From contig JACJJN010000027.1 of NCBI GenBank assembly GCA_016899975.1, positions 1-44,803 on the forward strand: a stretch of DNA of 44,803 nucleotides, written 5' to 3'. Numbering within the stretch: position 1 is the first letter of the stretch; the number at the start of each line of letters is the position of its first letter. This document shows positions 1 through 44,803 of this stretch, piece by piece. Made by a program: the position numbers and the translations under genes. The notes beneath the pieces are model-generated. The model saw only the letters and a list, made by a program, of their open reading frames with translations. It made no database searches and was not told where the DNA came from. The stretch is from Lacrimispora saccharolytica (lineage in GTDB: Bacteria; Bacillota; Clostridia; Lachnospirales; Lachnospiraceae).

Positions 1-845
1 TCTTTCAGCCACTGACCCTGCACACGGGATCCGTCCGCATTCAGATAATAATACGTTCCATTCAGATTCAGCCAGCCTTTTTTTCTGTAGATACCTCCAT
101 CCGCCTGATGGTAATAGTATTTTCCGTCGATCAGAACCCATCCGCCGCTGCTGACAACTCCCTTGCTGTCCGCCGTATACCATTTGCCGTTCACCTGGAA
201 GGATGCACTGTACATCATGCCGCCCCAGCCACGGAAATAATAGGTATTTCCATTATACGTGTAAAACTGGTCATGCAGCATTCCGCCCCAGTCTCTCAGA
301 TAATACCAGTCAATGCCATCCTGGAACCATTCTGCGGATTTCATCGTGCCGTCGTCATTCATATAATACCAGTCGTTTTTGTCTTTCAGCCACTGACCCT
401 GCACACGGGATCCGTCCGCATTCAGATAATAATACGTTCCATTCAGATTCAGCCAGCCTTCCTGGGTATAAAGAGAACCATCTTCATTATAATAGTAATA
501 TTTTCCGTTCTCCTCCGACCATCCGGTCACCAGGGTACCATCCGCATTTGCCTTATACCATTTCCCATTCGCCTGGAACTTTATGTTATACATCATGCCG
601 CCCCAGCCGCGGAAATAATATAATTTGCCTTCGTAACGGTAAAACTGGTCATGCAGCATTCCGCCCCAGTCGCGCAGATAATATGTATCAATTCCATCCC
701 GGAACCACTCTGCAGACTTCATCGTTCCGTCGTCATTGAAATAATACCAGTCATTCCCGTCCTTGAACCACTGTCCCCGAACCATCGTTCCGTCATCCAG
801 GTAATAATAATATTTCCCGTTGACCAGATTCCAGCCCGGTGTGAA
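1..845 (-). repeat. In-frame long-period tandem repeat (378-381 bp) within the surface protein
   Basis: The first ~77 bases recur almost exactly from position 382 (period 381). Other anchors, such as the DWGGML unit and the segment around 351/729, recur at a distance of 378. The unit of about 126-127 residues therefore contains several shorter aromatic repeats and has been duplicated as a block, with one codon of indel. Nearly identical nucleotides suggest a recent duplication or ongoing homogenisation. Confidence 0.85.
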
Positions 846-1220
846 ATCCATCGGCTGTACCGGATCCGTCGGTGCCGGGGTCTCTGTTGCCGCCGGGGTC
901 TCCGTGGGACTTTCCGGTGCCGCTGTGGCTGCCGGGGTCTCTGTTGGGCTTTCCGGTGCCGCTGTTGGACTTGCCGATACCGCCGCTGAAGGGCTCGGCG
1001 CCGCAGCCGTTTGGGGAACTGCCGTATTCTGCTCCGGAAGCGGAGTATCTGCCGGGGTCTCCTCCGGTGTCTCACTCTCCGCTGAAATGGAAACGACCGT
1101 CGATGAACCACTCTGCGTATCGCCTGCACCAAAAGCCGGTACCGCTGCCGACAGAAAGACCGCCGCAGCGACAGACAATATGCCTCCCGCAAATAACCTA
1201 TTCAGTTTTTTGTTTTTCAT
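1..1220 (-). CDS. Secreted cell-wall/choline-binding-like repeat protein, C-terminus cut by window edge
   Basis: About 406 residues are visible and the frame is still open at base 1, so the C-terminal part is missing. ATG at 1220 follows a GGGAG site 7 nt upstream. The N-terminus is a signal peptide (MKNKK, then a Leu/Ala/Val core ending near VPAFGAG). Roughly residues 35-125 are a Thr/Pro/Ala/Glu-rich linker with near-identical units (SPTETPAAT). The rest is aromatic repeats of the choline/glucan-binding type (NGKYYYY, GTYYYLNADGS, GWLNLNG) interspersed with DWGGMLHDQF and GWGGMM motifs. These repeats usually dock exoproteins on teichoic-acid choline or glucans; the ligand here cannot be told. 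No catalytic domain lies before the repeats, so any enzyme domain would be C-terminal, outside the window. It could equally be a pure adhesin or surface anchor. Confidence 0.85.
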   Translation of the reverse strand, partial: MKNKKLNRLFAGGILSVAAAVFLSAAVPAFGAGDTQSGSSTVVSISAESETPEETPADTPLPEQNTAVPQTAAAPSPSAAVSASPTAAPESPTETPAATAAPESPTETPAATETPAPTDPVQPMDFTPGWNLVNGKYYYYLDDGTMVRGQWFKDGNDWYYFNDDGTMKSAEWFRDGIDTYYLRDWGGMLHDQFYRYEGKLYYFRGWGGMMYNIKFQANGKWYKANADGTLVTGWSEENGKYYYYNEDGSLYTQEGWLNLNGTYYYLNADGSRVQGQWLKDKNDWYYMNDDGTMKSAEWFQDGIDWYYLRDWGGMLHDQFYTYNGNTYYFRGWGGMMYSASFQVNGKWYTADSKGVVSSGGWVLIDGKYYYHQADGGIYRKKGWLNLNGTYYYLNADGSRVQGQWLK

Positions 1221-1373
1221 TCGTTACTCCCTTTTCTTTTTCTCTGCTCCTTCTCTCCCAGAACTGATTTTCATTGTACAAAGCCCAGTATAGACTGTTT
1301 CCACAAAACTTTCAATAAAAAGCTGAAAAAAACTATTTTTTTCCAATACTAAAGTATGACTCAAATGTATACT

Positions 1374-1508
1374 GAAAGTCAAATACCCCGCAGCAAGCTA
1401 CGGGGCATCAAACTTGTATCGCAGCAGAGCTGCGGGGTATTTGACCCTCGCGGCAGTCGCCAAATGGACATGCAAGCATGTCCGCTTGGCTCGTTGCCCG
1501 CGGGAATA
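1374..1508. repeat. Palindromic dispersed repeat, copy A (complete)
   Basis: The element begins with a perfect 16-bp inverted pair at 1379-1394 and 1429-1444 (TCAAATACCCCGCAGC and its complement). A second hairpin follows at 1460-1489, with GGACATGC/GCATGTCC flanked by CCAA/TTGG, and it ends in a GC-rich CCCGCGGGAATAA. A second near-identical full copy lies at 35102-35229 and a partial one at 2552-2600. There is no transposase; it looks like a MITE/REP-type element. Small reading frames across it are conserved only because the DNA repeat is conserved. Confidence 0.85.
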
Positions 1509-1540
1509 AAAAAAGCTCCAGAAACTTATCCCTTCTCTGG
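1507..1540 (-). terminator. Possible intrinsic terminator of the EamA gene
   Basis: On the minus strand CCAGAGA pairs with TTTCTGG (one mismatch) across the stop codon at 1526. It is followed by AGC and seven T at 1514-1508, just before repeat copy A. The stem is short. Confidence 0.5.
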
Positions 1541-2464
1541 CACATGATTGACCTGATAAATTCCGATACACACCAACACCAGCGCCGCAAACCCCTGAAC
1601 ACTGAATGCCTGATTCTTTTCATTGAGGATCAGCGCCGACAGCACCACCCCGCAGACAGGATTCATAAATCCAAACACTGCCACTTTGCTGACCGGATTG
1701 AATTTCAGCAGAATACTCCAGAGCGTATATGCCACCGCCGAGATCATCGCCATATAAATCAGAAGTCCCGTGGACGCCATGGTAAATCCATGGACTCTGC
1801 CTCCCATCGCCAGACCGCATGCCGTCAGCACAATCCCTCCCAGCAGAAACTGATAGCCGCTGAGAGCCACCGGATCTTCCTTTGCCGAATACTTTTTCAC
1901 CAGCACAGAGGAAAAGGCGTAGGCAAGGGCTGAAAACAGGATAAATCCTTCTCCGGTCAGGCACAGCCCTCCATCCATCCCGGCGCCGGTCAGATTGATG
2001 ATCACCACTCCGGCAAATCCCAGAATGCATCCGGTGATTTTCGGCACGGTCAGCTTTTCATAATGAAACAGCAGACTGGCGATCAGAATGGAAAAAAATA
2101 CATTGGACGCCACCAGGATCGAAGATTTCACTCCCGTAGTATTGGCGAGCCCAACATAAAAAAAGAGATATTGGAGAACCGTCTGCACCATCGCAAGCTT
2201 TCCTACCATCCCAAGAGAACTCTTCTTCGGACACAGGAACTTTCTGTTCACGATACTTCCAATTCCGATAACCAGGACACCCGCCAGAGCAAAACGCATT
2301 CCCGCGAATACGATCTGGCTTGCCACATCCTCCGCCGCGATGGAAAACAACTCATATCCCACCTTGACACACGGAAACGCGCTGCCCCACAACGCACAGC
2401 ATAAAAATGCCGTCAGACAAACCATCCAGGTCCTGGTCAGCAAATTTTTTTGTTTCTGATTCAC
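1526..2464 (-). CDS. EamA/DMT-family transporter
   Basis: Drug/metabolite transporter of about 312 residues, the usual family length, with ten hydrophobic segments forming two EamA halves (first half near LTAFLCCALWGSAFP, second near GFILFSALAYAFSSVLVKK). It is expected to export a small metabolite or amino acid at the cytoplasmic membrane; the substrate cannot be inferred. The frame stays open to an ATG at 2557, but that start lies inside a dispersed repeat and would add a hydrophilic, unconserved 31-residue leader. The GTG at 2464 (VNQKQKN...), 10-12 nt after AAAGGA, is preferred; ATG 2425 is the next candidate. The gene is monocistronic between repeat copies A and B. Confidence 0.85.
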   Translation of the reverse strand: MNQKQKNLLTRTWMVCLTAFLCCALWGSAFPCVKVGYELFSIAAEDVASQIVFAGMRFALAGVLVIGIGSIVNRKFLCPKKSSLGMVGKLAMVQTVLQYLFFYVGLANTTGVKSSILVASNVFFSILIASLLFHYEKLTVPKITGCILGFAGVVIINLTGAGMDGGLCLTGEGFILFSALAYAFSSVLVKKYSAKEDPVALSGYQFLLGGIVLTACGLAMGGRVHGFTMASTGLLIYMAMISAVAYTLWSILLKFNPVSKVAVFGFMNPVCGVVLSALILNEKNQAFSVQGFAALVLVCIGIYQVNHVPEKG

Positions 2465-2490
2465 ACTTCTTTCCGTCCTTTCTGTTTGGA

Positions 2491-2547
2491 GTGCATCGAC
2501 TGCTAAATAACCAAGTGAAGGTGGTCGTTTTTTGGCAGTCGATGTAC
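2491..2547. repeat. Inverted repeat abutting dispersed repeat copy B
   Basis: GTGCATCGACTGCT at 2491-2504 is mirrored by GGCAGTCGATGTAC at 2534-2547 (two mismatches), enclosing about 29 bases with a T run. The same half-site, GTACATCGACTGCTAA, precedes repeat copy C at 35092. The motif is therefore linked to the element, possibly as its outer boundary or insertion site. Confidence 0.6.
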
Positions 2548-2551
2548 TGAC

Positions 2552-2600
2552 ACTCAAATACCCCGCAGCAAGCTACGGGGCATCAGATTTACAGCGCAGC
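2552..2600. repeat. Palindromic dispersed repeat, copy B (left half only)
   Basis: TCAAATACCCCGCAGCAAGCTACGG and the following GCATCA match copies A and C. Similarity fades after the AGCGCAGCGGG segment and the second hairpin is absent. This is a degenerate or truncated copy between the EamA gene and fhs. Confidence 0.7.
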
Positions 2601-2681
2601 GGGAACTCCCGACAACAGGTCAGGAATCCCCGTCACAGCAGTCTTATTCAGTGTATCACAGATTTGCCGTCCGGATCTGTT

Positions 2682-4370
2682 TTAGAACAGTCCGGAAATC
2701 TTTCCATCCTCATCGACGTCGATACGAACTGCAGCCGGAACTTTCGGCAGACCCGGCATGGTCATGATCTCGCCGGTCAGGGCTACGATAAAGCCTGCGC
2801 CTGCGGAAATCTTCAGGTTGCGTACGGTTACTTCGAAATCGGTCGGAGCGCCCAGCTTCGTCTGGTCGTCGGTCAGGCTGTACTGTGTCTTCGCAACACA
2901 GATCGGGCAGTTGCCGAATCCCAGGTCTTCCAGCTGTTTTGCCTGTTTCTGCGCGTTTGCAGTCAGGACAACTCTCTTTCCGCCGTATACTTTCTGTACG
3001 ATCTGGTTCAGCTTGTCCTCAATGCTGCCTTCCAGCTCGTAGGAATAGGTGAATCCATCGTTCGGCTCCTCGCACAGACGGATTACTTCCTCAGCCAGAG
3101 CGATACCGCCTTCGCCGCCTTTCGCCCATACTTCAGACAGTGCAACGTTTACGCCCAGCTCTTTACATTTTGCTTCTACCAGATCAAGCTCTGCCTTGGT
3201 ATCGGTCGGGAATGCGTTGATTGCAACAACACATGGCAGATGGTATACGTTTCTGATGTTGCTTACATGTTTCAGCAGGTTCGGCATACCTTTTTCCAGT
3301 GCTTCAAGGTTTTCATTGTTCAGTTCTGCTTTCGGAACGCCGCCGTTGTATTTCAGCGCTCTTACGGTCGCTACGATAACAACTGCATTCGGTTTCAGGC
3401 CTGCCATACGGCATTTGATATCCAGGAACTTCTCAGCGCCCAGATCCGCGCCGAATCCAGCCTCGGTGATCGCATAATCGCCAAGCTTCAGAGCCATCTT
3501 TGTTGCTGTTACAGAGTTACATCCGTGAGCGATGTTTGCGAATGGTCCGCCGTGTACGATCGCCGGTACATGCTCCAGAGTCTGTACCAGGTTTGGTTTC
3601 AGAGCGTCTTTCAGCAGTGCGCACATAGCGCCTTCTGCGTGAAGGTCACCTGCAGTAACCGGTTTCTGCTCGGAAACTTTTCCGTAAGTATATCCAATGA
3701 TAATTCTGGACAGTCTTTCTTTCAGATCTTTGATATCGTTTGCCAGACACAGAACTGCCATGATCTCGGAAGCAACGGTGATGTCATAGCCGTCTTCTCT
3801 CGGCATTCCGTTGGTTCTTCCGCCAAGTCCGTCTACCACGTTTCTAAGCTGACGGTCATTCATATCCACACATCTTCTCCATGTGATCTTACGTGGGTCG
3901 ATGTTCAGCTCATTGCCCTGGAAAATATGGTTATCAATCATCGCTGCCAGCAGGTTGTTTGCCGCGCCGATCGCATGGAAGTCACCGGTGAAATGCAGGT
4001 TGATGTCTTCCATAGGAACAACCTGTGCGTATCCGCCGCCGGCTGCACCGCCCTTAACGCCGAATACCGGGCCAAGGGATGGCTCACGAAGCGCTACCAT
4101 AACGTTCTTTCCAAGCTTCTGCATAGCGTCAGCCAGACCTACGGTGGTCGTGGTCTTTCCTTCTCCTGCCGGAGTCGGGTTGATCGCTGTTACCAGAATC
4201 AGTTTTCCGTCCTTTTTATCTGTCTTCTTCAGGAAATTGTAATCGATCTTCGCTTTGTACTTTCCGTACTGCTCCAGGTATTCCTCGTCAATGCCCGCTT
4301 TCTCCGCGATTTTGGTAATCGGCTCCATGGTACATTCCTGTGCAATTTCGATGTCTGATTTGTAGCCCAT
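2682..4370 (-). CDS. fhs: Formate-tetrahydrofolate ligase
   Basis: ATP-dependent ligation of formate to tetrahydrofolate giving 10-formyl-THF, a cytoplasmic step that feeds purine synthesis and, in acetogens, the methyl branch of the Wood-Ljungdahl pathway. The 562-residue protein has the full family length (about 555-560). It shows the N-terminal nucleotide loop [10 protein letters not shown] at 66-75, the [22 protein letters not shown] region (split here: [14 protein letters not shown], then GGGYAQVVP), and [13 protein letters not shown] further on. ATG 4370 follows AAGGAGAAGGA at ideal spacing. It is monocistronic in view, with no folD or fchA beside it. Its leader carries a ZTP riboswitch and a terminator, so expression should rise when ZTP/ZMP accumulates under 10-formyl-THF shortage. 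Confidence 0.97.
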
Positions 4371-4406
4371 AGTTATCCTTCTCCTTTCATTGTCCGCTAT
4401 GATGAC

Positions 4407-4447
4407 GAAAAAAATAGCAACAAATGTAAAGCTGTTACACTTGTTGC
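4407..4447 (-). terminator. Riboswitch-controlled intrinsic terminator in the fhs leader
   Basis: On the RNA strand GCAACAAGUGUAA (from 4447) pairs with UUACAUUUGUUGC (ending 4417): 13 pairs with one G-U and a 5-nt loop. UAUUUUUUU follows. Its 5' arm begins within the conserved CUGGGC end of the ZTP aptamer, so ligand-bound aptamer and terminator are mutually exclusive. Confidence 0.9.
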
Positions 4448-4518
4448 CCAGACGGTCGGCGTTTTCTGAGATTCTGCCTCCCCCAGTGGTTTTTCCACGT
4501 TATTTCCGTCAGTCAACA
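4435..4518 (-). promoter_or_regulatory. ZTP (pfl-motif) riboswitch upstream of fhs
   Basis: Reading the minus strand, the leader contains a hairpin CGTGG/CCAC followed by TGGGGGA, a variable linker, then GCCGACCGTCTGGGC. The last segment is the hallmark 3' subdomain of the pfl/ZTP RNA (consensus CCGnCUGGGC). The class is known upstream of fhs and purine genes and turns expression on with ZTP or ZMP. The position, about 70-150 nt before the fhs start, and the overlapping terminator fit transcription-level control. Confidence 0.9.
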
Positions 4519-4539
4519 GAACTCCTTTGTTATGAGGTC

Positions 4540-4568
4540 ATTTTATCACAACTGGTCAAATGTTTCAA
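4540..4568 (-). promoter_or_regulatory. Sigma-70 type promoter of fhs
   Basis: On the minus strand TTGAAA (4568-4563), a 17-bp spacer, then TAAAAT (4545-4540). Transcription would begin about 15-20 nt before the riboswitch. Confidence 0.75.
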
Positions 4569-4814
4569 TTAATAAATAAAAATTTAACAATTTTTAGGCA
4601 ATCTGCGAAAACATTATCCGAATCTTTGTCTATTTTGAAACCACGGTCTCGAAGGGCAAATGATCCTCTGCTTTTTCCTATCTATCCGTTTTTTTGTAAA
4701 TTTACACAAATGGTAGTTTTTATAAATCGATACAGGATGTTCTTTATTTTCTGAATGGAAATTAGTTTATTTTGATGAAAATAGCAGATTTTTTTGTCTG
4801 TTATGCACAAGTTG
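4569..4814. other. AT-rich intergenic spacer, no gene seen
   Basis: The divergent region between fhs and the GH3 operon is AT-rich. Short frames here lack ribosome binding sites or recognisable protein character. Apart from the two flanking promoters no feature could be supported. Confidence 0.6.
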
Positions 4815-4844
4815 TTGATGTTTTACAGCTAATTGTGGTATACT
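4815..4844 (+). promoter_or_regulatory. Promoter of the GH3 glycosidase operon
   Basis: TTGATG at 4815-4820, an 18-bp spacer, TATACT at 4839-4844. It is followed by an untranslated leader of about 65 nt to the ATG at 4917. Confidence 0.7.
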
Positions 4845-4916
4845 TATAGATATATAATAACTGCAGTTTTCCGCCTGTCGGAACTGTTGATTAACGATGA
4901 AAGGAGTGTAAATCAT

Positions 4917-6989
4917 ATGGAACAAAAGCAGATTGTCGCCCGCACAAAAGGTGTGCTGGAAGTGGACGGCCTGCGTTTTAAGGATCTGGATGGTACCGGT
5001 GAACTGAAGCCTTATGAGGATTGGCGTCTTTCTCCGGAAGAGCGTGCCAAAGACCTTGTCGGACGTATGACCGATGAGGAAAAAGCAGGAATGCTGATCA
5101 TCAACAGCCAGCCGATGGGTATCTCTTCCAAGCCCGGCCAGCCTACCAGCCATAACGGTGTTCTTGCCGAGGCTCACGAAGAAGTTATGATGCGCGGTCA
5201 TAAAAATATGCAGTATCCGACCACCTACAAACTTGCCACCCGCCATATCCGTCACTTTATTGTACGTGAAAACGCTTCCGCCAGCCAGCTGGCTGAGTGG
5301 GTCAATGCGATGCAGGAAGTGTGCGAAGGTACACGGCTCGGTATCCCCTGCCTGGTTACCGCAAACTCGAAAAACGAAAGCTCGGATGTTCATTACAGCG
5401 CCGAGGAGGAAAACAATAAATTTACGACTTTCCCCGGTACGCTGGGACTTGCCGCTTCCAGAGATATGGATCTGATCGACCGGTTTGCCCAGATTGTCCA
5501 TGACGAGTTTTATGCGGCAAATATCCGCAAAGGCTATATGTACATGGCGGACTGTGCCACAGATCCCCGCTGGTTCCGTACCTACGGTACTTTCGGCGAG
5601 GAACCGGAACTGATCAGTGAGATCATCACCCGTGTGATCCGCGGAATCCAGGGAGAGCAGGTGGACGAAAACAGTATCGCCCTCACCACAAAGCATTTCC
5701 CGGGCGGCGGCGCAAGGGAAAACGGATTTGATCCCCATTATGCCAAGGGCAAATACAACTGCTACGCAACCCCCGGAAGTATGGAAACCTATCATCTGCC
5801 GGGCTTCCGCGCAGCCATCGCGGCGGGCACATCCTCGATCATGCCTTATTACGCGATACCGTCCAACGCGAAATCCAGCTTCCCGCAGAACGGAGCGGAG
5901 GCTTTCGACGAAGAGATCGCGTTTGCCTACAACAACCAGTTTATCAACGGCACGCTCCGCGGGGAGATGGGCTTTACCGGCATTGTAAACTCCGATACCG
6001 GCGTTCTGTCCGGCATGGCGTGGGGCGCGGAGGAATATTCCAAAGCCGGCCGCGCGGCGAGAGTCCTGAAAGCCGGTACAGATATGGTATCCGGCGAGGA
6101 TGATCCGGCTCCTTTTGTGGAAGCCATCCGCAATGGTTTTGTAGACAAGGAAACCGTAGACCGGGCGGTATGCCGTCTGCTGGTAGAATTTTTCCGTCTC
6201 GGACTGTTTGAGAATCCGTATGTGGATGTGGAGACAGCCGATGCGCAGGTCAACACCGAAGCAAGCCGCGCTGTTGCCTACAAAGCACATCAGGAAAGCG
6301 TGGTACTGCTGAAGAACCACAACTCCGTGCTGCCTCTGACCGCAGAAAAACTGGCGGGTAAAAAAGTATACGTCGAGATGATGATGCGTACGGAATATAC
6401 CAAAGAAGAACTGGACAACCTGCCAATGACAGGCATCAAGTTTGACCCCAAACAGACCATCGCAGATTTTTCCAAGGCAGTGCGCAAAGATCACCCGGAT
6501 TGGAATTTCGTGGATGATTACCATGACGCAGATATCGCGCTTCTGCTCCTGAAACCTGCCAGCGGCAGCTATTTCGCGGCAACGGAAGGTTATCTGGAGC
6601 TGAATCTGTGCAAGGAAACAGGAATCGATGTAGAACATATCCGCGCGATCCGCGACGCAGTGCCGCAGGTCATCATGCATGTCAACCTGAACCTGCCATA
6701 TCTGCTTGCCAATGTGGAACCGCTGGCAGACGCTGTCACGGTAGGATTTGACACCTTCTCCAGGGCGGCGATCGATGTCATCAGCGGCGCGGCGAAACCG
6801 ACAGGACGGATGCCGATCACCCTGCCCGGCAGCGACGCAGCCATCGCGGTGGATGAGAACGGCGTGTGCGCAAGCCCCAACGATGTACCTGGCTATGACA
6901 AGGCAAAATATATGAAAGACGGCCTTACTTATGCATACCGGGACAGCGACGGCAACGAATACCTGTACGGCTTCGGCCTTACTTATTAA
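4917..6989 (+). CDS. Glycoside hydrolase family 3 protein (beta-glycosidase), two-domain
   Basis: Predicted retaining beta-glycosidase of 690 residues. There is no signal peptide, so it should act in the cytoplasm on imported oligosaccharides. The N-terminal GH3 barrel contains KHFPGGG at 259-265 and the nucleophile region GIVNSDTG with Asp360. The C-terminal alpha/beta sandwich starts near residue 430 (ESVVLLKNHNSVLPL) and ends with YGFGLTY, with no fibronectin-III domain. ATG 4917 lies 7 nt after AAGGAG; an upstream in-frame ATG at 4833 has no such site. It leads an operon with a second GH3 gene 62 nt downstream. The substrate (beta-glucoside, xyloside or N-acetylglucosaminide) cannot be fixed from motifs. 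Confidence 0.9.
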   Translation: MEQKQIVARTKGVLEVDGLRFKDLDGTGELKPYEDWRLSPEERAKDLVGRMTDEEKAGMLIINSQPMGISSKPGQPTSHNGVLAEAHEEVMMRGHKNMQYPTTYKLATRHIRHFIVRENASASQLAEWVNAMQEVCEGTRLGIPCLVTANSKNESSDVHYSAEEENNKFTTFPGTLGLAASRDMDLIDRFAQIVHDEFYAANIRKGYMYMADCATDPRWFRTYGTFGEEPELISEIITRVIRGIQGEQVDENSIALTTKHFPGGGARENGFDPHYAKGKYNCYATPGSMETYHLPGFRAAIAAGTSSIMPYYAIPSNAKSSFPQNGAEAFDEEIAFAYNNQFINGTLRGEMGFTGIVNSDTGVLSGMAWGAEEYSKAGRAARVLKAGTDMVSGEDDPAPFVEAIRNGFVDKETVDRAVCRLLVEFFRLGLFENPYVDVETADAQVNTEASRAVAYKAHQESVVLLKNHNSVLPLTAEKLAGKKVYVEMMMRTEYTKEELDNLPMTGIKFDPKQTIADFSKAVRKDHPDWNFVDDYHDADIALLLLKPASGSYFAATEGYLELNLCKETGIDVEHIRAIRDAVPQVIMHVNLNLPYLLANVEPLADAVTVGFDTFSRAAIDVISGAAKPTGRMPITLPGSDAAIAVDENGVCASPNDVPGYDKAKYMKDGLTYAYRDSDGNEYLYGFGLTY

Positions 6990-7051
6990 AATGAAACCTT
7001 TATTTAAAAGTTTACCTTACAAATTTCAAAAAATCTAGGAGGAATGATTGA

Positions 7052-8758
7052 ATGGTAGATTTAAAAGCAAAACCGTATTACCTTTCTGACGAAGACATCA
7101 AATGGGTGGAGGATACCATCGCAGGAATGACCGACGAGGAAAAAGTCGGACAGCTGTTTGTCAACATGGTAACCGACTTTACTCCGGAAGGAATCAAGAA
7201 AGTGGCTGACACTTATCATCCGGGCGCACTCCGTTACCACAACAAATCTGCGGAAGAACTCTGGGATATGGTAAACACCTTCCAGAACTGCAGCAAAATC
7301 CCGCTTCTGGTAGCTTCCAACTGTGAGGCCGGCGGAAACGGCGGCGTCGGCGGCGGTACCGGCGTATCCTGCGGCGCGGCGACAGCGGCTTCCCGCAATC
7401 CTGACGTTGCATACAAGGCTGCAAAAGTCGGCGGCACCGAGGCGATGGCAATCGGTTCCAACTGGAATTTCGCTCCGATCGTTGACCTTCTGCAGAACTG
7501 GCGCAACACCATCGTACAGACACGTTCCTTCTGCGCGGATCCGGACCGCACCATCGAATATGCAAAAGCGTTCATCAAAGGCACCGAAGAATGCAACATG
7601 GCTACCACCATCAAACACTTCCCGGGTGACGGAACTGAGGAAAACGACCAGCATCTGATGATGGGCGTCAACGATCTGGACTGTGATACCTGGATGGAGA
7701 CATTCGGAAAGGTATACAAAGAACTGATCGACGCAGGTGTTAAGACCATCATGGCAGGACACATCGCTCAGCCGGCATGGCAGCGCAAACTGGCCGGCCG
7801 TGACCTGGACGACCACGAGATTCTTCCGGCAACTTTGTGTCCGGAACTGATCACCGGGCTGCTGAAGGAAAAACTGGGCTTCAACGGTCTGGTAGTCACC
7901 GATGCCAGCCATATGATCGGTATGTTCGGCGCTATGCCGCGTTCTCAGCAGGTACCTGCGGCAATCGCGGCAGGCTGTGACATGTATCTGTTCTTCAACG
8001 ATATCGAAGAAGATTTCGGCTACATGATGGCGGGATACAAGAACGGCGTGATCACCGAAGAGCGTATGCAGGATGCCCTGAGACGTATCCTCGGCGTAAA
8101 GGCAAGCATCGGCCTGCACAAGAAACAGGCAGAGGGAACCCTGATGCCGCCGAAGGAAGGCATCAGCGTTGTAGGATGCGAAGAGCACAAGAAGATCGCA
8201 AAAGAGTGTGCGGATCAGTTCATCACTCTCGTAAAAGATACACAGAACATGCTGCCGCTGAATCCGGACAAGCAGAAACGCGTGCGCGTTTACTTCCTGG
8301 AAGGCGACGGACGTGTTGTGGCCGGCAAACTGATCAAAGACGATTCCGGCGCAAAGACAAAAGCATACCTGATCAAAAAGCTTGAGGAGCGCGGTTTCAT
8401 CGTAGAAGATGGAGACGCTGTTGCAGCTAAGGGAAGCATGGAGAAATTCATGGAAAACACTGACGCTGTTCTGGTATTCATCGACCAGGTCGGCTTCGCT
8501 CAGTACAACACCATGCGTGTGAAATGGACCATGCCGGGTCAGCAGCCATGGTATGTACGCCAGGTACCGACCGCATTCATCAGCCTGTATCTGCCGAACT
8601 ACCTGATCGACCTGACCATGAGCCGTACCTATGTAAACTGCTATCAGGATACTCCGCAGGTTCTCGATTCTCTGATCGAAAAACTCTGCGGCGACAGCCC
8701 GTTCCAGGGTACTCCGGAAGAGAATGTATGGTGCGGACGCTGGGATACAAAACTTTAA
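7052..8758 (+). CDS. GH3 protein, NagZ-like (beta-N-acetylhexosaminidase-type) catalytic domain
   Basis: 568 residues, no signal peptide, start supported by AGGAGG upstream. The barrel domain shows KHFPGDG at 188-194 followed by Asp199 and His201 (NDQH). This resembles the D-x-H dyad on the flexible loop of NagZ-type GH3 enzymes, where His acts as general acid/base. The likely nucleophile is Asp284 (LVVTDASH). NagZ proteins cut GlcNAc or anhydroMurNAc linkages in cell-wall recycling; some relatives are phosphorylases. Unlike short NagZ (about 340 residues), this one has a second alpha/beta domain (about 380-568). It is co-transcribed with the preceding GH3 gene; the two probably handle one imported glycan together, or recycle wall fragments. 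Confidence 0.87.
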   Translation: MVDLKAKPYYLSDEDIKWVEDTIAGMTDEEKVGQLFVNMVTDFTPEGIKKVADTYHPGALRYHNKSAEELWDMVNTFQNCSKIPLLVASNCEAGGNGGVGGGTGVSCGAATAASRNPDVAYKAAKVGGTEAMAIGSNWNFAPIVDLLQNWRNTIVQTRSFCADPDRTIEYAKAFIKGTEECNMATTIKHFPGDGTEENDQHLMMGVNDLDCDTWMETFGKVYKELIDAGVKTIMAGHIAQPAWQRKLAGRDLDDHEILPATLCPELITGLLKEKLGFNGLVVTDASHMIGMFGAMPRSQQVPAAIAAGCDMYLFFNDIEEDFGYMMAGYKNGVITEERMQDALRRILGVKASIGLHKKQAEGTLMPPKEGISVVGCEEHKKIAKECADQFITLVKDTQNMLPLNPDKQKRVRVYFLEGDGRVVAGKLIKDDSGAKTKAYLIKKLEERGFIVEDGDAVAAKGSMEKFMENTDAVLVFIDQVGFAQYNTMRVKWTMPGQQPWYVRQVPTAFISLYLPNYLIDLTMSRTYVNCYQDTPQVLDSLIEKLCGDSPFQGTPEENVWCGRWDTKL

Positions 8759-8831
8759 TAGCATAATCGGGTGAACCCATAAAAAAGAACCCTGCGGCCT
8801 GTATTTCAACAGATCGCGAGGTTCTTTCATT

Positions 8832-8857
8832 GTGCCGCCACTGGCGGCACATTTTTT
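8832..8857 (+). terminator. Intrinsic terminator of the GH3 operon
   Basis: Perfect 8-bp stem GTGCCGCC/GGCGGCAC with a 3-nt loop, followed by ATTTTTT. A longer outer hairpin (AAAGAACC near 8784 pairing with GGTTCTTT near 8820) precedes it. T-run on the plus strand only. Confidence 0.9.
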
Positions 8858-8858
8858 C

Positions 8859-9686
8859 TCATAGATTCCGGAATACCCACAGATCCCGGATCTGGCTTTG
8901 TATACGATCAAACTCCCACAGTTTTTCAGAATTTTCCCGGTTATTGGGATCGTTCACCTTGATCTTTCCATTCTCATAACCGGTCAGGACAATGAAATGC
9001 CCCGTTGTCGTAAAATCCCCCGGTCCCATAACTGCCACGATGGGATTGTTCACTTCCAGGTTGGCAATCACCCGTTCCTCATCCAGCGGAATCTCCGTCA
9101 CATCAAAGCCCAGCTCTTTTCCTCCCTCCGAAAAGAGCGCCCATGCCGAACCGCTGCCCTCCACAGCGTAGCCATGAGAAGCCGCAAACTCACCCATCCA
9201 CCGGGGCGTCATGGAAGTATCTCCCGTCAGGTAAATCGCTGCCATCGAAAGACAGGTGGGACCGCAGCCGGACAGTCCAAAAAGATTTCCCGCATATTCT
9301 CCATAGCCCCACCGCTGATCCCACTGCATCAGAAGCGGTACCGACGATGTATCCAGACCGCTCAGATCATCCGACGGAGGATTGTCCTTCACCAATGGAT
9401 ATTCAAACACAAACTGCTCCGTCTCCGGATTGCGCTGATAGAGATCGATCAGTTTCTCCGGATACTCAGAGACAGAAATCCCATGCGCCCGTGCATACTG
9501 CCGAAGCCTGGCGGAAGACCCGCTCAGCGGCAGTGCGTCCCTGAGTCCTAAAAACAGTGTCAACGCCAGCACACAGATCAAAACCACGGGAACCAGCCGC
9601 CGTATCCGTCTCCTTCTCCGTCTTCTCCTTCTGCCCCGTGAAACCACGGCTGTCTCCCTTCTTATGTCTGTGCGTCTCATATCCAC
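8859..9686 (-). CDS. Membrane-anchored C39-like cysteine peptidase family protein
   Basis: 275 residues. An Arg-rich cytoplasmic tail (about residues 17-30, nearly all Arg) precedes one transmembrane helix (about 31-49), so the C-terminal domain should face outside. That domain has the C39-like papain fold pattern: QWDQRWGY, Cys141 in GCGPTCLSMAA, His230 in TTTGHFIVLTGY, and Asp246 in VNDPNN. Such Peptidase_C39_2 proteins occur in many Firmicutes; most are uncharacterised and no partner bacteriocin or ABC transporter is nearby. ATG 9686 follows AAGGA. Its stop codon abuts the terminator of the convergent GH3 operon. Confidence 0.8.
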   Translation of the reverse strand: MDMRRTDIRRETAVVSRGRRRRRRRRRIRRLVPVVLICVLALTLFLGLRDALPLSGSSARLRQYARAHGISVSEYPEKLIDLYQRNPETEQFVFEYPLVKDNPPSDDLSGLDTSSVPLLMQWDQRWGYGEYAGNLFGLSGCGPTCLSMAAIYLTGDTSMTPRWMGEFAASHGYAVEGSGSAWALFSEGGKELGFDVTEIPLDEERVIANLEVNNPIVAVMGPGDFTTTGHFIVLTGYENGKIKVNDPNNRENSEKLWEFDRIQSQIRDLWVFRNL

Positions 9687-9901
9687 TCATCCTTTCTGCT
9701 GTAACAGTTCCGCCAGTGAACTCTTACTTTCCGCTTTCAAACGCCGCCTCATTCCGGCAATCCTATAACAGTCAGCCAACTGATCTGTTACGCGATTATC
9801 ATAGCAGAAAGGAACTTGTCTTTTTCGCAGATTCCCCCACGAAAGTACACGTTTTTCCCCACGAAAATTTTAAAAATTTCTTAACTTCTTCTCCCCATAA
9901 C

Positions 9902-9965
9902 AAAAAACGCCCCGGCGCATCTTGCCAAAAGCAATGTTCAAACACGCTCTAAGACACGCCGGGGC
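9902..9965 (-). terminator. Terminator of the two-component operon, with a repeat fragment as loop
   Basis: On the minus strand GCCCCGGCG (9965-9957) pairs perfectly with CGCCGGGGC (9917-9909), followed by GTTTTTTG. The 39-nt loop is not random: it contains half of a dispersed repeat also found at 35928-36001. Confidence 0.8.
9918..9952. repeat. Half copy of the TTCAAACACGCTCTAA repeat
   Basis: The bases GTTCAAACACGCTCTAA at 9936-9952 and the adjacent GCAAT/CTTGCC match one end of the palindromic element at 35928-36001, with a few substitutions. Only one arm is present. Confidence 0.7.
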
Positions 9966-9978
9966 AGCTTTCTCCCTC

Positions 9979-11067
9979 TCAAAGCACTACAGTAAACGTC
10001 ACCTGCCCGTCGGAACTCTCCGCCGAGATTGTTCCCCCGTGCAGTTCCACAATTTCCTTTGCAATCGCCAGCCCAAGCCCCGCGCCGCCGCTTCGCGTCG
10101 CCCTGGCGCTGTCCAGCCGGAAAAACTGATCGAAAATCCGCTCCAGCTTATCCTCCGGAATCGTTACTCCAAAGTTCTGGACCGACAGATACAGTCTGCC
10201 TTCCTGCTGCCGCAGACGGATATTGATATCCCCGCCCGGCTGGCTGTAGCTCACCGCATTGCGCAGAAGATTGTCAAACACCCTCTGCAGTTTGTCCGGA
10301 TCGCACTCGTAAAAAACATCCGGCGGCACGTCCAGCCTGCACTCCAGCTCCTTTTCCGCAAGCATCGGTCCAAATTCAAAGACCGTCTGCTCCAGCATCC
10401 TGGACAGATTGATCCTGCTCAATTCCAGAGTCAGATGCGTCAGGCTGAACCGGGTAATCTCAAAGAATTCATTGATCAGATCCTCCAGCCGTTCCGCCTT
10501 GTCCAGTGAAACGGAAAGATACTTCTTCTGCAGCTTCGGCGAGATCTCTTCCTCGTCATTGAGCAGCGTCAGGTATCCGATCACCGAAGTGAGCGGCGTC
10601 TTCAAGTCATGAGCCAGATATACGACCAGGTCATTTTTCCGCTGCTCCGCTTCCCTGGCGGCTCTCTGGCTGTTCTGGATCTGCAGGCGGACAGAATCCA
10701 GATATACCTCGATCGGCTTCAATTCCTCGGACAGCGGAGCGTCCTGCTCCCTTCCAAGGAAAAGATTCTCCGACGCCGTCACAAGTTCATCCAGATAGGC
10801 ACAGGCTTTCTTGATATAATAACAGCCAAGCCCCAGCGCCCCTCCGCCCGCATAGACCGGAAGAAGAAACGCCCAGAAACGTTCCAGCAGGTGAACCAAC
10901 TGATAGAACGTCTCATATCCATACCAGATACGGCTTTGATAATATAAATAAGCGAGCACAAACACTGCGGCGCCGACTGCCAGATACAGCAGGTAGAAAA
11001 AAACAAACCGCTGAACCAGCTGCTTGCGCAGACGCTGGGAAAGTTCTCTCAATTCCGTTTTATTCAA
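9979..11067 (-). CDS. Sensor histidine kinase, VanS-type
   Basis: 362 residues. Two transmembrane helices (about 22-42 and 64-84) enclose a very short external loop of about 20 residues. Then come a linker, the H-box YLAHDLKTPLT with phospho-acceptor His153, an N-box (DNLLRNAVSYS) and G-boxes (GGAGLGLAIAKEIVELHGG). The organisation resembles VanS-like kinases. The tiny extracellular loop suggests sensing in or at the membrane. The start overlaps the regulator stop by 8 bp. No glycopeptide-resistance ligase genes lie near it, so a van function is not implied; cell-envelope stress is a reasonable guess. Confidence 0.92.
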   Translation of the reverse strand: MNKTELRELSQRLRKQLVQRFVFFYLLYLAVGAAVFVLAYLYYQSRIWYGYETFYQLVHLLERFWAFLLPVYAGGGALGLGCYYIKKACAYLDELVTASENLFLGREQDAPLSEELKPIEVYLDSVRLQIQNSQRAAREAEQRKNDLVVYLAHDLKTPLTSVIGYLTLLNDEEEISPKLQKKYLSVSLDKAERLEDLINEFFEITRFSLTHLTLELSRINLSRMLEQTVFEFGPMLAEKELECRLDVPPDVFYECDPDKLQRVFDNLLRNAVSYSQPGGDINIRLRQQEGRLYLSVQNFGVTIPEDKLERIFDQFFRLDSARATRSGGAGLGLAIAKEIVELHGGTISAESSDGQVTFTVVL

Positions 11068-11764
11068 TCTGATACCCCACTCCCCACACTGTTTTAATAT
11101 ATTTTGGTTTCCGCACGGAATCGTGCATTTTTTCCCGGATGCGGCCGATATGCGTCATCACCGTATTGTTGCTGTCCAAAAATTTTTCGCCCCAGACCTT
11201 TTCAAAAATCTCCTCCGAGGACAGCACGCGCCCCCGGTTTTCACACAGATACCAGAGAATGGAAAACTCAATGGGCGTCAGCGACAGCTCCTTTCCGTTC
11301 AACGTACACTTGTGGGTGGCTTTGCTGATGGAAAGCCCGCGGATATCGATGGTATCCTCCTCTTCCACCGCTTCCGCCGCTCCCTCCGGGCGGTTATACG
11401 TTTCATAGCGCCGGAACTGCGTCTTTACTCTCGCCAGCAGCTCCAGCGGATTGAACGGCTTGGTGATATAATCATCCGCGCCGATGGTCAGTCCCATAAT
11501 TTTATCCAGATCCTCAGATTTCGCCGTGAGCATAATTACCGGATAAAAATGTTTTTCCCGGATCTTTCTGCAAATAGAAAACCCGTCAATATCCGGGAGC
11601 ATAACGTCGAGGATCGCCATCGAAAGTTCTTCTTCCTCCACGCACCGGACCGCATCCGTCCCATTGTCACACTTGATAACCTCCCAGCCTTCCCCGGCAA
11701 GGTAAACCTCGATCAGATCGGCAATCGCCTGCTCATCATCCACAACCAGAATCTTTTTTCCCAC
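11060..11764 (-). CDS. OmpR/PhoB-family response regulator, VanR-like
   Basis: 234 residues from a GTG at 11764 preceded by AGAGG; the frame is open further upstream but that stretch contains the terminator and promoter and is not coding. The receiver domain has acidic Asp9/Asp10, phospho-acceptor Asp53 (ILDVMLPDIDG) and Lys102 (YITKPFNP). The winged-helix domain has LTPIEFSILWYL and ends with TVWGVGYQIE. First gene of an operon with the kinase; the 8-bp overlap implies translational coupling. It has its own promoter at 11799-11827. Confidence 0.93.
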   Translation of the reverse strand: MGKKILVVDDEQAIADLIEVYLAGEGWEVIKCDNGTDAVRCVEEEELSMAILDVMLPDIDGFSICRKIREKHFYPVIMLTAKSEDLDKIMGLTIGADDYITKPFNPLELLARVKTQFRRYETYNRPEGAAEAVEEEDTIDIRGLSISKATHKCTLNGKELSLTPIEFSILWYLCENRGRVLSSEEIFEKVWGEKFLDSNNTVMTHIGRIREKMHDSVRKPKYIKTVWGVGYQIE

Positions 11765-11798
11765 GTCTGTCACCTCTCTCAAGTAATTCACTGCCTTC

Positions 11799-11827
11799 AG
11801 TATAACCCATGACGGCGTTCTTGACAA
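11799..11827 (-). promoter_or_regulatory. Promoter of the VanR/S-like operon
   Basis: On the minus strand TTGTCA (11827-11822), a 17-bp spacer, TATACT (11804-11799). It sits immediately after the terminator of nrdD and about 35 nt before the GTG start. Confidence 0.75.
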
Positions 11828-11852
11828 TGGAGTGAAATGACCGGACGAAAGC

Positions 11853-11890
11853 AAAAAAAATCCCTGAGCGGGTGACTCAGGGATTTTTTC
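11853..11890. terminator. Bidirectional terminator after nrdD
   Basis: TCCCTGAG at 11861-11868 pairs with CTCAGGGA at 11876-11883 around a 7-nt loop. It is flanked by eight A and six T, giving U tracts on both strands. On the minus strand it ends nrdD transcription before the next promoter. Confidence 0.9.
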
Positions 11891-11929
11891 GTCCGCCTGC
11901 AGCAAAGGCTGACTTGTTACTTCTGTTTT

Positions 11930-14065
11930 TTACATAGACTTCCGTTCCGCAATTTCCGCCATCTTCGCCTCATTCAGGCGGGTATCGCCATGCACGCGGC
12001 TGTAAGACAGATAACCGTTCATCCGGTCGATCTTGGTCAGGTTTTTGGAACCGCAGACCGGGCAGACATCCATTTCCAGCTCTTCATGACCGCAGTCATC
12101 ACAGTAAGCAAGGGAAAGGTTCACGCCTTCATAATATCCCAGATCCATCGCACGGCGGATCAGCGTCTTGATCGCGCCTTTGTTGTAGCCCACCGGATAG
12201 CGGACATACTGGATCTTTCCTCCATTGCACAGTTCCCAGAATCTTCCTTCCAGATCCTGTTTCTGGATCGGGGTCAGGTCTTCCGTCACATGGCAGTGGA
12301 AGCTGTTGCTCACATACGGACGGTCGGATACGTTGCGGATAATTCCGTATTTTTTGCGGAACTGTTCCACCTGAAGTCCGCACAGGGACTCTGCCGGAGT
12401 TCCGTAGATTGCGTACAGAATGCCGTCTTCTTTTTTATACTGGTTGACCTTTTCGTTGATATATTTCAGGGTATCCAGCGCAAACTGTCCGTCTTCCGCG
12501 ATGGATTTTCCATTGTACAGTTCCTGCAGCTCGTTCAGCGCCGTAATTCCAAAGGATGCGGTCATCGCCTTCAGCAGAGGACGGATCTTGTCGGACGGCT
12601 TCAGATTGCCGCCGTAGAAACCTCCCTCGCAGTATGCCAGCGGGTTGGTGGAAGCACGCATTTCTCCGAGATAATCATACGTTCTCTTATGGAGATCACG
12701 GATCATTTCCAGATAGAAATCCAGGACCTCATGGAAATCACGGTTCTCCGCACGGGATTTTGCCAGGATCATCGGCAGATGCAGGGAAACAGCTCCGATA
12801 TTGAAGCGTCCCACAAACACCGGCTTATCCTGATCATCCGCCGGCTCCATGCCTCCGCGCTCAAACCACGGGCTCAGGAACGCACGGCATCCCATCGGGC
12901 TGATCACGCGGCCGTACTTCTGGTACATGCTGGAGATATATCCTTCTCCGCTCATGGACAGCCAGTCCGGATACATGGTCTTTGCGGAACAGTCCACGCC
13001 CGCCTCAAAAACATCCTCACAGATGCATCCTGGACCGTGGATCGCTTTGTCATACAAGAATACGATCTTCGGGAAAAGCACCGGCTTTTTATGGCCTTTT
13101 TTGCCCTGTCCTCCCTTGTGTACTTCCAAGAGGGAGATGGAGATCATCTTCTCAAACATTTCGGTTCCAAGTCCCAGCGTCACGGTGACAAACGGGTAGT
13201 CTCCGCGGGAAGAACCTACGGTATTCAATTTGTATTCAATACCCTGCCATCCCTGGTCACACTCGCGGCGAACCTTGTCCATCGCGTATTCCACCGCTTT
13301 TTCTTCGCGTCCTTCCCAGGATGGATCGGAGTATTTCAAAAACTCCTGTACATAATGGTCATAGCTCTTCTGTGCGTACGGCGCCAGGATCTTATCCACC
13401 TCCGGCACAGTAAATCCGCCGTACTGCTGTGCCGCCGTACTCAGCACGATATCTCCCATGACGTCAAATGCGGTATCCAGGCTCTTGGGCTCGTTATACC
13501 ATACATTTCCCATCTCAAATCCGCCTTTTAACACGTTTGCCACGTCAAACAGACAGCAATTCATCGTATCCAGACGTGCGGACTGGTCATGGATGTAAAT
13601 ATAACCGTCCTTGCATGCCTGAAGCTCATTCCGGTTCATGAAAAACTTGCGGTACAGTTCCTTGTTCAGTTCGTTGAAGATCAGGCTTCGCTTGGTAGCG
13701 ACAAGAGCGCTGTCCGTATTAGCGTTGCTCTTGTCCCCGATGTAGCGGATGGACTGACTCTTCGTATATACTTCATCCATCATGTGGATGAAATCCGTCT
13801 TGTAATTTCTGTAATCACGGTAGCTCTTGGCAACTGCCGGATTTACCTTTTCCAGCGCGCCCTCTACGATGTTGTGCATGTCTGCGATCGGTATCTCTTC
13901 CTTGCCCAGAGCCTTTGCATGCTCCGTTGCAAACTGGCAGATGAATGAGATTTCTTCGTCGGAGAAAGTATATAAAATTCTCTGTGCAGACTTATTGACT
14001 GCGCGGACGATCTTCTGCGCGTCAAAGCCTTCCCTGGTGCCGTCTTTCTTGATGATATATATCAT
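11930..14065 (-). CDS. nrdD: Anaerobic (class III) ribonucleoside-triphosphate reductase
   Basis: Glycyl-radical enzyme reducing ribonucleoside triphosphates for DNA synthesis without oxygen. 711 residues, normal length. It has an N-terminal ATP-cone (about 1-90), conserved core motifs such as MNCCLFDVANVLKGG and GEMRASTNPLAYCEGGF, a C-terminal zinc site with two CxxC pairs (CDDC and CPVC), and the radical-site sequence RMNGYLSYSR with Gly684. ATG 14065 follows GGAGGG. The activating enzyme gene nrdG, often adjacent, is not in this window. A pair of NrdR-like boxes lies directly upstream. Confidence 0.97.
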   Translation of the reverse strand: MIYIIKKDGTREGFDAQKIVRAVNKSAQRILYTFSDEEISFICQFATEHAKALGKEEIPIADMHNIVEGALEKVNPAVAKSYRDYRNYKTDFIHMMDEVYTKSQSIRYIGDKSNANTDSALVATKRSLIFNELNKELYRKFFMNRNELQACKDGYIYIHDQSARLDTMNCCLFDVANVLKGGFEMGNVWYNEPKSLDTAFDVMGDIVLSTAAQQYGGFTVPEVDKILAPYAQKSYDHYVQEFLKYSDPSWEGREEKAVEYAMDKVRRECDQGWQGIEYKLNTVGSSRGDYPFVTVTLGLGTEMFEKMISISLLEVHKGGQGKKGHKKPVLFPKIVFLYDKAIHGPGCICEDVFEAGVDCSAKTMYPDWLSMSGEGYISSMYQKYGRVISPMGCRAFLSPWFERGGMEPADDQDKPVFVGRFNIGAVSLHLPMILAKSRAENRDFHEVLDFYLEMIRDLHKRTYDYLGEMRASTNPLAYCEGGFYGGNLKPSDKIRPLLKAMTASFGITALNELQELYNGKSIAEDGQFALDTLKYINEKVNQYKKEDGILYAIYGTPAESLCGLQVEQFRKKYGIIRNVSDRPYVSNSFHCHVTEDLTPIQKQDLEGRFWELCNGGKIQYVRYPVGYNKGAIKTLIRRAMDLGYYEGVNLSLAYCDDCGHEELEMDVCPVCGSKNLTKIDRMNGYLSYSRVHGDTRLNEAKMAEIAERKSM

Positions 14066-14077
14066 GCTCTCCCTCCA

Positions 14078-14124
14078 ATACTATATCTTGTGTATTTCTT
14101 TTTTTTCATCACAATATGTATTAC
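14078..14124. promoter_or_regulatory. Pair of NrdR-box-like sites upstream of nrdD
   Basis: The site ATACTATATCTTGTGT at 14078-14093 matches the NrdR consensus ACACwATATATwGTGT at 14 of 16 positions. A weaker site starts at 14109 (TCACAATATGTATTAC, about 11 of 16). Their 31-bp centre-to-centre distance is three helical turns, the spacing typical of paired NrdR boxes. A -10-like TACAAT on the minus strand (14132-14127) overlaps the upstream edge, fitting repression by NrdR. Confidence 0.65.
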
Positions 14125-14334
14125 ACATTGTAGCATCCTTTCCTGGAAAAAGAAAGGACTATTTCTCCTTTCCGGGATTTTCAGCATATTGCACGAAATG
14201 AGAGAGAATCGGTTTCGACGGTCTTCTCCGGGTTTTCAGCATGGAAACAACATTTACGGCGGGACAGCGGACTGTGAATTTTTCACAAAATCCGGAAATG
14301 AAAGGTAACAGCTCAGCCAACGGAACTGTGACGA

Positions 14335-15174
14335 TTAAAGATGGATTTCTCCCTCGAAAACGATTTCTGCGGGACCGGTCATGTAAACCAGATCTTCCTG
14401 GCGGTCCCATTCGATGGTCAGGTCGCCGCCGAGAAGCTTGACGGTTACCGGACCTTCTTTGACCCACTGGTTCCACAGGGAGGCTACGGCTACGGCGCAG
14501 GCGCCGGTTCCGCAGGCAAGGGTTTCTCCGCTGCCGCGCTCCCAGACGCGCATCTGTACGGTGTGGTCATCCAGGACTTTGATAAATTCGGTGTTTACCC
14601 GGTCCGGAAAACAGCTGTGGTGTTCGAACTGTGGTCCGATTTTTTCGATTTCCATGGTCTCAAGATCTCCGTCATAAGGTACGACGGCGTGTGGATTGCC
14701 CATGGAAATTCCAGTCATTTCCCAGGTTTTTCCGGCTGCTTCGATTTTTTCTGATTTTACCTCTTCTTTGTCTGTCAAAATGGGGATTTTTTTTGCACAG
14801 CGTTCCGGTTTTCCCATGTTGACACGGATCTTTACGGCTTTTCCGTCTTCGATCGTCAGATCCAGATATTTGATCCCGCTTTTCGTCTCTACAGAGATCT
14901 GGGTTTTGTCTGTCAGACCGTAATCGTACACGTATTTTCCGACACAGCGGATCCCGTTGCCGCACATGGCTCCTTCGGAACCGTCCGCGTTGTACATTGC
15001 CATCCGGAAATCCGCCTGGTCAGACGGGCAGATCAGGATCAGACCGTCGGAACCGATGCCGAAATGACGGTCACTGACGATTTTCGCCGTTTCTGACGGA
15101 TTCTTCACCTCCTCTTTCAGACAGTTGACATATACATAATCGTTTCCGATTCCCTGCATTTTCGTAAACTTCAT
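14335..15174 (-). CDS. dapF: Diaminopimelate epimerase
   Basis: Converts LL- to meso-diaminopimelate, for lysine and peptidoglycan synthesis; cytoplasmic and cofactor-free. 279 residues, normal length. The two catalytic cysteines are visible: Cys71 in AMCGNGIRC and Cys221 in GSGETLACGTGACA. ATG 15174 follows GAGGAGG; the frame extends upstream to 15243 but without a ribosome site. No other lysine-pathway gene is adjacent. It lies 43 nt downstream of a serine hydrolase gene on the same strand and may be co-transcribed. Confidence 0.96.
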   Translation of the reverse strand: MKFTKMQGIGNDYVYVNCLKEEVKNPSETAKIVSDRHFGIGSDGLILICPSDQADFRMAMYNADGSEGAMCGNGIRCVGKYVYDYGLTDKTQISVETKSGIKYLDLTIEDGKAVKIRVNMGKPERCAKKIPILTDKEEVKSEKIEAAGKTWEMTGISMGNPHAVVPYDGDLETMEIEKIGPQFEHHSCFPDRVNTEFIKVLDDHTVQMRVWERGSGETLACGTGACAVAVASLWNQWVKEGPVTVKLLGGDLTIEWDRQEDLVYMTGPAEIVFEGEIHL

Positions 15175-15217
15175 GACATTTCCTCCTCGTATAATATCTC
15201 TTACAGATCGACATTCT

Positions 15218-16141
15218 TTAAAGTTGTGAAAAGAACACCTCATGCAATGCCAGTTTCACCTTATCAAAATCACCCCATTCCGGACACTGGACAGCGATCG
15301 CCAGACCTTTCTCAGGCAATACCGTCGTCACCTGTCCGAAAGCTCCATCAGCCCGGTATGCCTTTGGATAGGGCGAACACCAGAACTGATATCCATAGCC
15401 GCACCGCCAGATGTCACCGTTTTCTGTCTGAGGCGTCTCAATCTGTTTTCTGGTAGCTTCCAAAACCCATTTGGAATCAAGCAATCTCTCTCCCTGCCAC
15501 TTTCCATCTGCCAGATACAACTGTCCCAATTTCATCATATCCGTCAAACGCATATACATTCCGCCGCCGCCAATGGGATGTCCCATCGGGTCACTTTCCC
15601 ATTGAGGCCAGCCCTGGCCCAGTTTCTGAAACAAACGCGGGTACAGGTATGCTGCCAGATTCTCGCCCACCGCTTTCTCCACCATCCGGCCAGCCAGGAT
15701 ACTGTCGGCCGTCGAGTATTCAAAAGCAGTTCCCGGCGTCTGTTCCATCGGCAGATGCATCATGTATTCCATGTAATCGGGAAATCCAACTCCCCGACGA
15801 CGATCATCTCCCATTAAATACGCATGGCCAAAACCACTGGACATCGTCAGCAGATCTCTCAGCGTAATCTGTAAAAGCCGAGGATCCGGATCTTCCGGCA
15901 CATATTCCGGAAAGTAATCCGTCAGACGATCTTCCAACGTCAGACGCCCTTCTGCCAGTGCCATCCCAACTGCTGTGACCATGTAGCTTTTGGTATGAGA
16001 ATAGATATTTCTTGCATGATCAGGTACAAAATGATGCTCCATCAGTACACGTTTTTCATCCGCCACGGCAACTGCTTCCACGAACAACTGTTGCTCTTTG
16101 ACGTATGCGACAAAATCCTGAAACAAATTTTTTACATGCAT
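15218..16141 (-). CDS. Class C beta-lactamase-fold serine hydrolase
   Basis: 307 residues, no signal peptide, so probably a cytoplasmic esterase/amidase-like member of the family rather than a drug-resistance enzyme. The SxxK motif is S48-H-T-K51 and the second motif tyrosine is probably Tyr142 (FEYSTADS). The third motif is unusual: a GAFGQ segment where KTG or HxG is normal. The family includes peptidases acting on D-residues, esterases and transesterases. ATG 16141 follows GGGAGG. Distance to dapF is 43 nt, so a link to cell-wall peptide recycling is possible but unproven. Confidence 0.85.
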   Translation of the reverse strand: MHVKNLFQDFVAYVKEQQLFVEAVAVADEKRVLMEHHFVPDHARNIYSHTKSYMVTAVGMALAEGRLTLEDRLTDYFPEYVPEDPDPRLLQITLRDLLTMSSGFGHAYLMGDDRRRGVGFPDYMEYMMHLPMEQTPGTAFEYSTADSILAGRMVEKAVGENLAAYLYPRLFQKLGQGWPQWESDPMGHPIGGGGMYMRLTDMMKLGQLYLADGKWQGERLLDSKWVLEATRKQIETPQTENGDIWRCGYGYQFWCSPYPKAYRADGAFGQVTTVLPEKGLAIAVQCPEWGDFDKVKLALHEVFFSQL

Positions 16142-16239
16142 TGAGATTTCCTCCCGATTTTTTATTAGTCCCCGTTTTTCAGCAGACGATTAAGTTGAAG
16201 TCCCTGTAACTCTTATTTTATACTGATTTATGCCCTATC

Positions 16240-16881
16240 TCAATAACTTTTAAAAAAAGGTTCGTCTGCCACCAGCTGGTCAAGAAGATTCTGAAATTCT
16301 TCAGGAGTTTTATAAGCATCCGGATCAAATTCTTCACCTGTAATATCTTCAAGCGCCGTTTTATTATAAATCATTCCCGCAGATTCAACGCAGAACGGGA
16401 AACCGTAAACAGCATCACCGATCTTCACGCCCATTGCCTCTCCGCCATCTTTCATCCATTCCCGATCAGACAAATCGAGGAAATCTTCTTCTCCCATTTC
16501 TTTTACATTATTCGGATCCACAATTGCCAATACCGGAGGATCCCCGGCCGCATATCTCTGCGCCAGTGTATCTCCGGGCGAATCCGTTTGATACACTTCA
16601 AATTCTACACCATGCTTTTCTCCCCACTCTGCAGTAACTTCTTCCAATGCGCTCTCCAATTCCGGTTTTGAATTCATTACTGTCAGTGTGATTCCGCCAT
16701 AATCCGTTCCTTCACCTTCGGAAGAACCCTCGCTTTCCGTTGAAGCCGATTGTGTGTCAGACGTTTCATCCGAAACTGATGAAGATGATGATTCTGAAGA
16801 AGCTTCTCCACCACACCCGCTTAAAATACTGGTTCCCACCATCATAGTCATCAGAACTGCAAGTATTTTTCTGTATTTCGT
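16240..16881 (-). pseudogene. Remnant of a sugar ABC-transporter substrate-binding lipoprotein
   Basis: The N-terminal half of a family-1 solute-binding protein: lipobox ILSGC, a Ser/Glu/Asp-rich linker, then a binding domain (ITLTVMNSKPELE, PPVLAIVDP, DAVYGFPFCVESAGMIYNK). It ends after about 213 codons, whereas intact proteins are 420 or more. The break follows VADEPFFKSY. The start is also odd: a perfect AAAGGAGG at 16895-16888 is followed after 6 nt by ACG (16881), where ATG would be expected. The first true ATG (16851) lies inside the signal peptide. No permease genes are present. Most likely a decayed gene; translation of a short lipoprotein from ACG cannot be excluded. Confidence 0.8.
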
Positions 16882-16896
16882 AATGTTCCTCCTTTA

Positions 16897-16910
16897 TTAA
16901 AACGTTTATA
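16897..16910. promoter_or_regulatory. LacI-family operator-like site before the binding-protein remnant
   Basis: TTAAAACGTTTATA is a near-palindrome centred on CG, as in LacI/GalR-type operators, and lies directly upstream of the ribosome site. It matches the cre consensus less well than the site at 17080. Confidence 0.45.
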
Positions 16911-17079
16911 TTTATTTTGTGCGCACCATTTTTTATGTAGCATAATAATATATCTTCTTTATATATTTTGTTAATATATCTTTTTATTATTCATATTTTT
17001 TATTTATATTGCACATTAATTTTTTATTTGTTTTAGCCATGTTTAATATATTTTTTGCTGTATACTGATTTACTTTTTT
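16911..17079. other. Very AT-rich upstream region, no gene seen
   Basis: About 170 bases made mostly of A and T, forming the long leader of the decayed binding-protein gene. No reading frame with a ribosome site is present. The composition is strikingly different from the GC-richer neighbours. Confidence 0.6.
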
Positions 17080-17093
17080 AGTAAACGTTTTCA
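17080..17093 (-). promoter_or_regulatory. Catabolite-responsive element (CcpA cre)
   Basis: On the minus strand TGAAAACGTTTACT fits the consensus TGWAARCGYTWNCW at every position. It overlaps a possible -35 (GTTTAC) placed 16 bp before TATACA, so CcpA binding would block the promoter of the former sugar-binding gene. Confidence 0.75.
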
Positions 17094-17153
17094 TTTTATT
17101 GATTTATTCTCCCGATTACAAGTTGCGCCAAACGGACGGGTCAAATTTTATTC

Positions 17154-17182
17154 TTGCATTATTCCAAAAGCTGTGCTATACT
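17154..17182 (+). promoter_or_regulatory. Promoter of amtB-glnB
   Basis: TTGCAT at 17154-17159, a 17-bp spacer and TATACT at 17177-17182. Transcription would start near 17189, giving a leader of about 140 nt. Confidence 0.75.
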
Positions 17183-17196
17183 CCAGAAGCATAACA

Positions 17197-17236
17197 AAGG
17201 TGTTGAATCGCTTCGGCGGATTCGGCACCTTTTTTA
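17197..17236 (+). terminator. Early leader terminator before amtB (candidate attenuator)
   Basis: AAGGTG and GAATCGC pair with GCGGATTC and CACCTT around a TTCG tetraloop, followed by seven T. It ends only about 45 nt after the predicted start of transcription and 90 nt before the amtB ATG. It can therefore only act on the amtB transcript (there is no upstream plus-strand gene). Confidence 0.8.
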
Positions 17237-17326
17237 TTTTCTATTTTCCGGGATTCTCCCGGCGCGGATTCAGAAAGGGCCCTTCCGGATCTGCCAAAAC
17301 AGGTGTTGGTATGAGGAGGAATAATT

Positions 17327-18568
17327 ATGAATACAGGTGATACTGCTTTTGTGCTGCTCTGTGCGGCGTTTGTATTTTTCATGACACCGGGACTGGCATT
17401 CTTTTACGGAGGTCTTGTCCGCAGAAAAAATGTCTGCAACACGATGATGGCATGCGTATCAATCATGGGACTTTCCATTGTCATGTGGGCTCTGTTCGGA
17501 TATTCGCTGGCCTTCGGCGGCAACCATTTGGGGATCATCGGAGATTTCCGCTGGTTCGGCCTGAACGGCGTCGGCATGGAAACCGGTCCTTACGCAGAAA
17601 ATCTTCCGCATCTGGTCTTCTGCGCCTTTCAGATGATGTTTGCCATGATCACACCGGCTCTGATCACAGGTTCCCTGGTGGGCCGTATGAAATTCAAAGC
17701 ACTGTTTCTGTTCACAGCCCTGTGGTCGCTGGTCGTCTATTACCCTCTGGCGCATATGGTATGGGGAGAGGGCGGTTTTCTCGCCGCAATCGGTTCTGTG
17801 GATTTTGCCGGCGGAAACGTCGTACACATCAGCTCCGGCGTCAGCGCTCTTGTCCTTGCGCTCCTTCTTGGAAAACGCCGCGGATATGAACACATGACCT
17901 ACAGGATCCACAATATACCTTTTGTCGTTCTCGGTGCCTCCATGCTCTGGTTCGGATGGTTCGGTTTTAACGCCGGAAGCGCCCTGGCTGCCGACGGCCT
18001 CGCCGCCCATGCATTTATGACCTCGGGAATCTCCGCTGCGTCCGCACTGCTTTCCTGGATGCTGATCGATGTGATCAAAAACGGCCGTCCAACGCTGGTC
18101 GGCGCTTCCACAGGACTTGTGGTTGGTCTCGTGGCAATCACACCGGGGGCCGGGTTCGTTCCCGTCTGGGCTTCTTTTGTCATCGGTTTCCTGGTCAGCC
18201 CGATCTGCTACTGCGGCGTTGCCATCGTCAAAAAGAAGCTGAAAATCGATGACGCGCTGGATGCCTTTGGCTGCCATGGCATCGGCGGAATCTGGGGAGG
18301 CATCGCCACCGGTCTGTTTGCTCAGAGTTCCATCAACGATACCGCCCGCTGGGACGGACTCATCTTCGGCGACTTCCGCCTGTTTGCCGCGCAGCTGGCA
18401 GGCATTCTGATCACCATTGCGTTCGCAGTCATCGGTACACTGATCTGTGTAGCGATCGTCAGAATTTTTACCCCGCTGCGGGTGGATCAGAAAGAAGAAC
18501 AGATCGGACTGGATCTCTCCCAGCACGGAGAAAGCGCTTATCCAAGCTTCAACGGCCTGGATCAGTAA
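17327..18568 (+). CDS. amtB: Ammonium transporter
   Basis: Amt/MEP/Rh-family channel of 413 residues with about 11 transmembrane helices. The twin-His pore residues are present: His167 in GGNVVHISSG (within the family signature DFAGGNVVHISSG) and His317 in AFGCHGIGG. There is no cleavable signal peptide, which is common in Firmicutes members. ATG 17327 follows TGAGGAGGAA. The PII gene is 36 nt downstream in the same operon, the classical pairing in which PII docks into the pore from the cytoplasm and blocks ammonium entry under nitrogen sufficiency. Confidence 0.97.
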   Translation: MNTGDTAFVLLCAAFVFFMTPGLAFFYGGLVRRKNVCNTMMACVSIMGLSIVMWALFGYSLAFGGNHLGIIGDFRWFGLNGVGMETGPYAENLPHLVFCAFQMMFAMITPALITGSLVGRMKFKALFLFTALWSLVVYYPLAHMVWGEGGFLAAIGSVDFAGGNVVHISSGVSALVLALLLGKRRGYEHMTYRIHNIPFVVLGASMLWFGWFGFNAGSALAADGLAAHAFMTSGISAASALLSWMLIDVIKNGRPTLVGASTGLVVGLVAITPGAGFVPVWASFVIGFLVSPICYCGVAIVKKKLKIDDALDAFGCHGIGGIWGGIATGLFAQSSINDTARWDGLIFGDFRLFAAQLAGILITIAFAVIGTLICVAIVRIFTPLRVDQKEEQIGLDLSQHGESAYPSFNGLDQ

Positions 18569-18604
18569 CATCGAATGATAGAAAAAGGAAGGAAGCGTGG
18601 AACC

Positions 18605-18967
18605 ATGTTAATTAAGATAGAAGCAATTGTCAGAGAAGAAAAATTTGAAGAGGTCAAAGAAGCCCTCGCACGCATAGAAGTGAATGGCATCACCGTATCT
18701 CAGGTTATGGGATACGGGATCCAGCGGGGCTATCAGGAAGTCGTACGCGGGCTGGACGTGGAGGTACAGATGCATCCCAAGATTAAATTCGAGATCGTCG
18801 TATCCTCCGAAGAATGGGAACAGAAAGTGATTGACACGATCTGTAAATCCGCTTATACCGGAGAAGTGGGAGACGGAAAAATTTTCACCTACGAAATCCG
18901 TTCGGCCAGAAAAATCCGCACCGGCGAGACCGGCTATGAAGCCATTCAGACAACCGCCGCAAGTTAA
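18605..18967 (+). CDS. glnB: Nitrogen regulatory protein PII (GlnK/GlnB type)
   Basis: 120 residues. PII fold with T-loop GYGIQRGYQEVVRG and the C-terminal signature TGEVGDGKIFTYEI...RIRTGE (KIRTGETG here). It binds ATP/ADP and 2-oxoglutarate and gates AmtB. The residue matching the uridylylated Tyr51 of enteric PII (YRG) is Val here (VVRG), so uridylylation at that site is impossible. This is common in Gram-positives. ATG 18605 follows GGAAGG and GTGGAA; an upstream in-frame ATG at 18575 lacks a site. Co-transcribed with amtB. Confidence 0.95.
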   Translation: MLIKIEAIVREEKFEEVKEALARIEVNGITVSQVMGYGIQRGYQEVVRGLDVEVQMHPKIKFEIVVSSEEWEQKVIDTICKSAYTGEVGDGKIFTYEIRSARKIRTGETGYEAIQTTAAS

Positions 18968-18981
18968 TATCTTCCCAAAAT

Positions 18982-19036
18982 ATGAAAGCGAATGGCAGGG
19001 AGCATATCAATTACATTCCCTGCCATTCGCTTTCAT
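18982..19036. terminator. Long palindromic terminator between glnB and the HAD gene
   Basis: A perfect 20-bp inverted repeat (18982-19001 with 19017-19036) around a 15-nt loop, lying between two convergent genes. U tracts are weak on both strands, but stem strength and position argue for a shared terminator. Confidence 0.75.
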
Positions 19037-19088
19037 CATTTGTTCTGAGAGCTTTCTGCCGTTTCACTTTTCCAAAATCGTAAAGTTA

Positions 19089-19943
19089 TTACGCGCCAAG
19101 ATTCTTCTCAAATTCCTCATTCAGCTGATTCTGATAAGCCTCATCGAAGCTTCCGTCCATCAGTTTCTCAACCGCCTGAGACATTCTCTCCCAGCTTTCC
19201 TTTTCTTTCGTTACAAGGATCGGATAGTAGAACACACCGTTCTTCTGAGCTGCCGCCCGGTCTCCCGGTGCGTCGCCGATCATCAGGACTTTGGTCTTGT
19301 CGTATCCGTAGGTCAGAAGTTTGGCAATGCAGGCTGCCTTGGAACCTGCGTTCTGTGCCAGGACAACATCCACATGGGGAAGGATTCCATGTTTCTCCCA
19401 CTCTTCCATCACAGCATCCAGGTTCGCAGAGGAAACGATCGCGATATCCGCGCGCTCATGTGCCCAGGCAATGGCTTCTTTTGCTCCCGGAAACGGCTTC
19501 TTCTCTTCTTCCGGCAGTTCACGGATTCTCTGGTTTACACTCTCGGACCAGCTCAGCGCTTTCTTCAGAGCGATGCTTCCCGTCTTCTCCGCCTCTTTCG
19601 CGATGGCGCCGTTGGACAGCTCGTCCGCTTCCTCCGCCCATTTTACCAGAGTATCCACATCCTCGATCACGGTTCCGCTGTCGTTGACTTCCTTCAGTAC
19701 CTTTGCAAGTGCTTTGAAACGATTGATGCCCCTGGTCATGGAATACAGGTTCACCTGATTCCAGCGGAAAAGAAGCTTTTCTTCCTGCTCTTTCAATCCC
19801 CACTCTTCGATCATGCAGGGACCGAAGCAACGAAAATGCTTGATATCCATGGTATCCATCGCACATCCGTCCGAATCGATGCAGATGAGGAAATCTTTTG
19901 TTTTTGCGAATCCTTCATATGGATCTTTTACTGCTGTTCCCAT
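19089..19943 (-). CDS. HAD-superfamily hydrolase
   Basis: 284 residues. Motif I is CIDSDGCAMDT with nucleophile Asp23 and Asp25; motif II is VSSAN; motif IV is GDAPGD, with a Lys upstream (AGSKAACI). A helical cap of about 130 residues separates motifs I and II. It is a cytoplasmic phosphatase or phosphonatase-like enzyme of unknown substrate. ATG 19943 lies 8 nt after TAGGAGGT; an upstream in-frame ATG (19982) is less likely. It is divergent from the AraC regulator at 20157, which may control it. Confidence 0.85.
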   Translation of the reverse strand: MGTAVKDPYEGFAKTKDFLICIDSDGCAMDTMDIKHFRCFGPCMIEEWGLKEQEEKLLFRWNQVNLYSMTRGINRFKALAKVLKEVNDSGTVIEDVDTLVKWAEEADELSNGAIAKEAEKTGSIALKKALSWSESVNQRIRELPEEEKKPFPGAKEAIAWAHERADIAIVSSANLDAVMEEWEKHGILPHVDVVLAQNAGSKAACIAKLLTYGYDKTKVLMIGDAPGDRAAAQKNGVFYYPILVTKEKESWERMSQAVEKLMDGSFDEAYQNQLNEEFEKNLGA

Positions 19944-20050
19944 ATTTCTTTTACCTCCTACTACTGTCTGAACTGTTACCATTTGTACACTTTTTTTCTG
20001 TAATTACAGCTTACCCCAAAAAGAGGAAAAAGAAAAGACTTGAAATTACT

Positions 20051-20078
20051 TTGAAATCAGATGAATTTTTGTTATACT
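20051..20078 (+). promoter_or_regulatory. Promoter of the AraC gene, with TATACT/AGTATA dyads
   Basis: TTGAAA at 20051-20056, a 16-bp spacer, TATACT at 20073-20078. The -10 element is part of a dyad, TATACT...AGTATA (20073-20091), and a further TATACT and AGTATA occur downstream before the ATG. These may be regulator sites, possibly autoregulatory. Confidence 0.55.
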
Positions 20079-20156
20079 ATATTTCAGTATAATATCGTTA
20101 TACTTTATCTGAATATCATTCATATGACAGTATACATATAATAAGAAAGGATTTTT

Positions 20157-21500
20157 ATGAACAAAGAAAATTTGAATCTGTTTCAGCAGATCGTACAGGC
20201 ACATAACATCACCTGCACGATCGTTGAGAAGGATTTCTCCAATCTGTACAAGACAGATCTGGAACTGCGCTACAAACTGTATTCCGACTACGACTACAGC
20301 GATTTCCGGGATTACCTGCTCAGGAACTGCAAGCCCGGGCATATCCTTAAAATTTACGATGAGTTCAGCCTGATCTCCTACGCTTTGTGTCTGCCCCCTT
20401 CTTCCGAAACCTCTTCCGGTCCCACCTCTGCCGTGCCCAGTACCGGCAGCGAGACCGGCGGTCCTGAGGACACCGGCGAACCGGTGACAGAATCTGACGG
20501 TTCCATTTCCGATATGGGAATCGTCACCACAGACAATACTTACCTTGTGGCGGGTCCTGTACTGAAAGAACCATGTACCCTGGCAGATATCCAGAAGATC
20601 ATGTTCAAAAACAAACTGCCGGATATGCTCTACAAAGATCTGTCCGCCTTTTACGCCAAACTTCCCGTTCCTCCCAACACAAAAACGTTGGAGGCGACGC
20701 TGCTGGTGATCGCAGAAAACCTGTTTTCCGAAAAATACGATCTTCAGGAGCCCCTGGGATTCTCCAGCATCACCTTTGATTCCAGCTCCGCGTTCCGCCG
20801 TCTGAATCAGGATCCAAGCCTTGCGATCAGCAGCATTGAAGAACGTTACGAACTGGAAAATCAGTTCCTCGATATGATTTCCACCGGAAATTACAACGCC
20901 GCAGCCCGCCTGTATGCGAAGCTGAACAATTACAGAATCACACCACGCAATCCCAACTCGATCCTGAACAGAAAAAACCTGTTAATCATCCTCAACACCT
21001 TATGCCGCAAAGCTGTGGAGCGCGGAAATGTCCACCCGGTCTATATCGACGAACTCTCCACCAGACTTGCCATTCAGATCAATGAAGCAGAAACCGACAC
21101 AGAACTGGATCAGATTGAAGGGGAAATGATCCACAAATACTGCCTGCTGGTGAGAAATCACTCCATGAAAAATTATTCCCAGCTTACCCAGCGCTGCATC
21201 ACCTATATCGATTTCCACTATGCAGAACCACTGTCGCTGAGCTTTTTTGCGGATATGTGCCACGTCACAAAATCCTACCTGTCCACGCTGTTTAAAAAGG
21301 AGACAGACACAAACATCACGGATTATATCCACAGCGTCCGTATCCGCCATGCACTGGTCCTGCTCAATTCCACTGCCCTGCCGATCCACGCGATTGCCGC
21401 AAGCTGCGGATATTCCGATATCAACTACTTTATCAAGATTTTTAAACGCCTGAACGGGAATTCCCCGAAACAATACCGGTCGCAGATGACAAAAACATAA
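20157..21500 (+). CDS. AraC-family transcriptional regulator with Ser/Thr/Gly/Pro-rich insert
   Basis: 447 residues. The C-terminal ~100 residues form the double helix-turn-helix (LSLSFFADMCHVTKSYLS, IHAIAASCGYSDINYFIK, ending NGNSPKQYR). The N-terminal part resembles sensor regions of Clostridial AraC proteins with no clear cupin. Residues about 79-120 are a low-complexity, disordered-looking insert (SSETSSGPTS, GSETGGPEDTGEP) separating the first 78 residues from the rest. ATG 20157 follows AAAGGA. The likely target is the divergent HAD gene or itself. The ligand is unknown. Confidence 0.88.
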   Translation: MNKENLNLFQQIVQAHNITCTIVEKDFSNLYKTDLELRYKLYSDYDYSDFRDYLLRNCKPGHILKIYDEFSLISYALCLPPSSETSSGPTSAVPSTGSETGGPEDTGEPVTESDGSISDMGIVTTDNTYLVAGPVLKEPCTLADIQKIMFKNKLPDMLYKDLSAFYAKLPVPPNTKTLEATLLVIAENLFSEKYDLQEPLGFSSITFDSSSAFRRLNQDPSLAISSIEERYELENQFLDMISTGNYNAAARLYAKLNNYRITPRNPNSILNRKNLLIILNTLCRKAVERGNVHPVYIDELSTRLAIQINEAETDTELDQIEGEMIHKYCLLVRNHSMKNYSQLTQRCITYIDFHYAEPLSLSFFADMCHVTKSYLSTLFKKETDTNITDYIHSVRIRHALVLLNSTALPIHAIAASCGYSDINYFIKIFKRLNGNSPKQYRSQMTKT

Positions 21501-21513
21501 CGAAAAAACATAT

Positions 21514-21567
21514 AAAACGAAGAAGAAAACAGCAAACTAGTCCCTTCGCTGCCTTCTTCTCCGTTTT
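21514..21567. terminator. Terminator between the AraC gene and the DUF1292 gene
   Basis: AAAACGAAGAAGA at 21514-21526 pairs with TCTTCTCCGTTTT at 21555-21567 with one mismatch. It lies between convergent genes, and terminal A/T pairs give a U run in both directions. Confidence 0.65.
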
Positions 21568-21584
21568 CTGTCCGTCTGTATGTC

Positions 21585-21836
21585 TCAGATTCCGTTCCTC
21601 TTGCAGAACAGCCGGTATACCTTCTGTATCAGCCGGTCGTCCTCCAGCCCTTCATACTGGACTTCTCCGTTGTCCATGTCCTCAGAATGAATCCTCAGAA
21701 TATGCACCGGCTCGTCGTCTCCTGCGTCCGCCGGATACAGCACCGCATATTCCTCCCCCTCGTATTCCACGATATCAAGGATTTCAAATCGAACCTTTGC
21801 ACCGTTTTCATCGGTTAAAACCAGAATATCTTCCAT
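21585..21836 (-). CDS. DUF1292-family small acidic protein
   Basis: 83 residues. The pattern DILVLTDENGAKVRFEILDIVEYEGEEY (here only the core: VEYEGEEYAVLYP) is typical of DUF1292 proteins, which are widespread in Firmicutes and of unknown function. It is strongly acidic. ATG 21836 lies 6 nt after GGTGGAGG; a GTG four codons upstream is possible. It stands alone between a terminator and a pseudogene. Confidence 0.8.
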   Translation of the reverse strand: MEDILVLTDENGAKVRFEILDIVEYEGEEYAVLYPADAGDDEPVHILRIHSEDMDNGEVQYEGLEDDRLIQKVYRLFCKRNGI

Positions 21837-21947
21837 AGCTTCCTCCACCTTTTCCCTTGTGCTGCCGGACAGAGACTCTCCGCGGCAGGTTTCTTTTTCT
21901 TCTGGAACAAGAATACCACACCTTACTGAAAATTCAAAGATTATTTT

Positions 21948-22309
21948 TCAGCCGTTGCTCTGCCAATACCGTTCCATCTGATCTTCCGTGAGAGAATCCA
22001 CAAATTTCTTCTTCATCTTCAGAAATTCTTCCAGATCCATCAGGATATGATACAGGATCGCCCGATTCTCAAATTCCTCCCGGCTGGCGGGAAGAGGCGT
22101 CTCCAGCTCCTCCAGCTGCTTCCACACATTTTCCGAAGATTCCGGAACGGTCAGCTCTTTGACCACCGGGTGGTGATCACCGACAGGAACGTGATGGACC
22201 CGGCAGAGATCGCGTATTCCAGATGCAGCAGTTCCGCAATCCAGATGGAAAGGCAGCAGCCGAGCGCGATCCTCAATGCCTGAAGAAAATATTTGCTTTT
22301 TCGTTCCAT
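21948..22309 (-). pseudogene. Aromatic acid exporter (ArAE/DUF939) gene with internal deletion
   Basis: ATG 22309 has a perfect AGGAGG upstream and encodes a typical N-terminus of this membrane family (SKYFLQALRIALGCCLSIW, then SAGSITFLSVITTRW). The frame ends right after (SKS). A second frame immediately downstream encodes the usual C-terminal soluble helix region (VWKQLEELETPLP, ILYHILMDLEEFLKMKKKF, LTEDQMERYW). The four to five membrane helices and most of the soluble domain between them are missing (several hundred bases), and the two ends are out of frame, so no functional exporter can be made. The join lies near 22160-22170. Confidence 0.8.
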
Positions 22310-22331
22310 GAAATTCCTCCTGAAAACAATG

Positions 22332-22375
22332 CCCCCAGAGTACATGAATCCCTGTTTCCCTGTACTCTGAGGGTA
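22332..22375. terminator. Duplicated hairpin terminator, copy 1 (after FGGY kinase)
   Basis: CCCAGAGTACA pairs with TGTACTCTGAGGG (imperfect), followed by a T run on the plus strand. The same sequence including loop bases AATCCCT recurs at 23885-23932. Confidence 0.65.
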
Positions 22376-22434
22376 TCCGTTTTTTGTATATTTTAATCGG
22401 CAAGCGTCGTTTTGGGCGCTGAACACAGAAAGGG

Positions 22435-23736
22435 TTAGCAATTTCCATTGTTTTCAGCCGCAAAAACCGCTGCGCCGGCTGCTGCTTCTTCCTCGTACCT
22501 GGAGAACGTAACCGGAAGCTCAAAGGCTTTCTCCATTTCCTGGCAAAGCAGCGGATTTTTGCGCAAACCATTTCCCGAAGCGGTAAGACTTTCACGTCCC
22601 TGTTTTATTTCCTTTGGGAATACTTCATACAGCGCTTTCAATTCCGATGCCATCCCCCGCAGATAACTGCGTATCATATCGGCAGGATGAAAGTTATCAC
22701 TGTTGAGTCCATCCCACCCGGACCTTCCTGGCTTTCCCCCACGGGCTCCATAAAGATTCGGGTATGCTTTCAAGTCTGTGTCCTCTTTCTCCATGGCAAT
22801 TTCCTGCATTTTGGCATATATGTCCGGTTTTTCACCTGTAAACTGCTCACATACTTCCCCGAAGAAAGCGGCAAGCCTCTCATATACCTTTCCTCCGTTC
22901 AAGGATGCACCCACATACAAATAACCGCCCCCTGGAAAAGGCCGCACGTCTGTACCATTTTCCATACACGCCACGCAAAGTTCTGGGGAATAGACGGAAA
23001 CCTGGGATCCGGTTCCCACATTGATCCCTATGCTTTTTTCCGGTTCGGAAACTGCTCCCAGAAAGCTCGCCTGATTATCTCCGATTGCCGAAAAAACTTT
23101 CTTTCCCTTATAGTAACCGACGAACTCATGATACGGACATATTTCCGGATAAAACAACACATCAACTCCGGCTTTTTTCAGCGCATCATGATCAAAACAT
23201 CTGTTTTCCAGGTCATACCCTCCAAAACTTGCCGCGATGCTTTCGTTGACCGCCCGCCGCACACTTCCGGTCAAACGCATCGCGAGATAGTCACCAATAT
23301 CCACAAATCCCTCCGCATCCGCAGGAAGTGCACCGGTCTTCTGCAGATAAAAGTGAGTGACGCTCCCATATCCGGTGTATAACGGATATCCGGTAATCCG
23401 GGACAGGTACCCGGCATACGTTTCCTTCTCATCCAAAGGCTGATTGCCGCTTTCTTCCTTCCATGTATAGAACGGTGACACCGCCTCGCCTTTCCCATTC
23501 ACATACACAATCCCATGCATCTGGCTGGAAATGCCGATCGCCTCAAACGGAAGCTCTTCCATTTCTTCCAGCAGCCGGCTTACTTTTGATACAATCTCAT
23601 CTGCATCCTGCCAAAAACTTCCCTGTGCCAGAAATCTGTTTGAAACATTTCTGCTCAAAGCAATCGTTCTGTTTTTCACATCATACAGCACGATACAGAT
23701 AGAGGTGGTTCCTATATCAATTCCAAGTGTGTACAT
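22435..23736 (-). CDS. FGGY-family carbohydrate kinase (sedoheptulokinase-like)
   Basis: 433 residues. The actin-like ATPase pattern starts with LGIDIGTTSICIVLYD, followed by GISSQMHGIVYVN, the substrate-side DIGDYLAMRLTG, the phosphate 2 motif GINVGTGSQVS, and the adenosine region LTASGNGLRKNPLL. It phosphorylates a sugar or polyol; its length (shorter than the ~500-residue xylulokinases) and the SQMHGI/NVGTGSQ patterns resemble sedoheptulokinase-type members, but the substrate is uncertain. ATG 23736 follows GGAGG. Own promoter at 23827-23855 and a hairpin terminator on each side, so it is a single-gene unit downstream of dsdA. Confidence 0.87.
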   Translation of the reverse strand: MYTLGIDIGTTSICIVLYDVKNRTIALSRNVSNRFLAQGSFWQDADEIVSKVSRLLEEMEELPFEAIGISSQMHGIVYVNGKGEAVSPFYTWKEESGNQPLDEKETYAGYLSRITGYPLYTGYGSVTHFYLQKTGALPADAEGFVDIGDYLAMRLTGSVRRAVNESIAASFGGYDLENRCFDHDALKKAGVDVLFYPEICPYHEFVGYYKGKKVFSAIGDNQASFLGAVSEPEKSIGINVGTGSQVSVYSPELCVACMENGTDVRPFPGGGYLYVGASLNGGKVYERLAAFFGEVCEQFTGEKPDIYAKMQEIAMEKEDTDLKAYPNLYGARGGKPGRSGWDGLNSDNFHPADMIRSYLRGMASELKALYEVFPKEIKQGRESLTASGNGLRKNPLLCQEMEKAFELPVTFSRYEEEAAAGAAVFAAENNGNC

Positions 23737-23826
23737 CTTTTTCCTCCGATTTTAACCTCAGCCTTTTCCTGATCTGAAAGTTACCGTTTCCGATAGGAAG
23801 CCTGTCCGCAATAACGTTTCTTTCAA

Positions 23827-23855
23827 ATTATAATTCCTGCCATCCCTTTGAGCAA
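23827..23855 (-). promoter_or_regulatory. Promoter of the FGGY kinase gene
   Basis: On the minus strand TTGCTC (23855-23850), a 17-bp spacer and a perfect TATAAT (23832-23827). Confidence 0.75.
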
Positions 23856-23884
23856 TAGATATTTCTCAATTCTGCCCAAAACAA

Positions 23885-23932
23885 ATACCCTCAGAGTACA
23901 GAAATCCCTTTCTCCCTGTACTCTGAGGGTAT
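23885..23932. terminator. Duplicated hairpin terminator, copy 2 (after dsdA)
   Basis: A perfect 17-bp stem (23885-23901 with 23916-23932), then TTTGTTTTG on the minus strand, which suits termination after dsdA. Near-identical to the hairpin at 22332-22375. Confidence 0.75.
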
Positions 23933-23981
23933 CCGTTTTATGAAGATTGTCATTTACAAAAGCAGCGCAGTATTGTGCCGT

Positions 23982-25316
23982 TTATTTTCCATCAAGCGCC
24001 GCGCAGTATTCCTCCCGCACCTCTTTCGGAACCATGCTTCCTCCTGTTGCCCACACGATATGTACCGCCTGTTCCATACAGTTCTCCAGTCCGTTTTCCT
24101 TCAGATACTGCTCAAATTCCTGCGTTCCTGCAAGACTTACCGGCCCCTGAAATCCGGCACAGGCACTGGGCTCCAGAAAAATATCCTGGGAATCCAGAAG
24201 GTCTTTCATATATCGGTACAATTTCTCATCTTCCACGGTAACTTCACCGCTGAGAAGCGGCCCCATCACTTTTCCCACAAAAGCGGAAGGCCGTCCCACG
24301 GCAAGACCGTCTGCCTGGGTCTTTCCGGTCAGTCCTACATCTTCCACGGAGATTTCATTGTGAAGCCCGGTAGCCATTCCCAGAAGCATACAGGGCGCCT
24401 GTACCGGTTCCGCAAAGAAACAGTGGACATGATCCCCGTAGATCTGCTTCAGCCCAAAGCTGATGCCTCCCGGAGCTCCTCCGATCCCACAGGGAAGATA
24501 GACAAAGAGCGGATGCTCCCGGTCCACGGTGATTCCTTTTTCCTGAAGCTGCGCCTGCAGCCGTTTCCCTGCAACCGCATATCCGAGAAACAGATTCTGA
24601 GAGTTTTCATCGTCAACAAAATAGCTCTTTTGATCCTGCTCAGAAAGCTGCCTTCCCTGCTTCACCGCCTCCCCGTAATCGGACATATACTCTCTCACAT
24701 CCACACCGTAGCTTCGCAGAAGATCCTTTTTCCACTGTTTTGCGTCCATGGACATATGTACAATCACACGATATCCCAGAACGGCGCTGATGATACCGAT
24801 GCTCAGTCCGAGATTGCCCGTGGAACCTACCTGTATGGTATAGTCTCCGAAAAATTTCCTTTTTTCCTGATCGCCCAGAGCCGCATAGCTTTCCGCCGGC
24901 TGGAGAAGTCCGTGGCTCAGCGCCAGTTCTTCCGTATGTTTCAAAACCTCATAGATTCCGCCCCGCGCTTTCACCGAACCGGCAATCGCCAGGCTGCTGT
25001 CTTCTTTCAAAAACAGTCTTCCTCTGAGCGGTTTCCCGTACCTTCCTTCCAGAACCTCTTTCATCCCGGAGATTTCTGTGAGCGGGGATTCGATGATCCC
25101 ACCCTGTTCTCTGGTTTCCGGGAAATATTTCATGATCAGCGGAGCGAACCGGACCAGCCGCTCTTCCGCATCCCTGATATCTTCCTCAGTCAGAGGAAAC
25201 GTGTTTTTTGCTTCCTCAAAAGGGATTTTTCCGGGATTCATCCATACGACTTCTTTCCCTTCACTGAGCCTCTTCAGGCAGGGATTTTGTTCCATCAGAT
25301 ATTCCAAATTTTCCAT
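23982..25316 (-). CDS. dsdA: D-serine ammonia-lyase (D-serine dehydratase)
   Basis: PLP enzyme of fold type II that converts D-serine to pyruvate and ammonia. 444 residues, the normal DsdA length. Diagnostic segments are LFLKEDSSLAIAGSVKARGG with PLP Lys116, the phosphate-binding loop VGSTGNLGLS, VHMSMDAKQWKKDLLR, and YLPCGIGGAPGG. These distinguish it from threonine dehydratase and diaminopropionate ammonia-lyase. ATG 25316 follows GGAAAGAGGAAAG. Last gene of the operon that starts at 30110, 33 nt after the ureohydrolase gene. This is an unusual context: no DsdX permease or DsdC regulator is present. Confidence 0.93.
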   Translation of the reverse strand: MENLEYLMEQNPCLKRLSEGKEVVWMNPGKIPFEEAKNTFPLTEEDIRDAEERLVRFAPLIMKYFPETREQGGIIESPLTEISGMKEVLEGRYGKPLRGRLFLKEDSSLAIAGSVKARGGIYEVLKHTEELALSHGLLQPAESYAALGDQEKRKFFGDYTIQVGSTGNLGLSIGIISAVLGYRVIVHMSMDAKQWKKDLLRSYGVDVREYMSDYGEAVKQGRQLSEQDQKSYFVDDENSQNLFLGYAVAGKRLQAQLQEKGITVDREHPLFVYLPCGIGGAPGGISFGLKQIYGDHVHCFFAEPVQAPCMLLGMATGLHNEISVEDVGLTGKTQADGLAVGRPSAFVGKVMGPLLSGEVTVEDEKLYRYMKDLLDSQDIFLEPSACAGFQGPVSLAGTQEFEQYLKENGLENCMEQAVHIVWATGGSMVPKEVREEYCAALDGK

Positions 25317-25349
25317 GCTTTCCTCTTTCCTGACGCACCTGCTGCGTCA

Positions 25350-26318
25350 TCAAGGTAGATTTGGAAGTTTACTTCCAAACTTTTTCCTCCAGGCAATATG
25401 TGACATAAATTCCTGAATCAATCCTGCCGCCGCAATAGATGTGATCCCACTGTCGTCAAAGGAAGGAGCTACCTCCACCAGGTCGTATCCAACGATATCC
25501 AGATCCTTCAGCCCCCGCACCAATTCCAGCGCTTCCCAGGTGGAAAATCCTCCCGGCACCGGCGTCCCTGTTCCCGGAGCAAACGCCGGATCCAGAAAGT
25601 CGATATCAAAGGTAAGGAATACCTTCTTTCCTCTGGTTCTCTCATGGATCAGACGGATGATCTCCTCCAGGGTACTCCTGCGCATCTCGGAGGCAGTCAG
25701 AGACAGATATCCGAGTTTCGAGGAATTTTCCTTATCCTCAGCGCCGTAAAGACCTTCCCGGATTCCCAGCTGGATGGAACAGGACGTGTCCACCAGTCCT
25801 TCTTTCGCCGCGTGATAAAATGGAGTTCCGTGACTGTAGGGCTTGCCGAAATATTCAGAGATCGTGTCATAATGGGCATCAAAGTGCACCAGAGCCACTG
25901 GCCCGTAGACCGCGCTGCAGGCTCTCAGTTCCGGCAGAGTCACACTGTGATCTCCTCCTATGGCGATCGGTATTACTCCACGGGAAAAAAGCTCCTGCAT
26001 CTCCTGCTGAATGATCTCAAACGATTCCTCCACATAACCGGGGACAGATCCCAGATCACCGTAGTCCACCCCGGAACACTCCTGAAAAATATCCACTTCA
26101 AGGCTTGGGTTATAGGGTTTTGCCGCCAGAGAAGACATTTCCCGGACGGACGCGGGGCCAAACCTGGAACCGCCCCGATAGGTGGCACAGGTATCAAAAG
26201 GAATCCCAACCACCGCAAAATCAACATCCTCAACGACTCTTGCGTTCTGCATTCTCATAAATGTTTTCACGCCTGCAAATCTCGGCGATTTCAGAGAATT
26301 TACTGTTCCATATTTCAT
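25350..26318 (-). CDS. speB: Ureohydrolase (agmatinase/arginase family)
   Basis: 322 residues. The binuclear manganese site is complete: GGDHS with His124, HFDAHYD with Asp147/His149/Asp151, and FDIDFLDPAFAPGTGTP with Asp238/Asp240. Members hydrolyse guanidino compounds (agmatine, guanidinobutyrate, guanidinopropionate, arginine-like substrates) to urea and an amine. The motifs favour the agmatinase branch, yet true specificity is open, so the symbol is tentative. It is co-transcribed with an ABC importer of the polyamine-like class and with dsdA. That suggests catabolism of an imported guanidino compound rather than polyamine biosynthesis; no speA arginine decarboxylase is nearby. Confidence 0.85.
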   Translation of the reverse strand: MKYGTVNSLKSPRFAGVKTFMRMQNARVVEDVDFAVVGIPFDTCATYRGGSRFGPASVREMSSLAAKPYNPSLEVDIFQECSGVDYGDLGSVPGYVEESFEIIQQEMQELFSRGVIPIAIGGDHSVTLPELRACSAVYGPVALVHFDAHYDTISEYFGKPYSHGTPFYHAAKEGLVDTSCSIQLGIREGLYGAEDKENSSKLGYLSLTASEMRRSTLEEIIRLIHERTRGKKVFLTFDIDFLDPAFAPGTGTPVPGGFSTWEALELVRGLKDLDIVGYDLVEVAPSFDDSGITSIAAAGLIQEFMSHIAWRKKFGSKLPNLP

Positions 26319-26336
26319 ATTGTTCTTTTCCCTCTA

Positions 26337-27344
26337 TTATAATCTGATACAGTTGTGGTCCGCAACGGAAATCCGGATTCTGGTTCCGTCTTCAAATAAG
26401 ACTTTGCTCCGGAACAGTACGTCCACTTTCACTCGGATCCCATTGACATCCACATGGTACTGAAGCACATTTCCCTTCGGTGTATTGTCTGTGATCACAC
26501 CCTCAAAAACATATTCCGCCTCCGGTGTCTTTCCATCGGAAATCTGAAGTGTCTCCGGCCGGATGGCGATTCCTTCCGGCGAAGAAATCCTGCGTCCGGT
26601 CATCTGCTCAAACTCCTGCTCCGTAAGAATGTTATAATTGCCAATGAACGCAGCGGCAAATTTGCTCACCGGGGAAGTGTACATGGTGATCGGATCGCTG
26701 GACTGTTCGATTTTTCCTTCATGGAACAGATGGATCGTGTCAGACATTACCATCGCCTCATCCTGATCATGGGTGACAAAGATTGAGGTAAGCCCCAGCT
26801 CTTTATGCACCTGCTTGATACTGTTCTGCAGAGATTTTCTCAGCTTTGCGTCGATCGCGCTCAAAGGCTCATCCAGAAGCAGAACCTTCGGTTCCTGGAC
26901 AATGCTTCTCGCCAGAGCCACCCTCTGCTGCTGCCCGCCGGACAGATTATCCGGGTACTGCTTTTCTTTTCCGGTCAGTTCCACCATCTCCATGGCCTGC
27001 TTGACTTTCCGGGCAATCTCATCCTTTGGTTTCTTTTTCATTTTCAGCCCGAAAGCAATATTTTCTTCCACGGTCATATTGGGGAACAGACTGTAGTGCT
27101 GGAACACCATTCCGATATTTCTGTCCTTTGGCTCCAGATCTGTGATATCCTTTCCATCCATAATGATCTGACCGGAAGAAATGTCCTCCAGTCCGGAAAG
27201 ACAGCGCAAAAGGGTACTCTTCCCGCAGCCCGAAGGTCCCAGCAGAGTTACAAACTGGCCCTTCTCCACATTCAGGCTGATATCTTTCAGCACCTGGTTG
27301 TCTCCATAAAATTTATTGATATTCTTAAACTCGATATAAGACAT
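26337..27344 (-). CDS. ABC transporter ATP-binding protein (PotA/FbpC-like)
   Basis: 335 residues. Walker A GPSGCGKST at 36-44, Q-loop region MVFQHYSLFPNMTV, signature LSGGQQQR, Walker B VLLLDEPLSAID, H-loop FVTHDQDEA. A C-terminal TOBE-like domain (about 240-335) is typical of polyamine, iron, thiamine and phosphonate importers. ATG 27344 follows AGGAGAGG. It is 6 nt from the upstream permease gene and powers the importer encoded by the next three genes. Confidence 0.93.
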   Translation of the reverse strand: MSYIEFKNINKFYGDNQVLKDISLNVEKGQFVTLLGPSGCGKSTLLRCLSGLEDISSGQIIMDGKDITDLEPKDRNIGMVFQHYSLFPNMTVEENIAFGLKMKKKPKDEIARKVKQAMEMVELTGKEKQYPDNLSGGQQQRVALARSIVQEPKVLLLDEPLSAIDAKLRKSLQNSIKQVHKELGLTSIFVTHDQDEAMVMSDTIHLFHEGKIEQSSDPITMYTSPVSKFAAAFIGNYNILTEQEFEQMTGRRISSPEGIAIRPETLQISDGKTPEAEYVFEGVITDNTPKGNVLQYHVDVNGIRVKVDVLFRSKVLFEDGTRIRISVADHNCIRL

Positions 27345-27350
27345 CTGGAT

Positions 27351-28142
27351 TTACCTCTCCTTCTTTTTATCTTTCTGCAGTCCGAAAACTCCCAGAGAAA
27401 TCAGCAAAGTCACAACGAACAGCACCACGATCACCGCGCTCGCCTGCTGACCGGACTGCCGCATCGCCGCGTACAGATACATCTGGCCGGTCGGAAAATA
27501 ATTGCCTGCAAGGGTATTGATAATTACAAAATCACCGAACACAATGGACAGCGCAAGCATCGCCGAAACCATCACACCGCTGGCGATGTTCGGCAGGATG
27601 ATCTTCCAGAAGGCATAAAACCTGCCGGCTCCCAGCATCTGAGCAGCCTCCAGAAGCCTTGGCGCATGCACGGCGTTCAGATTGTTCCGGACGCCCTGAT
27701 AAATGTAGGGCAGAACCACGATGCAGTAAGTGCACACCAGCATGAACACCCGGTTGGAAAATGGTTCCGGTGCATTGGCATACAGCCCCAAAACACTGAT
27801 TGGAAGGATGACTCCCTGGATTGCGTAAGGGATCGTGCAGATCGTCCTCATGATCTTGTCAAGTCCCGGAAGATAAACCACAACCACATACATGGCAAGC
27901 AGAACCGCCACGGTACAGATGGCAATAGGTACGATGGATATCACAATGGAACGTCCGATGGACTGCCAGAAATAACTGTCCTGAAACAGTTCCACATAGG
28001 CTCTCAGTGAAAAACCCTCCGGCAGGATTGTGATCCACTCTGTAAAAAGCGAGTACAAAAATGTCAGCAGCAGCGGAAACAGAAGATAAATTCCAATGAT
28101 CACCAGGATGATTCCGTTTCCGATTCCTTTTTTCTTACGCAT
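27351..28142 (-). CDS. ABC transporter permease (second subunit, PotC-like)
   Basis: 263 residues with six transmembrane helices and the EAA loop (LEAAQMLGAGRFYAFWKIILPNI). Start ATG 28142 follows AGGAGG and overlaps the stop of the preceding permease by 8 bp (ATGCGTAA), so the two are translationally coupled. An upstream ATG (28178) lies within the other gene and is less likely. Confidence 0.92.
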   Translation of the reverse strand: MRKKKGIGNGIILVIIGIYLLFPLLLTFLYSLFTEWITILPEGFSLRAYVELFQDSYFWQSIGRSIVISIVPIAICTVAVLLAMYVVVVYLPGLDKIMRTICTIPYAIQGVILPISVLGLYANAPEPFSNRVFMLVCTYCIVVLPYIYQGVRNNLNAVHAPRLLEAAQMLGAGRFYAFWKIILPNIASGVMVSAMLALSIVFGDFVIINTLAGNYFPTGQMYLYAAMRQSGQQASAVIVVLFVVTLLISLGVFGLQKDKKKER

Positions 28143-28989
28143 GATGTTTCCTCCTGTTTCCCTGCAAGATTTTTTCATTGATCACAATGGAAAGGACCAT
28201 CAACAGCATCAGCACAACTGCCAGAGCCCCGCCCAGCTGAGGATTCTGCACCACATCTCCCACAAACTGTTCCGAAATACGGATCGGCAGAATGGAAAGA
28301 TTGTTCATGACCAGCGCGTAGGCTGTGGCATAAGCGGAGATCGCATTGGCAAACATCGTAGAGAAGGTTCCCAGGATACTCGGCATAAGGACGGGAAGCC
28401 CTACCTTGAACCAGAAGATTCGGTTGGTGCCGCCCAGCAGCCCTACCGCGTCCTTCCATTCCTTTTTGATCGACTCAAACGCCGGGATCAGAAGCAGCGC
28501 GGAAAGGGGAAGCTGGAAATAAATGTACGTGATCATCAGGCCCACTACAGAATACAGCGGAAACTCCGCCAGAAATCCGATGCCCAGCTTCTGTCCGATC
28601 AGAGTGAACACGCCGGTGTTGCCCAGCATGATAATGTATGCAAATGCCAGAGGCACTCCCGAAAAATTGGAGACCATATTGAGAATACTCATAAAGATCT
28701 TCTTCGCTCTTCCGCCTTTTTCGTAGGCTGCCTTGGCACCGAAGAAGGCCACGGCAAGACCGATGACGGAAGAACAGACTGCGATAAACAGGCTGTTGAC
28801 GATCGCCGACTGATAGAGCTTCGTTGTAAAGATCCGTGTGTAATTTTCCAAAGTCACTCCGATTCCACCGCCCTGAGGCATAAAGCTGCGGATCACGATG
28901 GAAATAACAGGTACGATCTCAAACAGCCCCACCAGAAGTAGGAACGGCAGCAGCGCGAACAGATACTTTTTCGTCTGTTTCTTTTTCAT
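28135..28989 (-). CDS. ABC transporter permease (first subunit, PotB-like)
   Basis: 284 residues with about six transmembrane helices and an EAA loop (WKDAVGLLGGTNRIFWFKVGLP). It forms the membrane channel with the second permease. The gene lies 11 nt after the binding-protein gene. ATG 28989 follows a GGAGAA site. Confidence 0.92.
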   Translation of the reverse strand: MKKKQTKKYLFALLPFLLLVGLFEIVPVISIVIRSFMPQGGGIGVTLENYTRIFTTKLYQSAIVNSLFIAVCSSVIGLAVAFFGAKAAYEKGGRAKKIFMSILNMVSNFSGVPLAFAYIIMLGNTGVFTLIGQKLGIGFLAEFPLYSVVGLMITYIYFQLPLSALLLIPAFESIKKEWKDAVGLLGGTNRIFWFKVGLPVLMPSILGTFSTMFANAISAYATAYALVMNNLSILPIRISEQFVGDVVQNPQLGGALAVVLMLLMVLSIVINEKILQGNRRKHHA

Positions 28990-29000
28990 GGTTGTTCTCC

Positions 29001-30110
29001 TTACTGGGCATATGCCATAACTTCTTCATTCCAAAGGGTCGGCAGCTGTGATACGGTCTCCTCCCACGCATCCGCGTCTTCGACCATTTTTACATTGGTA
29101 TACTGGTCATCCGGAATCATTTTTGCTTCCAGATCCGCAGGCAGTTCCACATCACGGACCGTTCTTGCATATCCCTTTGCCAGATTCAGCTGTCCCTCGT
29201 CACTCAAGATATACTCTCTTGTCAGAGCTGCCGCGTGCGGTCTCTTGGTATACGCATTGATGATCGTTGTATACCCGCTCTGTACGGATCCTTCCTCAGG
29301 AATACAGATTTCAAAGTCTGCGTCCGGATTATTTTCCTTGATCTGCTCTCTGTATCCGATTCCTACGAAATCCCAGATGATTGCTACTCCGATCTCACCT
29401 TTCTCAATTCGGCCCAGAGTAAATTCTCCTTTATCCAGTCTACCCTGCTCCGCCAGCTGTCGGAAGAAATCAAGACCCGGCTGAATGTTGCTCTCATCTC
29501 CGCCCATCGCGTAGGCAGCAGCCAGAACCGCATACTGAGCTCTTGTGGATCTTGCCACATCACCGATGGATACCACATAATCTCCTTCCAGAAGATCCTG
29601 GAAAGAAGTCGGCGCTTCAGGAACCAGCTTCTTGTTTGTCAGCAGCGCCATCGTTCCGTAATATGCCACGATCCAGTCTCCGTCATCGTCCTTCGCCCAA
29701 TCCGGAATCTCATCCCAGTAACTCGTCTTATATTTCAGCGTCAGTCCCTGCTCTTCCGCCACGGCTCCGTAGGTCTCTCCCACATCACCGATATCTTTCG
29801 TCGCATTGTTCTTTTCTGTCTCAAACATCGAAAGCTCTTCCGCGGAGGAAAGATCCACATCTGTGTGTTCCAGTCCGTAAGTCTCTTTCAGCCCTGCCCA
29901 GGTGTCGTCCCAGTTGGCCCAGTCATCCGGCATACCAACGGAATTTACTTCTCCTTCTTCCTGTGCTTTTGCAACAATCTCATCCAGCGACAGACTGTTC
30001 AGGTCCACCTGTTCTGCCGTTGTACTTCCTGATCCGCCGCAGCCGGACAGGACCGTCACAGCTGTCAAAACCAACGCGGTTAGTCTCGTAATTTTCGATT
30101 TTCTTTTCAT
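29001..30110 (-). CDS. Extracellular solute-binding lipoprotein of the ABC importer
   Basis: 369 residues. Signal peptide with lipobox TVLSGC (Cys24), so it is tethered to the outer face of the membrane. The periplasmic-binding-protein type II fold of the PotD/FbpA group shows in WIVAYYGTMALLTNKK, SFQDLLEGDYVVSIGD, IGVAIIWDFVGIGY and AYTKRPHAAALTREYILS. The group binds polyamines, iron, thiamine or phosphonates; the ligand here is unknown. A neighbouring ureohydrolase points to a cationic guanidino compound. ATG 30110 follows AGGAGG. First gene of the operon, with a MerR-type dyad about 65 nt upstream. Confidence 0.92.
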   Translation of the reverse strand: MKRKSKITRLTALVLTAVTVLSGCGGSGSTTAEQVDLNSLSLDEIVAKAQEEGEVNSVGMPDDWANWDDTWAGLKETYGLEHTDVDLSSAEELSMFETEKNNATKDIGDVGETYGAVAEEQGLTLKYKTSYWDEIPDWAKDDDGDWIVAYYGTMALLTNKKLVPEAPTSFQDLLEGDYVVSIGDVARSTRAQYAVLAAAYAMGGDESNIQPGLDFFRQLAEQGRLDKGEFTLGRIEKGEIGVAIIWDFVGIGYREQIKENNPDADFEICIPEEGSVQSGYTTIINAYTKRPHAAALTREYILSDEGQLNLAKGYARTVRDVELPADLEAKMIPDDQYTNVKMVEDADAWEETVSQLPTLWNEEVMAYAQ

Positions 30111-30174
30111 AATGATACCTCCTGATTTTCATCGTCTTGTTCTTTATTCTGTCTCAAGTTCTCTTTCACCTTAA

Positions 30175-30195
30175 AACTTTGTGCCACACAAAGTT
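30175..30195. promoter_or_regulatory. Perfect MerR-type dyad upstream of the importer operon
   Basis: AACTTTGTG at 30175-30183 and CACAAAGTT at 30187-30195 form a perfect 9-3-9 inverted repeat. On the minus strand a weak -35 (TAGAAC) and -10 (TAAGGT) can be placed with a 19-bp spacer around it, the long spacer typical of MerR-activated promoters. The MerR gene lies just upstream. Confidence 0.7.
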
Positions 30196-30244
30196 CTACC
30201 CGAAAATCTGTTAAAAATTGTAAAATCCTGGAAAACTGCAAACA

Positions 30245-30306
30245 AAAGTCCTGAAATCAGAGAACACGGATTGAAACGTGTTTTCCAATTTCAGGACTTC
30301 TTTTTG
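30245..30306. terminator. Terminator after the MerR gene
   Basis: AAGTCCTGAAAT (30246-30257) pairs with ATTTCAGGACTT (30288-30299), a 12-bp stem with an inner weaker hairpin. T runs follow in both directions (TTTTTG on plus, TTTTGTTTG on minus). It separates the MerR unit from the importer operon. Confidence 0.75.
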
Positions 30307-30323
30307 TCAAAGCAGCCCGCCGG

Positions 30324-31145
30324 CTAAACGACAGGAATCTGAAGTTCCATGACTGTTTCCTCCGCATTGCTGGTAAGCGTCACATCCACTTTGTAAATCT
30401 GAAGGATCTTTCCATGGATCCGGTACTTCTTATCTCTGATATAACTTTTGATCTTCTCAAACGAAGGATGATATTTTTCGAGAATTCCATTTCTGTAATA
30501 CATGCACACATATTTCCCTCCCGGAATTTTCTGCAGATAAGATTCCTCTGCATTCTTCGGGGATACCAACAGCATCGGAACCGCCGGGATCAATTCCTCG
30601 CTGGGTATCAGGAGTCTTTCATCCGCAAAAACACCGACACGGTCGCTGGCAAGGATCGGAATCTCTTCCTTGATATAACTTTCCAGTTTTGTAAACGCCA
30701 TGGCGTGCTCTTCTCTGTCGCCCGCCTCTCTTCCAAAAGTCACAATATGCCGGACCGGAAATTCCTTTTCAAAAACAGTTTCCATTTCCGGAAGAGAGGA
30801 CAGATTATCCAGAAACTCCAGCTTCTGCAGCAGGATTTCATTCAGATGTATCTGTTCCTGCAGATTTTTTTCAAATTCTTCCTGATACTTTTTCAGCATC
30901 TGATAGGACTTCTCAAAATTTCTGTTATTAAAATACTCCTGAATTTCTTTTAGAGACATTCCTATCTTTTTCAATTCCAGAATCGTCCCAAGCCGCTCAT
31001 ACTGACGGATGGAATAATACCGATGTCCGCTCTCTGAAATATGATCCGGCTTCAGCAGGCCGATCCGGTCATAATGCCGCAAAGTCTCACTGGTAATCTG
31101 TTTCAGTTTCGCCAGTTCCGTAATGGTTAACACATATCGTGCCAT
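30324..31145 (-). CDS. MerR-family regulator with GyrI-like effector domain (BmrR-type)
   Basis: 273 residues. The N-terminal winged helix-turn-helix carries TITELAKLKQITSETLRHYD and DRIGLLKPD with a following HRYYSIRQYERL. A coiled coil spans about 78-120, and a GyrI-like ligand-binding domain covers about 121-273. This layout is that of BmrR-type activators that untwist long-spacer promoters when a cationic or hydrophobic ligand binds. ATG 31145 is 17 nt downstream of the PHP gene. The best candidate target is the dyad at 30175-30195 before the ABC-ureohydrolase-dsdA operon; the effector would then be the imported compound or a product. Confidence 0.9.
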   Translation of the reverse strand: MARYVLTITELAKLKQITSETLRHYDRIGLLKPDHISESGHRYYSIRQYERLGTILELKKIGMSLKEIQEYFNNRNFEKSYQMLKKYQEEFEKNLQEQIHLNEILLQKLEFLDNLSSLPEMETVFEKEFPVRHIVTFGREAGDREEHAMAFTKLESYIKEEIPILASDRVGVFADERLLIPSEELIPAVPMLLVSPKNAEESYLQKIPGGKYVCMYYRNGILEKYHPSFEKIKSYIRDKKYRIHGKILQIYKVDVTLTSNAEETVMELQIPVV

Positions 31146-31162
31146 TTGCTCTTTCCCTCAAT

Positions 31163-32143
31163 TCATAAAAACAAAGGATTCGACCACGCGGTCTTTCCGT
31201 GCGCATCGATACATTCCACCCGAAGATACTGTTCATTTCCCTTCAGGGGGAACTCCGCCCGAACCACAGACTGCTGTCCTTCTTTCACGAGTACTGTTCC
31301 CCCGGCATTGATATAATTTCCGGCAATAAAGTTCACCCGGCTTACCTGGCTGCATTCCACATAAGCCACATTGTCCCGGATGCCCCAATCATAGATTTCC
31401 GGGCCTGTACTGGAATAATAATTTCCATTCAGAATTGACCGTATCACTGCATCATGCTCCAGGGAATCTGCTTTTACAACAATATATCCTCCGAAACTGT
31501 CCTCGATCTTTCCATCGTTGTGATTATCGTCGGAAGCAGTCGCGTTAATCTTTATCCCTTTGCGGAGCATGATATCCCAGTGAACCGTATCAAATCCCGT
31601 TCCGCTTTCATTTTCCGTTCCGTAATTATAAATCTCCAGACCGGTAAGCCCCTTGATGTTGACAAACTCTTCTTCTCTCACTCTCGACCACACGGGATGA
31701 TTATATACCGTGACGCATCCGTGATCTTCCAGATCCTGCGCAAGCTCCTGGCCGACTTTTCCGCCATCCCACGATCCGTAAAAGATTCGCGGCGGATACT
31801 TCTCCAGATGGGCAAAGGTACCCTTTTTCGCATTCTTCTGCATGTCCTCCGTCCCGAGAATGCCATGTATATGATGCACGCACAGACGATCCGTTTTCTC
31901 CCTGTCCTTATACAGCACCGCGGATGCCTCGATCGCCGGCAGAACAATAAAGTCTTCTGCATTCAGTTCTCCCCGGTAATCAGAATAAAGATCATGATCA
32001 CTGATCGCCAGAAAGCTGTATCCATTTTCTTTATAAAACTTTACAACCTCCTGCGGCTTCAGGCATCCGTCCGAATTTGTTGTATGACAATGGATGTTTC
32101 CTTTATACCAGTTTCCTGTCTCGGTAAATCCATTCCTGTTCAT
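31163..32143 (-). CDS. PHP-domain phosphoesterase family protein
   Basis: 326 residues, no signal peptide. The PHP metal site is visible: NIHCHTTNSDG (His18, His20), AISDHD (Asp49-His50-Asp51), Glu72 in LPAIEAS, HHIHGI, YNHPVW, and a later SDDNH. The last ~90 residues look like a beta-sandwich. Such proteins are phosphoesterases (histidinol-phosphatase-like, or nucleotide 3',5'-bisphosphate types). The substrate is unknown. Only 17 nt before the MerR gene, so possibly part of the same pathway and unit. Confidence 0.85.
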   Translation of the reverse strand: MNRNGFTETGNWYKGNIHCHTTNSDGCLKPQEVVKFYKENGYSFLAISDHDLYSDYRGELNAEDFIVLPAIEASAVLYKDREKTDRLCVHHIHGILGTEDMQKNAKKGTFAHLEKYPPRIFYGSWDGGKVGQELAQDLEDHGCVTVYNHPVWSRVREEEFVNIKGLTGLEIYNYGTENESGTGFDTVHWDIMLRKGIKINATASDDNHNDGKIEDSFGGYIVVKADSLEHDAVIRSILNGNYYSSTGPEIYDWGIRDNVAYVECSQVSRVNFIAGNYINAGGTVLVKEGQQSVVRAEFPLKGNEQYLRVECIDAHGKTAWSNPLFL

Positions 32144-32220
32144 TTTTCTCTCCTCCTGACATGACTTTCTGCAGTCCCGATTGCTGCTGTATCGCAGATA
32201 TAAGAACCCATACTATTATT

Positions 32221-33144
32221 TTATTCTGTATTTTCCGTACCCTCTATCTTGTCTCTGTAAAATTCCCGTAAATTTCCTGTATCTTTTTCTGTCTGCAGAG
32301 GATTCTTTCTATTTCTGTAAGTTCCCGGACTCATTCCCATATACCGCCGGAACACCTTGCCGAAATAATTTCCGCTGGAAAATCCATTTTCTCTGGCAAT
32401 ACATTCCACACTTTTTTCCGTCCCCAGCAGATCATTCATCGCCGACTGAATCTTCAGCCGTGTCAGGAATTCAATGGGGGAAACTCCCATTTCGTTCCGG
32501 AAGCAGCGAGACAGATGCGCGGGAGAGACCCCCAGCTGCCCGGCTGCCTCCTCAATCCCCTGAATCACCGGATAACGCTCTTTCATATACTCCGCCGCTT
32601 TCCCCGCCAGAGAATCTTTCAGCGGTTTCCCCGGACGTTCCACCTCCCGCAGAAGCGCGCAGAGAAAGCGGTAAAGAAATTCTCCGCCTTCATATTTTTC
32701 CAGCCGTTCTTTTCCGATCAATCGTTCCTGAAGATTCAGTGCCATCCGCACCGGCACGCTTCCCGGATCCAATTCGATCAGTTCGGGACAGAGCGCTGCC
32801 AGTTTATCCGCGAAAGCATCCGCAGCGTTTCCCTCAAAATGAAGATAAAGAAATTCCCAGACAGCTCCCGGCTCATCCGGAAGACAATACCGGCTTTCCT
32901 CCGGAAAACGCACGAAAAAGCCGCTTCCCTTCTTTACAAGGCATTCTCTGCCATTTCGGACAAACAAACCTTCGCCCCGCAGCGTATACTGAAACAGAAA
33001 TCCTCCATACTCTGTCCGATTCCCGTTATAAAAATCATAGGTTTCCCCACATCTGCATTCGATTCCGCCGTCCAGCAGGACCAAAGGCTCATTCTCCATT
33101 TCATCCATGTTCAGAACACCGAACAATCCCTCTCTGTATTCCAT
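32221..33144 (-). CDS. AraC-family regulator with cupin-like sensor domain
   Basis: 307 residues from ATG 33144 (a TTG precedes it in frame), after AAAGGGG. The N-terminal cupin-like arm domain (FQYTLRGEGLF, KKGSGFFVRFPEE) is typical of sugar-responsive regulators. The C-terminal double helix-turn-helix shows GIEEAAGQLGVSPAHLSRCF and VECIARENGFSSGNYFGKVF. It is divergent from the GH27 alpha-galactosidase at 33293 with about 150 bp between, so it very likely controls that gene. A good minus-strand promoter serves the regulator itself. Confidence 0.92.
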   Translation of the reverse strand: MEYREGLFGVLNMDEMENEPLVLLDGGIECRCGETYDFYNGNRTEYGGFLFQYTLRGEGLFVRNGRECLVKKGSGFFVRFPEESRYCLPDEPGAVWEFLYLHFEGNAADAFADKLAALCPELIELDPGSVPVRMALNLQERLIGKERLEKYEGGEFLYRFLCALLREVERPGKPLKDSLAGKAAEYMKERYPVIQGIEEAAGQLGVSPAHLSRCFRNEMGVSPIEFLTRLKIQSAMNDLLGTEKSVECIARENGFSSGNYFGKVFRRYMGMSPGTYRNRKNPLQTEKDTGNLREFYRDKIEGTENTE

Positions 33145-33199
33145 CAAAAAATTACCCCTTTAAATCAAATTTTCATTCTTTCCTGCCAATATTAATCCA

Positions 33200-33229
33200 A
33201 TTATAATAGGTTTCAGAAAGAACGGTCAA
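33200..33229 (-). promoter_or_regulatory. Promoter of the AraC gene
   Basis: On the minus strand TTGACC (33229-33224), an 18-bp spacer, TATAAT (33205-33200). A plus-strand TATAAT at 33202-33207 overlaps it, with no good -35, as expected for an activator-dependent promoter of the GH27 gene. The two back-to-back promoters share the same bases. Confidence 0.7.
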
Positions 33230-33292
33230 GAGGAATGGAGGATATCAAATATCTACCCGAAAAATGCACTTAATCATAAGGAGGATTGCCTG

Positions 33293-34624
33293 ATGAACAA
33301 AAATACTTTTGCCAAACATCCGCCGATGGGCTGGAACAGTTACGATTATTACGACACTACCGTCAATGAAGCCCAGGTGCGAGCAAACGCTGAATATATG
33401 GCAGAACATCTGAAAGAATACGGATGGGAGTATGTGGTCATCGATATTGAATGGTACGCACACAAAGCCGGTTCTCAGAGGGACCGTTTCCAGTACATTC
33501 CCTTTTCTCAGTTGGAAATGGACGAATATTCCCGTCTTCTCCCCGAGCCGGAACGTTTCCCATCTTCCGCTGACGGAAAAGGCTTTGGTCCGCTGGCTGA
33601 ATATATCCACAGCCTGGGACTGAAATTCGGTATCCACATCATGCGGGGAATTCCGCGGATCGCCGCCCATCTCCACACACCGGTCAAAGGAACCTCCGTG
33701 ACCGCCGACCAGATCGCCAACCCCAGTTCCATCTGCGGCTGGAATCCGGATATGTACGGCGTGCGCAATACGCCGGAGGGGCAGGCTTACTACGATTCTC
33801 TGTTGGAACTGTACGCCTCCTGGGGCGTGGATTTCATCAAATGCGATGACATCTGCAATACGAATCTCTATCCCAACGATCCGTTTTCCGGGCGTCATGA
33901 GATCGAAATGCTTGCGAAAGCCATCCAGCGCTGCGGCAGGTTCATCGTACTTTCCCTGTCTCCGGGACCGGCGCTGATCGAACATGCATGGCATTATGAG
34001 AAATATGCGAATATGTGGCGGATCACTGATGATTTCTGGGATCACTGGGATTTGCTGAAAGATATGTTCCATCGATGTGAACTGTGGCAGAACCACGTCT
34101 CCGAAGGATGCTGGCCCGACTGCGATATGCTGCCTCTTGGAACGCTTGGAAAAGGATTCGGGGAGGAACGCGCCACACGGTTTACTCCTGAGGAACAGAA
34201 GACAATGATGACACTGTGGTGCATCTTCGGATCTCCGATGATGCTGGGCGCGGAGCTGACCCTGCTGGATCAGGAGACCCTGGCGCTGCTGACCAACCGG
34301 GAGGTCCTCCATCTGCTGAATTCCGACTGTCATGCCAGACAGGTACGTCTGGATGACGACTGTGCAGTCTGGACAGCCAGGGACACAAAAACAGGAGACG
34401 TTTATGCTGCTCTGTTTAATCTCAGTGATGAGACAGCCACTGTATCCGTACAGCTGGAAGAGCTGACGGAAACCTTCGGACTCTCCGAAAACGATGGGGA
34501 TTCCACCGTTTCCGTAACACTCTATGACCTCTGGAGCGGCTGTGACACAAACACAACGGGAACCACTCTTCAGTCAGAACTGGCTGCCCACTCATGTGTG
34601 ATCTGGAAAATCCTCAGACACTGA
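33293..34624 (+). CDS. GH27 alpha-galactosidase (melibiase family)
   Basis: 443 residues, no signal peptide, so cytoplasmic. Clan-D barrel: N-terminal PPMGWNSYDYY, the nucleophile in DFIKCDD (Asp185), and the acid/base in the R-x-x-x-D motif RITDDFW (Arg243...Asp247). A C-terminal beta-sandwich follows from about 350. It should hydrolyse alpha-galactosides such as melibiose or raffinose-type sugars; other GH27 activities (alpha-N-acetylgalactosaminidase, isomaltodextranase, beta-L-arabinopyranosidase) cannot be excluded. ATG 33293 follows AAGGAGG. Single gene, divergent from its probable AraC regulator. Confidence 0.93.
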   Translation: MNKNTFAKHPPMGWNSYDYYDTTVNEAQVRANAEYMAEHLKEYGWEYVVIDIEWYAHKAGSQRDRFQYIPFSQLEMDEYSRLLPEPERFPSSADGKGFGPLAEYIHSLGLKFGIHIMRGIPRIAAHLHTPVKGTSVTADQIANPSSICGWNPDMYGVRNTPEGQAYYDSLLELYASWGVDFIKCDDICNTNLYPNDPFSGRHEIEMLAKAIQRCGRFIVLSLSPGPALIEHAWHYEKYANMWRITDDFWDHWDLLKDMFHRCELWQNHVSEGCWPDCDMLPLGTLGKGFGEERATRFTPEEQKTMMTLWCIFGSPMMLGAELTLLDQETLALLTNREVLHLLNSDCHARQVRLDDDCAVWTARDTKTGDVYAALFNLSDETATVSVQLEELTETFGLSENDGDSTVSVTLYDLWSGCDTNTTGTTLQSELAAHSCVIWKILRH

Positions 34625-34661
34625 AAAATTCCGGCTGCCTTCTCAGGCAGCCGGAACTGTT
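34624..34661. terminator. Bidirectional terminator between GH27 and the DUF454 gene
   Basis: TTCCGGCTGCC (34629-34639) pairs perfectly with GGCAGCCGGAA (34646-34656). There is an A run on the left (giving U on minus) and TGTTTTG on the right. The DUF454 stop codon lies in the loop, so its last codons (VPAA) are part of the stem. Confidence 0.85.
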
Positions 34662-35023
34662 TTGATCTTCGTAAAGAAATAAATATATTTGAACAGGATC
34701 AATCCGACGATCACAATCCTTCTCGGCAGATTCTGCATCATCAGAAACGCCAGGATCAGCATTGCGGAAGCCGGCAGCAAAATACAGAGCTTGGTCTTCA
34801 GCGTCATCGCCCGCTCCTTCACAAAACTGTCCAGATGCTTCTGATACAGCTTTGTCCCGCAGAACCACCGATGAAACCGTTCCGATCCCCGGGCGAAACA
34901 ATAGGACGCCAGAAGCAGAAGCGGCGTCGTGGGCAGAATCGGCAGAACCACACCGATCGCTCCGATTCCCAAACTGATAAAAGCAATACTCAGCCACACA
35001 TATTTCCATGGATTTCTCTTCAT
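34643..35023 (-). CDS. DUF454-family membrane protein (YbaN-like)
   Basis: 126 residues. It begins KRNPWKYVWLSIAFISLGIGAIGVVLPILPTTPLLLLA (core signature: GVVLPILPTTP), followed by CFARGSERFHRW, the pattern of DUF454 inner-membrane proteins. Two helices near the N-terminus and about two near residues 80-120. Function unknown. ATG 35023 follows AAGGGAGA; an upstream ATG (35080) lacks a site. Confidence 0.88.
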   Translation of the reverse strand: MKRNPWKYVWLSIAFISLGIGAIGVVLPILPTTPLLLLASYCFARGSERFHRWFCGTKLYQKHLDSFVKERAMTLKTKLCILLPASAMLILAFLMMQNLPRRIVIVGLILFKYIYFFTKIKTVPAA

Positions 35024-35088
35024 ATCATCTCCCTTTCTTTCTCTGATCCGAAAATCCATTTCCATAATTTTCAGATACATCCCAGTAC

Positions 35089-35229
35089 ATCGACTGCTAA
35101 GTCAAAAACCCCGCAGCAAGCTACAGGGCATCAAATTTGCAGCGCAGCAGAGCTACGGGGTATTTGACCCTCGCGGCAGTTGCCAAATGGACATGCAAGC
35201 ATGTCCGCTTGGCTCGTTGCCCGCGGGAA
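35089..35229. repeat. Palindromic dispersed repeat, copy C (complete)
   Basis: Close match to copy A over about 130 bases, including the left arm at 35102-35117, right arm 35152-35167 (here imperfectly paired), second hairpin 35183-35212 and the CCCGCGGGAATAA end. It is preceded by GTACATCGACTGCTAA, the half-site also found beside copy B. Confidence 0.85.
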
Positions 35230-35321
35230 TAACTGCTACATTCACGCAGAATGCTTTTGCTTGTCGTTAGTTCCTCCTAACCCAAAAGATACCATAAAAT
35301 CCATGGATTTGTCAACTCTTT

Positions 35322-35864
35322 TTAATATATGTACAGACTGAAAAAAGACACGATGTTCCCATCCCACTGAATTTCCATCCCGCAGCTTTCCGCCATCTTT
35401 CCGGCGTCGATACAGTAAGCGGACAGACAGGAAGCCATTTTTTCCGGGCAGACACACGGCGTTTCTTCTGTCTTATGACAAACCGGGCAGATTCCGCAGG
35501 GACCGCACATGATCGGAAATCCGTTTTGATCCATGCCTTCCTGTTTCAGCTTTTCCAACAACTTCCAGGTCATTTCCGTATGGCGTTTCTTCAGTTTCTT
35601 CATCTCCCTGTCATCCATGAAATCCCTGACCTGCGTCCGTGTCTGAAAAACTGCCGCATGGGTATGGGCGAGCACCCGCGCTTTCATCACTTCCGGGGTT
35701 CCACAGTCCGGCGGACATCCGTAATTTGCCCCGTAATTTCCGCAGCTGTTTTCTTCACAATATTTTCTGTACTCCGGCACAAAAACAAGTTCATTGACAG
35801 GGATGACTGCCGCTGCTGCAAACCCTTCCGCCGCAGCCAGCTCCCGGATCCTGCTCTCTTCCAT
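35322..35864 (-). CDS. DUF2284-family cysteine-rich metal-binding protein
   Basis: 180 residues with 13 or more cysteines in clusters: CEENSCGNYG, YGCPPDCG, MCGPCGICPVC and CVCPEKMASCLSAYC. DUF2284 proteins are predicted metal- or Fe-S-binding proteins of anaerobes with no firm function. ATG 35864 follows GGAGAGGAGAG. The gene lies alone between two different dispersed repeats. Confidence 0.88.
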   Translation of the reverse strand: MEESRIRELAAAEGFAAAAVIPVNELVFVPEYRKYCEENSCGNYGANYGCPPDCGTPEVMKARVLAHTHAAVFQTRTQVRDFMDDREMKKLKKRHTEMTWKLLEKLKQEGMDQNGFPIMCGPCGICPVCHKTEETPCVCPEKMASCLSAYCIDAGKMAESCGMEIQWDGNIVSFFSLYIY

Positions 35865-35927
35865 ATTTCTCTCCTCTCCGGAACATGTCCTTCTGCATTG
35901 CTGTCAGAATTTATTTGAAACTTCCTG

Positions 35928-36001
35928 GAGTGTGTTTGAAAATTGCTTTCTGCGAGATATGCGTCACAGTTTGTGGGAATGAATTTTTCAAACACGCTCT
36001 A
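35928..36001. repeat. Second palindromic repeat family, complete copy
   Basis: About 74 bp bounded by AGTGTGTTTGAAAA (35929-35942) and its near-complement TTTTCAAACACGCT (35985-35998, one mismatch), ending in CTAA. One arm also occurs at 9918-9952. No coding capacity: a MITE/REP-like unit. Confidence 0.75.
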
Positions 36002-36153
36002 ACTCCGGACATGCCTTTCCATCTTTTCACATACCCTTATTATAATACAAAGAATTCCGGAATGCTAAGATTTTCTCGCCCCACTTCACAAACATCCAGT
36101 ATCATTTCATCCCCCTCATTTCAAGCGAATCATTTTTCCGATGCCAAAGTCAG

Positions 36154-36205
36154 AAAGCAGGCAGCCGCCCGCCGTCCACGCATACCACCTGCGCCTGCCT
36201 GCTTT
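36154..36205 (-). terminator. Probable terminator of the siderophore operon
   Basis: Perfect 11-bp stem AAAGCAGGCAG (36154-36164) with CTGCCTGCTTT (36195-36205), just after the last gene. The U tract on the minus strand is weak (TTTCTGACTTTGG). The rest of the gap between 36002 and 36231 shows nothing else. Confidence 0.55.
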
Positions 36206-36231
36206 CGTCCGTTTCGCCAAAAAATAATCGC

Positions 36232-37299
36232 TTACGCCAACAGTGTATTCTCCAGATCCTGCAGCATCAGATTCAGCGCCTGCACGCCGCCCTCTGCGGT
36301 GTACCATACTGCCGGATGCTCCAGGTAAACAAGCTGTCCGTTTTTATATGCGTCTGTGCCCTGCACCAGCTCATTTTCCATGATATCCTGTGCAAGCTGC
36401 GCTCCGTCTGTGCCGATCGCCGCGTCACGGTCCATCACAAAAATATAGTCCGGATTTTTTTCCACGACATATTCGAAGGATGCTTCATTTCCATGGGTAG
36501 AGGTATCTGCGTTTGCGTCTACACCCACATTCTCAAATCCGATCTCCCTGCCAATCATCGAGCAGCGTCCATCGTTTCCAAGTACATTAAAGCTTCCGCT
36601 GGTACACATTCCGACGATTGCTGTTTTTCCTTCCGCAAACGCCTCCAGAGTCTCAATTCTCTCATCAAAGTCCGCCATCAGCTCATCCACCTGATCTTCC
36701 AGACCAAACATCGCCGCAATGGTGGAAGCATTTTTTCTCACGCTTTCCACGACTCCGATCTCCGTATCTGTCGACAGATAAACCACCGGAGCAATCTCGC
36801 TGAGCGTGTCATAGGAGGAAGAAAGGCGGCCGCCGATAAAGATCACATCCGGTTCACACGCCATGACCGCTTCCATATCTGCCTCTTTGATCGTTCCAAG
36901 ATTTTCGATGTTCTCGTCTGTAACATAATCCTGCAGATAATCCAGGGAAGTGCCTGCGGAACCTACGACACGGTCGCCCACTCCAAGGCTGTCGATGATA
37001 TCCAGGCAAGCCATATCCAGGATCGCGATACGCTCCGGGTCATACGGCACTTCCAGATCCACTTCTTCCTTGTTCGCATTCAGGCTCTTGACCGTGATCG
37101 TCTCCGGTTTTTCTTCCCCGGAAGACGCCGTGGAAGCATCCGATGCAGCGGATGCGGAAGACACGTCAGATACCGCGGAACTTCCGGATGCCGAGGTGCT
37201 TCCTGATGAGGAACTGTCAGAATTCCCTCCGGCTCCGCACGCTGCGAGAGAAACTGCCATTACTGCCGATAACGCAAGTGTCATAATTTTTTTCTTCAT
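36232..37299 (-). CDS. Siderophore/iron-complex substrate-binding lipoprotein (YclQ/CeuE-like)
   Basis: 355 residues. Signal peptide with lipobox SLAAC (Cys21 region), a Ser/Ala/Asp-rich linker of about 50 residues, then a type III binding fold (PERIAILDMACLDIIDSLG, CEPDVIFIGG, FEYVVEKNPDYIFVMDRD) as in catecholate-siderophore receptors such as YclQ. It delivers ferric siderophore to the permease. ATG 37299 is used, about 10 nt after AGGAG; the frame extends upstream to 37374 into the previous gene. Last gene of the operon. Confidence 0.9.
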   Translation of the reverse strand: MKKKIMTLALSAVMAVSLAACGAGGNSDSSSSGSTSASGSSAVSDVSSASAASDASTASSGEEKPETITVKSLNANKEEVDLEVPYDPERIAILDMACLDIIDSLGVGDRVVGSAGTSLDYLQDYVTDENIENLGTIKEADMEAVMACEPDVIFIGGRLSSSYDTLSEIAPVVYLSTDTEIGVVESVRKNASTIAAMFGLEDQVDELMADFDERIETLEAFAEGKTAIVGMCTSGSFNVLGNDGRCSMIGREIGFENVGVDANADTSTHGNEASFEYVVEKNPDYIFVMDRDAAIGTDGAQLAQDIMENELVQGTDAYKNGQLVYLEHPAVWYTAEGGVQALNLMLQDLENTLLA

Positions 37300-37321
37300 A
37301 ATATAAGATCTCCTTTTTCTT

Positions 37322-38074
37322 TTAATAGTAAATAGACAATGGTTTGCCTTCGATTTCCATGATCTCAAAATCAACTTTATAAATTTCCGACAGATTCTCC
37401 TTGGTCATCACCTCCTCAACGGTTCCGAATTTGGCAATCTTTCCGTCCACAAACGCACAGATATAATCGGAATAAAACGCCGCGTAATTGATCTCATGCA
37501 GTACCAGAACCACCGTTTTCCCCAGCTCATCACAGAGTCTGCGGACGATTTTCATCATATTGGTCGCATGATAAATATCCAGATTGTTGGTCGGTTCGTC
37601 CAGCAGCACATATTCCGTATCCTGCGCGATCACCATCGCAATGCAGGCGCGCTGCCGCTGTCCGCCGGACAATTCGTCGATAAAACGATCCTGAAATTCC
37701 TCCAGCTCCATATAGGAAATCGCCTTGTCTATGATCTCCTGATCTTCTTTCGTAATGCGCCCACCGGAATAGGGAAACCTGCCGAAAGCTACCAGCTCCC
37801 GCACAGTAAGCTTCATCTGGATATTGTTGCTCTGGGTCAGGATTGCCAGCCGTTTGGACAGTTCCTTGCTCTTCCATTTGGTAATATCCGTCCCCTCAAA
37901 ATTCACCTGACCGGAATCATGAGCGATCAGCCTGGAAATCATTCCCATAACGGTGGATTTTCCCGCACCGTTGGGACCGATCAGGGAAATCACCTTTCCT
38001 TTTGGAATCTCAAAACTGACAGAATCCACCACTGCTTTGTCATCATATTTTTTTGTAAGATTTTTTATCTGCAT
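37322..38074 (-). CDS. Siderophore ABC transporter ATP-binding protein (YclP/FecE-like)
   Basis: 250 residues. Walker A GPNGAGKST, signature LSGGQRQR, Walker B YVLLDEPTNNLD, and the H-loop VLVLHEINYA. It begins MQIKNLTKKYDDKAV, typical of FecE/YclP ATPases. The gene lies 3 nt downstream of the permease stop and 22 nt before the receptor start. It hydrolyses ATP to drive iron-siderophore uptake. Confidence 0.94.
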   Translation of the reverse strand: MQIKNLTKKYDDKAVVDSVSFEIPKGKVISLIGPNGAGKSTVMGMISRLIAHDSGQVNFEGTDITKWKSKELSKRLAILTQSNNIQMKLTVRELVAFGRFPYSGGRITKEDQEIIDKAISYMELEEFQDRFIDELSGGQRQRACIAMVIAQDTEYVLLDEPTNNLDIYHATNMMKIVRRLCDELGKTVVLVLHEINYAAFYSDYICAFVDGKIAKFGTVEEVMTKENLSEIYKVDFEIMEIEGKPLSIYY

Positions 38075-38077
38075 GAT

Positions 38078-39055
38078 TCAGACCCTCCGATTTGTCAGCA
38101 GGAGATAGAGGAAATAAATCCCGCCTCCCACCGTAATAAACACGCTGACCGGGATCGCGTATGTAAAAACCTGCTCCACGATCAGCTGACCTCCCACCAG
38201 CACAATCATTCCAAACAGTGCAGATCCAAGGATCAACTGACCGTGACGGAAGGTTTTCAGAAGCTGCCGGGACAGATTTGCAATGATCAGTCCCAGGAAT
38301 GAGATTGGTCCAACCATCGCCGTCGCCACCGCGATGCACAGCGTCACTCCCAGCAGAAGCCGCCGAATGGTCCGGTCATAATCCACACCAAGATTCACCG
38401 CCTGGTCCTTTCCCAGCGTAATGACATTCAAAAGTGCAAGGTCCTTCCTCAGCACAAAGATCACCACAGCCAGAACGACAACAGAAAACAGAATGATCTC
38501 TGAATTGATATTGCTGAAGCTTGCCACCAGCGTGCTAAGAAGGCTGTCATATTCATTGGGATCCATGACACGGGTGAGCGTAGTCTGTATACTGGAAAAA
38601 AATGACGACAGCACAGTTCCGATCAGCAGCACATACAGAACATTATGCCTGGTTTTCTTAAACAGATAGCTGTACACCACCGTAGCCACCACTCCCATCA
38701 GCAGCAGGTCCGCCGCAAAAGCTGCATTGGCGTTTCTCGCCAGAAGACTTCCTGAACCGGCAAAAAATACAATCGCCGTGTGGATCAGTGTATACAGCGA
38801 ATTCATACCCAGAAGACACGGCGTCACGATCGTATTGTTGATGATCGACTGAAATACGATGGATGCCCCGCCGATGGCAAATGCCGTGATCAGCATTGCG
38901 ATCAGCTTCGGCGTGCGGATCTTCATCGCATAAGCAAAAAGCTTCTGGTTTTCAAAATTCACACCCACCAGCATATAGGCAGCGCCCGCCAGCGCCACGA
39001 GCAGGAGCATGAACATGAGTTTCCGGATGTTTTTCCTGCAAGCTGACGTATTCAT
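38078..39055 (-). CDS. FecCD-family iron-siderophore permease (YclO-like)
   Basis: 325 residues, full length, about nine membrane helices, with the FecCD landmarks FAIGGASIVFQSIINN, PCLLGMNSLY, GKDQAVNLGVDY, and GPISFLGLIIANLSRQL. Its start overlaps the end of the upstream permease remnant by 4 bp (ATGA). In intact Ycl-type systems two different permeases form the channel; here only this one is complete. Confidence 0.93.
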   Translation of the reverse strand: MNTSACRKNIRKLMFMLLLVALAGAAYMLVGVNFENQKLFAYAMKIRTPKLIAMLITAFAIGGASIVFQSIINNTIVTPCLLGMNSLYTLIHTAIVFFAGSGSLLARNANAAFAADLLLMGVVATVVYSYLFKKTRHNVLYVLLIGTVLSSFFSSIQTTLTRVMDPNEYDSLLSTLVASFSNINSEIILFSVVVLAVVIFVLRKDLALLNVITLGKDQAVNLGVDYDRTIRRLLLGVTLCIAVATAMVGPISFLGLIIANLSRQLLKTFRHGQLILGSALFGMIVLVGGQLIVEQVFTYAIPVSVFITVGGGIYFLYLLLTNRRV

Positions 39056-39474
39056 TGTTTGTCACCTCCATCCAGACCGGAAACGGCACAGCTGCAGCCG
39101 GATGTTCCCGCTCCCTGCAGCCGGACTGCTTTCCTTCCGTTTTTCAGGCGGTACAGCAAAAGCCCGATAAAGAGGATACTTCCAATAATTCCCACGATCA
39201 GTTCAATGGGAAGCTCATACGGCGCGATCACCACTCTTCCGATCATGTCGCAGGCAAGGACAAATACCGCTCCAAAGAGCGCCGTGTCCACCAACGTTCC
39301 CCGGATCCTGTCACCTTTGAACATAGCGACAACGTTCGGAACGATCAGCCCGATGTAGGAAATCGACCCGACCACAACAACCACAGAAGCTGTGATCATC
39401 GCAGCGATCGTCAGTCCCAGGAACAGAACAAAATTGTACGGAACTCCCAGGTTTCTGGAGAAATCCTTTCCCAT
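39052..39474 (-). pseudogene. 5'-truncated FecCD permease (YclN-like), C-terminal ~140 residues
   Basis: The visible part, GKDFSRNLGVPYNFVLFL through SISYIGLIVPNVVAMF and PIELIVGIIGSILFIGLLL, is the C-terminal 40% of a partner permease of 315-340 residues. An in-frame TAA stands just three codons before the ATG at 39474. The missing N-terminal half is not found in any frame upstream, where a promoter for the divergent DUF1846 gene sits instead. This looks like a 5' deletion. A short protein could still be made, but no strong ribosome site precedes it. Confidence 0.8.
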
Positions 39475-39529
39475 TCCTATTTTTTACATCCTCTTCCATG
39501 TTAAAATGTGACAAATTTCAAAAAAACCC

Positions 39530-39558
39530 TTGCCTGCTTTCCAAACCACTCGTATACT
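39530..39558 (+). promoter_or_regulatory. Promoter of the DUF1846 gene
   Basis: TTGCCT at 39530-39535, a 17-bp spacer, TATACT at 39553-39558. Leader of about 50 nt to the start codon. Confidence 0.75.
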
Positions 39559-39618
39559 ATAGTGTGGATGTTTGTTTTTTAGTGAGTATTATATTATAAA
39601 GCAAAGGAGAAAAAAGCC

Positions 39619-41079
39619 ATTAAAACAGGATTTGATAACGAAAAGTATTTGAAAATGCAGTCAGAACACATTCGTGAAAGAATCAACCAGTTTGACAATA
39701 AACTGTATCTGGAATTTGGCGGAAAGCTTTTTGACGATTACCATGCTTCCAGAGTTCTTCCGGGATTTGCTCCTGACAGTAAACTGCGCATGCTGATGCA
39801 GCTTGCGGACCAGGCGGAGATCGTCATCGCCATCAGCGCAGATGCGATTGAAAAGAACAAGGTCCGCGGTGATCTCGGCATCACCTACGACAGCGACGTC
39901 CTTCGTCTCATCGACGAATTCCGCGGAAAAGGCCTCTATGTGGGAAGTGTCGTGATCACACAGTTCTCCGGCCAGCACAGCGCTGCCATGTTTAAAAAGA
40001 GACTGGAAAACCTGGGAATCAAAGTATATATCCTCTATTACATCCCGGGCTATCCGGGCAATATCCCTCTGATCGTCAGCGACGAAGGATACGGCAAAAA
40101 TGACTATATCGAGACAACCAGACCTCTGGTTGTGGTGACCGCCCCGGGACCGGGAAGCGGAAAAATGGCCACCTGTCTTTCCCAGCTCTACCATGAGCAT
40201 AAACGCGGAGTAAACGCTGGATATGCGAAGTTCGAAACCTTCCCAATCTGGAACCTTCCGCTGAAACACCCGGTCAATCTTGCCTATGAGGCAGCAACTG
40301 CCGATCTGAATGATATCAACATGATCGACCCGTTCCACCTGGAAGCATATGGAAAGACCACGGTCAACTACAACCGTGATGTGGAAATCTTCCCCGTTCT
40401 CAATGCAATCTTCGAGCAGATTTTCGGGCAGAGTCCCTACAAATCTCCGACAGATATGGGCGTCAACATGGCTGGAAACTGTATCATCGATGATGAAGTC
40501 TGCCGTGAAGCTTCCCGCCAGGAAATCATCCGCCGCTATTATCAGGCGGTGGACGGCATTGCGGACGGCTCCCGCAGTGAGGAAGAAGCATTCAAAATCG
40601 AGCTTCTGATGAAACAGGAACATATCACTTCCACTGACCGCAGCACCGTTTCCCCCGCGCTTGTGCGTGCCGAAACAACCGGAGCCCCTGCTGCAGCGAT
40701 GGAACTTCCTAACGGAAAAGTGATCACAGGAAAAACCGGAGATTTGCTGGGTGCCTGCGCAGCCCTTCTGCTGAATGCGCTGAAAGAGCTCGCCGGCATC
40801 GACCATGATAAACACATCATTGCTCCGACAGCTATCGAACCGATCCAGATACTGAAGACCAAATATCTCGGCAGCAAGAATCCGCGCCTCCACACCGACG
40901 AAATTCTGATCGCGCTTTCTGCGACAGCCGCAGAAAGTGAAGACGCGAAACTGGCTCTGGCGCAGCTTCCTCAGCTTCACGGATGCCAGGTTCACTCCTC
41001 TGTCATGCTCTCGGAAGTGGACAGAAAAACCTTCCAGAGACTGGGCTGCGATGTGACCTGTGAACCTAAATTTCAGTGA
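39619..41079 (+). CDS. DUF1846-family protein, apparent ATT start
   Basis: 486 residues counted from ATT at 39619. DUF1846 proteins are conserved in Firmicutes, with structural similarity to nucleotide/folate-binding folds but no settled function. Here LYLEFGGKLFDDYHASRVLPGF, DLGITYDSDVLRLID, VVTAPGPGSGKMATCLSQLY and FPIWNLPLKHPVNLAYEAATADL are clear family signatures. The conserved N-terminus KTGFDNEKYLKMQSEH begins immediately after ATT, which lies 9 nt after AAAGGAG (39603-39609). The first in-frame ATG (39649) would remove ten conserved residues and has no ribosome site. Own promoter upstream, strong terminator downstream. Confidence 0.92.
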   Translation: MKTGFDNEKYLKMQSEHIRERINQFDNKLYLEFGGKLFDDYHASRVLPGFAPDSKLRMLMQLADQAEIVIAISADAIEKNKVRGDLGITYDSDVLRLIDEFRGKGLYVGSVVITQFSGQHSAAMFKKRLENLGIKVYILYYIPGYPGNIPLIVSDEGYGKNDYIETTRPLVVVTAPGPGSGKMATCLSQLYHEHKRGVNAGYAKFETFPIWNLPLKHPVNLAYEAATADLNDINMIDPFHLEAYGKTTVNYNRDVEIFPVLNAIFEQIFGQSPYKSPTDMGVNMAGNCIIDDEVCREASRQEIIRRYYQAVDGIADGSRSEEEAFKIELLMKQEHITSTDRSTVSPALVRAETTGAPAAAMELPNGKVITGKTGDLLGACAALLLNALKELAGIDHDKHIIAPTAIEPIQILKTKYLGSKNPRLHTDEILIALSATAAESEDAKLALAQLPQLHGCQVHSSVMLSEVDRKTFQRLGCDVTCEPKFQ

Positions 41080-41161
41080 GGGTTAAAGAGTCGAAGATAA
41101 GCGACTTTTTCTGAAAACGTACAAACGATCTTTCAAAAAGCGCATAAACGATTTTCAAAAA

Positions 41162-41221
41162 AAAAAGCGGGAGTGGCTTTCAACCGGCAAATCTGCCGGC
41201 CGAAAGCCACTCCCGCTTTTT
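41162..41221. terminator. Strong bidirectional terminator (DUF1846 gene and RpiB-like gene)
   Basis: A perfect 20-bp inverted repeat, 41162-41181 with 41202-41221, topped by a second small hairpin (CCGGCA/TGCCGG at 41184-41199). A and T runs at both ends serve both convergent genes; the RpiB-like stop codon touches it. Confidence 0.9.
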
Positions 41222-41865
41222 CAAACAAGCTCCAAAATCTTCCGAACTTCCCCTGCAATCTCCTCACACTTACAGTCCGCAAAGAAATACTCCTGAAAAT
41301 GCTCGCCTCCCAGAGCGCCTCTTACCAGTTCCGGATCAAGGTCTTTCAGAATATCTGTCAGCGGACGATAAGCCGCTTTCCTCACTTCATCCAGGATCCT
41401 TTTATTTTTCTGCATAAATGGCCCACGTTCTTTCGGATATCCCTGTCCGCTCTCCTCGCAGAAAAGCTTTTCAAAAATATACTGAAGATTCAGCTCTCCG
41501 CCCCATCCAAAACCTTTTCCATATGGAATGGAAAGGGCATTTCCGTCGTTGATCTGAGCGAATGCGTAAGCATCCAGCGGATCCTCGGCAAGACCGCAGA
41601 TCACGCCTGGAAAGGAATTGCAGGCGAGCATCGCCCCTGCTCCTGATCCGCAGCCTGTGATCACATAATCCGCTGCGCCGGAGTTCAGAAGCACTGCCGC
41701 CAGGATTCCCACCTGCACATAGGTGGTCCGGCATTCATCCTCCGCTGAATACATCCCATAGTTGCGCACTTCATACCCCATCGGCTCCACAACTTTTTTC
41801 AGCACGCTGCAGATCATTTCGTTCTTTGCAGCCTGGCTGTTTTCATTGATCAATGCAATTCTCAT
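41221..41865 (-). CDS. RpiB/LacA/LacB-family sugar-phosphate isomerase
   Basis: 214 residues, somewhat longer than the ~150 residues of RpiB. The start MRIALINENSQAAKNE and the anion-binding loop DYVITGCGSGAGAMLACN with the catalytic-type Cys mark the family, followed by GLAEDPLDAYAFAQINDGNALS. It interconverts aldose and ketose phosphates (ribose-5-P, allose-6-P or galactose-6-P); the longer C-terminus places it in an uncharacterised subgroup. ATG 41865 follows a GGAGG site. Single gene, ending in the shared terminator. Confidence 0.85.
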   Translation of the reverse strand: MRIALINENSQAAKNEMICSVLKKVVEPMGYEVRNYGMYSAEDECRTTYVQVGILAAVLLNSGAADYVITGCGSGAGAMLACNSFPGVICGLAEDPLDAYAFAQINDGNALSIPYGKGFGWGGELNLQYIFEKLFCEESGQGYPKERGPFMQKNKRILDEVRKAAYRPLTDILKDLDPELVRGALGGEHFQEYFFADCKCEEIAGEVRKILELV

Positions 41866-41998
41866 ACTTTCTGTTTCCTCCTGATTCCAATCAGACGCCG
41901 CCGATTACTCTGCCTTCTCGCTCATCACATAGTTCCTTTCCACCGTATAGATTTTCCAGTTCTCTGTTCCTGTACACTTTTTGGAATGCCGGAAACCC

Positions 41999-42841
41999 TT
42001 ATAATTTCTCTTTAAAAAATTTCGTGATCTCCTGCCAGATCTCTCTCTGGAAGAACCGGAGATCCGCATGATCCGCTCCCTCAATCGCCAGCAGGGTCAC
42101 ATCGCATCCCACCTTTTCCAGCTCTTCATAGATCAACACTCCCTGGGAAAACGGCACGGTATGATCCTCTTCCCCATGAATGATCAGAAACGGCGGAGCG
42201 TCCTTTGTCACAAAGCTCACCGGACATGCCGCCAGCCCTTCCTCCTGATTTCTCATAACATTTTTCCCCATCAGCAGAGATTCCGGAGACGCCGCACACT
42301 GCTCCGCAGATTCATAATGGAAACCACGGAAATCCGTCGGCGGATACCACGGGCAGGCCGCCTGCACTTCACTGGAATATTCCAGGTATTCCCCAACATC
42401 GTAAACCGGATCTTTGGCAAGTGCCGCCATGCAGGTGAGATAACCGCCTGCGGATTCGCCCATCACACCGATCTTTTCCGCATTGATATGATATCTTCCC
42501 GCATGTGCTCTCAGATAACGGATTGCCGCCTTAACATCCTGCAGCTGCGCCGGGAACTGTGCCTCGTTGCTTGTACGGTACTGCACCGATGCTGCGACAA
42601 ACCCTTCCCGCGCCAGTCCGGAAAGATACGCCAGATGCGCGGATTTATCCATACTCTTCCATGCGCCTCCGCAGATCCACACGATACACGGATAATCCTT
42701 CGTGCTGTCCTCCGGATAAATCAGATCCATCTTCAGATCCTGCCGTGTATGTCCAAACCACGCATCCACCTGTGCGAAAGTAAGATTGGTTGTCACCGAA
42801 TACTGTGGTTCTCTTACCTCTACCTGAATTGTTTTCCTCAT
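41999..42841 (-). CDS. Alpha/beta hydrolase, esterase of the BD-FAE/carboxylesterase type
   Basis: 280 residues, no signal peptide. Oxyanion-hole region WICGGAW (HGGGW-like), nucleophile elbow GESAGG with Ser130, the acid in HGEEDHTVP and the His in GADHAD near the C-terminus. Such enzymes de-esterify acylated sugars or xylans, or act on small esters. ATG 42841 follows GGAGGG; the frame reads ten codons further up to 42871, overlapping the upstream gene. It is 26 nt downstream of a small unknown gene and likely co-transcribed with it. Confidence 0.88.
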   Translation of the reverse strand: MRKTIQVEVREPQYSVTTNLTFAQVDAWFGHTRQDLKMDLIYPEDSTKDYPCIVWICGGAWKSMDKSAHLAYLSGLAREGFVAASVQYRTSNEAQFPAQLQDVKAAIRYLRAHAGRYHINAEKIGVMGESAGGYLTCMAALAKDPVYDVGEYLEYSSEVQAACPWYPPTDFRGFHYESAEQCAASPESLLMGKNVMRNQEEGLAACPVSFVTKDAPPFLIIHGEEDHTVPFSQGVLIYEELEKVGCDVTLLAIEGADHADLRFFQREIWQEITKFFKEKL

Positions 42842-42867
42842 TGCTAACCCTCCATTCCCCTTCCGGA

Positions 42868-43125
42868 TCACTCATCAAAATTTGTCTCAAAAACACCTTC
42901 CGGCGTCCGCATCGTCAGGATTCCCAGATTGAATTCGTCGTCCATCACCGTAATATGATACTCAAAAATCACATCATCCTCAAATTTCGACAGAAGGACA
43001 TATTCTCCGTTCTCCTTGCCTTCAATCTGATCACAGATATCATCGTAGACATCCATTGCGGAAATTTCCCTCGGATACCCGGATTCCCGGATCTTTTTTT
43101 CAATCATTTCATATAATTCGTTCAT
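42868..43125 (-). CDS. Small acidic protein of unknown function
   Basis: 85 residues, acidic, no membrane segment or Cys. I do not recognise a family. It begins MNELYEMIEKKIRESGYP and ends in PEGVFETNFDE; the middle (EYVLLSKFEDDVIFEYHITV) predicts a small alpha/beta fold. ATG 43125 lies 5-6 nt after AAGGAAAGGGA. It directly precedes the esterase gene. Confidence 0.7.
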   Translation of the reverse strand: MNELYEMIEKKIRESGYPREISAMDVYDDICDQIEGKENGEYVLLSKFEDDVIFEYHITVMDDEFNLGILTMRTPEGVFETNFDE

Positions 43126-43240
43126 TCCATCCCTTCCTTTCTGTTCAGCTTCTTAGCTGCAGACTTTAACCTTAACATACCAGACAACCGGGAAACTTGC
43201 AAGCAGAAAAAGAGTGTGACCGTTCAACTGCCATACAAAA

Positions 43241-43282
43241 ACAGGGAACAGCTGAACCCTTACATTTTCAACCGTTCCCTGT
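43241..43282 (-). terminator. Intrinsic terminator of the Rpn gene
   Basis: ACAGGGAAC (43241-43249) pairs with GTTCCCTGT (43274-43282). On the minus strand the stem is followed directly by TTTTTGT. The loop is about 24 nt. Confidence 0.8.
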
Positions 43283-43306
43283 CATCCATTTTTGATCAAA
43301 TATTTT

Positions 43307-44188
43307 TTATTCTGCCGGACTCTCGCTTTCTGAAAGCCATTCCTGCACCTGTTCTACACTGACTTTCATCGCTTTCGCGATATCCTCCACAGCCATTCCT
43401 ATCTCAGCAAGGCTTTTCACCGTTTCTTTCTGAGATTCCAGTTTACCTTGTGCTATTCCCTGCGCCACTCCCTGTGCTATTCCTTGTTCTATTCCCTGCG
43501 CTATCCCATCTTCCATGCCTTCTCTATAGATCTTTTCAGATATTTCACACATTTCCTGATAACCTCCTTCTTCGCCTTTGAGATAATGTACCCTCTTTGA
43601 AAGATCACCGTGCGTCATGTCATTTGGATCTGCCGTCTTGAAATACTGCATCAGCTTTGCAGTTTCCGACCCATCATCTACAGCCGCATTCACATACAAA
43701 ATATGTTGTCCATCCTCATAAGGGATACTGGTATTTCCGAAATGTTTTTCCACAGGATATGTGGTATATCCAGCCTTCCACAAATCTGTCTCACTGATAT
43801 AGATGACGTATACATCCGGCAGCTCTGCATAGGTTTTCCCTTTTTCCAGATATTCGCTGTCGATCATTGCGCCGTAAAATCTGGTACGTCTGGCATGATC
43901 TATCGTATCGGCGCGTTGGATCTCCAGATTGTAAAGTTTCCCAGTCCCGTCCTCCGCCAGAATATCCAGAATCGCATCGTGCGAATGGATCTTAGAAATC
44001 CGATACTGAGACCGCACCTCCTTCACAACCAGGTCCTCGATCCCTGTCAGGATCCGCAGCACATACTGACAGGCCGGTATGTCATTCAATGCCACAGACA
44101 TAAACACATTGCTTAAAAGATTAAATTTTCTTGCTTCTTCCACACGTTTTTCATGGTTTGCGAGGGTTCGGACAGCGTCTCTGTCCAT
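43307..44188 (-). CDS. Rpn-family recombination-promoting nuclease / PD-(D/E)XK transposase-like protein
   Basis: 293 residues from ATG 44188. The PD-(D/E)XK core is seen as SHDAILDILAEDG followed by LYNLEIQR (Asp, then E-x-Q), then RTRFYGAMIDSEYL and VIYISETD. Rpn proteins cut DNA and promote recombination, and are often multicopy in gut Clostridia. Residues about 240-265 are imperfect IAQG/IEQG repeats (GIAQGIEQGIAQG), followed by a helical tail with EIGMAVEDIAKAMKVS. A perfect AAAGGAGG (44218-44211) lies 7 nt before an in-frame ATC (44203) but 22 nt before the ATG, so translation may begin at ATC, adding five residues. Confidence 0.85.
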   Translation of the reverse strand: MDRDAVRTLANHEKRVEEARKFNLLSNVFMSVALNDIPACQYVLRILTGIEDLVVKEVRSQYRISKIHSHDAILDILAEDGTGKLYNLEIQRADTIDHARRTRFYGAMIDSEYLEKGKTYAELPDVYVIYISETDLWKAGYTTYPVEKHFGNTSIPYEDGQHILYVNAAVDDGSETAKLMQYFKTADPNDMTHGDLSKRVHYLKGEEGGYQEMCEISEKIYREGMEDGIAQGIEQGIAQGVAQGIAQGKLESQKETVKSLAEIGMAVEDIAKAMKVSVEQVQEWLSESESPAE

Positions 44189-44317
44189 TTTTGTTTTTTG
44201 GATAATGATTCCTCCTTTCGGTTTTCTCCCACTCTCCGAAAGGTCCCAAAACCCATCCCTGTCATGTTTACATAATACCATCCCGACCTATTGATTGCAA
44301 GCGCATTTATTTTTGTC

Positions 44318-44686
44318 TTATTTCAGTCCTTTACACAACGGTATCAGACAAAGCAAAATGATAATTCCGACGATACCGATCACGATACCCAGAATCATGC
44401 TGCCCCACACCATGGAGAAACACATCCCGGCACCCAGGGCAAGAGCACCTACACCACCAATAACCGCTGTCAATACCGCTTTTCCCGTAATTTTAATCGG
44501 CTGTTTATGCTCCATTTTTCTCCATACAAATACTGTGATCAAGGCAAAAACAATACCTACACATCCAACGACAACTCCAGGTGTAAACGCATTCCATTCC
44601 GGAATCATTGCCATGCACATTCCCAAACCAAAAAACAGACAGCTGATAATCCCCAAAATCATCGCAACAAAACTACTCTTCTTCAT
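44318..44686 (-). CDS. Small four-helix membrane protein of unknown function
   Basis: 122 residues with four hydrophobic helices (about 5-30, 36-56, 70-90, 95-118), Gly-rich (GIVIGIVGII). The two halves look similar (FGLGMCMAMIPEW and LGAGMCFSMVWGS), suggesting an internal duplication. No specific family recognised. ATG 44686 follows AGAGGAGG 9 nt upstream. Confidence 0.75.
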   Translation of the reverse strand: MKKSSFVAMILGIISCLFFGLGMCMAMIPEWNAFTPGVVVGCVGIVFALITVFVWRKMEHKQPIKITGKAVLTAVIGGVGALALGAGMCFSMVWGSMILGIVIGIVGIIILLCLIPLCKGLK

Positions 44687-44803
44687 TTTTAGAGACCTCC
44701 TCTTTATTTCCTTTTCTTGTTTGTTACTAGTGGTGCATCCTTTTAGAATCAGTACTTTAACAATGTAGACTATTCTGTTATACTCTTTTAAAAAACGGTA
44801 TAG
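44687..44803. other. Upstream region of the membrane-protein gene; nothing firm seen
   Basis: AT-rich; several TATAAC/TTGTTA-like hexamers on the minus strand but none with good spacing. Confidence 0.4.

Follow-up and report, generated by a model that had tools for sequence, protein, structure and literature searches.

The locus lies in a stretch of 44,803 nucleotides from Lacrimispora saccharolytica (contig JACJJN010000027.1), here called the window. Its genes and associated features, in the direction of transcription, are:

31163..32143, minus strand: PHP metallohydrolase (CehA/McbA type), a proposed phosphodiesterase that would release D-serine or its phosphate (NF038032, alignment)
30324..31145, minus strand: MerR-family regulator (PF13411; BmrR structures matched over most of the length)
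30244..30306, minus strand: terminator-like hairpin between the MerR gene and the operator (-31 kcal/mol, z -8.6)
30168..30198, minus strand: putative MerR-type promoter (-35 TAGAAC at 30198-30193, -10 TAAGGT at 30173-30168; the 19-bp spacer holds the operator)
30175..30195, minus strand: putative MerR operator, a 9-3-9 dyad (sequence, conservation scan)
29001..30110, minus strand: lipoprotein solute-binding protein (SBP; SBP_bac_6) of an importer (family match, closest solved structure 5t1p)
28135..28989, minus strand: permease 1 of the importer (matches to permease models, all below cut-offs)
27351..28142, minus strand: permease 2 of the importer (BPD_transp_1, Pfam)
26337..27344, minus strand: importer ATPase with TOBE domain (best matches PhnT2 and PotA, both below cut-off)
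25350..26318, minus strand: ureohydrolase (arginase family), a proposed guanidinoethyl ureohydrolase yielding urea and an ethanolamine moiety (family models, alignment, tree)
23982..25316, minus strand: DsdA, D-serine ammonia-lyase by family model (TIGR02035, structure matches)
23885..23940, minus strand: terminator-like hairpin 3' of DsdA (-33.2 kcal/mol, z -8.8)

From the SBP to DsdA, the intergenic gaps between the open reading frames are 11, -8, 6, 18 and 33 nt, in agreement with a preliminary description of this DNA as a one-strand operon with gaps of -8 to +33 nt. The 8-nt overlap joins permease 1 to permease 2, for which an in-frame ATG is also present upstream, at 28178. The MerR and PHP genes are separated by 17 nt. 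Hairpins 3' of both the MerR gene and DsdA suggest two transcription units, PHP-MerR and SBP-to-DsdA.

The MerR protein matches the DNA-binding domain PF13411, and the dyad, which reads AACTTTGTG-CCA-CACAAAGTT, falls within the 19-bp promoter spacer. Perfect symmetry alone was rejected as evidence, as perfect inverted repeats with 9-nt arms and spacers of 0-8 nt are not rare here (11 in the window, some nested, versus 0-3 per shuffle, n=10). The weight of the dyad comes instead from the conservation of its core across loci. In a scan that left out L055 and L148-L157 (L and G numbers denote loci and genomes of the comparison), the core TTTGTGNNNCACAAA occurred with at most one mismatch 7 times in 9 loci of type A, which carry importer genes, and 15 times in 12 loci of type B, which do not (0.7 expected in each case). 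The 15 other loci held 1 occurrence against 1.3 expected. Homologous sites have the 19-bp spacer with the same hexamer layout, hexamers and spacers being read by eye. Judged by this conservation, the dyad noted in the preliminary description near a BmrR-type MerR gene is a MerR operator inside a 19-bp spacer, common to importer/DsdA and ureohydrolase/Eut operons.

The window ureohydrolase matches PF00491 (4.8e-84). Ureohydrolases of this superfamily bind metal through GGDH, DAHxD and DxD motifs, and the corresponding GGDHS, DAHYD and DIDF are invariant in an alignment of 4 rows. The protein exceeds two NCBIfam agmatinase cut-offs, among them TIGR01230 (SpeB type; 220.8 bits, cut-off 174.3), so that family models alone would name it an agmatinase; no polyamine gene was present among the scanned neighbours. 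A second ureohydrolase elsewhere in the genome, 32% identical to that of the window, adjoins genes for spermidine synthase (speE) and carboxynorspermidine decarboxylase (nspC), as well as a 486-aa protein without a family match at 1e-20. By sequence and context, the window enzyme is not the polyamine-linked agmatinase of this strain.

Among the best 80 of 243 relatives, 19 loci showed 65-89% identity to the window ureohydrolase and the next 43%. With the window and L159, these loci make up a clade set of 21 rows, 9 of type A and 12 of type B. In the tree, type A forms a single clade (support 100/99) nested in a joint A and B clade (99/98). Type B ureohydrolases are accompanied by a choline/ethanolamine-type kinase (9/12), EutH (5/12) and EutB (4/12), and in L070 also by EutA. 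These neighbours indicate that the amine product is probably ethanolamine and the substrate a guanidinoethanol derivative. No ethanolamine gene was seen in the roughly 10 kb available on one side of L065 and L073, or in the roughly 2 kb on each side of L068. A taurocyamine system was considered for L065 and ruled out, its alcohol dehydrogenase scoring 147 against a sulfoacetaldehyde reductase cut-off of 700. A guanidinopropionase-type tyrosine is found in 21/21 clade rows; it was rejected as a clade mark because the outgroups L005 and L006 carry it too. No ureohydrolase was found in viral contigs. As to the standard agmatinase raised in the preliminary description, the close relatives sit with ethanolamine genes and the polyamine-linked enzyme lies elsewhere; the two agmatinase cut-offs are nonetheless passed.

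By family model, the window DsdA is a D-serine ammonia-lyase (TIGR02035, full length, 639.5 bits, cut-off 368.25), and the D-serine dehydratase structures 3r0x and 3ss7 align with it end to end. The same cut-off is passed by DsdA of L063, L148 and L160, the last being very divergent and adjoining PHP and MerR genes. In E. coli, DsdA is partnered by DsdX and DsdC; neither was seen beside the window DsdA, as had been pointed out before. The PHP protein is borderline for NF038032 (CehA/McbA; 80.0 bits, domain cut-off 80), with three homologues below the cut-off (79.5, 75.6 and 69.5 bits), and has no Pfam match at 1e-5. Its metal residues H50, E72, H90, H149, D205 and H208 are invariant in a 20-row alignment, and H18, H20 and D25 occur in at least 90% of the rows. 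We propose that it is a phosphodiesterase. A PHP gene was found in 7/9 type A rows, and in L062, L063 and L148 PHP is fused to DsdA. The fused PHPs nest with importer-PHP loci (100/97), apart from the PHP of the window, so that PHP was probably exchanged and the gene combination retained. Given its fusion to DsdA in relatives, the PHP enzyme, a side remark in the preliminary description, is a core part of the system.

The closest solved structure to the SBP is 5t1p from C. jejuni (phmmer 3.2e-119; 51% identity in Foldseek), which we take to be the product of Cj0727. By fold, STM0429 and AfuA, which binds hexose phosphates, come next among solved SBPs, a likeness that adds little because 1297 chains match; some polyamine binders match more distantly. 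Permease 1 scores below the cut-offs of all the models that it matches (PhnU2 and permeases for sulfate, thiamine and polyamines) and has no Pfam match at 1e-5. The SBP is present in 20 of 397 family genomes. Four of the 19 other SBP loci are of the window type, in one the contig ends inside the importer, and 14 others could be tested. Directly after the ATPase, the latter encode PHP (9), GDPD (3) or neither (2), that is, a phosphodiesterase in 12/14, and two GDPD loci continue into eutB with EutA and EutC matches. Gene presence per locus was counted from the tblastn table; judged by length and content, L037, L038, L039 and L048 duplicate the contigs of L057, L056, L063 and L060, and each contig was counted once. 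By these neighbours the importer family is tied to phosphodiesterases.

The refuting checks proposed in the preliminary description did not overturn it; in particular, the ureohydrolase-DsdA pair is not unique to this strain. Within the family sample, five genera carry the gene set (G000, G615, G381, G351 and G618), as do further named records. The window, L057, L058 and L063 each encode ureohydrolase, DsdA and importer in a single run preceded by a single operator. DsdA is not beside the type A loci L059 and L060, the genome of L060 having it on another contig. L059 is without permeases and ATPase; L060 retains PHP-MerR-ureohydrolase, and in the tree the SBP of L060 branches with that of an importer-PHP locus at moderate support (91/96). 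L074 is a decayed remnant in which permease 2 is partial, the ATPase largely present and the ureohydrolase short of its first 126 residues; it is counted in the 9 type A rows and is uninformative on PHP or DsdA. Genome G359 (L040, L160) carries DsdA, PHP, MerR and parts of the importer, and gave no ureohydrolase match at E up to 1e-60, with a contig break where one could sit. L150 (a PHP stub beside DsdA) and L149 (DsdA alone) are deletion remnants of the cluster, their similarity to L058 and L057 breaking off at the 3' end of the ureohydrolase gene, and were rejected as independent evidence. Among type A record titles, chicken is named for L059 and L062 only.

Lombricine is an energy-buffer molecule (phosphagen) of earthworms. 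According to PMC6429109, it contains D-serine in most annelids and has a methylated relative, thalassemine; PMC2424032 leads one to expect high concentrations in earthworms. A guanidinoethyl group, a phosphodiester and D-serine combined give lombricine, and comparative genomics supports the earlier suggestion of an operon for a guanidino compound yielding D-serine, with lombricine as the example. The chances appear about even that this is an inducible operon for uptake and breakdown of a guanidinoethyl-phospho-D-serine diester, lombricine (or an N-methylated relative) being the likeliest. Against this reading count the two clusters without DsdA, the G359 genome, the type B rows L065, L073 and L068, the absence of a EutB match in this genome, and the agmatinase models that the ureohydrolase passes. 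Gene order, family membership, operator with spacer, conservation, the fusion and the urease genes are seen in the sequence itself, whereas the substrate, each reaction and their order, the MerR ligand and the ecology are inferred. The course that we propose is as follows. The lipoprotein and ABC importer would bring the diester into the cell, where the ureohydrolase would strip urea from the guanidino end to leave an ethanolamine-phospho-D-serine diester. PHP would cleave the phosphodiester, and DsdA would convert the freed D-serine to pyruvate and ammonia. Alternatively, PHP may act first and the ureohydrolase then yield ethanolamine or its phosphate. The urea could pass to the cell's own urease, genes for which are present in this genome; EutB was not found there. 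MerR may bind the compound or a product and activate the promoter by untwisting the 19-bp spacer.

Separate substrates under one regulator could also account for these genes. The substrates of importer and PHP would then be common small phosphodiesters (glycerophosphoethanolamine or serine ethanolamine phosphodiester, for instance), that of the ureohydrolase would be free guanidinoethanol, and no single molecule would carry both groups. This would fit the common importer-phosphodiesterase loci without ureohydrolase or DsdA (12/14), the type B ureohydrolases without importer and the lack of a ureohydrolase match in G359. We nevertheless regard it as rather unlikely, given that four loci hold ureohydrolase, DsdA and importer in one run with one operator and that the type A ureohydrolases are one clade. 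The imported diester might, less probably still, be another guanidino phosphodiester, for example a microbial or plant metabolite in animal guts. In its favour, the carriers come from several records with titles that mostly name no worm-eating host; in the literature searched, no other natural molecule with both ends was found.

Least probable, and in our view a poor fit, is an ordinary agmatinase with a polyamine importer, joined by chance to a DsdA for D-serine detoxification. The agmatinase models are passed, the ATPase matches both PotA and PhnT2 (below cut-off in each case), and polyamine binders appear among the more distant SBP fold matches. Against this stand the second ureohydrolase beside spermidine synthase genes and the conservation of the gene set between genera, together with the fusion, the exchange of PHP and the common operator.

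The lombricine reading can be extended to ecology, with chances that we place slightly below even. Gut Lachnospiraceae may take up the lombricine of annelids that have been eaten and exploit it by means of guanidinoethyl ureohydrolase, PHP phosphodiesterase and DsdA, while in sister bacteria this ureohydrolase and MerR switch would channel guanidinoethanol into the metabolism of ethanolamine. This would be the first genetic system for the breakdown of an invertebrate phosphagen; no lombricine catabolic system was found in the literature searched. If true, three groups of proteins would gain functions: a ureohydrolase clade scoring above agmatinase cut-offs, a PHP family, and a family of ABC importers to which a solved structure is related. 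Gut microbes would then be able to draw carbon, nitrogen and perhaps phosphorus from an animal phosphagen. The regulator-operator pair makes the substrate question directly testable.

Several known systems are comparable. Guanidinobutyrase and 3-guanidinopropionase (3nio, 3nip; phmmer 3.9e-70, 5e-62) share the ureohydrolase family and metal motifs, the latter also the tyrosine, whereas the context of the window clade points to ethanolamine rather than an amino acid as product. The loci L051 and L054, which we read as glycerophosphodiester uptake with ethanolamine use, have homologous SBP, permeases and ATPase and a phosphodiesterase adjoining the importer, but the window carries PHP instead of GDPD, and ureohydrolase and DsdA instead of Eut genes. 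MerR activators work by untwisting a promoter spacer of 19-20 bp that contains the operator, and those of the BmrR type resemble the window regulator over most of the protein, in the spacer and in the central dyad; they serve multidrug efflux, whereas the window MerR would control a catabolic operon. With E. coli D-serine utilisation the window shares the DsdA equivalog, but here D-serine would arise inside the cell from a diester.

The preliminary description had laid out six genes from an ABC importer's solute-binding protein (SBP) to DsdA, with their order and spacing, neighbouring MerR and PHP genes and an inverted repeat, all of which were confirmed on the window sequence.

32143-31163, minus: PHP gene (CehA/McbA-type metallohydrolase)
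31145-30324, minus: MerR gene
30175-30195: 9-3-9 inverted repeat, proposed MerR operator
30110-29001, minus: SBP gene, followed by two permease genes and the ATPase gene
26318-25350, minus: ureohydrolase gene
25316-23982, minus: DsdA gene

The resulting order is PHP-MerR, a hairpin 3' of MerR (z -8.6), a MerR-type promoter, SBP-permease-permease-ATPase-ureohydrolase-DsdA and a hairpin 3' of DsdA (z -8.8). This anatomy and its conservation are direct observations on the loci compared here. Right past the second hairpin lies an FGGY-family sugar kinase (22435-23736) that scores below every specific NCBIfam cut-off. On the other flank, an AraC-type regulator (32221-33147, minus) is divergent from a 443-aa open reading frame (33293-34624, plus), which looks like an alpha-galactosidase by eye and had no NCBIfam match at 1e-20; the two probably form a separate sugar locus.

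The ureohydrolase belongs to the arginase family. Its nearest PDB entry is a guanidinobutyrase, followed by two agmatinases and, in fourth place, a guanidinopropionase, and it also passes two agmatinase models. The species-genome collection was scanned with four queries from clade loci with importer genes (type A). Among the best 80 of 243 relatives, 19 formed a clade at 65-89% identity, the next standing at 43%. With the window and locus L159 added, the clade comprises 21 rows, nine of type A (window, L056, L057, L058, L059, L060, L062, L063, L074) and twelve without importer genes (type B). According to a tblastn table, with family checks on selected members, type B loci contain a choline/ethanolamine-kinase-type gene (9/12), MerR (7/12), EutH (5/12), EutB (4/12) and an SsuA-type SBP (4/12), with an EutA match in L070; in L159, ethanolamine-use (Eut) genes and the kinase are divergent from MerR and the ureohydrolase. 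None of these was seen in L065 and L073, each placed at a contig end with about 10 kb of sequence on the opposite flank, or within about 2 kb on each side in L068. In the ureohydrolase tree, type A is a single clade (100/99) nested in a joint A and B clade (99/98). For a urea-releasing enzyme wired to ethanolamine use, the simplest substrate would be a guanidinoethanol compound. All 21 rows carry a tyrosine at the position of guanidinopropionase Y157 and guanidinobutyrase M161, which sets chain length, but the same tyrosine is present in the outgroup rows L005 and L006. Across 397 genomes of the window's family (Lachnospiraceae), the ureohydrolase was found in 11 (E <=1e-60), six of them at 67% or more. 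Two more distant ureohydrolases (49-57%; L011, L012) have a different ABC-type importer and urease-like genes close by, as labelled from sequence starts, an arrangement that likely serves urea harvesting, and L072 holds a second, 34% identical ureohydrolase (5157-6077) in the same region as its type B set.

The two types also share the proposed operator. The core TTTGTGNNNCACAAA, with at most one mismatch, occurs at 7 sites in the nine type A loci (0.7 expected) and at 15 in the twelve type B loci (0.7 expected), compared with one site in 15 other loci (1.3 expected). That single site is in L040 of genome G359, whose MerR gene is on another contig. L062 and L074, the two type A loci in which the core does not occur, lack the MerR-SBP region. 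Eight of the type B sites lie ahead of the ureohydrolase, five ahead of kinase-EutH genes, and one each ahead of an SsuA-type SBP (L067) and another gene (L064). By eye, the sites are flanked by TTGAC-like and TAT-like hexamers with a 19-bp spacer; those of the window (TAGAAC, TAAGGT) are weaker. In a 112-genome subset of the family, MerR relatives at 53% or more occurred in four genomes, each time beside PHP, and a fifth relative stood at 36%.

The SBP is close to one solved structure, 5t1p, whose title names no ligand; for its AlphaFold model (pLDDT 89), STM0429 (the 2-aminoethylphosphonate binder PhnS) and the hexose phosphate binder AfuA rank next, but at E <=0.001 the model matches 1297 chains, including metal, thiamine and polyamine binders. 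The only two NCBIfam matches at 1e-5 are both 2-aminoethylphosphonate binding proteins, far below their cut-offs. The SBP was found in 20 of the 397 family genomes (E <=1e-20), and the neighbourhoods of the 19 besides the window's were fetched, of which four have window-type neighbourhoods (G615, G381, G618, G351) and one (G359) is broken off by a contig end. In the remaining 14, the gene directly 3' of the ATPase is PHP in nine, another phosphodiesterase, GDPD, in three and neither in two (L053, L055). Pfam confirmed GDPD in the three GDPD loci (L051, L052, L054), together with EutA and EutB in L051 and EutB in L054, and tblastn matched EutA in L054 and EutC in L051 and L054. The importer family thus travels with phosphodiesterases and, twice, with ethanolamine ammonia-lyase. 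Both L051 and L054, from the window's bacterial family, have the order importer-GDPD-EutA-EutB-EutC and are candidate operons for glycerophosphoethanolamine uptake and ethanolamine use.

For the window DsdA, the score lies far above the equivalog cut-off for D-serine ammonia-lyase, and D-serine dehydratase structures align with it over the full length. PHP scores exactly at the CehA/McbA cut-off; its model (pLDDT 90) matches PHP phosphoesterases, and its metal residues are conserved across 20 rows. PHP is present in 7/9 type A rows, the exceptions being L059, whose contig begins just ahead of MerR, and L074, a decayed remnant that also stops inside the ureohydrolase. DsdA is complete in five (window, L057, L058, and fused in L062 and L063); at the contig end of L056 the ureohydrolase frame continues into a DsdA start, no DsdA lies nearby in L059 and L060, and L074 stops short of this position. 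DsdA and PHP form one open frame in L062, L063 and L148 (805, 776 and 775 aa as called). In the trees, the PHP halves of these fusions fall together with those of the importer-PHP loci L042 and L044 (100/97) and apart from the window PHP, and their DsdA halves group moderately with the window DsdA (93/88), so PHP was probably exchanged while the combination was kept. L160 carries a DsdA with a very long branch, flanked by a contig end and by PHP-MerR, and L060 keeps PHP, MerR and ureohydrolase with an SBP that groups moderately with importer-PHP locus L049 (91/96). Such exchanges argue that the parts serve one pathway. The background in the 397 genomes is 48 with DsdA and 33 with PHP (E <=1e-50).

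In L059 (1303-3402) the SBP is followed directly by the ureohydrolase, permeases and ATPase being absent through either deletion or assembly error. L074 (5491-7155) retains a partial second permease, ATPase and ureohydrolase in a neighbourhood like that of the L148 fusion. L149 and L150 (G283, G514) have the cluster deleted, with DsdA left in both and a PHP stub in L150; as deletion remnants they were left out of the counts.

From these arrangements we infer the reactions and the substrate. A phosphodiester-type importer would provide uptake, PHP would likely be the phosphodiesterase step, the ureohydrolase probably splits urea off a guanidinoethyl group and DsdA would consume D-serine, with all four under one switch. 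The window's own genome has urease genes, with UreA, UreB, UreC and UreG over their cut-offs and UreE below, and EutB was not found in it. Lombricine is guanidinoethyl-seryl-phosphate; in its phosphagen the serine is the D form in most annelids, whereas echiuroids have L-serine (PMC6429109). In an earthworm metabolite study, it is expected at high concentration and listed at 78 on a scale whose top compound is 100 (PMC2424032). We consider it the best single fit for the substrate, at about even odds.

Our literature searches, mostly without subscription papers, returned no pathway for bacterial breakdown of lombricine, guanidinoethanol or serine ethanolamine phosphodiester, which is for that reason weak evidence of novelty. 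For a variant of a human guanidino acid hydrolase, guanidinoethanol is reported to be a poor substrate (PMC9772407). The cluster is a real, conserved catabolic system, and probably one that has not been described so far.
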